A DNA stretch of 64,000 nucleotides from contig NZ_AYPQ01000002.1 of the NCBI RefSeq assembly GCF_000633635.1, forward strand, positions 27,808 through 91,807, read 5' to 3'. Source of the stretch: Enterococcus crotali. GTDB lineage: Bacteria; Bacillota; Bacilli; Lactobacillales; Enterococcaceae. Of this stretch, positions 1 to 64,000 are shown in pieces (position 1 is the first letter of the stretch; every line of letters starts with the position of its first letter). The notes below the pieces were generated by a model. The model worked only from the letters and a program-made list of their open reading frames with translations. It was not told the DNA's origin and ran no database searches. The position numbers were made by a program, and so were the translations under genes.

Positions 1-2
1 CT

Positions 3-1403
3 AAAGTCGGAGAAACCATCGTCAATAAAGCGAAAATCGATGATCATACGAATCCGCCCGATGAACCCGAAGTTCCAGTGACACCTGTAGAAACACCGGG
101 TGAATTAGAAAGCACGAAATCAGTCAATAACCAGTCACCAAAAATCGGCGACGAAATCGAGTATCGAATCACCTTCCGAAACAAGGTGACAAACGGTATC
201 TTAAACCAAGTCACAATCACTGACGATCTGCCAAAGGGCTTAACCTATGTCGAAGGTAGTTTAACCAGTGAAGGAGACAATCCAAAACCGACAAACTTAA
301 CGGTGACAGATGGGAAAATCACTGCGGAGTACGGCAAAATCAATGATACAAAAACCCGTTCCATCGTGTTTAAAGTCAAAGTCAACGAAGAAGCTAAAGT
401 TGGACAATCAATTGTCAACAAAGCGAAAATAGACGATCATACAAATCCGCCCGATGAACCTGAGGTACCTGTGACACCAGTCGAAACGCCAGGGCAATTA
501 GAAGTCACAAAATCGGTGAACAATCAGGCACCAAAAATCGGCGATGAAATCAAATACCGTATCACATTTCGTAATAAAATTGCGAGTGGCATACTAAATC
601 GAGTTACTGTGACCGATAACCTACCAAAAGGCTTGACCTATGTGGAAGGCAGTTTGGTCAGTGAAGGGGACGATCCCAAACCAACGAATTTAACTGTAAA
701 AGATGGCAAAATAACCGCTGAGTACGAAAAAATCAGTGATACAAAAATCCGATCTATTGTCTTTAAAGCCAAAGTCAATAAAGAGGCAATTGCCGGGGAG
801 ACAATCATCAACAAAGCGAAAATCGACGATCACACAACGCCACCCGACGAACCTGAAGTACCAGTTACTCCAAAAGAGCCAGCAGGAAAACTAGAAAGCA
901 GCAAAACAGTTAATAAAAAAACAGTGAAAATCGGTGAAGAAATCGAATACCGCATCAGTTTCCGCAATACAGTAGAAAATGGAGTATTAAACCAAGTCAC
1001 TGTGACCGACAATCTACCAAAAGGCGTAACTTATGTGGAAAATAGTCTAAGAAGTGAAGGGGACGATCCAAAACCAACGAACATCACTGTAAAAGACGGA
1101 AAAGTCACTGCAGAATATCCAAAAATCAGTGATACAAAAACACGATCTATCATCTTTAAAGTCAAAATCAATCAAGAAGCAATCGCAGGAAGAACGATTA
1201 TCAACAAAGCAAAAGTCGATGATCATACCAATCCACCAGATGAACCTGAAGTACCTGTGGTTCCTGAAGGAGACATTCCTGGAAAACCAGATTTTCCAAA
1301 AGCAGGAGAAGCAGTATCGAATGCGATCATGTTTATGGGGATAGCTATGATTGCTGCGACATTATTAGTAAATCTGGAGCAAAAAAGAAAAAATAGTCAA
1401 TAA
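3..1403 (+). CDS. Wall-anchored repeat surface protein, C-terminal part (5' end outside window)
   Basis: The reading frame is open from the window edge, so the true start lies upstream; the visible part is 466 residues. It consists of nearly identical 131-residue modules of the DUF11 / isopeptide-forming fimbrial type (DNLPKGLTYVEGSL, then INKAKIDDHT, then a PPDEPEVPVTP linker). The linkers are Pro/Glu-rich. The C-terminus is a cell-wall sorting signal: a motif FPKAG in place of LPxTG, a hydrophobic stretch (MFMGIAMIAATLLV) and a basic tail (EQKRKNSQ). Family knowledge says such proteins are exported and fixed to peptidoglycan by a sortase, often as adhesins. The conserved Lys near the module start and the Asn of NKA could form an internal isopeptide bond; that is inference. 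A strong terminator follows. Confidence 0.88.
   Translation, partial: KVGETIVNKAKIDDHTNPPDEPEVPVTPVETPGELESTKSVNNQSPKIGDEIEYRITFRNKVTNGILNQVTITDDLPKGLTYVEGSLTSEGDNPKPTNLTVTDGKITAEYGKINDTKTRSIVFKVKVNEEAKVGQSIVNKAKIDDHTNPPDEPEVPVTPVETPGQLEVTKSVNNQAPKIGDEIKYRITFRNKIASGILNRVTVTDNLPKGLTYVEGSLVSEGDDPKPTNLTVKDGKITAEYEKISDTKIRSIVFKAKVNKEAIAGETIINKAKIDDHTTPPDEPEVPVTPKEPAGKLESSKTVNKKTVKIGEEIEYRISFRNTVENGVLNQVTVTDNLPKGVTYVENSLRSEGDDPKPTNITVKDGKVTAEYPKISDTKTRSIIFKVKINQEAIAGRTIINKAKVDDHTNPPDEPEVPVVPEGDIPGKPDFPKAGEAVSNAIMFMGIAMIAATLLVNLEQKRKNSQ
78..1256 (+). repeat. Three tandem 393-bp coding repeats
   Basis: Module boundaries VTPVETPG / VTPVETPG / VTPKEPAG start at 78, 471 and 864, and the array exits at 1257 (VVPEGDIPG). 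Each unit is exactly 131 codons. A further unit evidently precedes the window, since the first bases encode the end of another module. Third-position differences between units show they are not freshly duplicated. Confidence 0.9.
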
Positions 1404-1499
1404 ATAAAGGTAACGTTGTAGACTTGAAATTTTCAACTTCAAGAGAGAAGAAAACTGAAAAACGAAGTACGTTACCACTCAACGATTATTCAAATTTCA

Positions 1500-1546
1500 T
1501 GTACTGGGGATGTAACATTATATGTTATGTACCCAGTACTTTTTTA
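1500..1546 (+). terminator. Rho-independent terminator
   Basis: A long hairpin (arms starting GTACTGGG and ending CCCAGTAC, two G-U pairs, one mismatch) is followed by six T. It ends the surface-protein transcript. Confidence 0.85.
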
Positions 1547-1648
1547 AGTGTCAAATAGCCAGAATCAATCAATAAATTTATTCTGTTCCTGACCAGAATA
1601 AAATGATACGATAAAAGAGGTACAAATAAAGAAAAAAGGAGAAAATAA

Positions 1649-2101
1649 ATGGAGTTGGGAAGGTTATATTCTGATGCGTATCGCAGAGGAATCTTGTTGG
1701 GGGTGTTCTTTTTATTTCCAGTAGCACTGTGTTTTGGATTGATTATTTTTGCTGATGTCGATCGACTAGGCATGCAGATGGGGTTGATTGGAGGCGCTTT
1801 TTTTGCAGTATTATCGGCTTTTCAATTTGTCTTTAGAAAAGATGGGTTGTATTTGTATGAGAACGGCTTGGAGCTGGTTCATTTTAATCGAAAGAAAGTC
1901 CTGATGTAAGAAGATATCCGCTATTTTACGATCACTAGCAACTGGAATCTAGCAGGGATCAGTACAAGTTTTATCTCATTTAGAAAATCACCGCATATCA
2001 TCATTCGATTAAAGAATGAAAAAATGATCAAATTATTTTTTGAAGCTAATCAGTTTGCAGCAAGCGAATTGGGGAATAAAGTGACGTATGTAAAATCGTA
2101 G
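1649..2101 (+). pseudogene. Small membrane protein gene with in-frame TAA
   Basis: The start at 1649 has the SD AAAGGAG just upstream. The first 86 residues hold two hydrophobic segments (LLGVFFLFPVALCFGLIIF and MGLIGGAFFAVLSAFQFVF). The frame stops at TAA 1907-1909, but the same frame then stays open to TAG 2099-2101 and reads as ordinary protein (EDIRYFTITSNWNLAG...). So the natural product was about 150 residues: two membrane helices followed by a cytosolic PH-like tail. I do not recognise the family beyond a general resemblance to small DUF-type membrane proteins. Either a nonsense mutation or a base-call error is possible. Confidence 0.6.
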
Positions 2102-2115
2102 AAAACGAAAAGTAA

Positions 2116-2147
2116 AACCTGTCGGGAATATAACGACAGGTTTTTTT
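2116..2147 (+). terminator. Rho-independent terminator
   Basis: AACCTGTCG / CGACAGGTT stem with a short loop and seven T. Confidence 0.85.
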
Positions 2148-2165
2148 AGTTTAAATTGAAGAAAT

Positions 2166-2281
2166 AGTATTGTGTTTTTTTTCACAATACTGAGAATAAT
2201 TTTTGTACATATTGATTAAATTAAATTTTAATGATAGAATTAATAAACAAAAAGTCTTAGCTTTTTTGAGATAGCTAAGAC
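2166..2281. promoter_or_regulatory. Two inverted repeats upstream of the Rgg-type regulator
   Basis: The 290 bp between the terminator and the regulator hold two perfect 9-bp inverted repeats: AGTATTGTG/CACAATACT (2166-2191) and GTCTTAGCT/AGCTAAGAC (2254-2281). The DNA between them is very AT-rich. They could be operators or small RNA hairpins; the sequence does not decide. Confidence 0.45.
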
Positions 2282-2437
2282 AAGTAAGAAGAATAAGTAT
2301 ACCAACATTAAACAATTACTTTTAGTAATGAATTAGAATCCAAATCATTTTTTCTCCTCCTATTCTAATGAATATCATACATAAAGAAATCACTTAAAAT
2401 GTTAAATGTTGTGTATATGAGACGAAAGGGGAATAAA

Positions 2438-3296
2438 ATGGATGTTGGTAGCATAATTGAGTTGATCAGGCAAAAGAAAAATATACCGATTAAGTCTTTG
2501 ATCGGAGGAGTTGTGTCACGAGCACATTATTATCGAATCACAAATGGTCAGTCAGATATGACGGTAACGTGTTTCTTTAAAATCTTAGAGCAGTTGAATG
2601 TTTCTTTGGATGAATTCTTATTTATACAAAATAACTTTAAAATAGAGAGATTTAAAGCATTGTTTACGGATGTTCGTCAGAGTTTTATTGAGCAAGATGT
2701 AGAAAAACTATTGTCTTTAAAAGAAAAATCAACCCTAATTTACAAGAAGACAAATTTGGAACGTTACCAACATATTGCGCTAGTCGTTAAATTATTAATC
2801 AATCGATTAAAAAATGAAGAATATGATTCCTTTGCTAAAGAGTATTTACAAGAATATTTAGTGAATTTAAATATGTTCACCCATTATGATTTAGTTCTCT
2901 ATACAAATACTTTTTCGCATATTCAAAGGAACTAAACGAAGCGATTAGTATAAGGATTTTAGAGAATGCGAAAAAGTATGAACAATTGAAATCATTTGAA
3001 TCTGATACTGTCAAAGTGCTATCTAACATGATTTTTTACGAAATTGAGATGAATGATTTTAAAAAAGTAAAAGAATATCTTGGCTATATGAAACAGGTAG
3101 AATTGAGTGAACATTTGATTATTGAGAAGATTCTAAAAAAGTTCTTTATGGGAATTGATTGTATTTTGGCAGAAAATGTTAAGCAAGGAAAAAACAAATG
3201 AAGGAAAGCATAACATTATTGAAGTTATTGGAAGATAACCACTCCTTTTTTTTAGAAAAAATAGAGGAGCATTTGTTTAGCTATTTTAACTTGTAG
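2438..3296 (+). pseudogene. Rgg/GadR/MutR-type transcriptional regulator, two frameshifts
   Basis: ATG 2438 follows the SD AAAGGGG. The N-terminal 60 residues form an Xre-like helix-turn-helix (GSIIELIRQKKNIPIKSL...SRAHYYRITNGQ). The rest is the alpha-helical, TPR-like domain typical of Rgg regulators, which bind small peptides and often control bacteriocin genes. The frame breaks at a T5 run (2911-2915) and again at an A6 run (3189-3194). Adding one base at each restores a continuous product of about 286 residues (...FFAYSKELNEAISIRILENAKKYEQ... to EEHLFSYFNL). Both breaks are in homopolymers, so sequencing error is as likely as decay. Its position directly upstream of a small cationic peptide and ABC genes suggests it controls them. 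Confidence 0.72.
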
Positions 3297-3319
3297 ACAG
3301 AAATCAAATTTGTTTTTTT

Positions 3320-3335
3320 GTCTCAAATAAGAGAC
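3320..3335. promoter_or_regulatory. Inverted repeat before the peptide gene
   Basis: GTCTC-6-GAGAC lies about 105 bp before the peptide start, in the AT-rich gap after the regulator. T-runs lie on its upstream side, so it does not look like a terminator for the + strand. It may be a regulator-binding site. A possible -10 TATACT lies at about 3362. Confidence 0.35.
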
Positions 3336-3441
3336 CTTTAGACGTGAATTTACATAAAAATACTATACTAAGCCTTGTAAGTTTTAATCATCTAAATACT
3401 ATTTGTTAAGTATTTATTGGTGGAAAGGTGGAGTTGTTTTT

Positions 3442-3537
3442 ATGTGGACTTGGATTTGGGCGATTATTCGTTGGATTTTGAAGAAAGCAATTTGGACGGC
3501 CATTTGGGGCTGGCTTAAAAAATGGTTGGGTTGGTAG
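3442..3537 (+). CDS. Trp-rich cationic peptide, candidate leaderless bacteriocin
   Basis: An ORF of 31 codons with a strong SD (AAAGGTGGAG) 8-9 nt before ATG 3442. Tryptophans are at residues 2, 4, 6, 11, 18, 22, 24, 28 and 31; basic residues are Arg10, Lys14, Lys15, Lys26 and Lys27. There are no acidic residues and no Cys. There is no leader, double-Gly or signal sequence. The pattern suits an amphipathic membrane-active helix. Length and lack of leader resemble leaderless bacteriocins of the aureocin A70 / garvicin KS size class and the Trp-rich aureocin A53 / lacticin Q type, but I see no alignable homology to any I know. It lies between an Rgg-type regulator and two ABC systems, as in bacteriocin/immunity loci. 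Function is inference; the alternative is a membrane-active signalling or toxin peptide. Confidence 0.68.
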   Translation: MWTWIWAIIRWILKKAIWTAIWGWLKKWLGW

Positions 3538-3582
3538 ACTTTACTTTTTATAAATAAACCAACAAAATTTTGAGGAGTAAGG

Positions 3583-3633
3583 ATGAGAAAGAGTTTAATG
3601 AAAATGAAGAAAAAGTGTTGTTGGATAAATTAA
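3583..3633 (+). CDS. Very small ORF after the peptide gene (16 aa)
   Basis: ATG 3583 has a good SD (GAGGAG, 3572-3577) and encodes MRKSLMKMKKKCCWIN. It is basic with two Cys. The downstream DNA in another frame reads ENEEKVLLDKLT and then, after a stop, ANMDETYIFF. So a slightly longer gene broken by indels is possible, given how common single-base losses are in this window. I cannot decide between a real 16-residue peptide and a damaged gene of about 30 codons. Confidence 0.35.
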   Translation: MRKSLMKMKKKCCWIN

Positions 3634-3749
3634 CTTAGCAAATATGGATGAAACTTATATCTTTTTCTGATTTTACACACATAAACTTTTTCTATCCTTT
3701 CTATTTTTTGTAAAAGTCTTAAAAAAATAAAAGAAAGGAACGTGGCTTA

Positions 3750-4335
3750 ATGAGAGTTGAAAACATTACATACTACATGACTGCACAAAAAAGAATTGAA
3801 CACTTTACATATGATATGGCTTCACATTCACTGACTTTGATTGTTGGCAAAAATGGGACAGGGAAGTCAACTCTGTTAAAACTAATGGCAGGGATTTTAA
3901 CGCCGGATAGTGGACAAATCATCCAGACTGAGAGGACTTCTTACGTTCCAGATTCTTCTGAAAATTATTTTAAAGGCGTTACACCATTGTTTTATTTTAA
4001 TTTTTTAAGATCAGAATTTCGAATTGAAAAAGATTTTTTCAATAGTCGATTAATAGAACTCATGGAAATTTTTAATTTCTCTGAAAGGCTTATGACAAGT
4101 GAAATGGGCTCTTTATCTTTAGGTGAGAAGAAAAAAGTGATGTTGATCGGCGCTTTTTTAAATGACTCAAAACTTTATTTAATGGACGAGCCAACTTCTG
4201 GATTAGATCAAGAATCTTTGGGTAATTTTTTGCAGATAAAAAAAAAAAGAACGGCAAAAAAATAAAAAATTTATCATCATTAGTCATGAACATGCTGAAC
4301 TTTTTAAGCAAGTGGATGAGATGATTCAGTTGTAA
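3750..4335 (+). CDS. ABC transporter ATPase, frameshift near the C-terminus
   Basis: This is a short ABC-type ATPase of about 195 residues when repaired. Walker A GKNGTGKST is at residues 33-41. The signature is LSLGEKKKV and Walker B is LYLMDEPTSGLD. The frame runs into a stop at 4263-4265 after an A11 run (4238-4248). Removing one A restores the switch His (FIIISHEHAELFKQVDEMIQL) and a stop at 4333-4335. The permease follows 22 bp downstream, so they form one transporter. In bacteriocin loci such pairs give export or self-immunity. The break is in the longest homopolymer of the area and is probably an artefact. Confidence 0.75.
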
Positions 4336-4357
4336 AAAAAGGGGAAGGAGTAGCTTT

Positions 4358-5613
4358 ATGATGGAACTAAAAGAAAACCGCTTTTTTTTAGAGCTATTAA
4401 CTGTATTTTTTATACGAAAAGGAATATGGGCAAAAGAAAAAACACTGAAGCTTAGTAATTTGCTACAAATGACCTATACATATTTTTTAAGTTCTCTCTT
4501 GATATTTTTAGGAATGCTCTTATTTAAACAGGAGATTACAATAGTTTTAAAAGCATCATCGTTGTTTGCGTCGCTTCGTTATTATGATGTACTTGTCGTT
4601 AGTTTGGCAGTGATTCTTTTGATGGGCATTAGCTATGAGAATTATTTCTTTATCAAAACACACACTCATCAAACACTATCTATTTTTTTTAGGATGAATA
4701 CTAAAAAATTATTTTTATTAATGCGATAAAAACGATGATCATTGTTTTACCGATAATTATTTTTTTGAGTTTTTACTATACTTTTTGGCCTTTGCTATAT
4801 GCTTTAGTCATTTATAGTTTTAGTTATTTTGTACTCATTGTTTATGGTTTTAATCAGCAAAGAAGTCGATTGAAAAACCATAAAAGGATTGCAGAAAATT
4901 GGCTTGTTAACAGTATATTAGTGAAGTTTGTGTATGTCTTCAGATTATTCACATTGTCGTATTTCTTTAAAGCCTTATTTTTACCTATTGTGTCTATTCT
5001 TCTATTCGCAATTTTATTAAGCTATGATTTTAATATTGTGCAAATCTCTGGTGGCACAGAAGCTTTTTTTGTTAGCTTTTTTCTAAGTGCCATTATTTTT
5101 AATGATAAAGGTCTCATTTATGGTTTTTTGGCATTAATGACAGATATTCCTTATCTGAAAGGGTTTCAATATGATAGTAAATTTTTTTTAATACGTAGTT
5201 CGTTAGCACTATTTTTTATTCAAGCAATTCCAGCACTTCTATTGTTCATATGGACTATCAAACACTGGCTGACCGATAATTGGAGTTGGTTATTTATGGC
5301 CGGACTAGGATTATTAACTGGAAGTATTCTGTTAACACTGATTCACGCTGGGAAAGGTTTAAAACTAAACGGGAAGTTTGACCATTCTAGTCAGCTAGAA
5401 GGATATACAGCTTCACTTAAAGATAGTGTGTTTTATTTTATACAAACGTTACCATTATTAGTTAGTATGGTTCTTTTCAAAGTAGTAGGTAAGATTACTT
5501 GGGGAGAAAATGCCTTTTTGATTCTCTTTCTAATCGCTCTGATAATCTATGGTAACTATCTTATTAAGCAACTTCAACTTATCTATTCAATAACTTTGGG
5601 GGAAAAAAAATGA
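4358..5613 (+). pseudogene. ABC transporter permease, one frameshift
   Basis: Two ORFs, 4358-4729 and 4735-5613, are one gene. At a T5 run (4712-4716) one missing T separates NTKKLF from FINAIKTMIIVLPIIIF. Repaired, it is about 418 residues with some ten hydrophobic helices and no recognisable soluble domain, as in ABC-2 type or bacteriocin-immunity permeases. The ATPase gene ends 22 bp upstream, and the stop overlaps the start of the next ABC gene (ATGA at 5610). I recognise it only as a membrane permease by context. Confidence 0.65.
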
Positions 5614-7604
5614 GTATTTTAACATTAAAAAGTATTAAAAAATCCTATTCGATCAACGAAAAAGAAGAAGAACAAGTATTAGATGGAATCGATTTGGATG
5701 TTCAAGATGGTGAGTTTTTAGCACTACTTGGACCATCGGGGTGTGGAAAATCCACTTTGCTTAACATTATTAGTGGATTAGATACTGATTATGAAGGGGA
5801 TGTTCTGTATAAAGGGACTTCGCTAAAGTTTTTAAATGACCATGAGTTGACGGACTTTCGTAAAAATAATATTGGTTTTGTATTTCAAAACTTTAATTTG
5901 ATTTCGCATATGAGTGTTCTGGAAAATACCATGATCCCAATGTATTTAAACGGGAACACTCATTCAGAAAATAAGAAAAAGGCATTAGAACTTTTGGATT
6001 CCGTTGGTTTAAAGAAGTATGCGGATAAAAATGTGAAAAATCTATCTGGAGGTCAAAAACAACGGGTAGCGATTGCTCGTGCTCTTACAAATGAGCCAGA
6101 ATTGATTATTGCAGATGAACCAACAGGATCACTAGACTCAAAATCACAAAACCGCATATTAGAAATTTTAGAAGGTTTGACTCAACAAGGAAAAACAGTG
6201 ATTGTAGTAACACACAATGAAGAAATTACAGAGCGTGTGGATACGGTTGTTAAATTAAGAGATGGGCAAATTGTGGAAGTGGAACAAAAAAAAGATCGAG
6301 ATTTCGTTGAACCGAACATATCTAAAGAAGGAAAGAAGAACAGATTTAACGTTATTAGCATGTTAAAAATTGCCTTTTCTAATTTTATGCAACGAAAATG
6401 GCGGAATATCATGATTTCTTTTGCAACATCAATTGGGTTAACAGGTATTTTGCTTTCATTAGGGTTAGGCAATGGGATTGTGAAAATTATCGAACAAGAC
6501 ATGGATGGTGGGAAAATTCCGTCTCAAATTCAAATTTCTTTAAACAGTCAACAAAGCAGTGGAATCATTAACGAAAATGATCTGAACTATATCAAAAATA
6601 AAGTAGGGCAAGAAAAAATCAAATATTTTGAGGCACCTTTTGGTATGAGAATGATTGAAGTTGAAGTAGAAGGTGAAGGGAAAGCAGATTACAGGGATAC
6701 AACACCAAACTATTCCCAAGTTGTTAGTTTATACGATAATATATCGATCAAAGTTCCTTCTAATACAAAAGACTCTATTTTGGCTGGGAAGGAATATAAA
6801 AATCCTAAAGAAGAAGGCATTACTTTAACTGAAAGCTTTATTAAAGATTTTAATAAATTGAACAAAAAGAATCTTACCGCGGATAGTGTCATCGGTAAAA
6901 AATTAAAAGGGATGATTGTTGAAAGTACAAGCGAAGGTGAAAAGACTGGAGTCTTTTCAACAAAGATCGTTCGAATCGTTAAAGATGAAACAGAAGAAGA
7001 AAACTCCTACATGGCACCTGTTGAGATGGAACGAATTGTTACACAAAATAAATTTGAAAAAAATATTCCTTATTTCATTCTGGAATTAAAGGAACCTTCA
7101 GAAAATAAACAAGTGATGGACCAAATCAATAGCAATAAAAAGTATGTAGCGATCTCTCAGACGGCGGTTGTCGATATCATTATCAATTTTATTAAGATCA
7201 TTCAAGGGCTTTTGATTTTCATGTCAACACAAGCAGTTGTTGTTTCAGTCGTAATGATCGGAATTGTCATGTATATCAATGTTATCGAACGAACGAGAGA
7301 AATTGGTGTAATGAAAGCGATTGGGTATCGAAATCGTGATATCAACATGATTTTCACCTCGGAATCGGCATTTATTACTTTACTATCGCTATTATTAGCC
7401 TTACTATTTGCCTCATTCATCGGATTTGGAATCAATGAAATTGTAGCGATGAAGGCCAAAGCGATTTCTAGTGTTTTTATGTTAGATATCGTGGCAATTG
7501 GCGGAACGGTTATTTTGGCTATTGTGATGTCTTTATTTTCAGCAAGTGTTCCAATGATGAAAGTTGGAAAATTAGATCCAGCGACATCATTGAGGTATGA
7601 ATAG
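5610..7604 (+). CDS. MacB-like ABC transporter, fused ATPase and FtsX-type permease (664 aa)
   Basis: Residues 1-225 are a LolD/MacB-type ATPase: Walker [10 protein letters not shown] (41-49), LSGGQKQR, Walker B LIIADEPTGSLD, and a switch His in VVTHNEE. A basic linker follows. Residues from about 250 form an FtsX-like permease: one helix (ISFATSIGLTGILLSLGLG), a large extracytoplasmic domain (about 290-515) and three C-terminal helices. This layout belongs to the antimicrobial-peptide export/resistance group. The start overlaps the upstream permease stop by 4 bp, and a membrane-anchored gene follows 2 bp later, so all are co-transcribed. Probable role: export of, or immunity to, the Trp-rich peptide (inference). 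Confidence 0.85.
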   Translation: MSILTLKSIKKSYSINEKEEEQVLDGIDLDVQDGEFLALLGPSGCGKSTLLNIISGLDTDYEGDVLYKGTSLKFLNDHELTDFRKNNIGFVFQNFNLISHMSVLENTMIPMYLNGNTHSENKKKALELLDSVGLKKYADKNVKNLSGGQKQRVAIARALTNEPELIIADEPTGSLDSKSQNRILEILEGLTQQGKTVIVVTHNEEITERVDTVVKLRDGQIVEVEQKKDRDFVEPNISKEGKKNRFNVISMLKIAFSNFMQRKWRNIMISFATSIGLTGILLSLGLGNGIVKIIEQDMDGGKIPSQIQISLNSQQSSGIINENDLNYIKNKVGQEKIKYFEAPFGMRMIEVEVEGEGKADYRDTTPNYSQVVSLYDNISIKVPSNTKDSILAGKEYKNPKEEGITLTESFIKDFNKLNKKNLTADSVIGKKLKGMIVESTSEGEKTGVFSTKIVRIVKDETEEENSYMAPVEMERIVTQNKFEKNIPYFILELKEPSENKQVMDQINSNKKYVAISQTAVVDIIINFIKIIQGLLIFMSTQAVVVSVVMIGIVMYINVIERTREIGVMKAIGYRNRDINMIFTSESAFITLLSLLLALLFASFIGFGINEIVAMKAKAISSVFMLDIVAIGGTVILAIVMSLFSASVPMMKVGKLDPATSLRYE

Positions 7605-7606
7605 AG

Positions 7607-8296
7607 ATGAAAAAATTTAACAAGAGAATTAGGATTTTTTTAGTAGTCGTCGTCTTGGTTTTTTCTTGTTTTCTATACCTTATGATGATTGATACTTCTA
7701 AAAGTAAGAAAAAAGAGGTAGGTGATACGTTGGAAGATCAGTTTTTAAAAGAAGTGATTTATCTAGAAAAAAGTACGAGTAATCAGGATCATGAGCTTGA
7801 TCTGAGTTCAATGAATTTAATGATACTAAATGAAATCATTTTGGATGTGAAACAAACGGTTGCTCATGATACTGGATTAAGTCAAAATGATTTGGATAAG
7901 CTATTTCAAAAGTTTCATCAGAAACTTAAAGAAAAAACATATTATGATTCAGAGTTGATAACAGAGCGAAAGAAAATGAAAGAATACAAAATTCAAGTTT
8001 ATGGAATTGATTTAACAGGATTTTTGAAACAACTAAAACAAGAAATACAACAATTAAAAGAAATGAAAACAGAAGAAAAAGCAAGTTTCTTGAATCAACT
8101 ATTTTCTCGCCAAATTGCAACAATTTCGGTAAAAAAAGAGCCAGTTATATTAAGCCTAAAGTTCAAAAAAAGAAACGACAAATGGCAAATTGATTCAAGT
8201 CAATTTGATGTCCTAAATATATATTTAGGTTTTTATACTGGAGAAAGTAATTTGCTCGCTTTAAAAGGAATGATGAACAGTTTGGATTTTAAATAA
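7607..8296 (+). CDS. Membrane-anchored protein of the ABC operon, function unknown
   Basis: 229 residues. It starts 2 bp after the MacB-like gene. A basic N-terminus (MKKFNKRIR) and one hydrophobic helix (IFLVVVVLVFSCFLYLMM) anchor a Lys/Glu-rich, mostly helical outer domain. The Cys in the helix (FSCFLYL) is not a good lipobox. By position it could be the extracytoplasmic adaptor or immunity factor of the transporter, as in three-part MacB-like systems. I recognise no family. Confidence 0.6.
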   Translation: MKKFNKRIRIFLVVVVLVFSCFLYLMMIDTSKSKKKEVGDTLEDQFLKEVIYLEKSTSNQDHELDLSSMNLMILNEIILDVKQTVAHDTGLSQNDLDKLFQKFHQKLKEKTYYDSELITERKKMKEYKIQVYGIDLTGFLKQLKQEIQQLKEMKTEEKASFLNQLFSRQIATISVKKEPVILSLKFKKRNDKWQIDSSQFDVLNIYLGFYTGESNLLALKGMMNSLDFK

Positions 8297-8329
8297 TTAT
8301 TTCAGAATTAGTTAGATACAATGCTTTGG

Positions 8330-8372
8330 AAACAGATTTAGCACTTAATTAAAGTGATAAATCTGTTTTTTG
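8330..8372 (+). terminator. Rho-independent terminator of the ABC operon
   Basis: AACAGATTTA / TAAATCTGTT arms around CACTTAATTAAAGTG, which also pairs; T-run at the end. Confidence 0.85.
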
Positions 8373-8532
8373 TCTAATGTTACAAAAAAAGCTAATATTA
8401 AATCTTAAATTTGCAAAATTTTTACGTCACAAAGAAATATTTGATAACTATAAGGTATGTAAATATGGCAAAATGGGAGTTGAGGAGACTTGATATATGT
8501 GAAGGTAAAAATAAGGTAAAGGGGTTTGGGAA

Positions 8533-8847
8533 ATGTCAGGAATCAAAAGCAGTGTGACCGTTGCAGGCGGTATCTCAGCACAGTTCAGTCAAGCAGCAAG
8601 CGGTTTTTCATCTGTGAATGAGGTGGTGAGCAAGGCAGAACGCACGACGGTTAGTGGCAATAGTAACGCAAAAAATAGCTTAGCGAGCATTCATAGTCGT
8701 GGTCAGCGCGTGTCCAATGCGATCGCTCGTGACGGGAATAATATTTATTCGGTCGCAAAAGAATTCAGCGAAATCGATCAAAAAATCAAAAGAAGTTTCG
8801 ACTTACCACTGTTTTCTCCAAATCTTGGAGGTGGCAGTCGTTCATGA
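8533..8847 (+). CDS. Small type VII secretion protein, SACOL2603/TIGR04197-like
   Basis: 104 residues with an SD-like AAAGGGGTTTGGG before ATG 8533. The sequence is Ser/Ala-rich and helical (VTVAGGISAQFSQAASGFSSVNEVVSKAER), the length and style of the TIGR04197 type VII effector/partner family. Such proteins usually precede an LXG toxin gene and are thought to pair with its LXG domain for export. The stop overlaps the next start (ATGA), so translation is coupled. Family assignment is from memory of the motif pattern. Confidence 0.7.
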   Translation: MSGIKSSVTVAGGISAQFSQAASGFSSVNEVVSKAERTTVSGNSNAKNSLASIHSRGQRVSNAIARDGNNIYSVAKEFSEIDQKIKRSFDLPLFSPNLGGGSRS

Positions 8848-9218
8848 GTGAAGAGAGAGAATTAAAAATCAATCAACAGTTAAGGCAAGTAAGTATTGAT
8901 CAAGAGGATAAACGGCGTGAAATTCGAGAGTTAGAGGATTTGGAAGCGGATTATTTTTCGATCCATCAACAGGAACAACGCTATTATCAAGACTTGATCG
9001 GCAATAATCAAGGTTCACGTTATACAGGTCATTTTATGGAGTTGGATGACGAGGCCAACCGCTTACACCAATATGAACGCCAACGTCTAGAAGACATAGC
9101 TGAACGTTTAGTAAATGAGGAAGTACAGTTGAGAGACAAAGAAGAGGAATTATACGCTGAGAGAAGCCTGCTGTTTGCCGAAGGAGACGAAGCGGAGGAC
9201 AAGCGCTATGGGTATTGA
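8844..9218 (+). CDS. DUF3958-like coiled-coil partner of the LXG protein
   Basis: 124 residues, highly charged, predicted coiled coil almost throughout (RQVSIDQEDKRREIRELEDL and QYERQRLEDIAERLVNEEVQ). It lies between the TIGR04197-like gene and the LXG gene and overlaps both. DUF3958 proteins occupy this position in Firmicute LXG operons and are likely export adaptors. It has no membrane segment. Confidence 0.7.
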   Translation: MSEERELKINQQLRQVSIDQEDKRREIRELEDLEADYFSIHQQEQRYYQDLIGNNQGSRYTGHFMELDDEANRLHQYERQRLEDIAERLVNEEVQLRDKEEELYAERSLLFAEGDEAEDKRYGY

Positions 9219-10545
9219 TTTTTATGTAGGTGAAGTAAAATCTCAAAGTGCCGCCGCTAAACAAATGGCAAATGAATATATTCAATTTTGCGGGACATTG
9301 AAAGATAGCGTCAATGCTTTTATGAGTGCACCACTTTCCAGCAAAACTTACGATTCAGCAAAACTTTATTTTTCAGCAGTCTATCCATCTTTGGCTAGTG
9401 GGTTTATACTAGCATGTGAGGCTTTAATTGAAGCCCATAGTAAATTCCCAGAAGAATTTCAATCATCTGTAGATACATGCGATGTGATCGAAGAACAATT
9501 AAAAGCAGAAATTGCTCAAGGACAAGCCTTACTGCAAAATATGGCACGCACGATGGATAAAGAAAAAGAACCCAATCAACGTATGGAACAGCGCTATATG
9601 GGCGTACAAAGCTCGATTCAAAAGAATGAAGAAAAGCTACAGCAATTATACGAGTTTAATGCAAGCTCACCGAATTTATTTGCGGATTTTGAAGCACAAT
9701 TGGCTAATTTAGATGCAGGATTAGCGGAGGTCGAAAAAGGTGCGGCATGGAATCCAGCTTCTGGAACGTTTGAGTTGTCGAGGATGAATTTAGCATGGAC
9801 GAAACCGATTGGGAAGGCTTGGTCCAAGAGAGAATTAGGTAAATCTTTTAGAAATAGAAAAATCGGCTCGCCAAAATCTGAAAATGATAATTCGTTTGAT
9901 ATCAATGAATTAGAAAAATCGTTGTTTAGCTTCTTTTCTCCTATAATTTCTCCATTCCTAGGCTTTCAATACAATATGGATAAAGATTATTACTATACAA
10001 ATAAGCATTCTATTCAAAGTATGGGCGGATTCATGGATTTATTTGATGAATTTGGTCCGTATCTAGGAATGGATCTCGATACAGAAGTGATTCTTTTTAA
10101 TGTGAATGGTAAAGAGTATCGTTTACAATTATGGAAAGGGACTTATGGGTTTGGGGAAGCATATGGAGCAGAAATTGGTTTATATTATAAAAATCCAGAA
10201 TCAAGTGATCTAATTACCCAAATTCAAACGGCAATTCCAGATTGGTATGCTTGTGTGGCAGAAGCTGATCAATTGAAAATGAAACAAACAGTTTATGATG
10301 TTAATACTAAAGAACAGTTACTTACCAATGATACAAGGGATTATGCAGAATACGGTAAGCATTTTTGGAATTTAGTAATCAAAACAGATAGTGGAATTAA
10401 CAAAGAAGCTTTAATGACACATTCTGAGATAGAGGTGCCCGATATTAATATGCGAAAAGCAATGCTTGAAGCTTTGAGAAAAGAAAATGATATAAGGAAT
10501 GTCAGAGAAAAAGGGGATGTAATAGAATTCACATGGAAAAATTAA
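9208..10545 (+). CDS. LXG-domain type VII effector with DUF4474-like C-terminus
   Basis: The start is ATG 9208, with SD GGAGG at 9195-9199; the frame is open further 5' but without a better start. It gives 445 residues. Residues 1-200 fit an LXG domain (MGIDFYVGEVKSQSAAAKQM, long helices). The C-terminal 170 residues contain VNGKEYRLQLWKGTYG and GAEIGLYYKNPES, the hallmark of DUF4474 domains seen at the ends of LXG proteins. LXG proteins are antibacterial toxins exported by the type VIIb system; the biochemical activity of DUF4474 is unknown to me. The small partners overlap upstream and a lipoprotein overlaps downstream. Confidence 0.8.
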   Translation: MGIDFYVGEVKSQSAAAKQMANEYIQFCGTLKDSVNAFMSAPLSSKTYDSAKLYFSAVYPSLASGFILACEALIEAHSKFPEEFQSSVDTCDVIEEQLKAEIAQGQALLQNMARTMDKEKEPNQRMEQRYMGVQSSIQKNEEKLQQLYEFNASSPNLFADFEAQLANLDAGLAEVEKGAAWNPASGTFELSRMNLAWTKPIGKAWSKRELGKSFRNRKIGSPKSENDNSFDINELEKSLFSFFSPIISPFLGFQYNMDKDYYYTNKHSIQSMGGFMDLFDEFGPYLGMDLDTEVILFNVNGKEYRLQLWKGTYGFGEAYGAEIGLYYKNPESSDLITQIQTAIPDWYACVAEADQLKMKQTVYDVNTKEQLLTNDTRDYAEYGKHFWNLVIKTDSGINKEALMTHSEIEVPDINMRKAMLEALRKENDIRNVREKGDVIEFTWKN

Positions 10546-11248
10546 AAAAATTTTTTTCATCAGTTCATTATTACTACTATTAGGAGGATGTTCAAGCTTG
10601 GATAATAAGTTTCAAGATAAGGAAAGTGCCAAACAGTTTATCACATCAAAATTGGAAAATAAATATCATGAAGAATTTGTTTACAAAAAAAGTGAGACAG
10701 AATATTTCAAAAAATATCCAACGAAACACATTTATATGGGGACTTTTTCACCTAAAGAGGATACTTCAAGAGTAGTAGAAGTTTGGGCTAGTAATTCTGG
10801 TGAGATCAAAGATAACTATGCAAGCTATTTTTATCAGGACACAATTGATCAAAGAACGAAAGATTTGTTGAAAGATAAACACTTTATAACAAATTCAGTT
10901 ATTGAATTTGTTGGTGGGAAAACGACTAAAAATTTTACAGACGGTACAGAGTTTGAAGAATATTTTCAAGAGACGGAATCATTTTATGAGGTGGAAATAG
11001 AGTTAAGAAAAAATTTATCTGATGAAGAATATGCTTCTGAAATTGAGAGTATACTTCAGTCACTTTATGAACCACTTAGTCACTTCTATTTAAAAGTAAA
11101 ACAAGATAACAAGTTGATTTTTATGTATGAGTTTAATAAAGAAAAAAAATCTTTATCTAAAACTGAAATTTTAGAAGATTTAAAGAATCAAAAAGAAGAA
11201 CGTGAGTATATGGAAGAAGTATTTTCAAGTATGTCAGAATCAGAATAG
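10533..11248 (+). CDS. Lipoprotein, possible immunity partner of the LXG toxin (frameshift in signal peptide)
   Basis: ATG 10533 lies inside the LXG 3' end. It gives MEKLKKFF and then leaves frame in a run of A and T (10544-10557). One added base continues into FISSLLLLLGGCSSLDNKF, a clear lipoprotein signal with lipobox LGGC. From TTG 10598 the mature part is open for 216 residues to 11248. It is charged and Glu/Lys-rich, with no other membrane helix. Genes directly after LXG toxins usually encode the immunity protein; a surface lipoprotein would fit a toxin acting outside the membrane. No family recognised. Confidence 0.6.
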
Positions 11249-11346
11249 TTATTAATTAGCTGATAGACATACCTTAGAAATTCACAAATATTTTTTGAAA
11301 TTAGCCGACAATCAAGTTGGTATATAAAATTGATGAATAATTTTAT

Positions 11347-11376
11347 AGAAGAACGGATTCTCGTTCTTCTATTTTT
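11347..11376 (+). terminator. Rho-independent terminator of the LXG operon
   Basis: AGAAGAACG / CGTTCTTCT stem, six-base loop, T-rich tail. Confidence 0.8.
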
Positions 11377-11557
11377 GTGTATTGAAAGAAACTAATGAAT
11401 TTAATTCAAGCCTTTTCTATTCATTTTTTCAGAAATATAATTTCAGAGTAAGAATAGTTCTCTGTTTTGTTTATATTACTTAAAGAACTAAAAATAGTTA
11501 TTAACGGCTCTTTTTTTCTTTAAAGTGAAATTTTATTTCGTTTTTTGTGTAAAAAAG

Positions 11558-11586
11558 TTGAAAAAAAAGTTCTTTAACTGTATGAT
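11558..11586 (+). promoter_or_regulatory. Sigma-A promoter for the amino-sugar operon
   Basis: TTGAAA, 17 bp, TATGAT. It lies about 260 bp before the PTS gene, leaving a long leader. Apart from the terminator at 11347 and this promoter, I see no gene in 11249-11848. A 74-codon ORF at 11525-11749 overlaps the promoter and does not look like protein. Confidence 0.6.
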
Positions 11587-11848
11587 GAATTTGTCGATGA
11601 GTGAAATGTCAATTTATCGATGTATGCTGAACACAAGACGAACGATAAAAACGGAAAACCGAAAAATAGATCAGGAGGTAAAAAAGTTTTCTCAGAATAT
11701 ATATGGATTCGTGGATATCGCTAAGTTTAGTGGATCGAGTAGAAGATAAAAATGTTTATGCAATTATGTTGTTATCCAAATGTTCGTTTTAACGTTTTTT
11801 TGTAAGGGCTTTAATAGTTGAATGAATGTGAAATAGGAGATGAGAATA

Positions 11849-13138
11849 GTGAAAAAGTTTACTGAATTTATTGAAGAGCATTTAGCAGGTCCAATGGCAA
11901 AATTAGCAAATCAACGCCATTTACGCGCGATTAGAGACGGAATTATTGCGACGTTGCCATTGATTATTATTGGGTCGTTTTTCTTGATTATTGCCTTTCC
12001 GCCGCTTCCAGCAGATTGGGGCATTACGCAGTTTTTAACAGCAAATGCAGCGACGATTTTATTGCCGTATCGTATGACGATGTATATCATGACTCTTTAT
12101 GCGACATTCGGAATTGGCGCAAGTTTATCTAAGACCTATAATCTAGATGTGATTTCAGGTGGGATCTTATCAACGATTGCTTTTCTTTTAACGTTTGTTC
12201 CAGTGAATATTCCAGCAGAAGCATTAGATGCGGCAGGAACTGCCGGTTTTGTGTTGCCGATGGCTAATTTAGGTGGCGGTGGGATGTTTGTTGGGATCAT
12301 TACTTCGATTTTAGCTGTAGAAATCTATCGTATCACAGATAAATCAAGGTTTAAAATCACGATGCCGGAACAAGTACCACCAGCTGTAGCTAGATCTTTT
12401 GAAACCTTGACGCCGACGTTGATCGTAATATTGGGTATTTCCACAATAACGTACTTTATTGGATTTGATTGGCATTCAACGATTTCTAAAATTGTAAGTC
12501 CTTTAGTAAGCGCGGCAGATAGTCTACCTAGTGTCTTATTACTGATTTTTATGATCACTTTCTTTTGGTCTTTTGGGATTCACGGGGTATCGATCGTGGG
12601 CTCATTGGCACGACCATTATGGTTGCAATTATTAGATGGAAATACAGCAGCTATGGCTGCTGGAAAAGAATTACCAAATATCGCAGCGGAGCCTTTTTAT
12701 CAATGGTTTATCTGGATTGGTGGTTCAGGTTGTACGATTGGTCTGGCTCTTTTACTCGCGTTTAAAACAAAATCTCAATTTGCTTCAAAATTAGGTAAAG
12801 CGACGCTAGCACCAGCTATTTTCAATATTAATGAACCGTTGATTTTCGGAACACCGATCGTGTTGAATCCGATCTTGATTATTCCGTTTATCATAACGCC
12901 AATGGTTACAGCTACAATTGCCTGGTTTGCAACACAATTTGGGTTAGTAAATCGAGTGATTTTTACCGCACCTTGGACATTGCCTGGGCCGATCGGCGCT
13001 TATTTAGCAACAGGTGGTGACTGGCGAGCAGCGGTGTTAAATATTGTCTTGATCATTGTTTCAGTTGTGATCTATTATCCATTTGTGATGATTTATGATA
13101 ACAACGAATTAGAAAAAGAACACGCTATCGCAAAATAG
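11849..13138 (+). CDS. PTS sugar transporter subunit IIC, cellobiose/lactose family
   Basis: The start GTG 11849 is chosen because SD AGGAG (11835-11839) lies 9 nt away; ATG 11840 is too close. It gives 429 residues with about ten helices. The N-terminus KFTEFIEEHLAGPMAKLANQRHLRAIRDG and the GTPIVLNPILIIPF region are typical of CelB-type IIC. It moves a beta-linked sugar while phosphorylating it, using separate IIA and IIB proteins, none of which is adjacent. Neighbours (MupG, AnmK, RpiR-type regulator) point to a peptidoglycan-derived sugar such as MurNAc or GlcNAc-MurNAc; that is inference. A lone IIB lies at 39991. Confidence 0.85.
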   Translation: MKKFTEFIEEHLAGPMAKLANQRHLRAIRDGIIATLPLIIIGSFFLIIAFPPLPADWGITQFLTANAATILLPYRMTMYIMTLYATFGIGASLSKTYNLDVISGGILSTIAFLLTFVPVNIPAEALDAAGTAGFVLPMANLGGGGMFVGIITSILAVEIYRITDKSRFKITMPEQVPPAVARSFETLTPTLIVILGISTITYFIGFDWHSTISKIVSPLVSAADSLPSVLLLIFMITFFWSFGIHGVSIVGSLARPLWLQLLDGNTAAMAAGKELPNIAAEPFYQWFIWIGGSGCTIGLALLLAFKTKSQFASKLGKATLAPAIFNINEPLIFGTPIVLNPILIIPFIITPMVTATIAWFATQFGLVNRVIFTAPWTLPGPIGAYLATGGDWRAAVLNIVLIIVSVVIYYPFVMIYDNNELEKEHAIAK

Positions 13139-13156
13139 AGCGAAGGAATCAGTAGA

Positions 13157-13201
13157 AAATGATCGGAACGAAAATGTTGTGGTGTTTTCGTTCCATCATT
13201 T
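13157..13201 (+). terminator. Intercistronic hairpin after the IIC gene
   Basis: A long stem with GGAACGAAAA / TTTTCGTTCC at its core, extended by AAATGAT/ATCATTT. The tail is only moderately T-rich (CTTTC), so it may lower downstream expression or protect the IIC message. Confidence 0.6.
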
Positions 13202-13232
13202 CTTTCAGTATTAGAAGCTAGGAGATGAAAAA

Positions 13233-13505
13233 ATGACGAAAATAGTATTTATGACAGCGAGCGTGTTTTTCATCGTTGTCGGCTTGATTCTGACGCATTA
13301 TTTAAAAAAGAAACGATTATTGCCTAACCGTTGGTTGATTGGGTGTTCTGTTTTTTTGATTGCCTTGGTACCAAGTCTTTTATTTCCGACTATGCCAGAG
13401 TTGATTAAGCAGGCAATTTACAGTATCAGTGGGTTGTTAGCCGTTGTCTTTTTTGAAAGTAGTCGTTTACTAGTAGAACAAAGTAGAATGGAGCAAAAAC
13501 AATGA
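13233..13505 (+). CDS. Small membrane protein in the amino-sugar operon
   Basis: 90 residues with SD AGGAGATG before ATG 13233. Three hydrophobic helices (about 4-22, 34-50, 60-77) separated by a basic loop HYLKKKRLLPNRW. Its stop overlaps the mupG start (ATGA). Its role is unknown; the coupling suggests a job in the same pathway. Confidence 0.7.
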   Translation: MTKIVFMTASVFFIVVGLILTHYLKKKRLLPNRWLIGCSVFLIALVPSLLFPTMPELIKQAIYSISGLLAVVFFESSRLLVEQSRMEQKQ

Positions 13506-14593
13506 GAAGACTAGGGATTTCAGTTTACCCAAATCATAGCAGTGTAGCAGAAATCAAAGCATATATGGATTTAGCGGCGCAATATGATTTTAAGTGCGTC
13601 TTTACTTGTTTATTATCTGTAGAAGAAGGCAAGGAGCAGATACTAAAGGAATTTACAGAGACGATTTTCTACGCTAAAGCGTTGGGAATGGAAGTGATTG
13701 CAGATGTCAGTCCGCGTGTTTTTGGAGAATTAGGGATCAGTTACGATGATTTGACCTTTTTCAAGGAAATCGGTGTAGATGGAATTCGTTTAGATATGGG
13801 CTTTACAGGTAATGAAGAATCAATCATGACGTTTAATGAACAAGACTTAGACATTGTGCTGAATATTAGTTCTGGCACGCGCTATCTAGAAAATATTTTA
13901 AGTTATCAGGCAAACGCGGACAAATTATTCGGCTGTCATAATTTTTATCCGCACCGTTATACCGGGCTAAATTATGACCACTTTTTTGCAACGTCAGAGG
14001 TATATAAAGAACATGGAATCGGGACTGCAGCAATGATCAACTCTCCAACCGCGACGATTGGTCCGTGGCCGGTTGAAGAAGGATTATGTACATTAGAAAT
14101 GCATCGCACTTGGCCGATCACGACACAAGCTAAGCATTTATGGGCGACTAATGTGATCGATGATGTGATTATCGCTAATGCATTTGCTTCTGAAGCGGAG
14201 TTGAAAGCCTTAAGTGAGATCGATCCGTATCGTCTGACCTTAGATTGTGTGATTGACCCTGCCACACCAGAAACCGAAAGGAAAATTATTTTAGATGAAT
14301 TCCACTTTAATCGTGGCGATATTTCTGATTACGTGATCCGTTCCACGCAAAGCCGAGTAAAATACAAAGGGCATGATTTTACGCCGTTTAATACGGTCGA
14401 CATGGAAACTGGCGATATTATTGTCGAGACCTCGTTATATGCCCATTACGCAGGAGAGCTTCAAGTAGCATTGTTACCGATGGAAAACTCTGGCAAATCA
14501 AATGTTGTAGGCAAAGTCACGCAAGCAGATAGAATCTTATTATCTTACCTCAGACCGTGGCAGAAATTCGTTTTTCATGAAGTTGAGCAATAA
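13502..14593 (+). CDS. mupG: 6-phospho-N-acetylmuramidase (MupG, DUF871 family)
   Basis: 363 residues, the usual family length. The N-terminus MRRLGISVYPNHSSVAEIKAY and conserved blocks GVDGIRLDMGF, LFGCHNFYPHRYTGL and FNTVDMETGDI are typical of DUF871: a TIM barrel plus a small C-terminal domain. S. aureus MupG splits MurNAc-6-phosphate-GlcNAc imported by a PTS, yielding MurNAc-6-P and GlcNAc. Here it sits behind a PTS IIC and before anmK, in line with cell-wall turnover salvage. No MurQ etherase gene is in the window, so the next step must be encoded elsewhere. Confidence 0.85.
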   Translation: MRRLGISVYPNHSSVAEIKAYMDLAAQYDFKCVFTCLLSVEEGKEQILKEFTETIFYAKALGMEVIADVSPRVFGELGISYDDLTFFKEIGVDGIRLDMGFTGNEESIMTFNEQDLDIVLNISSGTRYLENILSYQANADKLFGCHNFYPHRYTGLNYDHFFATSEVYKEHGIGTAAMINSPTATIGPWPVEEGLCTLEMHRTWPITTQAKHLWATNVIDDVIIANAFASEAELKALSEIDPYRLTLDCVIDPATPETERKIILDEFHFNRGDISDYVIRSTQSRVKYKGHDFTPFNTVDMETGDIIVETSLYAHYAGELQVALLPMENSGKSNVVGKVTQADRILLSYLRPWQKFVFHEVEQ

Positions 14594-14630
14594 GTAGGCC
14601 TTTAAACGAATAGAAATCGAGGAGAAAATT

Positions 14631-15758
14631 ATGGCGTATGCAATTGGTTTAATGTCAGGAACGTCTTTAGACGGGATTGATGCAGCGTTGGTGGAGATAG
14701 CTGGAAAAAATGAAACCACAACTGTTAAGCTCATTGACTTTTTAACGGTACCTTATAGTAAAGAGACACTTCAAAGAATTCGTGAAGCCTTATCGTTAGA
14801 AACGTCAAATGTCGAAAAAGTTTGTTCGTTGAATGTTGAATTAGGGGAATTGTTCGCTCAAACAGTCTTAGACGTTTGCAAGAAATCAGGCATCTCTTCA
14901 GAAGATTTAGCATTTATCGGCAGTCATGGGCAAACACTTTTCCATATTCCTTTTGCCCGAGATAAGCTTTATGCCTCAACATTACAAATCGGTGATCCTG
15001 CGGTGATTTGTGAGCGGACGAAAACAACTGTTGTGTCAAATTTTAGAGAACGAGATATGGCTGTTGGAGGTCAGGGGGCTCCCATTGTTCCTTACTCAGA
15101 ATATGTGCTTTACCAAAAGCCTGAGACAACAAGATTACTGCAAAACATTGGTGGAATCGGAAATGTCACAGTGATTCCTAAATCGGGAGAAATCACAGAT
15201 ATGATTGCGTTTGACACAGGTCCAGGAAATGTCATCATGAACGAATTATGTTTGTATTTCTTCAATCAAGAGTATGATCAAAATGGTGTTTATGCTAAAC
15301 AAGGCAAAGTCAGTCAAGCATTGCTGGAAGAATTAATGGCACACCCCTATATTCAAAAATCGTATCCTAAAACGACAGGGCGTGAAGAATTTGGCAAGCA
15401 ATTTACGACAGCGCTGTTAGAAAAATGGTCCCTTGAACCAAATGATTTCATTACAACAGCAACAATGTTTACCGCTAAATCAATTGCCAAAGCAGTCCAA
15501 CCTTTTATTCAGGGAAAGACCGAATTGATCATTGGAGGTGGCGGTAGTTATAATCAAACCTTGATCGCGATGATCAAAGCTGAGCTTCCAGAAGTCCATG
15601 TGTTGATTCAAGAGGAAATTGGTTTTTCTTCAGAGGCTAAAGAAGCGATTGCCATGGCGATTTTAGCAAATCAAACGTTGCAGCACAGTCAAGGAAATGT
15701 TCCAAGTGCTACAGGCGCTGACAGAGCAGTTCCTTTAGGAAGTATTACCTACTATTAA
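14631..15758 (+). CDS. anmK: Anhydro-N-acetylmuramic acid kinase
   Basis: 375 residues; SD GAGGAGA before ATG 14631. It is an ASKHA-fold kinase: GLMSGTSLDGIDAALVEI at the N-terminus, GSHGQTLFH (about 97-105), GGQGAPIVPYSE and FDTGPGNVIMNE. It opens 1,6-anhydroMurNAc and phosphorylates it to MurNAc-6-P. Gram-positives make little anhydroMurNAc themselves, so it may act on imported material. It follows mupG with a 37-bp gap. Confidence 0.93.
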   Translation: MAYAIGLMSGTSLDGIDAALVEIAGKNETTTVKLIDFLTVPYSKETLQRIREALSLETSNVEKVCSLNVELGELFAQTVLDVCKKSGISSEDLAFIGSHGQTLFHIPFARDKLYASTLQIGDPAVICERTKTTVVSNFRERDMAVGGQGAPIVPYSEYVLYQKPETTRLLQNIGGIGNVTVIPKSGEITDMIAFDTGPGNVIMNELCLYFFNQEYDQNGVYAKQGKVSQALLEELMAHPYIQKSYPKTTGREEFGKQFTTALLEKWSLEPNDFITTATMFTAKSIAKAVQPFIQGKTELIIGGGGSYNQTLIAMIKAELPEVHVLIQEEIGFSSEAKEAIAMAILANQTLQHSQGNVPSATGADRAVPLGSITYY

Positions 15759-15764
15759 ATAGTC

Positions 15765-15788
15765 GGGGCGAGTAAATCGAGTTCGCCC
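15765..15788 (+). other. Hairpin between anmK and the RpiR-type gene
   Basis: GGGCGA / TCGCCC inverted repeat without a T-run. It may be a processing or partial-attenuation site. Confidence 0.4.
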
Positions 15789-15833
15789 TAACGTACATAG
15801 AAAAAATCAATCCATTAAAAAGGAGTTAAGAGG

Positions 15834-16685
15834 ATGAGCGGCGAAAATATTCAGGGAAGAATTATTAGCATGCTAGATGTCTTGCCGAATTCCGAGAAAA
15901 AGATCGGTAAGGTCATTTTAGAGAATCCATCGTTGGTAATCGAAATGACAGCATCAGAGCTGTCACATTATGCAGGAACGAGTCCAGCTACGGTGATTCG
16001 CTTTTGTAAAAAGATTGATGTTCCCAGTTTTACTCAATTGAAAATCCGTTTATCTGCGGAGATAGAAACCCCAATTTATGAAGGTTATTCAGATATCACG
16101 GCAAATGGATCTGTGAATGAGATCAAGACAAAGCTATTAGGTAATGCCTATCAATCGATGCAAGAAACGGTTGCTTTACTAAATGAAAAGCGAATTGAAA
16201 CGATTGTGGATTTATTAATAACTGCGCCGATCATCTATGTTTTTGGAATAGGTGCTTCGTATTTAGTTGCTGAAAACATTGCTCAAAAGTGGAATCGAAT
16301 TGGTAAAACAGTGGTCTGTGTGCAGGATTCTCATGTACTAGTGACCATTTTAGTTTCTGCACCAAAAGAAGCTGTATTCTTCTGTGTTTCTCATTCAGGC
16401 GAAACGAAAGAAGTCTTGCGGTTGCTGGAGGTCGCTCAAAAGCATCAATTGAAAACAATTGGGTTGTCGCAGTTTGGTAATAATACATTAACAAGTAAAG
16501 TTGATTATTCTGTACAAACCGTCCGCTCAAATGAAGCAGTTTTGAGAAGTGCGGCAACCACGTCATTGCATGATCAATTTATTGTAGTAGATGTTTTGTT
16601 TTATGCCTATGCATCTCGGAATTTTGAACATACACTTGATATGATTCAAGAGTCGAAAGCTGAAGTTAGAAATTATGAAAAATGA
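15834..16685 (+). CDS. MurR/RpiR family transcriptional regulator
   Basis: 283 residues. An N-terminal HTH_6 domain (residues 1-80; NSEKKIGKVILENPSL, then ASELSHYAGTSPATVIRFCKK) is followed by a SIS sugar-phosphate-binding domain (about 120-260; IYVFGIGASYLVAENIAQKW and FFCVSHSGETKEVLRLLEVA). MurR in other bacteria senses MurNAc-6-P. As the last gene of the mupG-anmK block it most likely controls that block. Confidence 0.88.
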   Translation: MSGENIQGRIISMLDVLPNSEKKIGKVILENPSLVIEMTASELSHYAGTSPATVIRFCKKIDVPSFTQLKIRLSAEIETPIYEGYSDITANGSVNEIKTKLLGNAYQSMQETVALLNEKRIETIVDLLITAPIIYVFGIGASYLVAENIAQKWNRIGKTVVCVQDSHVLVTILVSAPKEAVFFCVSHSGETKEVLRLLEVAQKHQLKTIGLSQFGNNTLTSKVDYSVQTVRSNEAVLRSAATTSLHDQFIVVDVLFYAYASRNFEHTLDMIQESKAEVRNYEK

Positions 16686-16702
16686 TAAATAGATTTGAAA
16701 CT

Positions 16703-16763
16703 AAAAAAATCGAGTGCTCATGCTTTTAGCTAATGCTAGAAAACATGAACGCTCGATTCTTTT
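16703..16763. terminator. Bidirectional terminator between murR-like and lactonase genes
   Basis: AAAAATCGAGTGCTCATG ... CATGAACGCTCGATTCTTTT: an imperfect inverted repeat flanked by A-run and T-run, serving converging genes. Confidence 0.75.
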
Positions 16764-16785
16764 GTAGTATCAACAATTATCGTGT

Positions 16786-17814
16786 TTATTTAAAATAAAC
16801 ACAAACACACTCAGGTGCATAAACATCTTTTTGGATCATTTCTAAAAGTCCAGATTGTTCATCGCGACGATAAAGCGTTAAATTGTCTGTATTTTGATTC
16901 GCAGCAACCACAAATTTACCGGAAGGATCTAAATCAAAATCTCTTGGAATTTCGCCTTCAGTAGAAATCAATTGTATGCGTTCAACTTTACTGCCGTCTT
17001 CAGCGGTTGCAAAAACAGCGATCGAATCATGACCACGATTTGACGCATAAACAAAACGACCATCAGCTGAAATGCGAATGGCAGCACCACCGTTGAATTC
17101 ATTGAAACCATCAGGTAACGTTGATACTTTTTGAACTTGTTCAAATGAACCATCCGCCGCATTATAAGCCAAAACAGTCACTGTGCTGTCTAATTCACCG
17201 AAAAGATAAGCGAATTGGTTATTGGGATGGAAAACTAAATGACGAGGACCCGTTCCAGGCTCAGCGACATATTGCGCCACTTCAGACAGCTTGCCATTTT
17301 CACTAACATTATACGTGTAAACACGGTCTGTCCCAAGATCACAAACAACTAAACGACGATCTGGCGTTAAGTCTGTATAGTGAACGTGAGCATTGTCTTG
17401 ATTGTCATGTGGTCCAGTGGCCTCATCATGTATGATTTTGTCGGTATGTTCTAACTGTCCATCAGATAAAATACGGTAAACATGAACGATCCCTTGGTGA
17501 TAATTAGCACCAAAAACCAGTTGTTTTTCTTCATCAATCGCTACATAACATGGAGGAGCGCCCGCTTCAGTTACTTTGTTCAGTAAATCAAAGTGCCCGT
17601 CGTTACTTTTATAAGCGGCCATACCACCTTCACCATCAACTGAGGTGACGTTGAACAAGTTGCCCTGTTGATTTAATGCCAAGTATGTTGGGCTAGTTTC
17701 TTCTACTACTAATGTTGCGTCTGAAAGAGTTTCTTTTTCGGTGTCCAGCGCTATCTGATAAATCCCTTTACTTTCTCTACGTGTATAAGTTCCTAATAAA
17801 ATTTGTTCCAGCAT
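16786..17814 (-). CDS. pgl: 6-phosphogluconolactonase (seven-bladed propeller lactonase)
   Basis: 342 residues, SD GGAGGG before the ATG on the minus strand. It is a YbhE/Pgl-type beta-propeller: GTYTRRESKGIYQIALD at the N-terminus, then blade repeats (PTYLALN..., GPRHLVFHPNNQFAYLFGEL..., GAAIRISADGRFVYASNRGHDSI, PRDFDLDPSGKFVVAANQ). It hydrolyses 6-phosphogluconolactone in the oxidative pentose phosphate pathway. Monocistronic and divergent from clpX. Confidence 0.85.
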   Translation of the reverse strand: MLEQILLGTYTRRESKGIYQIALDTEKETLSDATLVVEETSPTYLALNQQGNLFNVTSVDGEGGMAAYKSNDGHFDLLNKVTEAGAPPCYVAIDEEKQLVFGANYHQGIVHVYRILSDGQLEHTDKIIHDEATGPHDNQDNAHVHYTDLTPDRRLVVCDLGTDRVYTYNVSENGKLSEVAQYVAEPGTGPRHLVFHPNNQFAYLFGELDSTVTVLAYNAADGSFEQVQKVSTLPDGFNEFNGGAAIRISADGRFVYASNRGHDSIAVFATAEDGSKVERIQLISTEGEIPRDFDLDPSGKFVVAANQNTDNLTLYRRDEQSGLLEMIQKDVYAPECVCVYFK

Positions 17815-18003
17815 GAAATTCCCTCCATTTTTTACTGAATGTGTATAAGAATCAGCAATTGATTTAACTCTTTTAGTATACCATAAGAATTCTTTTATTT
17901 AGTAAATCTTTGCAAATCCAATGTTCGCATTTTCACTTGATTTATGCTATTATATTTTAAGACTGTAACGACAGTCATTTTTAATTTTAGAGGGGTGACA
18001 CGC

Positions 18004-19257
18004 ATGTACGATAATACAAATAGCAACAATGGTGCAGTTCGCTGTTCATTCTGTGGTAAAACACAAGAAGAAGTGAAAAAAATCGTTGCCGGACCTGGTG
18101 TCTATATTTGTAATGAATGTATCGACCTATGTAAAGAGATTATTGATGAAGAATTTTACGACGAAGCCGTACGTGAATTAACGGATGTCCCAAAACCTCA
18201 AGAAATTTTGGATGTCTTAAACGAATATGTAATTGGACAAGATCAGGCAAAACGCTCATTAGCGGTAGCTGTCTATAATCACTATAAACGTGTAAATCAA
18301 TCAGAAAATTCAAGCTCTGAAGAGGTAGAATTACAAAAGAGCAATATTTGTTTAATTGGCCCAACAGGTTCTGGGAAAACATTTTTAGCCCAAACATTGG
18401 CTAGAACATTGAATGTACCATTTGCGATTGCAGATGCGACAAGTTTAACAGAAGCAGGATATGTGGGAGAAGATGTAGAGAATATTCTATTGAAACTATT
18501 GCAATCTGCTGATTTTAATGTGGAACGCGCTGAAAAAGGGATCATCTATATTGATGAAATCGATAAAATCGCCCGCAAGAGCGAAAATGTTTCGATCACA
18601 AGAGATGTATCCGGTGAAGGTGTTCAACAAGCGTTGCTTAAAATCTTGGAAGGAACAGTTGCTAGTGTGCCACCACAAGGCGGACGCAAACATCCTCATC
18701 AAGAATTTATCCAAATCGACACAACAAACGTCTTGTTTATTGTCGGCGGAGCCTTTGATGGTATCGAGAACATGGTCAAAAATCGCCTCGGCGAAAAAAC
18801 AATTGGTTTCGGTACAAAAAATAGCAAGCTGAACGAAGACGAAAGCGTAATGCAGCAAATCATTCCAGAAGATTTATTGAAATTCGGTTTGATTCCTGAG
18901 TTTATTGGACGCTTACCGGTCACAGCAGCTTTAGAGAAGCTGACAACAGAAGACTTGGTTCGTATTTTGACTGAACCTAAAAATGCTTTAGTCAAACAAT
19001 ATCAAAAATTATTGTCTTTAGATGATACAGAATTAGAATTCGAAACAGATGCTCTTCGTGCGATTGCAAATAAAGCAATTGAGCGTAATACAGGAGCTCG
19101 TGGTTTACGTTCGATCATTGAAGAGATTATGATGGATGTGATGTTTGATGTCCCATCAGACGATACGATCGAAAAAGTCATCATTACAGAAATGGCTGTT
19201 GAAGGTACTGGTAAACCAGCAATTGTCTATAATAAAAAAGACAAAAAAGCTGGGTAA
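18004..19257 (+). CDS. clpX: ATP-dependent Clp protease ATP-binding subunit ClpX
   Basis: ATG 18004 with SD GAGGGGTG gives 417 residues; the longer open frame to 17944 lacks an SD. An N-terminal zinc-binding domain has Cys14, 17, 36 and 39. The AAA+ module has Walker A GPTGSGKT (119-126), pore loop GYVGEDVE and Walker [11 protein letters not shown]; the ClpP-docking IGF loop is present (TIGFGTKN). ClpX unfolds proteins and feeds them to ClpP. engB follows, a common pairing. Confidence 0.97.
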
Positions 19258-19275
19258 TCTTAAAAGACTAAAAAG

Positions 19276-19369
19276 AGCCCGGGACAAAACTAAAAATCAG
19301 TTTTGTTTCGGGCTTTAAATCTGAATAAACGGTGGGGTTAGACACTTCTGGCCCAACCTCTTTTTACTG
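19276..19369 (+). repeat. Dispersed repeat copy A with two terminator hairpins (after clpX)
   Basis: Hairpin 1 is AGCCCGGGACAAAAC ... GTTTTGTTTCGGGCT (19276-19316). A core GAATAAACGGTGG follows, then hairpin 2 (GGTGGGG ... GCCCAACC) with a T-run. The same segment occurs in reverse orientation at 21633-21756, and its core recurs at 35919 and 56004. It ends the clpX transcript. Confidence 0.75.
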
Positions 19370-19437
19370 ATTTTTATACAACAACGTTAGTTAGCTTTGC
19401 GAGCTCGTTCAGCTTTTTAACTTAGGAGGTTAGTACT

Positions 19438-20019
19438 ATGAATGTTCATAACGCAGAAATTATCATTAGCGCAGTTTCACCAAAACAATATCCAGAGACA
19501 GAACTACCTGAAATTGCTTTGGCAGGTCGTTCAAACGTAGGGAAATCATCGTTTATCAATACATTGATCAACCGTAAAAATTTAGCTAGAACCTCTGGGA
19601 AACCTGGAAAAACCCAAACGCTTAATTTTTACTTAATCGAAGATGCGTTGCATTTTGTTGATGTTCCAGGATATGGTTATGCCAAAGTTTCTAAGACAGA
19701 ACGCGCCAAGTGGGGCGAAATGATCGAAACCTATATGACAACAAGGGAACAATTAAAAGCCGTGGTCTCTTTGGTTGATTTGCGTCATGCACCGACACAA
19801 GAAGATATCCAAATGTATGAGTTTTTAAAATACTATGATATTCCAGTAATCGTTGTCGCTACGAAGAAAGATAAAATTCCTCGTGGTAAATGGAACAAGC
19901 ATGAGAGTGTGATCAAGAAAGCATTGAATTTTGATAAGTCAGATGACTTTATTCTTTTCTCTTCACAAACCAAAGAAGGGAAAGAAGAAGCTTGGCAGGC
20001 GATTGAAAAATATTTATAA
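19438..20019 (+). CDS. ysxC: Ribosome-biogenesis GTPase YsxC/EngB
   Basis: 193 residues; SD AGGAGGT before ATG 19438. TRAFAC GTPase motifs in order: G1 [11 protein letters not shown]2 KTQTLNFY, G3 DVPGYGYA, G4 ATKKDKIP, G5 FSSQTKEG. The N-terminal insert [12 protein letters not shown] is typical of the EngB family. It assists assembly of the 50S subunit. The leader has a GCTCGTTCAGCTTTTTAA segment resembling the repeat before livJ and pstC. Confidence 0.95.
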
Positions 20020-20020
20020 T

Positions 20021-20067
20021 AAAAATTAGCTTTGACGCCTCTAAGGAGATGTCAAAGCTAATTTTTT
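20021..20067. terminator. Bidirectional terminator between engB and the SPJ_0845-like gene
   Basis: TTAGCTTTGAC / GTCAAAGCTAA with A-run on the left and T-run on the right. Confidence 0.85.
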
Positions 20068-20215
20068 ATTGTTCTTTTTTCTGCTCTTCTTTTTGTTCCG
20101 CTTTTGCTGCTTGCTTTTCTAATTCTTCTTTTGGCATTTCAACTTTTTTAGGATCTACAGCAAAAGAATCGAATAATTTATCTAAGTCATTTGTACGTTC
20201 AAATTTTAAGCCCAT
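20066..20215 (-). CDS. SPJ_0845 family small protein
   Basis: 49 residues, MGLKFERTNDLDKLFDSFAV at the start and a Lys/Glu/Gln-rich tail (KQAAKAEQKEEQKK). The start chosen is the ATG with SD GGAG 11 nt upstream; a further ATG five codons earlier lacks an SD. The N-terminus matches a conserved short Lactobacillales family of unknown function. It converges on engB and shares its terminator. Confidence 0.72.
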   Translation of the reverse strand: MGLKFERTNDLDKLFDSFAVDPKKVEMPKEELEKQAAKAEQKEEQKKEQ

Positions 20216-20434
20216 GTTGGTTTGCTCCATTTCATTTTAGGTTGAGTAGAAGCTTGTGCACTGAATCAGTGTTCACTTCTTTTTCTATAGTTTAGCATCC
20301 TTTCAGAAATTTGAATAGTTTTCTTTTTCAAATTATAAGAATTTATCTAGAAATAGTTCTACTTTCAATTTGTAAGCTTGCATTCGATTATAAAACAAGG
20401 TATAGTTTTTTCTGATAGAGAAAAGAGGGACGAA

Positions 20435-20724
20435 ATGGCAGGAAATATTTTTGTAGGAATGGTACGTGGCTATCAGCGATTCATTTCACCTGGCTTCCAG
20501 CTAGTTGCCGCTATCACCCAACATGTTCACAATATATGATCGATGCTATTCAAACACATGGCAGTCTTAAAGGTGTGACGATGGGGACAGCGAGATTTTT
20601 ACGGTGTCATCCGCTGACTAAAGGCGGGATTGATTATGTACCGTTGAAGTTTAGTTTAAAAAGAAATCCGGATCAGGAATATCATGGTCCCTATAACTAT
20701 AGAAGAAACAAGCACAATAAATAG
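20435..20724 (+). pseudogene. yidD: Membrane-insertion efficiency factor YidD, frameshifted
   Basis: ATG 20435 begins [20 protein letters not shown]. At 20495-20496 (TT) the frame leaves; one extra T restores [20 protein letters not shown] and the rest to 20724. The conserved YidD Cys triad (SCR, TCS and FLRCHP) is then complete, about 96 residues. YidD aids YidC-dependent insertion of membrane proteins. Since all conserved motifs survive, the missing base is probably a sequencing error. Confidence 0.85.
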
Positions 20725-20742
20725 ATGAGGTGGGCGTAGAAG

Positions 20743-21621
20743 ATGGCGATTTTAGCATTTGATTTTGGCGGTTCAGCAGTAAAGCATGGAATTTGGAATG
20801 GTGAGAAGATGATCGATAAAGGGAATTTTCCTACACCAAAAACTTGGGAGAAAATGAAAGCGTCATTATTAACCGTATTTAACGAAACAAAGCAAGAGCT
20901 AGAAGGTGTGGCGCTAAGTGCCCCTGGTGTTGTGGATGTTGATAAGCAAATGATTAACGGAATTTCAGCTATTCCTTATATTCATGGTTTCAACATATTT
21001 AAGGAGCTAGAAGAATTGTTTAAGCTTCCTGTGGCAATCGAAAATGATGCTAATTGTGCAGGGATGGCAGAAATCTATGAAGGTGCGGCTAAAGGCAAAC
21101 AAGAAGTGGCATTTGTGGTCGTGGGAACTGGAATCGGCGGTGCTATTTTCCATAATGGACAAATTACTAAAGGGGCTCATCTTTATGGTGGTGAATTTGG
21201 TTTGATGTATCTAAGTGGGGGAGAAACATTTAGTAAGCTGGGAACAGCTGTACAAATGGCGTGGCGCTATTGTGAACGAAAAGGCGTAGAGAAAGAGACC
21301 TTCACTGGAGAAGAAGTGTTTGACCTAGCGGAATCTGGCGATGAATTGGCAATCGAAGAGGTCAATAATTTTTACGAGTACTTGACTCAAGGTTTGTTTA
21401 GTATTCAATTTTCTCTTGATCCAGAAATGATCGTTTTAGGTGGAGGCGTTTCAGCTAAAAAAGGGTTGTTAGATGAAGTCGATCGTCGAATGAAAGAAAA
21501 ATTGGCTCATTTTGAATTAAATGATTTTATCCCGCAGATCGTGACGTGTAAATATAAAAATGATGCTAACTTGATCGGGGCGGCGGCGAATTTTATAACG
21601 AGTCAAAAAAACAACGAATGA
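20743..21621 (+). CDS. ROK family sugar kinase
   Basis: 292 residues. N-terminal ATP motif FDFGGSAVKHGIW, catalytic block IENDANCAGMAEIYEGAAKG (Asp of END as base) and VVVGTGIGGAIFHNGQ; then the YGGEFGLMYL region. The CxCGxxGCxE zinc motif usual in ROK kinases is absent, which places it with the shorter Lactobacillales group. The substrate is unknown (N-acetylmannosamine, glucose and other sugars occur in the family). It starts 18 bp after yidD. Confidence 0.85.
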   Translation: MAILAFDFGGSAVKHGIWNGEKMIDKGNFPTPKTWEKMKASLLTVFNETKQELEGVALSAPGVVDVDKQMINGISAIPYIHGFNIFKELEELFKLPVAIENDANCAGMAEIYEGAAKGKQEVAFVVVGTGIGGAIFHNGQITKGAHLYGGEFGLMYLSGGETFSKLGTAVQMAWRYCERKGVEKETFTGEEVFDLAESGDELAIEEVNNFYEYLTQGLFSIQFSLDPEMIVLGGGVSAKKGLLDEVDRRMKEKLAHFELNDFIPQIVTCKYKNDANLIGAAANFITSQKNNE

Positions 21622-21632
21622 ATGTTACAAGA

Positions 21633-21756
21633 ACGAGGTTGGGTCAAAGGTGTTTAACCCCGAGAAATAAGAAGGGGTTGCTTCTGATCCCACCGTTTAT
21701 TCGGTTTTAGAGTCCGAAACAAAACTGATTTTTAGTTTTGTCCCGGACTCGTTTTT
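21633..21756 (+). repeat. Dispersed repeat copy B, inverted relative to copy A
   Basis: GAGGTTGGGTC ... GATCCCACCGTTTATTCGG is followed by the terminator GAGTCCG(AAACAAAAC)/(GTTTTGTCC)CGGACTC plus T5. It is recognisable as the reverse complement of the element after clpX, about 2.3 kb away. It terminates the ROK gene. Confidence 0.72.
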
Positions 21757-21842
21757 GTTGTGAGAATAACAAGTAAAATCCACGATTATAAGTAACGGAG
21801 GATTCTTAATAATTTGAATTATAGAAATTTTCTGAAAATTCA

Positions 21843-21871
21843 TTGACATTTCTTTCGATATTGATTATATT
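21843..21871 (+). promoter_or_regulatory. Promoter of livJ
   Basis: TTGACA, 17 bp, TATATT. It leaves a structured leader of about 200 nt before livJ. Confidence 0.7.
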
Positions 21872-21902
21872 TGTATACATACTTCTTTAATAATTATATA
21901 CG

Positions 21903-22066
21903 CGAAGAAAATTATCAAGCTTTACGAATTCGTTCAGCTTTAAAATCAACTAGCTTTTTGTGCCAGCTCTTCAGGAAAAAGATAAAAACGTTGTGGTAAA
22001 AGCACCACATGCTGTTTTTCCTATTTTCCAGCCAGAGCTTGCCAACACAACAAGCTTTAAAATCAA
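21903..22066 (+). repeat. Structured leader element before livJ, related to the pst repeats
   Basis: A long hairpin is drawn by AGCTCT..AGGAAAAAGATAAAAA pairing with TTTTTCCTATTTTCC..AGAGCT. Inside it is TGTGGTAAAAGCACCACA. A proximal GTTCAGCTTT and a distal AAGCTTTAAAATC flank it. The 122-bp tandem units at 51529-51861 have the same order of parts with different but still complementary arms, so the structure seems to be what is kept. Confidence 0.6.
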
Positions 22067-22078
22067 GGGGGAAACAAA

Positions 22079-23248
22079 ATGAAAAAATTTAGCTTTTTAT
22101 TTGCTAGTCTATTTCTATTAGCAGCATGTGGTCCAACAGCTGGTGGAGGCGCAAGCGGTGGCGGAAATAAAACTGAAGGCGATACGATCAAAATTGGAAT
22201 GAACATGGAACTTTCTGGAGATGTTTCAGCATACGGAAACGCTGAAAAAGAAGGGATTACCTTAGCTGTTGAAGAAATCAACGAAGCGGGTGGTGTGTTA
22301 GGAAAAAAATTAGAATTGATCGAAAAAGATAATAAATCAGAAAATGGTGAAGCGACTTCTGTTGCAGCCAATTTAACGGCTAAAGATAAAGTGGTTGCCG
22401 TTGTTGGACCAGCAACATCTGGCGCAACGAAAGCAACGATTCCTAATATGACAAAAGCAGCGGTGCCTGTGATCACACCTTCAGGTACAGATGATAGCAT
22501 TACAGTTGTAAACGATAAAGTACAAGAATATATTTTCAGAGCTTGCTTCCAAGATACGTTCCAAGGGGTTATCTTAGCCAATTTTGCCCAAGATAACTTA
22601 AAGGCTGAAAATGTTGTGATCATCGGTGATAATTCAAGTGATTATGCGATCGGTTTGACGAAATCATTTAAAGATACATTTAAAGGGAAAATCGCTAAAG
22701 AAGAAACATTTACAGCTGGCGATAAAGATTTCCAAGCTATCTTAACGAAAATCAAAGACCTTGATTATGATGCAATCTACATTCCAGGTTACTATGCAGA
22801 AGCAGGTTTGATCATCAAGCAAGCGCGTGAAATGGGAATTGACAAACCAATCCTTGGTGCTGACGGATTTGGTGATGAGAAATTAGTTGAAATTGCTGGA
22901 GCGAAAAATGTTTCTGATGTTTATTACACAGGACACTTCTCAGAAAAAGCGCCAGCAACGGATAAAGTAAAACCATTTGTAGAAGCGTTCAAGAAAAAAT
23001 ACGATAAACAACCATCTGCTTTCAACGCTTTAGGCTATGATTCAGTTTATATGTTAAAACAAGCAATGGAAGATAAAGATTCAGCTGATTCAAAAGACAT
23101 CACAGAAGGATTAGCTTCATTGAAAGATTTTGTTGGTGTAACTGGTAAAATGACGATGGACAAAGATCATAATCCTGAGAAATCAGTAGTTGTATTAGGC
23201 TTGACAGAAGGAAAAGAAACATCTGCGGATGCAGTAGAACCTAAGTAA
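22079..23248 (+). CDS. livJ: Branched-chain amino-acid ABC transporter, substrate-binding lipoprotein
   Basis: 389 residues. Signal peptide with lipobox LLAAC (Cys17), then a Gly/Ser linker and a type I periplasmic-binding fold (IKIGMNMELSGDVSAYGNAE; VVGPATSGATKATIPNM; GADGFGDEKLVEIAG). It captures Leu/Ile/Val or related amino acids for the LivHMGF transporter that follows. A terminator between livJ and livH would make this lipoprotein more abundant than the transporter. Confidence 0.9.
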   Translation: MKKFSFLFASLFLLAACGPTAGGGASGGGNKTEGDTIKIGMNMELSGDVSAYGNAEKEGITLAVEEINEAGGVLGKKLELIEKDNKSENGEATSVAANLTAKDKVVAVVGPATSGATKATIPNMTKAAVPVITPSGTDDSITVVNDKVQEYIFRACFQDTFQGVILANFAQDNLKAENVVIIGDNSSDYAIGLTKSFKDTFKGKIAKEETFTAGDKDFQAILTKIKDLDYDAIYIPGYYAEAGLIIKQAREMGIDKPILGADGFGDEKLVEIAGAKNVSDVYYTGHFSEKAPATDKVKPFVEAFKKKYDKQPSAFNALGYDSVYMLKQAMEDKDSADSKDITEGLASLKDFVGVTGKMTMDKDHNPEKSVVVLGLTEGKETSADAVEPK

Positions 23249-23272
23249 TAACAAGTAGTGGTAAGACTTAAA

Positions 23273-23315
23273 AGAGGGTGAGACAAGGTTTTATGTTTTG
23301 TCCATCCTCTTTTTA
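23273..23315 (+). terminator. Terminator/attenuator between livJ and livH
   Basis: AGAGGGTGAGACAA ... TTTTGTCCATCCTCT with T5. The arm GGGTGAGACAA also occurs before the repeat at 56004. Confidence 0.75.
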
Positions 23316-23360
23316 CTTTAATTAAACAGCAATTATTCTAAAATATTGGAAGTGATGAAC

Positions 23361-24239
23361 ATGGAAGTAGTTATCCAACAACTAGTAAACGGGCTTTTTC
23401 TAGGAAGTATTTATGCTCTCTTGGCTTTAGGGTATACGATGGTTTATGGAATCATCAAATTGATCAACTTTGCCCATGGAGAAATCTATATGTTAGGTGG
23501 ATTTATGGGGTATTTCTTTATCAATAAATTGAATTTAGGCTTTTTCCCAGCGCTGATTTTATCAATGGCTGGTGCTGCTGTGATCGGGGTAGTGATTGAA
23601 TTTTTAGCTTATCGACCACTAAGGAAATCAACAAGAATCGCAGCTTTGATCACAGCGATAGGTGTTTCATTTTTGCTACAAAACGGTATGATCTATTGGT
23701 TAGGTCCTGAGAAAAAATCATTTCCGCAGGCAATTGAATTTAAAAATTATCAACTAGGCTTTATTCAAATTTCAAATATTCAAGTTCTTATTTTAGCTAT
23801 TTCTTTAGTACTGATGATTGCCTTGCAATTGATCGTTAAACAAACAAAAATGGGTAAGGCGATGCGGGCAGTTTCTGTTGATGCTGATGCGGCACAGTTG
23901 ATGGGGATCAATGTCAATCGGACGATTTCGTTTACCTTTGCTTTAGGTTCTGCGTTGGCTGCGGCTGCAGGTATGTTGATTGGTCTCTATTATAATTCCA
24001 TCGATCCAATGATGGGCGTTGTCCCAGGTCTTAAATCATTTGTTGCAGCTGTTTTAGGTGGTATCGGAATCATACCAGGCGCAGCTCTTGGAGGTTTTGT
24101 GATCGGTTTATTAGAAACTATTACGATCGCACTTGGTTTTTCAGATTATAAAGATGCGGTCGTATACGCATTATTGATTATTATTTTATTGATCCGTCCT
24201 GCCGGAATTCTCGGCAAGAACATCAAAGAGAAAGTGTAG
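23361..24239 (+). CDS. livH: Branched-chain amino-acid ABC transporter permease LivH
   Basis: ATG 23361 (SD GGAAG, 8 nt) gives 292 residues; a TTG at 23346 is less likely. About eight helices, with NGLFLGSIYALLALGYTMVYG and IIKLINFAHGEIYMLGGFMG typical of LivH, and the EAA-like loop DADAAQLMGINVNRTISFTF. Operon with livM 9 bp downstream. Confidence 0.92.
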   Translation: MEVVIQQLVNGLFLGSIYALLALGYTMVYGIIKLINFAHGEIYMLGGFMGYFFINKLNLGFFPALILSMAGAAVIGVVIEFLAYRPLRKSTRIAALITAIGVSFLLQNGMIYWLGPEKKSFPQAIEFKNYQLGFIQISNIQVLILAISLVLMIALQLIVKQTKMGKAMRAVSVDADAAQLMGINVNRTISFTFALGSALAAAAGMLIGLYYNSIDPMMGVVPGLKSFVAAVLGGIGIIPGAALGGFVIGLLETITIALGFSDYKDAVVYALLIIILLIRPAGILGKNIKEKV

Positions 24240-24248
24240 GTGGCACGC

Positions 24249-25217
24249 ATGAAAAAGAATTTAAAATATAATCTTGTTTGGCTTTTAATTGCTGCACTCG
24301 CTTATGCTTTTATTTATGTACTGTATGTTACAGGTGTTATCACACCGTTTACTGAGTATACGCTGATCACGATAGGCATCAATATCATGTTGGCTTTGGG
24401 GTTGAATTTGATTATTGGTTTTTCAGGTCAATTTTCACTCGGTCACGCCGGATTTATGGCAATCGGTGCATATAGTGCAGCGATCATGACAGTTAAGTAT
24501 CCAACAATGGGCGGCTTTTTCAGCGGCATTCTATTAGGAATCGTTTTATCAGGCATTGTCGCATTGTTAGTTGGTATCCCTACCTTACGATTAAAAGGGG
24601 ATTACTTGGCGATTGCAACGTTAGGGATTTCTGAAATCATTCGGATTATCATCATTAATATGAAGGATGTAACAAATGGACCTGCTGGTATTTTTGGTAT
24701 TCCACCAATGGTTAGCTGGCCGATGGTTTTTGGCTTTGTAGTTATTGTTACGTTGATCATTGTTAATTTCATTCACAGTGGCCCAGGGCGTGCAACAATG
24801 GCAATCCGAGAAGATGAGATTGCAGCTGAATCAATGGGGGTCAACACAACCAAATACAAAGTTGTAGCCTTCATTATCGGTGCTGTTACAGCAAGTGTAG
24901 CTGGTGCTATTTATTCAAGTTATGTTCAAACGATTGCACCGAAAGATTTTGGCTTTATGAAATCGATCGATATTTTGATTATTGTAGTTTTTGGCGGAAT
25001 TGGCAGTGTGACGGGAACTTTTATTTCAGCGATCGTGCTAGGTATTTTAAATATGTTCTTACAAGATGCTGGTGCACTTAGAATGATCATTTATGCCTTA
25101 GCCCTAATTATTATCATGATTTTCAAACCAGGTGGTCTTTTAGGCACATGGGAATTTTCAGTAAAAAAATTATTCAAGAAAAAGGAGGACAAATCAAATG
25201 CCTCTATTGAACGTTAG
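24249..25217 (+). CDS. livM: Branched-chain amino-acid ABC transporter permease LivM
   Basis: ATG 24249 is preceded by AGGTGG. 322 residues, about nine helices; LGLNLIIGFSGQFSLGHAGF is the LivM signature and REDEIAAESMGVNTTKYK the ATPase-contact loop. The end overlaps livG by 20 bp. Confidence 0.92.
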   Translation: MKKNLKYNLVWLLIAALAYAFIYVLYVTGVITPFTEYTLITIGINIMLALGLNLIIGFSGQFSLGHAGFMAIGAYSAAIMTVKYPTMGGFFSGILLGIVLSGIVALLVGIPTLRLKGDYLAIATLGISEIIRIIIINMKDVTNGPAGIFGIPPMVSWPMVFGFVVIVTLIIVNFIHSGPGRATMAIREDEIAAESMGVNTTKYKVVAFIIGAVTASVAGAIYSSYVQTIAPKDFGFMKSIDILIIVVFGGIGSVTGTFISAIVLGILNMFLQDAGALRMIIYALALIIIMIFKPGGLLGTWEFSVKKLFKKKEDKSNASIER

Positions 25218-25974
25218 TAATTTAACTAAAAACTTTGGCGGACTTGCAGCTGTTTCAAATGTAAATCTGACCCTAGAAACCAATGAACTTATCGGGTTGA
25301 TTGGGCCAAATGGTGCGGGAAAAACAACCTTATTCAATCTTTTAACAGGTGTATATGAGCCAAGTGACGGGACAGTCACACTAGATATCCTAGGTAAAGA
25401 ACAGGTACTAAATGGCATGAAACCATATAAAATAGCGGACATGGGTTTAAGCAGAACTTTCCAAAATATTCGTCTATTCAAAGATTTGACTGTTTTAGAT
25501 AACGTGCTGATTGCCATGAATAGCAAAAATAAAGAAGGAATTCTATCTAGTATTTTACGTTTACCGACCTTTTATAAAAAAGAAGACGAGATGGAAAAGA
25601 AAGTAATGGAACTTCTTGCCATTTTTGGTTTGGAAAATAAAGTTCAGACCTTAGCCAAAAATTTGCCTTATGGAGAGCAAAGACGTTTAGAAATCGTCCG
25701 GGCGTTAGCCACTCAGCCAAAAGTTTTATTTTTAGACGAACCAGCAGCAGGCATGAATCCTCAGGAAACAGCTGATTTAACTGAATTGATTAGAAAAATC
25801 CAAAAGGAATTTCAAATCACGATCGTCTTGATCGAACATGATATGAGTTTGGTTATGGACGTTTGCCAAAGAATCTATGTGTTAGAGTACGGTAGAATCA
25901 TTGCTGAAGGAAAGCCAGAAGCAATCAAAAACGATCCGCGTGTGATCGAAGCGTATCTTGGAGGTGAACTATAA
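25198..25974 (+). CDS. livG: Branched-chain amino-acid ABC transporter ATPase LivG
   Basis: 258 residues; SD AAAGGAGG inside livM. Walker A GPNGAGKTT, signature PYGEQRRLEI (LivG variant of LSGGQ), Walker B LFLDEPAAGMNP, and the C-terminal BCA_ABC_TP tail (IEAYLGGEL). Its stop overlaps the livF start (TAATG). Confidence 0.94.
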   Translation: MPLLNVSNLTKNFGGLAAVSNVNLTLETNELIGLIGPNGAGKTTLFNLLTGVYEPSDGTVTLDILGKEQVLNGMKPYKIADMGLSRTFQNIRLFKDLTVLDNVLIAMNSKNKEGILSSILRLPTFYKKEDEMEKKVMELLAIFGLENKVQTLAKNLPYGEQRRLEIVRALATQPKVLFLDEPAAGMNPQETADLTELIRKIQKEFQITIVLIEHDMSLVMDVCQRIYVLEYGRIIAEGKPEAIKNDPRVIEAYLGGEL

Positions 25975-26675
25975 TGCTAACAATTGAAAATTTATCTGTT
26001 CATTATGGTGTGATTCAGGCTGTGCGTGATGTTAGTTTTAATGTAGAACAAGGAGAAATAGTCTCTTTGATCGGTGCTAATGGTGCGGGCAAAACGACAA
26101 TTTTAAGAACAATTTCTGGATTGAATCGACCATCAAATGGTACGATTACATTTGAAGGACAACAGATTCAAAAAATGCTTCCGCAAAAAATCGTAGCATC
26201 AGGGTTGTGTCAAGTACCAGAAGGCCGTCATGTTTTTTCAGGTTTGACTGTTCAGGAAAATTTGGAAATGGGAGCTTTTTTGAGAAAAGATAAAGATCTA
26301 AAACAGGATTATCAAATGATTTTTGAGCGTTTCCCGATTTTGAAGGAACGAAAAAATCAAGATGCGTCTACTTTGTCTGGTGGTGAACAGCAAATGCTAG
26401 CAATGGGAAGAGCACTGATGTCTAAACCTCGCTTGCTATTGTTGGACGAGCCATCCATGGGGTTAGCTCCAATTTTTATTCAAGAAATTTTTAATATTAT
26501 AAAAGAAATCAATAAACAAGGAACGACGGTATTATTGATTGAGCAGAATGCAAAAATGGCCTTATCGATTGCAGATCGAGGATATGTATTAGAAACAGGG
26601 GAAGTCGTTTTAAGCGGACCAGGAAAAGAACTACTGGAAAGTGAAGAAGTGAAAAAAGCCTATTTAGGAGGGTAA
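25974..26675 (+). CDS. livF: Branched-chain amino-acid ABC transporter ATPase LivF
   Basis: 233 residues. Walker A GANGAGKTT, GLCQVPEGRHVFSGLTV (LivF-specific), LSGGEQQMLAMGRAL, Walker B LLLLDEPSMGLAP, terminal KKAYLGG. It pairs with LivG to power LivHM. The CBS-ACT gene follows after 4 bp. Confidence 0.94.
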   Translation: MLTIENLSVHYGVIQAVRDVSFNVEQGEIVSLIGANGAGKTTILRTISGLNRPSNGTITFEGQQIQKMLPQKIVASGLCQVPEGRHVFSGLTVQENLEMGAFLRKDKDLKQDYQMIFERFPILKERKNQDASTLSGGEQQMLAMGRALMSKPRLLLLDEPSMGLAPIFIQEIFNIIKEINKQGTTVLLIEQNAKMALSIADRGYVLETGEVVLSGPGKELLESEEVKKAYLGG

Positions 26676-26679
26676 TAGC

Positions 26680-27332
26680 ATGAGTGTAAGTGATTTTATG
26701 ACAAAAAATCTAGTGGTTGCACAACCGGAAATGAAGATTTTTGACGCCGTTGATTTGATGAAAAAAATAATATCCACCGTTTACCAGTAGTCAAAGGAGA
26801 AAAACTTATAGGCTTGATCACGGAAGGGACGATTCAATCGGCAATGCCGTCAAAAGCAACCAGTTTGAGTGTCTATGAAGTGAATTATTTACTAAACAAG
26901 ACGACTGTAGTGGATATAATGGTAAAAGAAGTTCAAACAATCAAACCAACTGCTTCATTAGAGGACGGTATTTTCCAAATGCGCCAAAATAATATTGGGG
27001 TATTACCAGTTGTTGATGAAAATGAAACTTTAATTGGAATTATAACAAATAATGATATTTTTGACGCTTTCTTAAAAATCACTGGGTATAATGCTGGTGG
27101 TACGAGAATTCAACTTCGAATCCCAGAAGATCATAAAGGAATTTTAGCTACTATTACAAAATTATTAGCAGAAAATGATTTTAGTATTTTAACAGTAGTT
27201 GTAAATCGCAAAGAACTAGAAACAATTATTGAACTGCAAATCGAAAGTAGGGAAACGCATCAAATTGAAAGTATTTTAAAAGATGCTGGATATGATGTTT
27301 TTGAGGCAATATTCATGCCTCAGCAAATCTAA
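26680..27332 (+). pseudogene. CBS-ACT domain protein (AcuB-like), frameshifted
   Basis: ATG 26680 begins a CBS domain (MSVSDFMTKNLVVAQPEMKI). An A7 run at 26761-26767 lacks one A; adding it gives LMKKNNIHRLPVVKGEKLIG and a continuous product of 217 residues. A second CBS motif (VVDIMVKEVQTIKPTASLED) and a C-terminal ACT-like region (RIQLRIPEDHKGILATITKL) follow. It is the last gene of the liv operon; ACT domains bind amino acids, so it may sense branched-chain amino acids or nucleotides and tune uptake (inference). Confidence 0.8.
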
Positions 27333-27433
27333 AATGAGGAATGGTAAGCAAAATTCTTGCATTTTTTTTCTGAAAAAGGATTTGACTAATATTAGGGCGT
27401 ATGATAGTTTTATATAGTAACGTAACTTAACGG

Positions 27434-27529
27434 GATATTAAAGTGTTGTTTATCTTTAATATTCTTTCCTTATGTCCTCTAATTATTAGAGGGTTGTTGT
27501 TGGTATAATTATTACAGATATTCTGTAAT
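27434..27529 (+). promoter_or_regulatory. Promoter region of the sortase cluster with three inverted repeats
   Basis: ATATTAAAG ... CTTTAATAT (27434-27463), CCTCTAAT-T-ATTAGAGG (27476-27492), an extended -10 TGGTATAAT (27501-27509), then ATTACAG-ATATT-CTGTAAT (27511-27529) just after it. The last is placed like a repressor operator. No regulator gene is adjacent. Confidence 0.55.
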
Positions 27530-27563
27530 TGATTATAAATATTTAAGAATAGGAGGAATGAAA

Positions 27564-28142
27564 ATGAAAAAAGTTATCGGATTTATTATTGCTTTTGCAG
27601 CAACTGTAAGCTTTGCAACTTCTGCTTCGGCAGACGGCGCTATCTCAGCTACAGAACAGCCAATCCTTAACGAATTGAATGCTGGTGCAACAATCGGCGG
27701 TAAAAAATTCAATTTTGATGCGGCTGAAACGAATGCAGCTTCAAATCACTTGAAACGTGTTGATTTAACACAAGCTCAAGCTGATGAAGCGATTAAAAAC
27801 ATCCAAGCAGCTCGTAGCTTAGTTGAGAGTGTTTCTGTAAATACTACAGGCGTTAACTCACTTGGAAAAGCAATTAGCTTATTGCCAGCAAACGTAATTT
27901 CTCAAGTACAAAATTACGCAATTGCTGCTGGTAATGCTGTAGGCGTTAAAATCACTTTTGGAGCTCGCGGAAGTTATTCTGCAGTGACAATCACTGATGC
28001 TAACGGCGCTCCTGTGTACCAAGCTGGAACTCCAGTAAAAAATACAGGATCTAACTACGCATTAAGCGGTATTACTTTTGGCTCATTGATCGTAGCTGCA
28101 GCAGGTGCAGTATTCGTGAGCAGAAAGAACAAATTAGCATAA
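27564..28142 (+). CDS. Secreted small protein with atypical sorting signal
   Basis: ATG 27564 has SD AGGAGG at a 7-nt spacing; ATG 27558 is too close. 192 residues. Signal peptide (KKVIGFIIAFAATVSFATSASA), Ala/Asn-rich mature part, and a C-terminus of NTG motif (VKNTGSN), hydrophobic stretch (FGSLIVAAAGAVFV) and basic tail SRKNKLA. This has the shape of a sortase substrate, but with KNTG instead of LPxTG. A sortase gene begins 1 bp after its stop, so the pair is probably dedicated. I do not recognise the mature domain. Confidence 0.75.
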   Translation: MKKVIGFIIAFAATVSFATSASADGAISATEQPILNELNAGATIGGKKFNFDAAETNAASNHLKRVDLTQAQADEAIKNIQAARSLVESVSVNTTGVNSLGKAISLLPANVISQVQNYAIAAGNAVGVKITFGARGSYSAVTITDANGAPVYQAGTPVKNTGSNYALSGITFGSLIVAAAGAVFVSRKNKLA

Positions 28143-28143
28143 G

Positions 28144-28913
28144 ATGAAACAACTAAAAAGAGTAGGGGCATTTATTTACGTGCCTCTTCTCTTTATGTGT
28201 TTTGGCTATCTTGTTATTTACATAATTGGTGCACCTGTCATTAATTTCGCATCTTCCGCAGTCGAACTGATCTCACTAAATGATGCTCCATCTTTGATCA
28301 AAAAGGAACCAATCTCCTTGAAAAGAGATATGAAGAAAAAGAGCAGACTTCATCTGACAAACCAGCGGACAAATCGGTTAAAACAAAAAACGATGCTTCG
28401 GATAAAAAAACAGCAGAAGCAGTCGCAGCTGGGATGAAAGTGACAGAAAAAGGTGAGTTAGCTTCTTCTAGTATGATCTATCCCGTTGGAGGAGATCAAT
28501 TTGGAGAAGTAGTAATCGACAAAGTGGGAATTAATGAACCATTATTTTACGGAGATAGTGAAGATATTTTGCGTTTAGGCGCAGGACAATACATCGGAAG
28601 TATGATTCCAGGAGATCTTGGAACGACTTTGATCGGTGGGCATAATCTACCTTCCTTTGGTAAAATCTATTACTTAGAACCTGGGGATGAAGTAGCTATC
28701 CACACTCACTATGGTGACTACACGTATCAAGTGACAGAAGTAAAGATAGCTAACTACAAAGACCCGACGATCAACGCAAAATTAGGCGAACGCACTAAAA
28801 GATCACTGATTCTATATACCTGTTACCCATTAGATGCAATTGGTTTAACACCAGAGCGAGTTTTTGTTTCTGCAGACTATGTATCTGGACCGATCATCGA
28901 TGAGAAGTCATAA
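28144..28913 (+). pseudogene. Sortase (class D-like), one frameshift in the stalk
   Basis: ORFs 28144-28437 and 28434-28913 form one gene of 256 codons once a missing A is restored in the A4 run at 28321-28324; the stalk then reads EEKEQTSSDKPADKSVKTKN. An N-terminal helix (FIYVPLLFMCFGYLVIYII) anchors it. The catalytic domain has His in GGHNLPSFG, Cys in LILYTCYPL and Arg in LTPERVFV, all intact. It transfers surface proteins to the wall. The neighbour with a KNTG signal is the likely substrate. The break is outside the catalytic domain and fits the window-wide indel pattern. Confidence 0.82.
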
Positions 28914-28931
28914 GGGAGGGGAATCAGTCAG

Positions 28932-29786
28932 ATGAAAAATCGCACTCATTTAATGAAAGTAATTTCTCGCTTTTTTATTGCTTTTTTATCCTCAGTTTTT
29001 TTGTTTGCATTTTTAATTTTACTGACATTGAGAGTAACTCTTTTTAGTGAAAATTACATTGCAAAACAAGCAGCTAAAGCAGATTACTATTCACAGTTAA
29101 CCGAAGAAATCAATCGACAAGTGGAAAATAGCGCTCTGGGAAGCAACATTCCAGAAGGCGTATTAAATCGCTCAATCAGTAAAGAGTTGGTCAAAAAAGA
29201 CGTAGATGCGTATTTTAAAGCGATGTACAATACAGGGACGAAGTATTCGATCTCTAATGAAAAAGCCGTCCATGATGCTGTTTCTAAAGCGATTACAAGC
29301 TACATGGAAGAAAAAGCAATTCAGACAACACCAGAATCTGTACAAGCTGTAAATGGTCTTTCAGACAATGCTGTAAAAATTTATAAGGGCTATATTGAAT
29401 TGCCGTTTTTAGTTTCCTATGGACGAAAAGTCATGAATTACAAATCAACACTAATGATTTTTATGGGCGTATGTGGTGTACTATGGGTGCTGCTAAGCTT
29501 TTCTCTATATTCTTCACTAAGAGGGTATTTCCATCGCTTGTTGAGATATTGGGCTTATATTTGGATTGGTAGCGGCTTGATGATGGCTGTTGTTCCAGCA
29601 TTCATCTTAATGCAAGGCGTTTTCAAGCGACTAGGGATCCAATCTAAAGCAATGTATGATTTTATACAGACCTATTTATCGAGCTTTTTATGGTTGTTTA
29701 TTATGGTTGGAGTCATCTCGATTGTAGCAGGTATTATTTTTGGCGTACTTAGCGAGATCAAGAGAAAAAATTTATTTAGCGCATGA
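28932..29786 (+). CDS. Membrane protein of the sortase cluster
   Basis: 284 residues; SD GGGAGGGGAA before ATG 28932. One N-terminal helix (FFIAFLSSVFLFAFLILLTL), an outer segment of about 120 residues, then three helices (LMIFMGVCGVLWVLLSFSLY; YIWIGSGLMMAVVPAFILM; FLWLFIMVGVISIVAGIIFG). The four-helix layout with one large outer loop suggests an accessory or anchoring role for the sortase pair. Family not recognised. Confidence 0.7.
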   Translation: MKNRTHLMKVISRFFIAFLSSVFLFAFLILLTLRVTLFSENYIAKQAAKADYYSQLTEEINRQVENSALGSNIPEGVLNRSISKELVKKDVDAYFKAMYNTGTKYSISNEKAVHDAVSKAITSYMEEKAIQTTPESVQAVNGLSDNAVKIYKGYIELPFLVSYGRKVMNYKSTLMIFMGVCGVLWVLLSFSLYSSLRGYFHRLLRYWAYIWIGSGLMMAVVPAFILMQGVFKRLGIQSKAMYDFIQTYLSSFLWLFIMVGVISIVAGIIFGVLSEIKRKNLFSA

Positions 29787-29821
29787 TTCTGAAAGCAGTT
29801 TTAAAAGATCATGATAAGATC

Positions 29822-29853
29822 GTCAGCTTATTTCTAGATGAGCTGACTTTTTT
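29822..29853 (+). terminator. Rho-independent terminator of the sortase cluster
   Basis: GTCAGCT / AGCTGAC with T6. Confidence 0.8.
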
Positions 29854-29943
29854 ATGCTTACTAAAGTAATGAAAAGCAAATACGTTTGATACGCTTTCCT
29901 TTTTTCATGTAACATGATACCATAGAGCTTTGGAGGGATGAAA

Positions 29944-30176
29944 ATGTCAAAAAAAATAAAGATATAGAAGTAAAAATAGAAGAAACAGAAAAGAAAATAA
30001 ATGGTGAGACAATTACAGTCAGCACCTTAACAATCGGTAAAAAAGAAATTGGTCAAGTTTTAGCACAAGATACTAAAAAATTTGCTGTCGTGATCGATGG
30101 ACGCAATGAAGCAACTGTGAAAACGCTTGATGAAGCGATAGAATACATTATTCGCCAATGGAATTTAAACGACTAA
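29944..30176 (+). pseudogene. DUF2969 family protein, frameshifted at the start
   Basis: ATG 29944 after SD GGAGG. An A8 run (29949-29956) lacks one A; with nine the frame reads MSKKNKDIEVKIEETEKKIN and on to TAA 30174-30176, 77 residues. The block LTIGKKEIGQVLAQDTKKFA and EAIEYIIRQWNLND are typical of the Lactobacillales DUF2969 family, of unknown function. Confidence 0.75.
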
Positions 30177-30205
30177 AATAAATAACAACTTTTTTCGAAA
30201 AAGGC

Positions 30206-30234
30206 TTGCTTTTTCTTCAAAAGTTTTGTATTAT
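30206..30234 (+). promoter_or_regulatory. tRNA promoter
   Basis: TTGCTT, 17 bp, TATTAT, ending about 30 bp before tRNA-Tyr. Confidence 0.7.
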
Positions 30235-30266
30235 AACTAAGTCAGGTTTGTTACTAAAAACCTTCT

Positions 30267-30347
30267 GGAGGAATAGCGAAGTGGCTAAACGCGACGGACT
30301 GTAAATCCGTTCCTTAGGGTTCAGTGGTTCGAATCCACTTTCCTCCA
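30267..30347 (+). tRNA. tRNA-Tyr (GTA)
   Basis: 81 nt with long variable arm. Acceptor GGAGGAA/TTCCTCC, anticodon loop CTGTAAA with GTA, T-loop GGTTCGAATCC, discriminator A. CCA is not encoded. Confidence 0.96.
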
Positions 30348-30357
30348 TTTTGACCAT

Positions 30358-30429
30358 TGGGGTATAGCCAAGCGGTAAGGCAACAGGTTTTGATCCTGTC
30401 ATGCGTTGGTTCGAATCCAGCTACCCCAG
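30358..30429 (+). tRNA. tRNA-Gln (TTG)
   Basis: 72 nt. Acceptor TGGGGTA/TACCCCA, anticodon loop TTTTGAT with TTG, T-loop GGTTCGAATCC, discriminator G. It follows tRNA-Tyr by 10 bp in one transcript. Confidence 0.96.
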
Positions 30430-30440
30430 TTTTTTTCTTT

Positions 30441-30471
30441 GAACAACTCAGATAGAGTTGTTCTTTTTTTC
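30441..30471 (+). terminator. Terminator of the tRNA operon
   Basis: GAACAACTC / GAGTTGTTC followed by seven T. Confidence 0.88.
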
Positions 30472-30550
30472 TAAAAAATTAGTGGTAGCTTTGGTTCTCT
30501 TTTTTTAGAATATGTGATAAAGTGGATGAAAAGCATGAGGAGTGAACCCA

Positions 30551-30736
30551 ATGAATTTTAAAGAGAAAATAACTGAAACAGCTGAAAAAGTTTATGATTT
30601 AGCTCGTGACAGAAAGTACGATGTCAACGTCAATCTTTTTACTAAAAAGAAAAACAGTGAGAAAACAAAAGGAATTGAAATTATAACAGTTAGAGATACG
30701 GCACACACGAAAAAGTGGCGCTCTAAGAACCGCTAA
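30551..30736 (+). CDS. Small basic hypothetical protein
   Basis: ATG 30551 lies 8 nt after SD AGGAG. 61 residues (MNFKEKITETAEKVYDLARD), Lys/Arg/Thr-rich, no membrane segment or signal. Good SD and its own terminator support a real gene. Family not recognised. Confidence 0.6.
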   Translation: MNFKEKITETAEKVYDLARDRKYDVNVNLFTKKKNSEKTKGIEIITVRDTAHTKKWRSKNR

Positions 30737-30753
30737 AGAGAATAAAGAGTAAT

Positions 30754-30797
30754 AGCCTGAAACAACATCATTTACACGTTGTTTCAGGCTATTTGCT
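30754..30797. terminator. Bidirectional terminator
   Basis: AGCCTGAAACAAC / GTTGTTTCAGGCT between converging genes. Confidence 0.82.
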
Positions 30798-30808
30798 TTA
30801 TTTAGATG

Positions 30809-31417
30809 CTATTTATCGATTTCAAGGCCTAAAACTGTCAGGTGACCATTTCCAACGAGTTTGATGACAAGTCTAGCTAAATGATTAGGGGCCATGTCAG
30901 TGTCACTTGTGATCCACCAATGAAGAGTTCCGATAAATATAGACGTCATATATTCGATGATAAAATCAATAGGCACTTCGATATCATTTTCTGTGATTTT
31001 TAGCTTGGAAAAAATATCTGCATATTTTTCATAAATGATATCTGCGAGTTTTTTCCTTAACAACTCATTTGAGCTGCCGTCCATGATCGTCAGAAAAAAG
31101 TTTTTATTTTTTTGAATATTGATGTAAATGTGTGTAAGCAAAAACTCGATTTGTTTGACTTTGATTCGATTGCTGACAACGATTTGTTCAGTATCGATAA
31201 CAGAGGTAAAGGCATTGATCGCAAAATCAAAAATTTGTTCATATAGGTCTTGTTTGTCTTTGAAATGAGCATAGAAAGTTGCGCGATTGATCATTGCCTC
31301 ATCGGCAATATCTTGAATCGTTATACAATCATATCCTTTTTCGTCTACTAAGTGAAAGAAAGCTTCGATAATCATTTTGTGTGTTCGTTTTACCCGTAGG
31401 TCCGTTTTCTTCGACAT
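30809..31417 (-). CDS. TetR/AcrR family regulator
   Basis: 202 residues; SD GAAAGGAAA before the ATG. N-terminal TetR helix-turn-helix (KMIIEAFFHLVDEKGYDCIT then IQDIADEAMINRATFYAHFK). The C-terminal ligand domain is of the TetR_C_8-like type (QIEFLLTHIYINIQKNKNFF; FIIEYMTSIFIGTLHWWIT). It is transcribed away from the activase/dehydratase gene, and the shared 190-bp gap is the obvious place for its operator, so it probably controls that gene and itself. Confidence 0.88.
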   Translation of the reverse strand: MSKKTDLRVKRTHKMIIEAFFHLVDEKGYDCITIQDIADEAMINRATFYAHFKDKQDLYEQIFDFAINAFTSVIDTEQIVVSNRIKVKQIEFLLTHIYINIQKNKNFFLTIMDGSSNELLRKKLADIIYEKYADIFSKLKITENDIEVPIDFIIEYMTSIFIGTLHWWITSDTDMAPNHLARLVIKLVGNGHLTVLGLEIDK

Positions 31418-31609
31418 AAAAATTTCCTTTCGAAATAATCAACAGATTTTAAAAGTTTGTTGCTTATCTCACAAATTTGGGTGTTTTGCTTGTTGCAATT
31501 ACTTTAGAATCTTTCTAAAATATACATAAGTATTATATCAGACACCTTGTAGGATAATCAACAAAGTGTTGTGAAATAAAAGGGTATGAAATTTAAGGAG
31601 ATCAAACGT

Positions 31610-34600
31610 ATGACAATCAGAGCAGGAATCGATGTTGGATCAACAACTGTGAAATTAGTAATTATTGACGAAGAGAATCATACAAAATTCGCCAAATATG
31701 AACGACATTACTCAGATGTGAAGGCAGCAACTGAAAAAGTATTGAATGAAGCGATGAATGAATTAGGTGAAGCAACACCGATTACAATGACGATCACAGG
31801 TTCAGGCGGAATGGGATTAGCAGATGTTTTGAATATTTCATTTGTTCAAGAAGTAATTGCTTGTACAAAAACAGTAGAAAAAATCATACCTGAAACAGAT
31901 GTTGCTATTGAATTAGGCGGAGAAGATGCAAAAATCACTTTTTTTGAAGGTGCATTAGAACAACGGATGAATGGTAGTTGTGCCGGAGGAACTGGAGCTT
32001 TTATCGATCAGATGGCTGTTTTGTTAAAAACGGATGCGAATGGTGTCAATGAATTAGCTAAAAACTATCAAACGATTTACCCTATTGCTTCCAGATGCGG
32101 TGTTTTTGCTAAAACAGATGTTCAGCCATTGATCAATGAGGGTGCTGCTAAAGAGGATATCGCAGCGAGTATTTTTCAAGCAGTAGTCAACCAAACCATT
32201 GCAGGTCTTGCTGCCGGTCGTAAAATTAGAGGGAAGATCGCCTTTTTAGGCGGACCGCTTTTCTTTATGTCAGAACTTAGAAAACGGTTCATTGAAACCT
32301 TAGATGTACAGCCAGAAGATGTGATTTTTCCAGAAAATCCCCAACTATTTGTAGCAATGGGTGCTGCCCTTTATTCTGAAGGTGCTAAGCCAACCACACT
32401 AGCGGATCTGATCCATCGCTTGACTAAAGGCGATCAAGAACAATTAAAACCAACAGATACCTTAAAACCATTGTTTCAAGATAAAACACAACTAAAGGAA
32501 TTTAGAGCTCGTCATGATCAAGCCAAAGCACAAGAAAAACGATTATCTGACCATCATGGTGTAGCTTTCTTAGGCATTGATGCAGGATCGACGACGACGA
32601 AAGTCACTCTGATTGATGAAGATGGTAATCTGCTGTTTTCATTTTATGGAAATAATCAAGGACAGCCATTGGAAACAACGATGACTGTTTTAAAAGAGTT
32701 ATATCAACAACTACCACAAGATGTTTTCATTGGAAAATCTGCCGTTACAGGCTATGGCGAACATTTAATCAAGAATGCTCTAAAAGTCGATATTGGTGAA
32801 GTTGAAACAATGGCTCATTATAAAGCGGCGAATCATTTTCAACCTGGAGTTGATTTTATCTTAGATATCGGTGGTCAAGATATGAAAGCTATGACCATCA
32901 AAGATGGTGTCTTATCTTCGATCCAATTAAATGAAGCTTGTTCATCAGGTTGTGGTTCTTTTATTGAGACTTTTGCCAAATCGTTGAATTTTGATGTAAA
33001 AGACTTTGCGATCGAAGCTTTAAGTTCTAAAGCGCCGGTCGATTTGGGTTCTCGCTGTACTGTTTTTATGAATTCAAAAGTAAAACAAGTACAAAAAGAA
33101 GGCGCATCCGTTGGAGATATCTCTGCTGGTTTGTCTTATTCTGTAATTAAAAATGCGATTTATAAAGTGATCAAAGTTCGACGTCCAGAAGAATTAGGCA
33201 AAAAAATCGTTTGCCAAGGTGGAACATTCTATAATGAAGCAGTCTTACGTGCTTTTGAAATGATCAGTGAACGTGAAGTTGTTCGTCCTTCTATTGCAGG
33301 ATTAATGGGTGCTTATGGTGCGGCACTGATTGCGTTGGAAAATTATGAATTAGGTCAAGAAACAACGATTCTTGGACTTGATGAGCTAGATACGTTTACT
33401 GCGGATAAAGAATTTACCCATTGTGGTTTGTGTGAAAATAATTGTATGATGACCGTGACGATCTTTTCTGATGGACGTCAATTTGTCACAGGAAATCGCT
33501 GTGAGCGTGGCGCCAGAATCAAAGTGAAAAAAGAAGATCGTAAAGTTAATCTGGTTGATTATAAATATCGGAAATTATTTAAATACCGTCCATTGAAAGA
33601 AAAAGATGCTATTCATGGCAGAATCGGAATTCCTCGTGTTTTAAATATGTATGAAAATTATCCATTATGGCATACGTTCTTTACGGATTTGGGTTTCCGA
33701 GTGGAGTTATCTCCACGCTCAAATAAAGAGTTATATGAGCAAGGGATGGAGACGATCCCAAGTGATACAGCTTGTTATCCTGCTAAAATTTCTCATGGAC
33801 ATATTCAAGCACTGATCGATTCAAACGTACCGATGATTTTTTATCCTGGTGTTGTCTTTGAACGTCAAGAGTCAGCGGAAGCGGATAATCATTTTAACTG
33901 TCCAATCGTTCAAAGTTACCCTGATGTGATTCGCAATAATGTGGACGACATTCGCGATGGGAAAGTCGATTATCGTAATCCGTACATTAATTTAGCGAAT
34001 GAAGCGTCTGTAGCGAAAGTTTTAAGTGAGACGTTTGCGGATCTGGGTATTTCAGCAGAACTAGTGACCCAAGCATTACGACATGGCTATGAAGAATTAG
34101 ATGCCTTCAAAGAAGATGTCCGCAACAAAGGGGAAGAAACCTTAGTGATGTTGAATCAAAAAGGGGAAAAAGGGATCGTTTTATCTGGACGTCCGTATCA
34201 TTTAGACCCTGAAATCAACCACGGGATTGCTGATGTGATCACACAAGAAGGCTTTCATGTGTTGACGGAAGATTGTGTTTCTCATTTAAGTGACGTAGGG
34301 AATTTACGTGTTGTTAATCAGTGGGTCTATCATTCTCGGCTATACGCAGCAGCTCGTGTTGTAGCAAAATCAAAAAATCTTGAGCTCGTACAACTGAATT
34401 CATTTGGCTGCGGCTTAGATGCTGTCACAACAGATCAAGTGGAAGAAATCATGGATCAGTATGGTAAGATTTATACTGTTTTAAAAATTGATGAGGGATC
34501 GAATTTAGGAGCAATCAGAATTCGATTACGATCATTGAAAGCCGCTGTCGGTGAACGGGAGAAAATGAATTTTGAACCAAAATTGCAGCATGAAGAACCA

Positions 34601-35857
34601 GAAAAAATCATTTTTACTAAAGAAATGAAAAAGACACACACGTTATTATTACCGATGCTTAGCCCCATTCATCAATCTGGTTTAGTGGATGTTGCTTTAA
34701 AAGCTTCGGGCTATAATGTTGTTTGTTTACCAGCGGATGATCGTGAGGCTGTTAATGTTGGTCTGAAATACGTGAATAACGATGCGTGTTATCCGGCCAT
34801 CATTTCAATTGGTCAATTAGTGGAAGCTCTAGAAAGCGGGGAATATGATTTAGAGCATGTCAGTGTGATGATGACCCAAACAGGTGGCGGTTGCCGTGCG
34901 ACAAACTATATTCCGTTACTCAGAAAAGCTTTGAACGATGCAGGCTTCCCTCAAGTTCCTGTTGTTTCGGTTTCGATGGGAAATAAAGGAGTCGAATCTA
35001 ATCCAGGATTTAAATTTACATTACCGATGCTAAAACGGGTTGCGGTGGCCTTTTTGTATGGGGATCTATTTGAACGTGTGGTTTATCGAACACGTCCATA
35101 CGAAACAGAAACCGGCATGATCGATGCACTTCACGCTAAATGGTTGAAACAAATCGAAAAAAATGTTCGAAATGGTTCATTGACTTTGTTCAACCGCAAC
35201 ATGAAAAAAATTATCACGGAATTTGATGAGGTTCCGCTTCGACAAATCAAGAAACCTAAAGTCGGCGTTGTCGGTGAAATACTTGTGAAATACTCCCCAA
35301 CTGCGAATAATGATATTGTCCGTTTGTTGGAAGCAGAAGGGGCGGAAGCTGTTGTTCCAGATATTGTTGGATTTATGAATTACTCTCTTTACAATCAAAT
35401 TTGGAAATACGACAATATGGGCATGTCTAAACAAAGCAAAAACTTAGCTCAATTTGCGATTCGTATCATTGAATATGTTGAAAAGCCGATGGACAAAGCT
35501 TTAAGAAATTCTAAACGCTTTGAAGGTCTAAGCTCTATTCATGAATTAGCAGAAGATGCAGGAAAAATCCTTTCAATTGGAAATCATACAGGTGAAGGAT
35601 GGTTCTTGACAGGAGAAATGATCGAGCTGTTGAAATCAGATGTAAATAATATTGTTTGTATGCAACCCTTTGGATGTTTGCCAAATCATGTTGTTGGTAA
35701 GGGTGTGACAAAAGAGCTGCGACGCCAATATCCTAAAGCGAATATTGCACCGATCGATTATGATCCAGGTGTTTCATTGGTAAATCAGCTGAACCGCATC
35801 CGTTTGATGATGGCGACAGCAAATAAAATGATGGAAGAAGAAAAAATAGGTTCTTAA
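31610..35857 (+). CDS. Fused 2-hydroxyacyl-CoA dehydratase activase / dehydratase-like giant protein (1415 aa)
   Basis: ATG 31610 follows SD AAGGAG; an earlier ATG 31586 has none. Residues 1-300 are a BadF/BadG/BcrA/BcrD ASKHA ATPase (AGIDVGSTTVKLVIIDEE; IELGGEDAKITFF; NGSCAGGTGAFIDQMA). A second complete copy follows at about 320-585 (FLGIDAGSTTTKVTLIDEDG; NEACSSGCGSFIETFAKSL). Then comes a Cys cluster (CGLCENNCMMTV ... CERGAR) and a DUF2229 / HgdB-like dehydratase part with further Cys (SDTACYPAKISHG; NNDACYPAIISIG; GGGCRATNYIPLLRKAL). Proteins of this build hold an Fe-S double-cubane-type cluster and perform low-potential reductions; the substrate is unknown. Expect strict anaerobic function and cytosolic location. 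Confidence 0.88.
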   Translation: MTIRAGIDVGSTTVKLVIIDEENHTKFAKYERHYSDVKAATEKVLNEAMNELGEATPITMTITGSGGMGLADVLNISFVQEVIACTKTVEKIIPETDVAIELGGEDAKITFFEGALEQRMNGSCAGGTGAFIDQMAVLLKTDANGVNELAKNYQTIYPIASRCGVFAKTDVQPLINEGAAKEDIAASIFQAVVNQTIAGLAAGRKIRGKIAFLGGPLFFMSELRKRFIETLDVQPEDVIFPENPQLFVAMGAALYSEGAKPTTLADLIHRLTKGDQEQLKPTDTLKPLFQDKTQLKEFRARHDQAKAQEKRLSDHHGVAFLGIDAGSTTTKVTLIDEDGNLLFSFYGNNQGQPLETTMTVLKELYQQLPQDVFIGKSAVTGYGEHLIKNALKVDIGEVETMAHYKAANHFQPGVDFILDIGGQDMKAMTIKDGVLSSIQLNEACSSGCGSFIETFAKSLNFDVKDFAIEALSSKAPVDLGSRCTVFMNSKVKQVQKEGASVGDISAGLSYSVIKNAIYKVIKVRRPEELGKKIVCQGGTFYNEAVLRAFEMISEREVVRPSIAGLMGAYGAALIALENYELGQETTILGLDELDTFTADKEFTHCGLCENNCMMTVTIFSDGRQFVTGNRCERGARIKVKKEDRKVNLVDYKYRKLFKYRPLKEKDAIHGRIGIPRVLNMYENYPLWHTFFTDLGFRVELSPRSNKELYEQGMETIPSDTACYPAKISHGHIQALIDSNVPMIFYPGVVFERQESAEADNHFNCPIVQSYPDVIRNNVDDIRDGKVDYRNPYINLANEASVAKVLSETFADLGISAELVTQALRHGYEELDAFKEDVRNKGEETLVMLNQKGEKGIVLSGRPYHLDPEINHGIADVITQEGFHVLTEDCVSHLSDVGNLRVVNQWVYHSRLYAAARVVAKSKNLELVQLNSFGCGLDAVTTDQVEEIMDQYGKIYTVLKIDEGSNLGAIRIRLRSLKAAVGEREKMNFEPKLQHEEPEKIIFTKEMKKTHTLLLPMLSPIHQSGLVDVALKASGYNVVCLPADDREAVNVGLKYVNNDACYPAIISIGQLVEALESGEYDLEHVSVMMTQTGGGCRATNYIPLLRKALNDAGFPQVPVVSVSMGNKGVESNPGFKFTLPMLKRVAVAFLYGDLFERVVYRTRPYETETGMIDALHAKWLKQIEKNVRNGSLTLFNRNMKKIITEFDEVPLRQIKKPKVGVVGEILVKYSPTANNDIVRLLEAEGAEAVVPDIVGFMNYSLYNQIWKYDNMGMSKQSKNLAQFAIRIIEYVEKPMDKALRNSKRFEGLSSIHELAEDAGKILSIGNHTGEGWFLTGEMIELLKSDVNNIVCMQPFGCLPNHVVGKGVTKELRRQYPKANIAPIDYDPGVSLVNQLNRIRLMMATANKMMEEEKIGS

Positions 35858-35918
35858 AATATATAACTGATCAAACAAAATAATTGAGTTTTTGAGATTA
35901 GAAAGCTTTTACTTCCAC

Positions 35919-35983
35919 CGTTTATTCGGATTCCTTAAGGCTGGGATGTGACTCGTAGAGTTATGTCCCAGCCTTAATTTTTG
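35919..35983 (+). repeat. Dispersed repeat copy C with terminator
   Basis: Core CGTTTATTCGGATTCC at 35919, then stem AAGGCTGGGA ... TCCCAGCCTT (35937-35975) and a T-run. It ends the activase gene. The rest of the 357-bp gap to the GntR gene holds only AT-rich DNA and the promoter below. Confidence 0.75.
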
Positions 35984-36158
35984 CATGGCCAATAAGAATG
36001 AAAAACAATATAATTTTATTTTTTTCTTTTTGTATGGCAGGTAATATATAATAAGATATAGGAATAAAAATGATTCTAAACAAATTACCCAAACCTTAAC
36101 TATATTATACCAAATTATTTTGTAAAACGTTTCCTTCGCTATATTTTGGAACTTTTGG

Positions 36159-36187
36159 TTGTTTATGAGGTATATACCAGTTATAAT
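36159..36187 (+). promoter_or_regulatory. Promoter with operator of the GntR-type gene
   Basis: TTGTTT, 17 bp, TATAAT. The spacer contains the perfect palindrome GGTATATACC (36169-36178), the style of GntR/HutC-family operators, implying autoregulation. Confidence 0.6.
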
Positions 36188-36214
36188 AGAAGTGAATAAA
36201 AAGGAGGAAGTAAG

Positions 36215-36922
36215 ATGGTGTCAAGTTTACCAGTTTATATTCAAATACACGATAAGATTAAAGATGACATTGAACATGGTGTTTGGAAGATTGGAGACAG
36301 ACTTCCATCAGAGCGTGAGCTGGCGACTCAGTTTAGTGTGAGCCGAATGACCTTGAGACAGGCGATCCAGACACTTGCTGATGAGGGGATTTTAGAACGT
36401 AAGATTGGTTCAGGCACTTACGTTGCCCGGAAAAAAGTGCAAGAAAAAATGACGGGAACAACCAGCTTTACTGATATTATGCTTTCGCAAAATCGAGTGC
36501 CTTCTAGCCGCACAGTTTCTTATTATGTAGCTAAACCAAGCTCTAGTGAGATGGAAAAGCTAAATCTTAAAGAAAATGAACAGATCGTTCGGATGGAACG
36601 GGTTCGTTTTGCAGATGATCTGCCGATTTGTTTTGAAGTAGCTAGTGTTCCATATTCTCTAGTTGATCAATATAGCAAAGCTGAGATCACCAATTCTTTT
36701 TATAAGACTTTAGAAGAAAAAGGCGGCAATAAAATCGGACACGCAAATCAGACGATTTCAGCCATGTTGGCATCGGAGCAAATCGCTGATTATTTAAAAA
36801 TCAAACGAGGAGATGCGATCCTTCGCTTACGCCAAATTTCCTATTTTGAAAATGGCACCCCGTTTGAATATGTAAGAACCCAATATGTGGGCAATCGCTT
36901 TGAATTTTATTTAGAAAAATAA
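36215..36922 (+). CDS. GntR family regulator, HutC/UTRA type
   Basis: 235 residues; SD AGGAGG. An N-terminal winged HTH (PVYIQIHDKIKDDIEHGVWK; RLPSERELATQFSVSRMTLR) is followed by a UTRA ligand domain (about 90-230; NEQIVRMERVRFADDLPICF, ILRLRQISYFENGTPFEYVR). UTRA domains usually sense sugar phosphates or related metabolites. No catabolic gene is adjacent, so the target beyond itself is unclear. Confidence 0.88.
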   Translation: MVSSLPVYIQIHDKIKDDIEHGVWKIGDRLPSERELATQFSVSRMTLRQAIQTLADEGILERKIGSGTYVARKKVQEKMTGTTSFTDIMLSQNRVPSSRTVSYYVAKPSSSEMEKLNLKENEQIVRMERVRFADDLPICFEVASVPYSLVDQYSKAEITNSFYKTLEEKGGNKIGHANQTISAMLASEQIADYLKIKRGDAILRLRQISYFENGTPFEYVRTQYVGNRFEFYLEK

Positions 36923-36987
36923 ACGAAAATGAACGTTTCTCAGATTTCTCATTTGGAGTAGCTGAAAATGTTCATTTTCGTTTTTTT
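36921..36987 (+). terminator. Terminator after the GntR-type gene
   Basis: AAACGAAAATGAAC / GTTCATTTTCGTTT, perfect 14-bp arms, T7. Confidence 0.85.
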
Positions 36988-37492
36988 ATTTTGTTAAATC
37001 GATTTTTTGATTGATCCAATAAACCAAAATACCACCGATAGACATAGACAATAACTCCCCAATAGCAACAGTTAACCATGTATAGAAAAATGGCAGGTGA
37101 TAAAAATAAGTCAACTGAGCAGCAACTGTAAACATCGATAGTGAACAGATAATGGCTGTGATACTCATTTTTTTGATCGGACTTTTAAACCGCTTGGTGA
37201 CCGAGTAAGAGAAAAGTAAAACGAAAAACGTCGAAAAACTGCCGATGACAACATCAACTAATCCTAAAGGTGATGCGAAATTTGAGATAGCTACACCTAA
37301 AGTCACGGCTATAATGTAACGTTTGTTGAATAGCGGCAAATAATTAAACAACTCGGAAAGCCTGAGTTGAATAGCGCCAAAACCAAATGGAGCTAAAAAG
37401 ATTGTAACCACGACATAAAGTGTGGTGATCATAGCCATTTTTGTCAAACTAATGACAGACCAAGCAGTAGTCTGGGTGTTTGGATTATTCAT
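36986..37492 (-). CDS. queT: Queuosine-precursor transporter QueT (COG4708)
   Basis: 168 residues, five to six helices. LAPFGFGAIQLRLSELFNYLP and LGVAISNFASPLGLVDVVIG match the QueT family, S-components of ECF-type vitamin transporters that bring in preQ1/preQ0-type precursors. A probable preQ1-II riboswitch covers its ribosome-binding site. Monocistronic. Confidence 0.86.
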   Translation of the reverse strand: MNNPNTQTTAWSVISLTKMAMITTLYVVVTIFLAPFGFGAIQLRLSELFNYLPLFNKRYIIAVTLGVAISNFASPLGLVDVVIGSFSTFFVLLFSYSVTKRFKSPIKKMSITAIICSLSMFTVAAQLTYFYHLPFFYTWLTVAIGELLSMSIGGILVYWINQKIDLTK

Positions 37493-37498
37493 ATGTGT

Positions 37499-37586
37499 TC
37501 TCCTTTGTAAAACAGTTTTCCTGTTTTAGTAATAACTATGACCAAAGGAAGTGACAGAACAATACCGCCAGCTGAAGTGTCATAGT
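37499..37586 (-). promoter_or_regulatory. Probable preQ1-II riboswitch in the queT leader
   Basis: On the minus strand: a stem CTATGAC(C) ... GGTCATAG encloses a loop ending in CTTCCTTT. After the stem come TTATTAC, a second hairpin (AAACAG-GAAA-CTGTTT) and then CAAAGGAGAA, which is both the SD and complementary to the loop CTTCCTTTG. This order, pseudoknot between loop and SD plus CAAAGGAGAA end, is that of preQ1-II riboswitches, known upstream of COG4708 genes in Lactobacillales. Binding of preQ1 would hide the SD. Confidence 0.62.
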
Positions 37587-37659
37587 GTGAATCATTTCAC
37601 TGCTTTTATGTTACCGAATATTCGATAGCTTGTAAAGCAAAGTATGGAGTCAAGCTCAT

Positions 37660-38424
37660 TTACTTTTCTAGCCAACCGCCATCGATTGGCATGACGGTTC
37701 CGTGAATGTAATCTGCTTGCTGGCTAGCCAAAAAGAGTGTCAAGGCTGCAACTTCTTCAGGCTTGGCCCAGCGTCCAGCGGGTGTTTCGTTTGCGACCCA
37801 TGCTGCTATTTTCCCATCACCAGCGAAATCAGCAGCATTCATGGGTGTTTGAATGGCTCCAGGAGCAATGGCATTTGCTCGAATTCCTTGTTTGATATAG
37901 TCGTGATCTAATTGCTTTGTATAACCGATGATTGCATGTTTTGATGCTGTATAAGCAGCGCCGCCACCACCTGCCACCATACCAGCAATTGAAGACATAT
38001 TGACGATGACACCATATTTTTGCTGCAGCATTTGGGGTAAAATCTGGTTGGTGACCAAAAAGGTTCCTTTCAGATTGACGGATAAAACATGATCCCACAT
38101 CGTTTCTGTTGTTTCCAAGGTAGGAGTGTAATTATCTAAGATACCGGCAGTATTAAGTAAAATATGTACACTGCCAAACGATTTATTTACCTGTTCTATG
38201 GCGGAACAGATTTCTGTTTTTTTTGTAATGTCTCCAGTATAAGGAATGAATTTTCCAGGTGAGTCTGTTGTTTTAGCAAGTGTTTGAGCTAACCCTTTTG
38301 TATCGAGGTCCATTCCTAAGACATTGGCACCTTGGCTGGCAAAAGCGACAGCTTGTGCTTGTCCTATACCAGAAGCGGCTCCTGTTATAAAAATTGTTTT
38401 TCCTTGGTATTCAGTAAATTCCAT
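37660..38424 (-). CDS. Short-chain dehydrogenase/reductase
   Basis: 254 residues. NAD(P) motif TGAASGIG (about 15-22), Asp after the second strand (GMDLDT), NTAG, and catalytic Ser (NMSSIAG), Tyr-x-x-x-Lys (YTASK). The C-terminal VMPIDGGWLEK is typical of 3-oxoacyl-ACP-reductase-like SDRs. The Asp39-like residue favours NAD(H). Substrate unknown. Monocistronic. Confidence 0.88.
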   Translation of the reverse strand: MEFTEYQGKTIFITGAASGIGQAQAVAFASQGANVLGMDLDTKGLAQTLAKTTDSPGKFIPYTGDITKKTEICSAIEQVNKSFGSVHILLNTAGILDNYTPTLETTETMWDHVLSVNLKGTFLVTNQILPQMLQQKYGVIVNMSSIAGMVAGGGGAAYTASKHAIIGYTKQLDHDYIKQGIRANAIAPGAIQTPMNAADFAGDGKIAAWVANETPAGRWAKPEEVAALTLFLASQQADYIHGTVMPIDGGWLEK

Positions 38425-38451
38425 AATCGTTCCTCTTTTCCTAACAAATAG

Positions 38452-38491
38452 AAGAAGCTAGACCGACTTATTTCAAGTGTCCTAGCTTCTT
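38452..38491 (-). terminator. Hairpin after the DUF2829 gene
   Basis: AAGAAGCTAG / CTAGCTTCTT inverted repeat between two minus-strand genes. The T-tract is weak in the minus direction, stronger in plus. Confidence 0.5.
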
Positions 38492-38500
38492 TTTATCTTT

Positions 38501-38737
38501 TTAATCTGTGCTGACGATTTTCCAGTCCTCAGCCAGTACATCACATGGAGTTGGTGAAAACATACTATAGCCTTCATCAGATGTTTTGATCAAAAAATAA
38601 GGTGTAACTTGGAGAAAAGTTCCATCCGATGTGCCAATTTCATCCCTAAGTTCAATATACAGTTCAAAACCGCCCCATCCTGTTCGTACAGCTTTAGCCC
38701 CTTTTTTTATCAGCGGCAATATTTCTTCAAATGTCAT
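38501..38737 (-). CDS. DUF2829 (Tad2-like) small protein
   Basis: The ATG is at 38737, with SD AAGGAGC 6 nt upstream; the frame opens earlier but without an SD. 78 residues: MTFEEILPLIKKGAKAVRTG, then WGG, a central VTPYFLIKTSDEGYSMFSP and the end CDVLAEDWKIV. This fits the DUF2829 family (N-terminal Arg-x-GW, C-terminal LxxDW), to which the phage anti-Thoeris protein Tad2 belongs. Tad2 tetramers trap cyclic ADP-ribose-type signals. The gene overlaps yigZ by 11 bp, an ordinary chromosomal place, so a housekeeping nucleotide-binding role is as likely as anti-defence. Confidence 0.72.
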   Translation of the reverse strand: MTFEEILPLIKKGAKAVRTGWGGFELYIELRDEIGTSDGTFLQVTPYFLIKTSDEGYSMFSPTPCDVLAEDWKIVSTD

Positions 38738-39386
38738 GTGTTTGCTCCTTTTCAATAATTGATAATTCATGATAAGAACATTCACCTTTTGTGAATACAA
38801 CTTGGCCATTCAACTGTTCGGTGATCTCTGTCATAAATAATTCTGTTTTTGGTTCATCAACAAGGCAAATTACTTCCACTTGTTCTGCGTAAATCGTGTC
38901 TTGTAATGTATAAGGATTATGCTCCATAAAATGCTGGAGAGTGCCTAAATTCGGATAACTAATGGTTAATCGGATTTCCTGCTGCAGCTTGCCTTCTACT
39001 AATCCAATTTTTTCTAATGCATGAGAAACTGCATGGCTATATGCTCGAATCAAGCCGCCCGAGCCTAATTTTGTGCCGCCAAAATAGCGAGTAACGACCG
39101 CAGCAACGTTGATCAGTTCTTGTTTTTTTAATACTTCCAACATCGGTATGCCAGCTGTACCACTTGGTTCGCCATCATCACTGCTGCGCTGGATGTCACT
39201 TTTTTCGCCGATTACAAAAGCACTGCAATTATGAGTGGCTTTCCAATGTTCCTTTTTCTTTTGTGCAATAAAGAGCTTGGCTTCTTCTTCTGAATAGACA
39301 CGCTTGAGCGCACAAATAAAGCGTGATTTCTTTATTTCAATTTCACTTTCTCCGTCAGAACGAATGGTAAAATAACTTTCAAGCAT
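38727..39386 (-). CDS. YigZ/IMPACT family protein
   Basis: 219 residues. UPF0029 N-terminal domain (IEIKKSRFICALKRVYSEEE; HWKATHNCSAFVIG; SSDDGEPSGTAGIPMLEVL; VTRYFGGTKLGSGGLIRAYS) and the C-terminal DUF1949 ferredoxin-like domain. IMPACT homologues influence translation and Gcn2 signalling in eukaryotes; the bacterial role is not settled. Operon with the DUF2829 gene. Confidence 0.92.
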   Translation of the reverse strand: MLESYFTIRSDGESEIEIKKSRFICALKRVYSEEEAKLFIAQKKKEHWKATHNCSAFVIGEKSDIQRSSDDGEPSGTAGIPMLEVLKKQELINVAAVVTRYFGGTKLGSGGLIRAYSHAVSHALEKIGLVEGKLQQEIRLTISYPNLGTLQHFMEHNPYTLQDTIYAEQVEVICLVDEPKTELFMTEITEQLNGQVVFTKGECSYHELSIIEKEQTHDI

Positions 39387-39478
39387 TTCCTCATTCCTTT
39401 TCTACATATTATTTTAAGTATAAAAAAAATCAGGGTGAGAAGCAACCACTCTCTTTAAAAAAAGATAAGTGCGTGCGT

Positions 39479-39506
39479 TTGCTTCTTGGAAAATATATGA
39501 GATAAT
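39479..39506 (+). promoter_or_regulatory. Promoter of the DUF7662-like gene
   Basis: TTGCTT, 16 bp, GATAAT, about 75 bp upstream of the gene. Confidence 0.45.
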
Positions 39507-39582
39507 GATTAAAAGAATGGATAGCTTTTAGCAAAAATCGATTTCTTTCAGGTAGAGTTGATCGAACAAAGGGGTGGGAAAT

Positions 39583-39870
39583 TTGGCAAAAGAGCGTCAA
39601 AAGAAATATGATAGCGTTACCCATTATTTAACAACCAATGGTGGTTCACAAGTAACTCTAACGTTTACTCAGTTTGACGAGTTACTTTTTCCTCATTCCG
39701 GACTACCTAAAACAGCAAGGACCGATGTTGACTGGTGGGCAAATGACCATAAGCATCCAGAAAAAGGAGCCTATGGTTGGCTTAACGCAAGCTATCAAGT
39801 GGTTCAAATAAATATTGAAAAAGAATATGTCGTTTTTAACAAGCTACTTAAATCCAATTGGCTGTTTTAA
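39583..39870 (+). CDS. Small DUF7662-like protein
   Basis: 95 residues from TTG 39583 (SD AAAGGGGTGGG); a GTG at 39574 is also possible. The conserved pattern is LTFTQFDELL, LPKTARTDVDWWAND and a final GWLNASYQVVQINIEKEYVV: a short domain (DUF7662-like) found alone or in restriction-linked proteins. Small acidic/aromatic, cytosolic. Function unknown. Confidence 0.65.
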   Translation: MAKERQKKYDSVTHYLTTNGGSQVTLTFTQFDELLFPHSGLPKTARTDVDWWANDHKHPEKGAYGWLNASYQVVQINIEKEYVVFNKLLKSNWLF

Positions 39871-39904
39871 ACGATTGATAAGTAATAGCTAAAAGTAGGA
39901 AGCG

Positions 39905-39932
39905 TTGACAAAAAGCCGTTTTTTACTATACT
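39905..39932 (+). promoter_or_regulatory. Promoter of the PTS IIB gene
   Basis: TTGACA, 16 bp, TATACT. Confidence 0.75.
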
Positions 39933-39990
39933 AAGATTAGAGATGTAGAACATGATTTGATTGAACCAATTGAAAAAGGAGATGGATAGA

Positions 39991-40317
39991 ATGGCTAAAA
40001 AAACAATTATGCTTGTATGTTCAGCTGGAATGAGCACAAGTTTACTCGTAACAAAAATGCAAAAAGCAGCGGATGCACAAGGTTTAGACGCGGACATATT
40101 CGCAGTATCTGCTTCAGACGCGGATAACAATTTAGAAAGTAAACCTGTAGATGTGTTACTATTAGGCCCTCAAGTTCGTTTTATGAAAGGCGATTTTGAA
40201 AAGCGTTTAGCACCAAAAGGAATTCCTCTTGAAGTCATCAATATGGCAGATTATGGCATGATGAATGGGGAAAAAGTTTTACAGCAAGCGTTAAATTTGA
40301 TTGGTAATGATGAATAA
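39991..40317 (+). CDS. PTS sugar transporter subunit IIB, cellobiose/lactose family
   Basis: ATG 39991 (SD AAGGAG); 108 residues. The phospho-accepting Cys is in VCSAGMSTSLL (P-loop-like), and LLGPQVRFM is typical of CelA-type IIB. It stands alone with its own promoter and terminator, without IIA or IIC. It could serve the IIC at 11849, which also lacks a IIB; that link is inference. Confidence 0.88.
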   Translation: MAKKTIMLVCSAGMSTSLLVTKMQKAADAQGLDADIFAVSASDADNNLESKPVDVLLLGPQVRFMKGDFEKRLAPKGIPLEVINMADYGMMNGEKVLQQALNLIGNDE

Positions 40318-40319
40318 AT

Positions 40320-40369
40320 AAAAAATGAGTAAGAAAAAAACGTGATTCGTTTTTTCTTACTCATTTTTT
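40320..40369 (+). terminator. Rho-independent terminator
   Basis: AAAAAATGAGTAAGAAAAAA ... TTTTTTCTTACTCATTTTTT, nearly perfect 22-bp arms. Confidence 0.88.
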
Positions 40370-40426
40370 GTGCCTCAAAAAAATAATTCACGAAAAGTGC
40401 GTAGTTATATTACGAAGGGGGGAAAT

Positions 40427-41753
40427 ATGCAAGAATTATGGGGAAGAAAAGTTTTAAAAAAAGAGATCGACAATGACAAAATCATTGAAGTTTCTAGCCA
40501 AAATATGCCAACAATGGAGGAGTTAAATGATAAGGAAATCCAGTGTTTACGATGCGGTCAAATTCAAAGGAAAGTGACTGTCCGATTGAGTAATGGAAAT
40601 TATTTTTGTCCAGAGTGTATTCAACTAGGCAGAGTAGATACTAGCAAGAATTTTATCATTTACCAGAGCCGGAGTCGATAAAAAAGACAGTTCATTTTGC
40701 CTGGGAAGGAAAGCTTACTGATGGACAACAAGCTGTATCAGATGAGCTATTAGCTTCTGTAAAAAAAGGGGAATCTAGAATGATTTGGGCGGTGACAGGC
40801 GCAGGAAAGACAGAGATGCTATTTAAAACGATTCATTATTCTTTGGAATGTGGCTATCGCGTTGGGGTGGCCTCACCTAGAGTAGATGTTTGTTTAGAGC
40901 TTTTTCCTAGAATCCAAGCCGTGTTTCCAGATGAACCAGCTATCTTGCTTCATGGAAAGATGGACGAAAGATATTATTATACTAAATTACTAGTATGTAC
41001 TACGCATCAATTATTACGTTTTTTTCAAGCTTTCGATGTATTGATTATTGATGAAGTGGACGCTTTTCCTTTTGTGAACAATCCATTACTGCAATATGCT
41101 GTAAAACAATCAAGCAAAAACAAGAGCTCACTCATCTATTTAACTGCAACTCCGACAGATGCATCAACTAAAAGAAATGATCAAACGAACTTGAAAATCA
41201 GCATCTTACCTGCCCGTTATCATCGGAGAGCACTACCCGTTCCTAAAATAAAATGGTGTCGTCACTGGCATGAAAAAATCAAAAAAGGTCGCAGTCCAAA
41301 GCAACTTGTGACTAAAATCCGTATGTTGATGAATAAAAATGATGTATTGATTTTCTGTCCAAGCATTTCTTTGATGGAACAATTAAAGAACGCTATAGAA
41401 AAGGAATTTCCAGAAGTACCACTAGCTTGCGTTCATTCACAAGATTCAGAGCGATTGGAAAAAGTGCTGGGAATGAGAAATAAAAAATATAGAATTTTAA
41501 TAACATCTACTATTTTGGAACGAGGGGTGACTTTTGATGGTGTTTCGGTGATTGTTTTAGGAGCAAATCATTCTGTTTTTGCAACGTCAGCTCTTGTTCA
41601 AATTGCTGGTAGAGTCGATCGAAGAATGAACTACACTGCAGGTGAGGTTTGGTTTTTACATGATGGCTGTACGAAAGCATGAAAGAGGCAATCAGACAAA
41701 TCAAAAGGATGAATAGGCTAGGAGTGGAGAGGGGCTTGATTGATGAAATGTAA
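40427..41753 (+). pseudogene. comFA: Competence DNA helicase ComFA, two frameshifts
   Basis: ATG 40427 follows AAGGGGGGAA. The N-terminal zinc finger has CLRCGQIQRK and YFCPECIQLG. A missing T in the T4 run at 40651-40654 breaks the frame; repaired it reads KNFYHLPEPESIKKT. Helicase motifs follow: Walker A TGAGKTEM, DEAD-like IIDEVDAFPF, and motif VI QIAGRVDRR. A second single-base loss at about 41679 cuts the last 25 residues (repaired end MKEAIRQIKRMNRLGVERGL... to TAA 41753, overlapping comFC). ComFA drives single-stranded DNA through the ComEC channel during transformation. With all motifs intact, artefact is likely. Confidence 0.85.
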
Positions 41754-42492
41754 TTATTGCAGGCAAACGATCACTAGAAATTTAACTATAAAAGAAATTT
41801 TTTTGCCTAAAAAAATCATGTCTGAACAATTGTGTTCACAATGTGTCGTAAAATTTCAATTATTGGGGAAAAAAGAAAATTGCCATGGCTGTCAACGGCA
41901 GACTAAGCATACGTATTGCGAGGATTGCTTAAAGTGGCAACAGTATTATCCAGGTTATGACTTTCATCATGAAGCGATATACACTTACAATCAAGCGATG
42001 CAAGAATGGTTTGAAGAATATAAATTTAAAGGGAATTATCGTCTTCGGTATAGCTTTGCTTCAGCTTTACAGCGGTACTTTGAAAAAAAGAAAAATTTTT
42101 TAGTGATCCCGATGCCAATTTCAACGAAACGTATGGAAATGCGCGGATTTAATCAGGTCGAAGGAATACTAGATGCTGCTGGTATCTCATACGAGCCCTA
42201 TCTTATTCGCTTTGCAGAGGGTGTTTCTCAAGTTCAAAAAACAAGAAAAGAACGATTAACTTTACAACAGCCCTTTAAGCTTACAAAGGAAGGGCTCAGA
42301 GAAGTTGAAAATAAAGACATTCTTTTGGTTGATGATATTTATACAACCGGGCGGACGATTTTCCATGCAGCACAAGTTATTTTAGAAAAAGAACCTGCAA
42401 AACTGTATACGTTTCTCTCGCGAGGTGAAAGAGAAATTAAAATAAAAAAACGACTGCAATTATGTTGGCAAAAGCAGGATAATTCGTTATAA
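41743..42492 (+). CDS. comFC: ComF family phosphoribosyltransferase-like protein ComFC
   Basis: ATG 41743; 249 residues. Two pairs of zinc-type Cys (CNYC ... CSQC and CHGCQ ... CEDC), then a PRTase domain with the PRPP motif DILLVDDIYTTGRT. It follows comFA directly and, in other Firmicutes, is required for natural transformation. hpf comes next, a common order. Confidence 0.92.
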   Translation: MKCNYCRQTITRNLTIKEIFLPKKIMSEQLCSQCVVKFQLLGKKENCHGCQRQTKHTYCEDCLKWQQYYPGYDFHHEAIYTYNQAMQEWFEEYKFKGNYRLRYSFASALQRYFEKKKNFLVIPMPISTKRMEMRGFNQVEGILDAAGISYEPYLIRFAEGVSQVQKTRKERLTLQQPFKLTKEGLREVENKDILLVDDIYTTGRTIFHAAQVILEKEPAKLYTFLSRGEREIKIKKRLQLCWQKQDNSL

Positions 42493-42565
42493 TAGAATTA
42501 AGAAGAAGGATAACAGAGTGGTCCTTTTATTCCTTCTTTAGTGGCAGATGAAAGGGGTAATCGTT

Positions 42566-43117
42566 ATGTTTAGATATAATGTGCGTGGAGAAAACATCGA
42601 AGTTACTGAAGCTATCCGTGACTATGTAGAGAAAAAAGTAGGCAAATTAGAGCGTTATTTCAGTGATTCACCTGAAGCAACTGTACATGTAAATTTAAAA
42701 GTTTATACTGAAAAAACAGCAAAAGTTGAGGTTACGATTCCTCTACCTTATTTAGTTTTACGAGCGGAAGAAACATCACCTGATTTATATGCAAGTGTTG
42801 ATTTAGTTGTAGATAAGTTAGAACGACAAATTCGTAAATTTAAAACAAAAATTAACCGTAAATCTCGTGAAACAGGGATGAATACTGCTAAAGCAGCTAT
42901 TTTCTTAAATGGTGAAGAAACACCTGAAGAAACGCCAGAATTAGACATTGTTCGTACAAAACGTCTTTCATTAAAACCAATGGATAGTGAAGAAGCTGTT
43001 TTACAAATGAACATGTTAGGACATAACTTTTTTATCTTTGAAGATTCAGAAACAAACGGAACAAGTATTGTTTACCGTCGTAAAGATGGCAAATATGGCT
43101 TGATCGAAACAGACTAG
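42566..43117 (+). CDS. hpf: Long-form ribosome hibernation promoting factor
   Basis: ATG 42566 has SD AAAGGGG 8 nt away; ATG 42548 has none. 183 residues: an N-terminal HPF/YfiA fold (MFRYNVRGENIEVTEAIRDY ... VDKLERQIRKFKTKINRKSR), a linker and a C-terminal dimerisation domain (EEAVLQMNMLGHNFFIFEDS ... YRRKDGKYGLIE). The long form pairs 70S ribosomes into 100S dimers in stationary phase. Confidence 0.95.
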   Translation: MFRYNVRGENIEVTEAIRDYVEKKVGKLERYFSDSPEATVHVNLKVYTEKTAKVEVTIPLPYLVLRAEETSPDLYASVDLVVDKLERQIRKFKTKINRKSRETGMNTAKAAIFLNGEETPEETPELDIVRTKRLSLKPMDSEEAVLQMNMLGHNFFIFEDSETNGTSIVYRRKDGKYGLIETD

Positions 43118-43245
43118 ATTGAACCAATGTGGGAAAATAATTTTGATTTAATAAAATTGTTCTGAAATAACTGGAAGATTAAAAGAAAAGGTATTTTTAG
43201 AAAATTATTATCAAGAATTATTTCCTTTCGAATATTCGATTTTTA

Positions 43246-43290
43246 AGAGACTGAAGCAGGACGGCACACGTTTTGCCGCAGTCTCTTTCC
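43246..43290 (+). terminator. Terminator after hpf
   Basis: AGAGACTG / CAGTCTCT enclosing CGGCA/TGCCG; T-rich tail. The rest of 43118-43447 is AT-rich with the secA promoter. Confidence 0.78.
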
Positions 43291-43301
43291 TCATTTCCTT
43301 C

Positions 43302-43331
43302 TTGTGTACATAAAAAAAGAACTAATATATT
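43302..43331 (+). promoter_or_regulatory. Possible secA promoter
   Basis: TTGTGT, 18 bp, TATATT. Confidence 0.4.
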
Positions 43332-43447
43332 ATTAATATTAAGAGAAGTTATTTCCTTTCTTAGCAACTAGTGATAAAATAGAAAGGATGATTGTGCATT
43401 TAGTGCAAAAAATAAATTAGAGTTTACTGAAAGGAACACTTAAAAAC

Positions 43448-45979
43448 ATGGCGAATTTTTTAAAAAAGATAATTGAAAATGATAAAAAGGAACTAAAGCG
43501 CTTGGATGGTATTGCCAAACAAGTAGATACTCATGCATCAGCTATTGCTGCATTAAGCGATGAAGAATTGAAAGCAAAGACAGACGAGTTCAAAGCTCGT
43601 TACAAAAAGGGAGAAACACTAGATCAACTACTACCAGAAGCTTTTGCTGTTGTTCGTGAAGCAGCGAAACGCGTTTTAGGATTATATCCATACCATGTTC
43701 AGTTAATGGGTGGGATCGTTTTACACGATGGGAATATTCCTGAAATGAGAACAGGTGAAGGGAAGACTTTGACTGCTACGATGCCAGTTTATTTGAATGC
43801 ATTGACAGGCGAAGGCGTTCACGTAGTAACCGTAAATGAATATTTAGCAACTCGTGATTCGGATGAAATGGGAGAATTATACAATTTCTTAGGCTTGACA
43901 GTTGGTTTAAACATTAATTCAAAATCATCGGAAGAAAAACGTGATGCTTATAATTGTGATATTACTTATAGTACAAACAATGAATTAGGTTTCGACTACT
44001 TACGTGATAATATGGTTGTTTACCGCAATCAAATGGTACAACGCCCATTGAACTATGCAATTGTGGATGAAGTCGATTCGATCTTGATCGATGAAGCTCG
44101 TACACCGTTGATCATTTCAGGTCAAGCTGAAAAATCAACAGCACTATACACGCGTACGGATAATTTTGTTAAGCGTCTAAAAGAAGAAGAAGATTATAAA
44201 ATCGATGTTCAATCTAAAACGATCAGCTTAACAGAAGCGGGTATCGAAAAAGCGGAAGAAAACTTTGGTTTAGAAAATCTTTATGATATTGAAAATACTG
44301 CCTTGACTCATCACATGGATCAAGCGTTGCGTGCAAACTTCATCATGCTTCGCGACATTGATTACGTGGTACAAGAAGGCAAAGTCTTGATCGTTGACCA
44401 ATTTACTGGTCGTATCATGGATGGACGTCGTTATTCAGATGGTCTTCACCAAGCAATCGAAGCCAAAGAAGGCGTAGAGATCGAAGATGAAACTAAAACA
44501 ATGGCGACAATCACGTTCCAAAACTATTTCCGTATGTATAAGAAATTATCTGGGATGACTGGTACCGCTAAAACCGAGGAAGAAGAGTTTCGTGAAATTT
44601 ACAATATTCAAGTCTTCCAAATTCCAACGAACCGTCCAATCGTTCGTGATGACCGTGCAGATTTACTTTACCCAACACTGCAAAGTAAATTTAAAGCAGT
44701 GGTTCAAGACATCAAAGAACGTTACCATAACGGTCAACCAGTCTTAGTTGGTACAGTGGCTGTTGAAACGTCTGAATTATTATCAGAGTTATTAAATAAA
44801 GAAAAAGTGCCGCATGAAGTATTGAACGCGAAAAATCACTTTAAAGAAGCGGAGATCATCATGAATGCTGGTCAAAAAGGTGCGGTTACGATCGCTACCA
44901 ATATGGCTGGTCGTGGTACAGATATCAAGCTTGGTCTGGGTGTTATCGAACTTGGTGGTTTAGCTGTGATTGGGACTGAACGTCATGAATCTCGTCGTAT
45001 CGATAATCAATTACGTGGACGTGCTGGACGTCAAGGAGACCCTGGGGTTTCTCAATTCTATCTGTCACTTGAAGATGATCTGATGAAACGTTTCGGTTCA
45101 GATCGAATCAAAGCGTTCTTGGATCGTATGAACGTTGAAGAGTCAGATGCAGTGATTCAAAGTAAAATGTTCAGCAAACAAGTAGAGTCTGCTCAAAAAC
45201 GTGTGGAAGGAAACAACTATGATACACGTAAAAATGTCTTGCAATATGATGATGTAATGCGTGAACAACGTGAAGTCATTTACGCACAACGCCAAGAAGT
45301 CATTATGGAAGAAAACGATTTGACTGAAGTGTTATTGAATATGGTAAAACGGACGATCACACGTGTTGTGGAGAGTCACACGCAATTAGAAAAAGAAAAT
45401 TGGAACTTAGATGGCATTGTCGATTTTGCTGCTTCAACTTTAGTTCATGAAGATTCTATTACTAAAGCAGATATTGAGACTAAATCGCCAGAAGAAATCA
45501 AAGCATATTTAGTAACGCGTGCCCAAGAAGTCTATGATACAAAAGTAGAGCAGTTAAATGGAGCAGAGCAAATTCTTGAGTTCCAAAAAGTTGTTATTTT
45601 ACGTGTTGTAGATACAAAATGGACTGATCATATTGATGCAATGGATCAATTACGTCAATCTGTTGGTTTGCGTGCTTATGGTCAAAACAATCCATTAGTT
45701 GAATATCAAACAGAAGGGTACAATATGTTTGAAGAAATGATTGGAGCAATTGAATACGAAGTGACTCGCTTATTCATGAAATCAGAAATTCGTCAAAATG
45801 TTCAGCGTGAACAAGTAGCGCAAGGCGAAGCTGTTCATTCATCAGATGAAGAAGAGCCGCAAAGTAATACAAGTGCTAAGAAAAAACCAATCCATGTTGA
45901 CGAAAAAATTGGCCGTAATGATCCTTGTCCATGCGGCAGTGGCAAGAAATACAAAAATTGTCACGGTAAAGGACTGTAA
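43448..45979 (+). CDS. secA: Preprotein translocase ATPase SecA
   Basis: 843 residues, usual length. Walker A GEGKT (103-107), DEVD (207-210), the preprotein cross-linking domain, [10 protein letters not shown] in NBD2, and a C-terminal zinc/SecB-type tail [14 protein letters not shown]. It drives proteins through SecYEG. prfB follows, the usual Firmicute order. Confidence 0.98.
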
Positions 45980-46059
45980 GAATCAATGAAGGTGAGGCGT
46001 TTGCTTCGCCTTCATTTGTTTGCGTAATAGAGTATTGAAAATGAAAGGAAGAAAATATC

Positions 46060-47161
46060 ATGGAAAATGCTGAAATCCGAACTATTTTAGATGAAATGAA
46101 TCAATCAATTACAAGCTTCAGGGGGTCTCTTTGACTTAGATCAGTTAGAAGAAGATATTGCGGAAGCTGAAAATCGAATGGCAGAGCCAGGTTTTTGGGA
46201 CAATTCAGAAACGGCACAGCAATTGATCAATGAAACCAATTCCTACAAAGAAAAATATCAACAATTTCACCAGTTTGCGGATGAGCTAGAAGAATTAGAA
46301 ATCATGAGTGAGATGCAACAAGAAGAATACGACTCAGATACGCAAGTAGAATTAGAAGAACGTCTACTTGCTTTAAAAGAAAAGTTAAGTATTTATGAAC
46401 TATCTTTATTGTTAAACGAGCCTTATGACAAAAATAATGTTATCATGGAACTTCATCCAGGAGCTGGTGGGACTGAATCACAAGATTGGGGCAGTATGTT
46501 GCTTCGAATGTATACACGCTGGGCTGAAAGTCACGGATTTCAAGTAGAGACTCTTGATTACCAATCAGGAGACGAGGCAGGCATTAAAAGTGTGACGCTT
46601 TTAATTAAAGGTTATAATGCCTATGGTTATTTAAAATCGGAAAAAGGTGTTCATCGTTTAGTACGGATATCACCATTTGATTCAGCAAAACGTCGGCATA
46701 CTTCTTTTTGTTCTGTTGATATCATGCCTGAATTGGATGAAAATGTTGAGATCGATATCAATACGGACGATTTAAAAGTCGACACCTACCGTGCTAGTGG
46801 AGCTGGTGGACAGCATATCAATAAAACAGAATCAGCTGTGCGGATCACGCATATCCCAACAGGGACCGTTGTTGCTAGTCAAGCACAGCGTTCTCAATTA
46901 AAAAACCGTGAACAAGCAATGGGCATGTTGAAAGCCAAACTTTACCAATTAGAAATGGATAAAAAGGCGCAAGAAGCCGCATCGTTACGTGGAGAGCAAT
47001 TGGAGATCGGTTGGGGTTCGCAAATTCGTTCATATGTTTTCCATCCCTATTCAATGGTCAAAGATCATCGTACCAATTATGAAACTGGAAATGTTCAAGC
47101 AGTAATGGACGGAGATTTAGATGGGTTTATCGATGCTTACTTAAAACAAAAATTAAATTGA
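46060..47161 (+). CDS. prfB: Peptide chain release factor 2 with programmed +1 frameshift
   Basis: ATG 46060 starts [20 protein letters not shown]. The frame then meets the autoregulatory site AGGGGG-TCT-CTT-TGA-C: an SD-like AGGGGG three nt before CTT, and an in-frame TGA. Shifting +1 gives [19 protein letters not shown] and the rest to 47161 (366 residues). The catalytic GGQ ([13 protein letters not shown]) and TGA/TAA-reading region are present. Low RF2 lets the ribosome shift and make more RF2. This break is genuine, unlike the others in the window. Confidence 0.97.
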
Positions 47162-47220
47162 TCAATTCACAGAAATGAAACAAAATTGTAAACTGTTGAA
47201 AGAGCCTTGAAACAAAGTCA

Positions 47221-47229
47221 TGTTATAAT
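47221..47229 (+). promoter_or_regulatory. Extended -10 promoter of ftsEX
   Basis: TGTTATAAT about 40 bp before ftsE; no good -35. Confidence 0.5.
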
Positions 47230-47268
47230 GATTGATAGTCTAGAAAACAGAGATGGAGAGAATACGCC

Positions 47269-47955
47269 ATGATTGAAATGAAAGATGTAATGAAGAAATA
47301 CTCGAATGGTACGACTGCTATCCGAAATATTTCAATAGAAATAAAGCAAGGTGAATTCGTTTATGTTGTTGGCCCTTCTGGAGCCGGAAAATCAACCTTT
47401 ATTAAATTGATGTACCGTGAAGAAAAAGCAACGAAAGGTCGTTTGAAAGTTGCGAGTCATGATCTAATGAAAATAAAAAATGCCGAAGTTCCTTATCTTA
47501 GAAGAGAAATCGGTATCGTCTTTCAGGATTATAAATTATTGACGAAAAAAACGGTTTATGAAAACGTTGCGTATGCGATGCAAGTTGTTGGACGTAAACC
47601 AAGAGATATCAAGAAAAGAGTTATGGAAGTGCTTGACCTAGTTGGTCTAAAACACAAAGTTCGTGTATTTCCAAGTGAATTATCCGGTGGTGAACAACAA
47701 CGTGTATCAATTGCACGCGCAATCGTAAATACACCAAAAGTTCTAATTGCCGATGAACCAACCGGGAACCTTGATCCAGAAAACTCATGGGAAATCATGA
47801 AGTTGTTAGATCGGATCAATGCACAAGGAACAACTGTCGTTATGGCGACACATAACAGCACGATTGTAAACACGATCCGTCATCGCGTAATCGCCATTGA
47901 AAATGGCCGAATTATTCGAGACCAAGCGGAAGGAGACTATGGCTACGATGATTAG
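47269..47955 (+). CDS. ftsE: Cell-division ABC ATPase FtsE
   Basis: 228 residues. Walker A GPSGAGKST, LSGGEQQRVSIARAI, Walker B VLIADEPTGNLDP, switch His ATHNS. It works with FtsX at the septum to activate a peptidoglycan hydrolase. It overlaps ftsX by 8 bp. Confidence 0.96.
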   Translation: MIEMKDVMKKYSNGTTAIRNISIEIKQGEFVYVVGPSGAGKSTFIKLMYREEKATKGRLKVASHDLMKIKNAEVPYLRREIGIVFQDYKLLTKKTVYENVAYAMQVVGRKPRDIKKRVMEVLDLVGLKHKVRVFPSELSGGEQQRVSIARAIVNTPKVLIADEPTGNLDPENSWEIMKLLDRINAQGTTVVMATHNSTIVNTIRHRVIAIENGRIIRDQAEGDYGYDD

Positions 47956-48832
47956 AACGTTCTTTTCTCACGTCCTAGAAAGTATCAAAAGTTTAAAACG
48001 TAATGGGTGGATGACGATCGCTTCTGCCAGTGCCGTTACGATTACTTTAGTCCTTGTTGGGATTTTTATGGCAGTAATTTTCAATGCAACAAAATTAGCA
48101 AAAGATATTGAAGAGAACGTAACCGTTTCGGTTTTCGTTGATATCGGTACAACACCCGACGAAATGCAAAAATTAGAAAAAGAACTAAATAAGATTAAAG
48201 ATGTAGAGACTATCTCTTACTCAAATAAAGACCAACAATTAAAGAAAATCCAAAAACAAATGGGTGAAGCGTGGAATTTATTTGAAGGAGATAGCAATCC
48301 ACTTTATGATGTCTATTTAGTAAGTGCTAAAGATCCAGCAGATACAAAGAAAATATCTGAAAAAGCAGCGAAACTTCCAAATGTGTTCAAAGCAGATTAT
48401 GGTGGTGTTTCTTCGGATAAGATCTTCAGTCTTGCCGGAAAAGTTAGAACATGGGGATTGGGTGCGGCTCTATTACTATTGTTTGTTGCAGTATTCCTGA
48501 TTTCTAATACGATTCGTATCACTATTCTTTCACGTCAAAGAGAAATCCAAATCATGCGTTTAGTTGGTGCTAAAAACGGATATATTCGTTGGCCGTTCTT
48601 TATAGAAGGTGCTTGGATCGGTTTATTAGGTTCGATCATTCCAATCTTATTATTAACTTTCGGGTATCAACAATTCTATAATATATTTAACCGTCAATTG
48701 TTACAATCGAATTATTCATTACTGAAACCAGAATCATTTGTTTGGCAGTTAGACTTATTAATGGTTGTGATTGGTATGACTATCGGATCTTTAGGTTCAA
48801 TTATATCAATGCGTCGTTTCTTAAAAATTTAA
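47948..48832 (+). CDS. ftsX: Cell-division permease-like protein FtsX
   Basis: ATG 47948 is preferred (AGGAG 12 nt upstream); ATG 47939 in frame is only 3 nt from it. 294 residues, N-terminus MIRTFFSHVLESIKSLKRNG; four helices and an outer loop with SNKDQQLKKIQKQMGEAW. LVGAKNGYIRWPFFIEGAWI is a conserved block. Confidence 0.95.
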   Translation: MIRTFFSHVLESIKSLKRNGWMTIASASAVTITLVLVGIFMAVIFNATKLAKDIEENVTVSVFVDIGTTPDEMQKLEKELNKIKDVETISYSNKDQQLKKIQKQMGEAWNLFEGDSNPLYDVYLVSAKDPADTKKISEKAAKLPNVFKADYGGVSSDKIFSLAGKVRTWGLGAALLLLFVAVFLISNTIRITILSRQREIQIMRLVGAKNGYIRWPFFIEGAWIGLLGSIIPILLLTFGYQQFYNIFNRQLLQSNYSLLKPESFVWQLDLLMVVIGMTIGSLGSIISMRRFLKI

Positions 48833-48839
48833 CAAACAT

Positions 48840-48865
48840 AAGCAGACATTTTTGTCTGCTTTTTC
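48840..48865 (+). terminator. Terminator of ftsEX
   Basis: AAGCAGACA / TGTCTGCTT with T5. Confidence 0.85.
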
Positions 48866-48932
48866 TTTACTTATTTTCATAAGTTCGATATGCTTTAATG
48901 GGGTTAAATGAGAGTATGGTAGGGGGGAATAA

Positions 48933-50381
48933 ATGAAATTTTTATATGATAATTTATTTGTTATTATTTTTATTGCTAATATGCTATTATCGCTAATCAT
49001 CGTTTTTAGGGAACGAAAACAAACGGCTCAGACATGGTCATGGTTACTGGTCCTGATGTTTATTCCAGTTTTAGGCTTTGTGCTGTATATATTTTTAGGT
49101 CGAGGAATTTCTAAAGATAAGATATTTGATATGAAAATGCAGGCAAAAATTGGAATGAATGCCGAAATAGAATCGGAAAAACAATCACTATTAAGGGGAC
49201 TTTTTCCGCATCCGCCAACAGGTGAAGTGGACCCTAAGCAACTAATATACATGCTGACTATTTTTGAAAGTTCATTATATACAACGAGTAATGACATTCG
49301 TTTATATACAGATGGAAGAGAGAAGTTTGACGGATTGATCGAAGACATTCGCAAAGCGGTTGATCATATTCATATGGAGTATTACATTTATCGTGGAGAT
49401 ACCTTAGGAAAAGAAATTCGGCAAGAGCTGATTGAAGCGGTAAAAAGAGGTGTAAAAGTCCGTTTACTGTTGGATGCTTGGGGTTCAACACAGGTAAATA
49501 TGAAATTTTTTGAAGAATTAAAGAAAAATGGTGGGGAAATTGCTTTTTTCTTCCCATTATTTGTTCCCTATTTAAATCCAAGAATCAACTATCGTAATCA
49601 TCGAAAAATAGTAGTGATCGATGGTGAAGTCGGTTACACGGGTGGTTTTAATGTTGGAAATGAATACTTAGGTGAAGTTGAAAAATTTGGATATTGGCGC
49701 GATAATCATCTACGGATTCATGGTGAAGCTGTTTACAGCTTACAAAATCGTTTTTTGATGGATTGGAATTCACAACATCGAAAAGAACTTAGCTATGACG
49801 CAGCGTATTTTCCACCAATTCACTCTGATGGGAAAAAAGCTGTTCAAGTTGTAACTAGTGGTCCTGATTCAGAACTTGAACAAATCAAGATGACCTATTT
49901 AAAAATGATTTCAATAGCGAAAAAAGAAATCTTGATTCAAACGCCCTATTATATACCAGATGCTTCGATTCATGAAGCATTAAAATTAGCCCTACTATCA
50001 GGCGTCAAAGTTCGAATGCAAATCCCTAATAAACCCGATCATATGTTGGTTTACTGGGCAACGTATTCATTTTCGGCTGAGTTATTGGAATATGGAGCGA
50101 TTATTGAGACATACGAACGGGGATTTATTCATGCGAAGACAATGATCATCGACGGAGGAATCGTTTCTGTTGGATCAGCGAATATCGATGTTCGTTCTTT
50201 CCGACTTGATTTTGAAGTCAACACGATTATTTATGATCAAGAATTTTCGAAAAAAGTCCGTGATGCTTTTTATGAAGATTCTAAAGTGTCCGAACTTTTG
50301 ACAGAAGAAAAATACCGCAATCGTGGTGTATTCATCAAATTAAAAGAAGGATTAGCCCGTTTGATTTCGCCATTACTATAA
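48933..50381 (+). CDS. cls: Cardiolipin synthase
   Basis: 482 residues; SD AGGGGGG. Two N-terminal helices (VIIFIANMLLSLIIVF and WLLVLMFIPVLGFVLYIFLG), then two phospholipase-D motifs, HRKIVVIDGEVGYTGGFNVG and HAKTMIIDGGIVSVGSANID. It joins two phosphatidylglycerols to give cardiolipin. In enterococci, Cls and the LiaFSR system encoded elsewhere both bear on daptomycin response. Own terminator at 50388-50426. Confidence 0.94.
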   Translation: MKFLYDNLFVIIFIANMLLSLIIVFRERKQTAQTWSWLLVLMFIPVLGFVLYIFLGRGISKDKIFDMKMQAKIGMNAEIESEKQSLLRGLFPHPPTGEVDPKQLIYMLTIFESSLYTTSNDIRLYTDGREKFDGLIEDIRKAVDHIHMEYYIYRGDTLGKEIRQELIEAVKRGVKVRLLLDAWGSTQVNMKFFEELKKNGGEIAFFFPLFVPYLNPRINYRNHRKIVVIDGEVGYTGGFNVGNEYLGEVEKFGYWRDNHLRIHGEAVYSLQNRFLMDWNSQHRKELSYDAAYFPPIHSDGKKAVQVVTSGPDSELEQIKMTYLKMISIAKKEILIQTPYYIPDASIHEALKLALLSGVKVRMQIPNKPDHMLVYWATYSFSAELLEYGAIIETYERGFIHAKTMIIDGGIVSVGSANIDVRSFRLDFEVNTIIYDQEFSKKVRDAFYEDSKVSELLTEEKYRNRGVFIKLKEGLARLISPLL

Positions 50382-50387
50382 ACAAAT

Positions 50388-50426
50388 GTAAAAAGTGCAG
50401 CTTGTGTGATCAGCTGTGCTTTTTAC
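50388..50426 (+). terminator. Terminator of cls
   Basis: GTAAAAAGTGCAGCT / AGCTGTGCTTTTTAC. Confidence 0.82.
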
Positions 50427-50546
50427 TTTCCCTTTTTTGTTATTTTATTCTAAAAAATTGCTAATGTCGACAACTTATAATTCTCAAGGGAAACAGTTAA
50501 TGTTAAAATGAATTGATTGAATTGAGTTTGGAGGATTATCAGATAA

Positions 50547-51401
50547 ATGAAAAAGAAAATGCTATTATTTTTTAGTCTAATTGGAATACTAACTTTATCA
50601 GGCTGTGCTAAGTGGATCGATCGAGGTGAATCGATTACAGCAGTCGGCTCATCAGCACTACAACCCCTAGTTGAAACAGCGGCAGAGGAATTTCAAAGTC
50701 AAAACCCAGGACGTTTTGTCAATGTCCAAGGAGGCGGAAGCGGTACGGGATTGAGCCAAGTTCAGTCTGGCGCAGTAGACATTGGAAATTCAGATTTATT
50801 CGCTGAAGAAAAAAAGGGGATCGATGCAGCTAAACTAACAGATCATAAGGTTGCTGTAGTTGGAATCACACCAATCGTCAACAAAAATGTTGGGGTATCA
50901 GATATTTCATTAGAAAACCTTAGAAAAATCTTTCTAGGTGAAATAACCAACTGGAAAGAAATCGGTGGAAAAGATATTCCTATCGTCATGCTAAATCGTG
51001 CCGCAGGAAGTGGTACACGTGTGACTTTCGAACGTTGGGTATTAGATGGTAAAACAGCGATCCAAGCCCAAGAACAAGATTCAAGTGGAATGGTACGTTC
51101 GATTGTGGCTGATACGCCAGGAGCAATCAGTTATACTGCTTTTTCTTATGTTAATGATGAAGTCAATACGTTAAGCATTGATGGTGTAAAACCAACTGAC
51201 GACAATGTTATAACCAATAAATGGACAATTTGGTCCTATGAACATATGTATACATTAGGAAAACCAAAGCAATTGACTGATGAATTCTTGGAATTTATGC
51301 TATCAGATGATGTACAAGAAAAAATTATTGCTCAATTAGGCTATATCCCTGTATCTAAAATGAAAGTAGAACGGGATTGGCAAGGAAATCTTGTTAAATA
51401 A
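50547..51401 (+). CDS. pstS: Phosphate ABC transporter substrate-binding lipoprotein PstS
   Basis: 284 residues. Signal peptide with lipobox LSGC (Cys20). Phosphate-binding motifs [33 protein letters not shown] and AAGSGTR, as in short Firmicute PstS proteins. It starts the pst cluster; an unusual 470-bp gap separates it from pstC. Confidence 0.94.
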
Positions 51402-51407
51402 TCGACC

Positions 51408-51444
51408 TTTACACAAAATTTACAAACTTAACATAAGATTTACA
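51408..51444 (+). promoter_or_regulatory. PhoP-box-like tandem repeats between pstS and pstC
   Basis: TTTACA at 51408, 51419 and 51439, with TTAACA at 51428: near 11-bp phasing, as in PhoP/PhoB boxes (TTnACA half-sites). The site would allow a phosphate-controlled promoter for pstCAB-phoU apart from pstS. Confidence 0.5.
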
Positions 51445-51528
51445 TGTTATTAAACACAAATTGATGTTCAAAAGTTACACTGAATTTATTATGGGAATTG
51501 CTGAGAATCTGGATGTTTTTTGGAAGTT

Positions 51529-51861
51529 AAAAAGTGAATGAGACAAAAAACATCTCAGTCAACTTTTCCTATTTTCCAGTCAAGACTGGACGAGCCTGTT
51601 CAGCTTTTAATGTTGTCTAGCTTCTCAGGCTAGCCTTTCGGAAAAAAGATAAAAAGTGAATGTGACAAAAAGCGTCACAGTCAATTTTTTCTATTTTTCT
51701 GTCAAGGCTGAACGAGCCTGTTCAGCTTTTAATGTTGTCTAGCTTCTCAGGCTAGCCTTTCGGAAAAAAGATAAAAAGTGAATGTGACAAAAAGCGTCAC
51801 AGTCAATTTTTCCTATTTTTCTGTCAAGACTGAACGAGCCTGTTCAGCTTTTAATTTAAGG
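51529..51861 (+). repeat. 122-bp tandem structured repeat, 2.7 copies
   Basis: Copies start with AAAAAGTGAATG at 51529, 51651 and 51773 (period exactly 122); the last is cut short by the pstC SD. Each has a small hairpin (TGTGAC/GTCACA in copies 2 and 3, TGAGA/TCTCA in copy 1), a TTTTTCCTATTTTTC segment able to pair with the preceding GGAAAAAAGATAAAAA, a hairpin CTGAAC-6-GTTCAG before GCTTTTAA, and CTAGC/GCTAG. The leader of livJ has the same parts. No ORF fits it. Confidence 0.88.
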
Positions 51862-51871
51862 AGGAATTTTC

Positions 51872-52792
51872 TTGGAAGATGTGCAGAAGAAATTGTTAAC
51901 AAAATCAAAGCGCGCCAGAATGGAACAGCGCGGGAAATTTATTAGTTTTCTATGTATCGCTTTGATTGTTTTGGTAGTTTTATCGATCTTTTATTTTGTT
52001 GCAAGCAAAGGGTTAGCGACCTTTTTTACAAATAAAATCAAAGTATCTGATTTTTTATTCGGTACAAATTGGAATCCAAGTGAAACTGGAACAGACGGTA
52101 AGCCAATGGTAGGGGCTTTACCGATGATTGCCGGTTCCTTTATTGTAACGTTTTTGTCGGCGATTATTGCCACTCCTTTTGCGATTGGTGCCGCTGTGTT
52201 CATGACAGAAATTTCACCTAAAAAAGGGTCAAAAGTCTTACAACCAGTTATTGAACTGCTAGTTGGTATTCCTTCTGTTGTTTACGGTTTTATTGGATTA
52301 TCAGTAATTGTTCCTTTTATTCGTTCGATTTTTGGTGGTACAGGTTTTGGGATTTTAGCTGGAACTTTTGTGCTATTTGTTATGATATTGCCAACGGTTA
52401 CTACAATGACGGTGGATGCTTTAAAATCAGTGCCGCGTCATTATCGTGAAGCCTCTTTAGCTTTAGGAGCTACACGCTGGCAAACGATTTATAAAGTAGT
52501 CTTACGAGCAGCAGTTCCTGGTATTTTGACAGCTGTTGTTTTTGGGATGGCACGTGCCTTCGGTGAAGCTTTAGCAATTCAAATGGTTATCGGAAATGCC
52601 GCAATCATGCCGTCTAGTTTAACTACTCCAGCATCAACTTTAACAAGTATTTTAACGATGGGAATCGGAAATACGATTATGGGAACAGTAGAAAACAATG
52701 TGCTTTGGTCACTTGCGTTGATCTTACTGTTGATGTCATTATTCTTTAATATCATTATTCGGATCATCGGTAAGAAAGGGGCCTTGAAATAA
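51872..52792 (+). CDS. pstC: Phosphate ABC transporter permease PstC
   Basis: TTG 51872 with SD AAGGAGG, 7 nt away. 306 residues, six helices; IIATPFAIGAAVFMTEISPK, ELLVGIPSVVYGFIGLSVIV and the ATPase loop YREASLALGATRWQTIYKVV are family marks. Overlaps pstA (TAATG). Confidence 0.94.
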   Translation: MEDVQKKLLTKSKRARMEQRGKFISFLCIALIVLVVLSIFYFVASKGLATFFTNKIKVSDFLFGTNWNPSETGTDGKPMVGALPMIAGSFIVTFLSAIIATPFAIGAAVFMTEISPKKGSKVLQPVIELLVGIPSVVYGFIGLSVIVPFIRSIFGGTGFGILAGTFVLFVMILPTVTTMTVDALKSVPRHYREASLALGATRWQTIYKVVLRAAVPGILTAVVFGMARAFGEALAIQMVIGNAAIMPSSLTTPASTLTSILTMGIGNTIMGTVENNVLWSLALILLLMSLFFNIIIRIIGKKGALK

Positions 52793-53676
52793 TGAATGCA
52801 AAAAAAGCAGATAAAATTGCAACAGGTATTTTGTACGCTATTTCAGGTGTGATTGTTTTGATCTTGGCAGCTTTGCTACTTTATATTCTGGTTCGTGGAA
52901 TTCCCCATATTTCTTGGGACTTCTTAACAAAACCATCTAAAGCATATCAAGCAGGCGGCGGCATCGGAATTCAATTATTCAACTCGCTATACTTATTACT
53001 AATTACAATGTTAATCAGTTTTCCAATTTCGCTAGGTGCGGGTATTTATTTATCTGAATATGCAAAGAAAAATTGGGTGACTGATGTGATTCGTACATCA
53101 ATCGAAATTTTAAGCTCACTTCCTTCAGTCGTTGTTGGTTTGTTTGGTTTCTTGATCTTTGTTGTACAGATCGGGTATGGTTTTTCGATTATTTCAGGTG
53201 CGTTGGCATTAACATTTTTCAACTTACCATTGCTGACGAGAAATGTCGAAGAATCATTAAAAGCTGTTCATTACACACAAAGAGAAGCAGGTCTATCACT
53301 TGGTTTGTCTCGTTGGGAGACGGTTATGAAAGTTGTTGTACCAGAAGCGTTACCTGGTATTTTAACTGGAGTGATTCTAAGTTCTGGAAGAATTTTCGGA
53401 GAAGCCGCTGCGTTGATCTATACAGCTGGACAAAGTGCACCAGCACTTGATTTTAGCAACTGGAATCCACTAAGTGTTTCAAGTCCAATCAGTATTTTCC
53501 GTCAAGCTGAAACCTTGGCAGTTCATATTTGGAAAATCAATACAGAAGGCACGATGCCGGATGGGGCAGCTGTTTCTGCAGGTGCTTCGGCTGTTCTGAT
53601 TTTAGTCGTGTTACTCTTTAATTTTGGCGCACGCTTTATTGGAAACAGACTATACAAGAGAATGACATCAGCCTAA
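52792..53676 (+). CDS. pstA: Phosphate ABC transporter permease PstA
   Basis: 294 residues, six helices; [40 protein letters not shown] and [20 protein letters not shown]. Partner of PstC. Confidence 0.94.
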
Positions 53677-53692
53677 TGTTAGGGGAATCAGA

Positions 53693-54493
53693 ATGAAAGA
53701 ATATAATTTAAATGATACCAATATTATTAAATTACCAGAGCCAATCGCTTTACATACCGATGATCTACATGTTTGGTATGGAGACAATGAAGCAATCAAA
53801 GGTGTTGATTTAGAATTTGAAAAAAATAAAATCACGGCCTTGATCGGTCCTTCTGGTTGTGGTAAATCGACGTATTTACGTTCATTGAACCGTATGAATG
53901 ATGGAATCGCCAACACCAAAGTGACTGGAAATATCATGTATAAAGGTGTGAACGTCAATACCAAAGAAGTTGATGTTTATGAAATGCGTAAACGAATCGG
54001 CATGGTATTTCAGCGCCCGAATCCGTTTAGTAAATCAATCTATGAAAACATTACCTTCGCCTTAAAACAACATGGTGAAAAAGACAAGAAAAAACTCGAT
54101 GAAATTGTTGAAACGAGCTTAAAACAAGCTGCACTTTGGGATCAAGTTAAAGATAATCTAGGTAAAAGTGCGTTAGCTTTATCAGGTGGGCAGCAACAGC
54201 GCCTATGTATTGCTAGAGCTATCGCTATGAAGCCGGATATTCTTTTGTTGGATGAGCCGGCAAGTGCGTTAGATCCGATCTCAACAGGGAAAGTCGAAGA
54301 AACATTAGTCAATTTGAAAGATGATTATACAATCATTATTGTTACACATAATATGCAACAAGCTGCCCGTATCAGTGATTACACTGCCTTTTTCTACTTA
54401 GGAAAAGTAATTGAGTACGATGAAACAAGAAAAATCTTTACACGACCAAAAATTCAAGCGACAGAAGATTATGTTTCTGGACATTTTGGTTAG
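53693..54493 (+). CDS. pstB: Phosphate ABC transporter ATPase PstB (first copy)
   Basis: 266 residues. Walker [10 protein letters not shown] followed by [25 protein letters not shown], Walker [13 protein letters not shown]. The N-terminal extension ([20 protein letters not shown]) is longer than in the second copy. Two adjacent PstB paralogues are normal in Lactobacillales. Confidence 0.93.
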
Positions 54494-54503
54494 GAGGAGA
54501 AAG

Positions 54504-55262
54504 ATGACAAAAGAGATTATTTCATCAAAAGATTTGCATTTATATTATGGTAAAAAAGAAGCCTTAAAAGGTATCGATCTAAGTATCAACCAAGGAGAGA
54601 TCACTGCAATGATCGGTCCTTCTGGTTGTGGTAAATCAACTTATCTACGTTCGCTGAATCGAATGAATGATTTGATTCCGGGTGTGACGATCACAGGAAG
54701 TGTAGTTTACAAAGGCAAAGATATCTATGGGCCAAAAACAGATATCGTAGATTTACGTAAAGAAATCGGTATGGTATTTCAACAGCCCAACCCGTTTCCT
54801 TTTTCTATTTATGAAAATGTAATCTATGGGTTGCGTTTAAAAGGTGAAAAGGACAAACAAGTGCTGGACCAAGCTGTGGAAAATAGTTTAAAAGCAGCTT
54901 CTGTTTGGGAAGACGTGAAAGATAAACTGCATAAAAGCGCCTTATCTTTATCAGGTGGACAACAACAACGTGTTTGTATTGCTCGCGTTTTAGCTGTTGA
55001 TCCTGAAATTATTTTATTAGATGAACCAACGAGTGCGCTAGATCCTGTTTCAAGTGGTAAAATCGAAAATATGCTTTTAACACTGAAAGAAAAATATACA
55101 ATGATTATGGTGACGCATAATATGTCTCAAGCCTCACGAATTTCTGATAAAACTGCTTTCTTTTTACAAGGAGAATTGATAGAATTTAACGATACGAAAA
55201 AAATATTCTTGAATCCCAAAGAAAAACAAACAGAAGATTATATTTCTGGAAAATTTGGATAA
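54504..55262 (+). CDS. pstB: Phosphate ABC transporter ATPase PstB (second copy)
   Basis: ATG 54504 after SD AGGAGGAG; 252 residues. Same motifs as the first copy ([37 protein letters not shown]). The two differ enough to be an old duplication. Confidence 0.93.
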
Positions 55263-55279
55263 AAAAAGGAGGAACACAG

Positions 55280-55951
55280 ATGTTGCGTAGCCAATTTGAA
55301 GAAGAATTACTGAATTTGCACAATCAATTTTATGAAATGGGTATGATGGTGAGTAATGTGGTACATAAGTCTGTACGTGCTTATATCAACCATGATAAAA
55401 AAATTGCCAATGAAGTCATTGATTATGATGTAGAAATCAATGATATGGAAGTAAAACTAGAAAAGAAAAGTTTTGAAATGATTGCCTTACAACAACCGGT
55501 GACAACAGATCTTAGAATGATCATTACAGTCATGAAAGCAAGCTCAGACTTAGAACGAATGGCGGATCACGCCGTATCAATCGCTAAATCAACAATTCGC
55601 TTGAAAGGTGAGACCAGAATTCCTGAGATTGAAAAAGAAATTTCAGATATGTCTGACTATGTGAAGAAAATGGTTGATAATGTCTTGATTGCTTATGTGA
55701 AAACTGATCAAAAAGATGCACGTATGATTGCTAAAATGGATGCTCGTGTGAATGAGTATTTTGACAGCATCTACAGTCATTCGATCAAAGCGATGCAGGC
55801 AAATCCGGAAACGGTTGTCAGTGGAACCGATTATCTGCATGTTGCTACGTATTTAGAACGTATCGGTGATTATGTGACAAATATCTGTGAGTGGATTGTC
55901 TACTTGGCAACAGGGAAAATCACAGAGTTGAATAGCAATCACGATGAGTAA
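55280..55951 (+). CDS. phoU: Phosphate transport regulator PhoU
   Basis: 223 residues, two PhoU three-helix repeats with the metal motif ExxxD in each (MKASSDLERMADHAV and VATYLERIGDYVTNI). It restrains Pst uptake and the Pho two-component system. Last gene of the operon. Confidence 0.94.
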   Translation: MLRSQFEEELLNLHNQFYEMGMMVSNVVHKSVRAYINHDKKIANEVIDYDVEINDMEVKLEKKSFEMIALQQPVTTDLRMIITVMKASSDLERMADHAVSIAKSTIRLKGETRIPEIEKEISDMSDYVKKMVDNVLIAYVKTDQKDARMIAKMDARVNEYFDSIYSHSIKAMQANPETVVSGTDYLHVATYLERIGDYVTNICEWIVYLATGKITELNSNHDE

Positions 55952-56003
55952 TGAATAACCTAGAATCAATTACGATGAGGGTGAGACAAACTTTTACGCC
56001 CAT

Positions 56004-56067
56004 CGTTTATTCGGATTCCTTAAGTGTAGGATATAACTCCGCGAGTTATATCCTACACTTATTTTTT
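56004..56067 (+). repeat. Dispersed repeat copy D with terminator (after phoU)
   Basis: Core CGTTTATTCGGATTCC at 56004, shared with 35919, then a perfect 18-bp stem (AAGTGTAGGATATAACTC and complement) with T6. GGGTGAGACAA precedes it, as in the livJ terminator. Confidence 0.8.
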
Positions 56068-56130
56068 CTGTCTAAAAATATTAGTGACTAAAATGTAAAA
56101 AATAATTATGAACATAATTTCAATAACCTG

Positions 56131-56184
56131 TTTACATTTGTTCTGTGCTCGTGTATTATACACTTATATTGGAAAGCGCTAACC
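56131..56184 (+). promoter_or_regulatory. Promoter and cre-like site of the organophosphate transporter
   Basis: TTTACA (56131), 17 bp, TATTAT (56154), then GGAAAGCGCTAACC (56171-56184), close to the CcpA cre consensus and placed just after the start point. This predicts glucose repression. Confidence 0.6.
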
Positions 56185-56214
56185 ATTATAATTAAAATTT
56201 TGGGGTGAGTGAAT

Positions 56215-57594
56215 TTGGAAGAAACGAATGCAGTTGTTGGTGAAACAAGTCAGTTGACGTTAACAGAACAAAGAAAACGTTGGTTCAAAGAATTTATGAA
56301 ACCGTTTTTGGTCGTTGTGGTTATTTACATCACAATGTACATGATCCGTAATAATTTTAAAGCGGCACAGCCATTATTGAAAAGTCAGTTAGGCCTAACA
56401 ACGACAGATCTTGGCTACATTGGTTTTGTCTTTTCTATCGTGTACGGTTTCGGTAAATTTATTGTCGGCTATATCGTGGATGGCAAAAACACGAAGAAAA
56501 TTTTATCTATTTTATTGTTATTGTCTTCAATTACCGTTTTGTGTATGGGAATATTGTTTACAATGAATAATGTTCCGATGGGCTGGATCGTGGTTTTGTG
56601 GTCATTGAATGGGTTGTTTCAATGTGTGGGTGGACCTAGCTGTGCTTCTGTCATTACGCAATGGACAACTAGAAGTAATCGTGGAAGATATATTGGGTTA
56701 TGGAATGCGTCACATAATATTGGCGGCGGTTTTGCTGGAATTTTTGCTGTTTGGTGTGCTCAGACCTTTTTCAAGGGACAAGTTGCGGGAATGTTTATTA
56801 TTCCAGCGTTGGTAGCGGCTGTTGTAGCTGTTGTAACATTCTTTATTGGTAAGAATAGACCTGAAGATTTAGGTTGGAATTCAAGCGAGGAAATCTTTGG
56901 TGAACCAGTAGAAGAAGCCAATGTTGACGCTGAAAATCTAACAAAATGGGAGATTTTCAAAAAATATTTGCTAACGAATCCTTATATTTGGGTGCTTTGT
57001 GTAGCCAACGTATTTGTTTATATCGTGCGAATTGGCATTGATAACTGGGCACCGTTATATGTGACAGAGCATTTGAATTTCTCACAAGAAGCAGCAGCTC
57101 AAACTATTTTTTATTTTGAAATGGGTGCTTTGATCGGTTGCCTGGCTTGGGGCTATATTTCAGACTTGCTAAAAGGACGTCCGGCTTTAGTCGCAACGAT
57201 CAGCACGATCTTATTACCGATTGGGATTATTGGGTATCAGTTGGGAACAACAGAATTTGTGATCAACGCCTCACTGTTTATGTTAGGGATGATGGTTTTT
57301 GGTCCACAACTATTAATCAATTTATCTATGTTGGGCTTTGTTCCGAAAAAAGCGACAGTTGTATCTGGTGGGTTACTAGGAGCGTTTGCTTACCTATTTG
57401 GTGATTCGATGGCAAAAATTCTTTTAGCTAAGATTTCTGATCCATCAAAAGATGGGGTGAATTTCTTTGGACATGTACTACATGGTTGGAATGATACCTT
57501 TATCATCTTTTACATTTCGATCGTGATCATTGCTGTTCTTTTAGGAATCGTTGCATTGGCAGAAGAAAAAAGAAGAAAAAAAGTAAACGCATAA
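56215..57594 (+). CDS. MFS organophosphate (UhpT/GlpT-type) transporter
   Basis: TTG 56215 with SD GGGGTGA; GTG 56209 is too near it. About 459 residues, twelve helices. YITMYMIRNNFKAAQPLLKS, GYIGFVFSIVYGFGKFIVGY and WNASHNIGGGFAGIFAVW match the hexose-phosphate/glycerol-phosphate:phosphate antiporters. It precedes a phosphatase and the deo genes, so a pentose or hexose phosphate is the likely cargo. Confidence 0.88.
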   Translation: MEETNAVVGETSQLTLTEQRKRWFKEFMKPFLVVVVIYITMYMIRNNFKAAQPLLKSQLGLTTTDLGYIGFVFSIVYGFGKFIVGYIVDGKNTKKILSILLLLSSITVLCMGILFTMNNVPMGWIVVLWSLNGLFQCVGGPSCASVITQWTTRSNRGRYIGLWNASHNIGGGFAGIFAVWCAQTFFKGQVAGMFIIPALVAAVVAVVTFFIGKNRPEDLGWNSSEEIFGEPVEEANVDAENLTKWEIFKKYLLTNPYIWVLCVANVFVYIVRIGIDNWAPLYVTEHLNFSQEAAAQTIFYFEMGALIGCLAWGYISDLLKGRPALVATISTILLPIGIIGYQLGTTEFVINASLFMLGMMVFGPQLLINLSMLGFVPKKATVVSGGLLGAFAYLFGDSMAKILLAKISDPSKDGVNFFGHVLHGWNDTFIIFYISIVIIAVLLGIVALAEEKRRKKVNA

Positions 57595-57609
57595 AGGTGG
57601 AAAAGACGA

Positions 57610-58374
57610 ATGAACAAACAAATTACAAATTTTAGAGATTTGGGTGGTATTAAAAATAAAGCAGGAAAAGCAGTCAAAGAAAAAAAATTATTACGCTCGG
57701 GTCATCTAGTCGATTTAGATCAAGAAACACAGACTGCTTTAGTTAATGACTTTCGTTTAACAAGGATCATTGATTTTAGAAGAGAATTTGAAATCAGTGA
57801 ATCACCAGATACACCAATCGCTGATGTTGAATATGTCAATTTAGATCTCCTTGGAAAAATGAACGCCAAAAATGCAAGTTTAGCTGACTTTGCTAAACTT
57901 AAATCAATTGATGCTGTTGACAAGCATATGTTAGGTGTTTATGAGGATTTGGTCTTGAATCCAGGTGCACAAGAAGGTTTTACAGAATTTATGGAATATA
58001 TTTTAGCAAATAAAAATGGTGCGACAATTTTCCATTGTTTTGCTGGTAAAGATCGAACAGGCTATGCTTCAGCATTATTGCTCATGTTATTAGAGGTAGA
58101 AAAGAAAGAAATTTATAAAGATTTTCTGATTACAAATACCGAAAGAAAGCAAGCCAACGATGAATTAGTGCAGCAATTTAGAGAGCAAGGATTTACAGAA
58201 GAACAACTTGAATCCTTAGCGACAGCACTCTATGTAAAAGAAGAATATCTGGATCATGCCTTTCGTTTGATTGAGGAAAATTTTGGTACAGCAGAAAAGT
58301 ATGCAGCTGAATGTTTGAATTTTGATCAAGAAAAACTTTCTGAATTAAAAAATATTTATTTGACTGACGAATAA
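57610..58374 (+). CDS. Tyrosine-protein-phosphatase-like protein (Y_phosphatase3)
   Basis: 254 residues. P-loop HCFAGKDRTG (His142, Cys143, Arg149). N-terminal NFRDLGG and LRSGHLVDL are typical of the bacterial Tyr_phosphatase_3 / LipA-like group. The CAGKDRT loop type acts on phosphotyrosine or phosphoinositides in characterised members. It starts 15 bp after the transporter gene, so a sugar-phosphate-linked role is possible but unproven. Confidence 0.85.
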   Translation: MNKQITNFRDLGGIKNKAGKAVKEKKLLRSGHLVDLDQETQTALVNDFRLTRIIDFRREFEISESPDTPIADVEYVNLDLLGKMNAKNASLADFAKLKSIDAVDKHMLGVYEDLVLNPGAQEGFTEFMEYILANKNGATIFHCFAGKDRTGYASALLLMLLEVEKKEIYKDFLITNTERKQANDELVQQFREQGFTEEQLESLATALYVKEEYLDHAFRLIEENFGTAEKYAAECLNFDQEKLSELKNIYLTDE

Positions 58375-58382
58375 AGTGCAAT

Positions 58383-58411
58383 TTGTCTTCCTTGTTTGTT
58401 CTTGCTATAAT
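58383..58411 (+). promoter_or_regulatory. Promoter of deoR
   Basis: TTGTCT, 17 bp, TATAAT. Confidence 0.6.
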
Positions 58412-58436
58412 GGGCTTAAATAATAAGGAACGGACA

Positions 58437-59381
58437 ATGAGTATGGATAAAGAAAAACAACAACTTAGTATTGAAGTTGCAAGGCTCTACTATCAATCTT
58501 CACTTAGTCAGCAGGAAATAGCCGAGAAATTAAATGTATCACGTCCAACGATTTCGCGCTTACTGAATTATGCCAAAGAAAAAGGCTATGTTCAAATCAC
58601 GATTTTTGATCCTTTTTCTGATTTATTTGGAATCGAAAAAAAATTGAAAGAAAAATATGGACTGGCAGAAGTTCATGTGGCTTTTTCACCAGATCCCAAT
58701 TACAACTCTATTTCGGAATACTTAACAGCTTATGCAGCTGAATATCTTGAAGATACAATCAAAAACGGAGATATTATCGGCGTTAGTTGGGGAACCACAA
58801 TGCACAAGACGGTTTCAAAGATGAGTCGGATGGATGTCAAAGGAGTCGAAGTTGTTCAGCTAAAAGGTGGGATTGCCTACTTTGATGTTAACAATTATGC
58901 ATTTGAGACGATTACACTCTTTGCTGAGATTCTAAATACAAAAGCAAGAACATTTCCTTTGCCAGTTATTTTAGATAGTAAAAAAGCAAAGGACTTGGTC
59001 GTTGAAGATCGTCATATCAGTAAAGTCATCGAATTAGGTAGACAAGCAAATATTGCGGTCTTTACTGTTGGAACAGTTCAAAGTGAGTCACTGCATTTCC
59101 GATTGGGCTATTTCACCGAGCAAGAAGAAAAGTCGCTCAAAGCCAATGCGGTTGGTGATATCTGTTCTAGATTCTTTAATGAAGATGGACAAATCAGTGA
59201 TGAGGAAATCAATAGCCGTACGATCGGTATTGAACTTGAAGAACTCAAGACTAAAGAAAAATCTATTCTAATTGCGGGTGGAGATCGTAAAATCAAGGCC
59301 ATTCATGGTGCTTTAGTTGGCGGATATGCCAATGTTTTACTGATCGATAAATTTACAGCACTGAAACTGTTAAGTTATTAA
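58437..59381 (+). CDS. deoR: Deoxyribonucleoside regulator DeoR (SorC family)
   Basis: ATG 58437 after SD AAGGAAC; 314 residues. N-terminal HTH (ARLYYQSSLSQQEIAEKLNV SRPTISRLLNYAKEKGYVQI), then a SorC sugar-binding domain (NGDIIGVSWGTTMHKTVSKM; LGYFTEQEE; IAGGDRKIKAIHGALVGGYA). B. subtilis DeoR releases DNA on deoxyribose-5-phosphate. Two operator-like repeats lie just before deoC. Confidence 0.88.
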   Translation: MSMDKEKQQLSIEVARLYYQSSLSQQEIAEKLNVSRPTISRLLNYAKEKGYVQITIFDPFSDLFGIEKKLKEKYGLAEVHVAFSPDPNYNSISEYLTAYAAEYLEDTIKNGDIIGVSWGTTMHKTVSKMSRMDVKGVEVVQLKGGIAYFDVNNYAFETITLFAEILNTKARTFPLPVILDSKKAKDLVVEDRHISKVIELGRQANIAVFTVGTVQSESLHFRLGYFTEQEEKSLKANAVGDICSRFFNEDGQISDEEINSRTIGIELEELKTKEKSILIAGGDRKIKAIHGALVGGYANVLLIDKFTALKLLSY

Positions 59382-59438
59382 TTATATTTGGTACGCGGAG
59401 TAGACATTATTTTCTACTCTTTTATAAATAGCTATTAT

Positions 59439-59471
59439 GAACGAAATTTCATTTGTATAGAACGGAATTTC
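59439..59471 (+). promoter_or_regulatory. DeoR operator repeats before deoC
   Basis: GAACGAAATTTC at 59439-59450 and GAACGGAATTTC at 59460-59471, 21 bp apart (two helical turns). They match the B. subtilis DeoR site (GAACAAAATTTCA). A -10 TATTAT lies at 59433. Confidence 0.7.
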
Positions 59472-59487
59472 TGAAAGGAAGAGTACA

Positions 59488-60158
59488 ATGAACATAAACA
59501 AAATGATCGATCACACATTATTAAAACCAGAAGCAGATGAGGATGCAGTATTACTCTTGATTGAGGAAGCCAAAAAGTATGAATTTGCATCAGTATGTGT
59601 GAATCCATATTGGGTAGCTTTAGCAAGTAAAGAATTAGCTGGTACCTCTGTTGATATTTGCACAGTTATTGGTTTTCCCCTAGGAGCAAACACAACAGCA
59701 ACAAAGGCCTTTGAAGCAGCAGATGCTATTAAAAATGGGGCAACAGAAATTGATATGGTGATTAATGTTGGCGCACTAAAATCTGGTGATGAAGAAACGG
59801 TGTTAAAAGATATCAAAGCTGTTGTCGAATCAGCTCAAGGCAAAGCATTGGTCAAAGTGATTCTTGAAAATTGTTTGTTAACAGACAGAGAAATTGCCAC
59901 GGCTTCAAAACTATCTGTTCAAGCAGGTGCAGATTTTGTGAAAACGTCAACCGGCTTTTCAACTGGTGGCGCGACGATCAAAGATATTGCGTTGATGCGT
60001 AAAACAGTTGGTCCAACGATTGGCGTAAAAGCATCAGGTGGCGTTCGCACAGCCGAAGATGCAAAAGCTATGATTCACGCTGGCGCATCAAGAGTAGGGG
60101 CAAGTTCAAGCGTTGCATAGTAGATGGATCAATGAATGATACCACAGGTGGTTATTAA
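59488..60158 (+). CDS. deoC: Deoxyribose-phosphate aldolase (frameshift near the end)
   Basis: Open frame to 60120, 210 residues. It stops 13 residues early because a base is missing at about 60117; with it the end reads [18 protein letters not shown] and TAA 60156-60158, 223 residues, the usual length. Schiff-base Lys in [12 protein letters not shown], with [10 protein letters not shown] and [14 protein letters not shown] around the phosphate site. It splits deoxyribose-5-P to acetaldehyde and glyceraldehyde-3-P. Confidence 0.93.
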
Positions 60159-60191
60159 AATTTAAACAATGAAGATTGTGAGGTACAAAAT

Positions 60192-61492
60192 ATGAGAATG
60201 GTCGATATCATTGAAAAAAAACGAAATGGTCATGAACTGAGTAAAGAAGAAATCGAATTTTTTGTTGAAGGTTTAACAAATGGAACAATTCCGGATTATC
60301 AGGCAAGTGCCTTTTTAATGGCGGTCTACTTTCAAGACATGTCAGATGCAGAACGAGCGGATTTAACATTGGCTATGGTTCATTCAGGTGATGTAATTGA
60401 TTTATCGAATATAGAAGGTGTCAAAGTCGATAAACACTCAACAGGCGGTGTTGGTGATACGACGACATTAGTTTTAGCACCATTAGTTGCAGCGTTGGAT
60501 ATTCCATTTGCAAAAATGTCAGGGCGTGGTTTAGGACATACAGGCGGCACCATTGATAAATTGGAAGCTTCGAAGGGTTTCATGTAGAATTGACGGATGA
60601 TGAATTTACTGAAATGGTCAATCGCGATAAAATTTCAGTGATCGGTCAATCAGGTAATCTCACACCAGCAGATAAAAAACTTTATGCTTTACGAGACGTT
60701 ACAGCAACAGTTAGCTCAATCCCTTTGATTGCAAGTTCAATCATGAGTAAAAAAATTGCAGCAGGTGCAGATGCCATTGTTTTAGATGTTAAGACAGGTG
60801 CGGGTGCATTCATGAAAACCGAGGAGGAGGCAGTAGAACTAGCGTCTGCAATGGTTAGAATCGGTAATTTAGTTGGTAGAAATACTATGGCGATCATTTC
60901 TGATATGTCACAACCTTTAGGAAATGCAATTGGGAACTCATTAGAAGTGCAAGAAGCAATCGATACCTTACAAGGAAATGGCCCAGAAGATTTAACTGAA
61001 TTGGTCTTGACGCTAGGTAGTCAGATGGTTGTTCTTTCTGGTAAGACGGATTCATTAGCAAAAGCTAGAGAGCTGTTAACAGGCGTGATCAAAGATGGTT
61101 CAGCGTTAGTCAAATTCAAACAATTTATCAAAAACCAAGGGGGCAATCCTAACTGGGTCGATGAGCCTAAACGATTGCCACAAGCTAACTTTGAAATTGA
61201 AGTTACTTCTGATTCGGATGGTTTTGTTTCAGAAATCGTCGCAGATAATATCGGTGTAGCGGCAATGAAACTTGGCGCTGGTCGTGAAACAAAAGAAGAT
61301 GATATTGACCTAGCCGTTGGGTTGATTTTAAGAAAAAAAGTTGGTGATCCAGTGAAAAAAGGTGACAGCTTAGTAACGATTTTTGCTAATCAACAAGAGG
61401 TTGCTGACGTTGTAGCGATGATCAAGGAGAATATCCGTATAGGATCAGATGTTCAAGAAAGTAAATTGATTTATCGTGAGATCCACAATTAG
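60192..61492 (+). pseudogene. pdp: Pyrimidine-nucleoside phosphorylase, frameshifted
   Basis: ATG 60192 (SD GAGGT), [21 protein letters not shown] base is missing at about 60581; restoring it gives [19 protein letters not shown] and a 433-residue enzyme to 61492. Motifs: [38 protein letters not shown] and [13 protein letters not shown] (phosphate and thymidine sites). It converts thymidine/uridine/deoxyuridine to base and sugar-1-P. A truncated half-enzyme would be useless, so error is likely. Confidence 0.9.
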
Positions 61493-61534
61493 TCTAAGTA
61501 GTTAAAAAAATAAAAAGCGCATGTATATTATAGA

Positions 61535-61597
61535 AGAGATTGGGGCCTTAGAGTTTAACTCTAGGAAGTATGTCCCTATCTTTTCTTTTTTTGATGA
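61535..61597 (+). terminator. Terminator after pdp
   Basis: GAT-GGGG ... CCC-TATC outer arms and TAGAGTT/AACTCTA inner hairpin, T-rich tail. The rest of 61493-61775 is the liaX promoter region. Confidence 0.75.
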
Positions 61598-61662
61598 AGT
61601 GTTCTTCCTATTAAATGTATCAAAATCGGTAGTATTATTAAATAAAGGAACGATTACCCTTT

Positions 61663-61721
61663 AGGACTACCCAAAATTCATTCTTAAGTCCTATGACAAA
61701 CAATCAAAAAGAAGGCATAAT
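61663..61721 (+). promoter_or_regulatory. liaXYZ promoter with LiaR-like inverted repeat
   Basis: AGGACT-18-AGTCCT (61663-61692) sits directly before ATGACA, 17 bp, CATAAT (61693-61721). LiaR controls liaXYZ in enterococci; this palindrome is the natural candidate box. A small CACCC/GGGTG hairpin lies at 61738-61750 in the leader. Confidence 0.55.
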
Positions 61722-61775
61722 AGGTACATAAGGAAAACACCCTCGGGTGAAAAATTTGCTAAGGAGGCAATTTCC

Positions 61776-63377
61776 ATGAAAGAAAGAGAAAGAGTATTAG
61801 ATTTAGTCAAAAAAGGTATCCTATCTTCAGAGGAAGCTTTAGTATTATTAGAAAATATGGCAACAGAAAAAGATGAAAAGCAAATCAAAAAAGCTGCCGA
61901 CCAAGTAAATGTAACAAATCCAACAGTTGACACAAAAGAAAATGACAGAGTCGAAGAATTATTAAATAAGTTAGAAAATCAGGAAGAAGATGAAACCATC
62001 GAACCTGAGATCACTGATGAAGAGTTAAAAGCAAAAGAAGCAGCGGATCATGAACGCTTAGAAAAAATTCTAGATGATTTAGCAACTAAAGCAAATCGAG
62101 CTTCTGTAGAGTTAGATGAAGTCAATGCAGAAATTGCTGGTGTAAAAGAAGAAATCAAAGAAGCACAAGAAAAATTGATGGAATTAAACACAAAAGAAGA
62201 GTTGAGTGAATTAACAGCTGAAGAGTTGGAATTAAGAACATCACTAGAAACTGAAATCAAATCACTAGAAGATTCTCTAGATGAAAGAATCCAAGAAAAA
62301 GTTGCTTTAGATGCAGAATTGAAAAATATTCGAAAAGAACAATGGTCAGAAACAAAAGACCGTGTCACTTCAAAATTTGATATTCCTGATGACTGGAAAG
62401 ATCAAGCAACAGATACAATCAACCAAGTCGGAGAAAAAATGAGTGAGGCGGGTTCACAATTAGGCTCATTCCTTAAGAAAACATTCAGTTCATTCTCAGA
62501 AACGATGAATGACAATATGGAATGGAAAGATGTTAGCTTCAAAGTTCCTGGCGTTGCAACAACGAAATTTGAACATGAATTTAATTATCCAGCACCACTT
62601 GCAAGTTTGATCGACGTTAAAGTAGCGAATGGTAATATCGTATTCAAAACATGGGATCAACCAGATGTCAAAGTAGAAGGTAAAATCAAACTTTATGGCA
62701 AAATGGATGCTGAAACACCGCTGGAAGCTTTCTTAGAAAGAAGCCAAATCGATGTGGATGACGAAGTGATTTCTTTCCAAATTCCAAATAAACGTGTTCG
62801 TGCAGACTTGATTTTCTACTTACCAGAGCGCACATTTGATCATGTATCGATTAAGTTATTGAATGGAAATGTATCTATCGAATCATTAAAAGCGAAAGAT
62901 GTATATACAAAATCAACAAATGGCTCAATTACATTTAACAAAATCGATGCGACAATGCTTGAAATTGAAGGCGTGAATGGTGATATTAAAGTCTTGGATG
63001 GTGAAATTCTAGATAATATCATCGAAACGGTCAATGGGACCGTAACGATTGCTGCAACACCTCAAACGATCGGTGTTTCATTGATCAATGGCGATGTTCG
63101 CATCACAGCAAAAGAGCACACATTGCGTAAAGTCGAAGCAAGTTCTGTTAATGGAAATGTGAAAATCGCGTTGCCAGTTGAACTGGGAGTCGAAGGTACA
63201 GTAAAAACAAGTTTAGGTAGCGTCAATAGTCGCCTAAGTGATTACGAAGTAGTTCGTGAAAAGAAAGAAAGAACCAATCAATTATTGCAATTTAGACGAT
63301 TAGATGATGAAAATATGGCACAAATCAATGCTTCTACAACAACAGGAAACATTTATTTAAAAGACACAGATAAATAA
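61776..63377 (+). CDS. liaX: Daptomycin-sensing surface protein LiaX
   Basis: 533 residues, SD AAGGAGG. Residues 1-30 form an HTH-like helical bundle (MKERERVLDLVKKGILSSEE), residues 100-200 a coiled coil (ELDEVNAEIAGVKEEIKEAQ), and residues from about 255 a DUF4097-type beta-helix domain (VKVANGNIVFKTWD; LLNGNVSIESLKAKDV; GVNGDIKVLDGE; SLINGDVRITAKEH). This is the E. faecalis LiaX architecture: the N-terminal domain signals envelope attack by daptomycin or antimicrobial peptides to LiaFSR, and the C-terminal domain represses. First gene of liaXYZ. Confidence 0.92.
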   Translation: MKERERVLDLVKKGILSSEEALVLLENMATEKDEKQIKKAADQVNVTNPTVDTKENDRVEELLNKLENQEEDETIEPEITDEELKAKEAADHERLEKILDDLATKANRASVELDEVNAEIAGVKEEIKEAQEKLMELNTKEELSELTAEELELRTSLETEIKSLEDSLDERIQEKVALDAELKNIRKEQWSETKDRVTSKFDIPDDWKDQATDTINQVGEKMSEAGSQLGSFLKKTFSSFSETMNDNMEWKDVSFKVPGVATTKFEHEFNYPAPLASLIDVKVANGNIVFKTWDQPDVKVEGKIKLYGKMDAETPLEAFLERSQIDVDDEVISFQIPNKRVRADLIFYLPERTFDHVSIKLLNGNVSIESLKAKDVYTKSTNGSITFNKIDATMLEIEGVNGDIKVLDGEILDNIIETVNGTVTIAATPQTIGVSLINGDVRITAKEHTLRKVEASSVNGNVKIALPVELGVEGTVKTSLGSVNSRLSDYEVVREKKERTNQLLQFRRLDDENMAQINASTTTGNIYLKDTDK

Positions 63378-63424
63378 ATGTGTAGAATATTGACTATTTA
63401 AAAAGGTGTCGACTGCTTAAAGGT

Positions 63425-63464
63425 AGTTAAGAGTGGTAGTCTAAAGTAGGCAACGCTCTTAACT
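63425..63464 (+). other. Hairpin between liaX and liaY
   Basis: AGTTAAGAG / CTCTTAACT without a clear T-run: an mRNA processing or partial termination site. Confidence 0.5.
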
Positions 63465-63546
63465 ATTAATAGGCAAAAAAATACAAAAAAAGGATGATTC
63501 TTTATCCATTCTATTGTAAAATTTAAGAAAGGAGAGGTGAAAAAAC

Positions 63547-63862
63547 ATGAGAAAACGATTGACAAAATCTCCCAATAATGTGGTATTAACAGGAACTAGC
63601 GGGAATCGCAGAATGGTTAGGTATCGATCCTACAATCGTACGTGTGATTTATGTGGTAGCGAGCTTTATCTTTATCGGCAGCCCAATTTTGTTATACATT
63701 GTCTTAGCTGTATTGATTCCTTCAGGTAGAGCGAGAAATAACAGCTATGGTCACCAAAACCCATATAACAGAAATACTCGTAATGCCAACCCTTATGCGA
63801 ATGATCAAAAGCAAAGAAAGCAAGCTGAAAAAGTGAACGACGATGACTGGAGTGACTTTTAA
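63547..63862 (+). pseudogene. liaY: PspC-domain membrane protein LiaY, frameshifted
   Basis: SD GGAGAGGTG, ATG 63547. MRKRLTKSPNNVVLTGT then a base is missing at about 63597; repaired it reads AGIAEWLGIDPTIVRVIYVV and ASFIFIGSPILLYIVLAVLI, the PspC pattern, followed by an Asn/Tyr/Asp-rich tail, about 105 residues. LiaY bridges LiaX-linked stress to the membrane. It overlaps the next start (TAATG). Confidence 0.85.
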
Positions 63863-64000
63863 TGAGCTATTTTCAACGTCTGGTTGTTAACACGTTGACA
63901 TTTGTTTCACTCTCAGTGATTTTCCCGAATATGATTTATGTAAGGAGTATCTGGATGGCGATTATCGCAGCATTTGTTCTTTCTATATTGAATATGCTAG
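63862..64000 (+). CDS. liaZ: LiaZ, phage-holin-4-like membrane protein (3' end outside window)
   Basis: ATG 63862 overlaps the liaY stop. The 46 visible residues (MSYFQRLVVNTLTFVSLSVI; WMAIIAAFVLSILNML) are hydrophobic and fit the YvlD/holin-4-2 family that forms the third gene of liaXYZ. Confidence 0.85.
   Translation, partial: MSYFQRLVVNTLTFVSLSVIFPNMIYVRSIWMAIIAAFVLSILNML

What the first reader, a model, noticed from the sequence alone, without database searches (positions are those of the whole stretch)
2438..8296. Candidate new leaderless-bacteriocin locus: Trp-rich cationic peptide with Rgg-type regulator and two ABC systems
Seen: a 31-codon ORF at 3442 with a strong SD, nine Trp, five basic and no acidic residues, no leader. 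It is preceded by an Rgg/MutR-type regulator and followed by an ATPase-permease pair, a MacB-like ATPase-permease fusion and a membrane-anchored protein, then a terminator. Known: leaderless bacteriocins start with fMet, are short, basic and Trp-containing, and sit beside ABC immunity/export genes; Rgg regulators control several bacteriocins. Inference: this is one such system, with an unusual Trp content (29%) unlike any family I recall. Gene prediction would miss the peptide because of its size.
Basis: partly seen in the sequence, partly recalled or inferred. Interest (0 to 1): 0.88.

Follow-up and report, generated by a model that had tools for sequence, protein, structure and literature searches.

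The report
New tryptophan-rich leaderless bacteriocin family
A tiny tryptophan-packed peptide gene beside its own pumps in an Enterococcus belongs to a so far undescribed-looking family of probable antibacterial peptides that also occurs, in one to three copies and next to quorum-sensing switches, in several Streptococcus genomes.

Summary
The ORF at 3442-3537 (31 aa, 9 Trp, 5 basic, 0 acidic) is real and far outside chance. E. ureilyticus has a 27-aa version in the same gene order. In 9 of 284 Streptococcus-genus genomes (8 found independently, one used in the profile) 1-3 tandem copies, 19 genes in all, lie directly before the same ABC genes. All 11 peptide genomes hold the permease; 11 of 14 permease genomes hold the peptide. 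Eight of the nine streptococcal loci carry a ComR-like regulator and ComR-box, six of them also a short ORF ending WWK, WWT or WWW. Best reading: a new family of small, often multi-peptide leaderless bacteriocins under Rgg/ComR quorum sensing, with ABC export and/or immunity. No Pfam, NCBIfam, PHROG or PDB match was found and six peptide fragments occur in no held paper. Killing, export and immunity are inferred. In this assembly the Rgg, first ATPase and permease genes are split by indels (assembly error or decay). Whole-helix amphipathicity is not above shuffles; the two halves face roughly opposite sides.

The parts
2438..3296 (+). Rgg-type transcriptional regulator; split over three frames by single-base indels in this assembly
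   Evidence: intact orthologue L043:2853-3713, Pfam Rgg_C 2e-19
3320..3335 (+). inverted repeat GTCTC-N6-GAGAC, candidate Rgg operator, conserved in E. ureilyticus
   Evidence: function inferred
3364..3369 (+). -10-like TATACT, conserved in E. ureilyticus; the -35-like sequence is not
   Evidence: promoter inferred, not listed by the scan
3424..3433 (+). Shine-Dalgarno-like AAAGGTGGAG before the peptide
3442..3537 (+). 31-aa Trp-rich cationic leaderless peptide
3583..3633 (+). second conserved mini-ORF MRKSLMKMKKKCCWIN with GAGGAG SD, the SD lying inside a predicted hairpin; role unknown
3750..4335 (+). ABC ATPase, split by an indel in a long A-run; 86% identical to E. ureilyticus, whose copy is 44-53% identical to the streptococcal ones
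4358..5613 (+). large ABC permease (418 aa in E. ureilyticus), split over two frames here; no Pfam family
5610..7604 (+). MacB-like ATPase-FtsX permease fusion, intact, 92% identical to E. ureilyticus; two separate overlapping genes in the streptococcal loci
7607..8296 (+). membrane-anchored DUF5105 protein, candidate immunity protein; also in E. ureilyticus, no match in the nine streptococcal loci
8328..8370 (+). terminator-like hairpin with T-run
   Evidence: z -4.7; E. ureilyticus counterpart z -6.8

Best explanation
The locus encodes a small leaderless bacteriocin (27-31 aa, starting Met-Trp, motif roughly MWxxVWxIIxWI...AIWGWVKxW) with its own regulator and transport/immunity genes. Proposed mechanism: an Rgg-family receptor (Rgg in Enterococcus; a ComR-like protein with a double-Trp pheromone in Streptococcus) activates a promoter through an inverted-repeat operator at high cell density; the peptide, or 2-3 sibling peptides, is translated without a leader and inserts into target membranes through its Trp and Lys/Arg residues; the ATPase-permease pair and the MacB-like system export it and/or clear it from the producer's membrane, helped in Enterococcus by the DUF5105 protein. 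Shown here: conservation, tandem copies, gene order, regulator family, ComR-boxes, WW-ended ORFs. Inferred: killing, export, immunity, and Rgg control in Enterococcus.
For: The E. ureilyticus orthologue differs by an in-frame 12-nt deletion and keeps the motif. 9 of 284 Streptococcus-genus genomes match profile A1 at E 3.4e-17 to 1.3e-8; G298 was itself in A1, the other 8 were not. They hold 19 peptide genes in 1-3 tandem copies, 11-18 nt apart where in tandem, each with an SD-like sequence (weakest before the second copy of G590), directly before ATPase, permease and MacB-type genes. Peptide genomes with the permease: 11 of 11. The regulator tested (one, G608) is ComR family (Pfam ComR_TPR 1.5e-66; PDB ComR 5fd4 1.2e-53). 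GACA-N4-TGTC box in 8 of 8 loci with a full-length regulator and before the G298 peptide; WW-type short ORF found in 6 of 8. Hairpin between peptide and ATPase strong in 2 of 5 loci folded (G298 z -6.1, G590 z -4.5), as expected if more peptide than transporter is made. Net charge +2 to +5 in the 10 peptides computed.
Against: No activity or expression data. The whole-peptide hydrophobic moment at 100 degrees is not above shuffles in any of the 10 peptides computed (401 to 1877 of 2000 shuffles reach it). Per half, in the 8 of these 10 computed, the C-half is reached by 28 of 2000 shuffles in the window peptide and 45-241 in the other seven, the N-half by 150-555, and the halves point 121-178 degrees apart, so a single amphipathic helix does not fit. 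Rough codon counts show more non-synonymous than synonymous changed codons in 7 of 9 pairs (one tie, one the other way), so selection on the exact sequence is at most moderate. G210 keeps the ABC genes without the peptide. No WW-type ORF was found in 2 of 8 loci. The hairpin is weak in the window (z 0.2), E. ureilyticus (z -1.8) and G608 (z -2.3). The window copy has split regulator, ATPase and permease genes.
Confidence: 0.74

Rival explanations
1. The peptide is a pheromone precursor for the neighbouring Rgg regulator (RtgS-like, with a Trp-Gly-Trp motif, or a long relative of the leaderless communication peptides), exported by the ABC genes.
For: It lies next to an Rgg gene and no other signal ORF was recognised in the two enterococcal loci; most members have WGW; pneumococcal RtgS has a Trp-Gly-Trp near its C-terminus (PMC7018657, passages); LCPs are leaderless and some begin MW (PMC13361665, passages).
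Against: In 6 of 8 streptococcal loci with a full-length regulator a separate short ORF of WW type sits after the ComR-box where comS is expected; peptides occur as 2-3 diverged siblings in 7 of 9 streptococcal loci; conservation runs over the whole length; most LCPs are 8-10 aa (PMC10518010, passages).
Confidence: 0.12
2. A secreted membrane-active peptide with another role (surfactant, biofilm or host-cell effect, like phenol-soluble modulins) rather than a bacteriocin.
For: Short, fMet-starting amphiphilic peptides in small tandem sets with a dedicated ABC exporter also describe that class (recalled, no call).
Against: ComR and its paralogues control bacteriocins and competence in S. salivarius (PMC6703854 and PMC12445099, passages); the peptides are cationic and Trp-rich. 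No test here excludes it.
Confidence: 0.08
3. A regulatory leader ORF (for example Trp attenuation) or a type I toxin rather than a secreted product.
For: Trp-rich short ORF, followed in 2 of 5 loci folded by a strong hairpin before the ABC genes; a second mini-ORF with a sequestered SD in the two enterococci.
Against: Residue pattern and charge are kept beyond the Trp positions across two bacterial families; 2-3 copies, each with its own SD-like sequence, in 7 of 9 streptococcal loci. Antisense RNA genes were not looked for.
Confidence: 0.04

Closest known systems
Multi-peptide leaderless bacteriocins (aureocin A70, garvicin KS, cereucins)
   Same: 26-34 aa, no leader, sibling genes in one cluster, cationic (PMC6131525, passages with part of its table 2)
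   Different: Described sets have 3-4 peptides; here 1-3, with 13-30% Trp and an MW start. Regulators named in that review are LnqR (for lacticin Q) and AurR with sigma-B (for A70). No direct alignment with these peptides was run.
Aureocin A53-like leaderless bacteriocins (lacticin Q, BHT-B, lactolisterin BU)
   Same: leaderless, highly cationic and Trp-rich (PMC6131525, passages)
   Different: Those are longer (about 43-53 aa, recalled); profile A3 finds no PDB chain at E up to 10
LsbB / enterocin K1 / enterocin EJ97
   Same: short leaderless single peptides (about 30-44 aa, recalled) of lactococci and enterococci
   Different: [quoted passage not shown] here both ends are conserved and Trp-rich
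ComRS, its paralogues ScuR/SarF, and RtgR/S
   Same: ComR-type regulator, GACA-N4-TGTC box, small Trp-containing pheromone, control of competence or bacteriocins (passages)
   Different: RtgR/S drives double-glycine peptides; no leaderless bacteriocin is mentioned in the ScuR/SarF paper (0 occurrences of 'leaderless'). The one search joining ComR, leaderless bacteriocin and quorum sensing listed one general review, which I did not open

Membership tests
leaderless bacteriocin | short peptide translated without leader or signal peptide, own SD | tested here: met
   27-31 aa from ATG to stop in 21 genes of 11 genomes; SD-like sequence before each ATG, weakest in G590 copy 2. An in-frame upstream TTG exists in the window only as far as compared
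leaderless bacteriocin | cationic, amphiphilic, membrane-active peptide | tested here: inconclusive
   charge +2 to +5 in 10 peptides; whole-helix moment not above shuffles, halves on opposite faces in 8
leaderless bacteriocin | cluster with ABC export/immunity genes | tested here: met
   ATPase, permease and MacB-type genes beside the peptide in 11 of 11 peptide genomes; permease frame split in G000 and G529 and enlarged in G530
leaderless bacteriocin | antimicrobial activity of the unmodified peptide | not testable with these tools
   bench assay needed
aureocin A53-like family | sequence or profile similarity | tested here: not met
   0 Pfam families for 18 of 18 peptides at E up to 1; 0 PDB chains at E up to 10. 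Whether the libraries hold an A53 model was not checked
multi-peptide group (aureocin A70, garvicin KS) | 3-4 sibling peptides of about 30 aa | tested here: inconclusive
   three peptides in 3, two in 4, one in 2 of 9 streptococcal genomes; one in each of 2 enterococci
multi-peptide group (aureocin A70, garvicin KS) | sequence homology to its members | not tested
   member sequences were not fetched; only library models were scanned
ComRS-controlled operon (streptococcal loci) | ComR_TPR regulator, GACA-N4-TGTC box about 24 nt before a -10, small WW-type ORF | tested here: met
   box 8 of 8, WW-type ORF 6 of 8 loci with a full-length regulator; ComR family tested on one protein; regulation itself untested
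double-glycine bacteriocin with peptidase-containing exporter | GG leader; C39 peptidase domain in the ABC protein | tested here: not met

The most novel reading that the evidence does not exclude
A previously undescribed family of miniature Trp-rich leaderless bacteriocins, spread over two families of one bacterial order, in which diverged sibling peptides act together and are fired by a ComR-type quorum-sensing circuit: the first leaderless bacteriocins wired to a ComRS-like switch, with a dual ABC immunity/export module. Two helical segments with opposite faces would mean a membrane insertion mode different from a single amphipathic helix.
Probability: 0.6. Interest if true: 0.75.

Novelty: new variant of a known kind. 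Interest (0 to 1): 0.64.

Why it matters
It turns one odd 31-codon ORF into a testable peptide family with 17 distinct natural sequences in the 11 genomes found, short enough for direct synthesis and easily passed over by annotation. It also offers a clean system for open questions about leaderless bacteriocins: how they are regulated, exported and tolerated by the producer. The WW-type pheromone ORFs beside them make the regulation directly testable.

Tried and rejected
Weak hits treated as chance after a look: G008 (E 0.014; another frame inside a larger gene of a catabolic cluster), G966 and G934 (E 0.006 and 0.0099; partial, no such ABC neighbours). Set aside without a look: G006, G013, G015 (E 0.45-0.55), G055 (E 0.034), G041, G074, G088 (E 0.03-0.05) and 14 further Streptococcus-genus genomes at E 0.016-0.1.

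No relatives in plasmids or phages by tblastn of one streptococcal peptide, of two permeases in plasmids, or in viral contigs (41 pattern matches, none confirmed). The DNA search of plasmids gave 33 records, none covering more than 7% of the query in the 20 listed. The single genome-contig scan, with the MacB-like protein, gave 6 loci of which only E. ureilyticus was close. No small signal ORF with a convincing SD was recognised between the enterococcal regulator and the peptide. The protein of about 100 aa between regulator and peptides in 8 streptococcal loci has no convincing family match. Structure prediction could not be had.

Paper searches. One search searched six peptide fragments: 0 papers. 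The library lacks most subscription journals and all preprints. Of the papers cited I saw passages or abstracts only, none whole.
Full report
What is there. A 29% Trp content does not arise by chance in this window: 0 of 13,378 ATG ORFs of 25-50 aa in 40 simulated windows reach it (maximum 13%), and the next best of 184 real ORFs has 10%. An in-frame TTG at 3403 could lengthen it to 44 aa, but that extension is not there in E. ureilyticus. The gene order is Rgg regulator, peptide, ABC ATPase, large permease, MacB-like fusion, DUF5105 protein, hairpin terminator.

State of the window copy. The nearest relative found with the locus is Enterococcus ureilyticus LMG 26676 (L043), 84% identical in DNA over 7.6 kb, where the five larger genes and the peptide are open. 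In the window the regulator, the first ATPase and the permease are split by single-base indels at or beside homopolymer runs. Of 52 E. ureilyticus ORFs mapped on the window, 6 were flagged as split: the Rgg, the permease, 26680-27329, 40427-41750, 60192-61489, and 53750-55259, the last of which may be a paralogue match; the ATPase was not flagged but only 84% covered (the 52 include some overlapping antisense frames). The MacB-like gene, 2 kb, is intact. I cannot tell assembly error from early decay.

The peptide is conserved. 2 of 22 genomes of the genus and 2 of 105 of the family have it; 4 and 3 weaker matches were set aside. A permease search of 395 genomes of the order gave 4, and beside one of the two distant permeases (G298) I found a peptide 45% identical to the window's. 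With these three peptides as a profile (A1), 9 of 284 genomes of the G298 genus match at E 1.3e-8 or better; G298 matches by construction, the other 8 are independent. Samples of the class (398; two weak matches rejected) and phylum (264) gave only the window's own genome, which is in the profile. In what was searched the family is confined to Enterococcus and Streptococcus.

Tandem siblings. The nine streptococcal loci hold 19 peptide genes: three in G557, G529 and G533, two in G590, G608, G601 and G584, one in G530 and G298. Tandem copies are 11 or 18 nt apart. All keep M1, W2, W6, W22 and W24 (18 rows, of which two are identical; the three of G529, identical to those of G557, were left out; 17 distinct sequences). 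Over eight rough, non-independent pairs there are 18 synonymous and 28 non-synonymous changed codons, and 3 and 6 between the two enterococci: the pattern is kept while the sequence drifts.

Linkage to the ABC genes. The permease profile (A2, built from E. ureilyticus, G298, G210, G590, G608 and G557) finds 12 of 284 streptococcal genomes and 2 of 105 Enterococcaceae. Peptide and permease occur together in 11 of these 14. The profile leans towards peptide-linked permeases, so the 11 of 14 may be flattering; that 8 genomes found by the peptide alone all have the permease is the cleaner figure. The three without peptide: G210 has the ABC genes and no such ORF before the ATPase; G609 has a split ATPase; G519 has fragments of permease and MacB and another ABC system at the same adhE-GAPDH site. 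Among peptide loci the permease is split in G529 and enlarged in G530.

Regulation. In eight streptococcal loci a 303-306-aa regulator precedes the peptides; the one tested is ComR family. Each of the eight has GACA-N4-TGTC with a -10-like hexamer about 24 nt on, the ComR-box of PMC4072589 and PMC5131891 (passages). In six a short ORF with an SD follows that ends in WWK, WWT or WWW, like ComS double-Trp pheromones; in two (G530, G584) none was found. G298 has only a 68-aa HTH ORF but a ComR-box just ahead of the peptide's -10. In Enterococcus the regulator is another Rgg type (Rgg_C) and a conserved GTCTC-N6-GAGAC repeat lies at 3320-3335; its binding is inferred, and no pheromone ORF was recognised.

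Physics of the peptide. Net charge is +2 to +5 in ten peptides. Their full-length helical moment is ordinary at 100 degrees. In eight of them the N- and C-halves have moments of 0.35-0.53 and 0.38-0.62 with phases 121-178 degrees apart. Against shuffles this stands out only for the C-half, most in the window peptide (28 of 2000).

Comparison. Size, leaderless start, charge, sibling copies and ABC neighbours place it with leaderless bacteriocins, closest in architecture to the multi-peptide group (PMC6131525, passages). No Pfam model matches any of 18 peptides, no NCBIfam model the 2 scanned, no PHROG the 3 scanned, no PDB chain the profile. [quoted passage not shown] By sequence evidence it works like a leaderless bacteriocin and would be a new family of that kind once activity is shown.

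Noticed in passing
window 3538-3680; L043 3936-4078: A second mini-ORF (16 aa, 13 aa in E. ureilyticus; lysine-rich, Cys-Cys) follows the peptide in strongly conserved DNA, with its SD inside a predicted hairpin; it could be a regulatory leader for the ABC genes or a second peptide.
   Followed up: partly
L092-L099, between regulator and first peptide: A conserved protein of 94-103 aa (76 in L095) without convincing family match lies between the ComR-like system and the peptides in eight streptococcal loci.
   Followed up: partly
L118 (G519): The adhE-GAPDH site holds the same kind of regulator and 96-aa ORF, but another ABC system and other genes in place of the peptides, with permease and MacB fragments: it looks like a bacteriocin exchange site.
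   Followed up: partly
window 8533-10545: Directly downstream lies a type VII secretion-linked gene set (TIGR04197 effector family at 8533; the gene at 9175 looks LXG-like by eye, not scanned), whose end differs from E. ureilyticus.
   Followed up: no
window 1649-2102: A small membrane-protein gene appears, by eye, interrupted by an in-frame stop at 1907; only 1633-1765 aligns to the E. ureilyticus locus.
   Followed up: no
window 26680-27329, 40427-41750, 60192-61489: Other genes split by frame changes relative to E. ureilyticus, pointing to scattered indels in this assembly.
   Followed up: partly
L100 reverse strand 10213 and 10557 (G298): Two ComR-boxes near the single peptide gene although only a 68-aa ComR-like HTH ORF is present; the peptide may be under a regulator elsewhere.
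   Followed up: no
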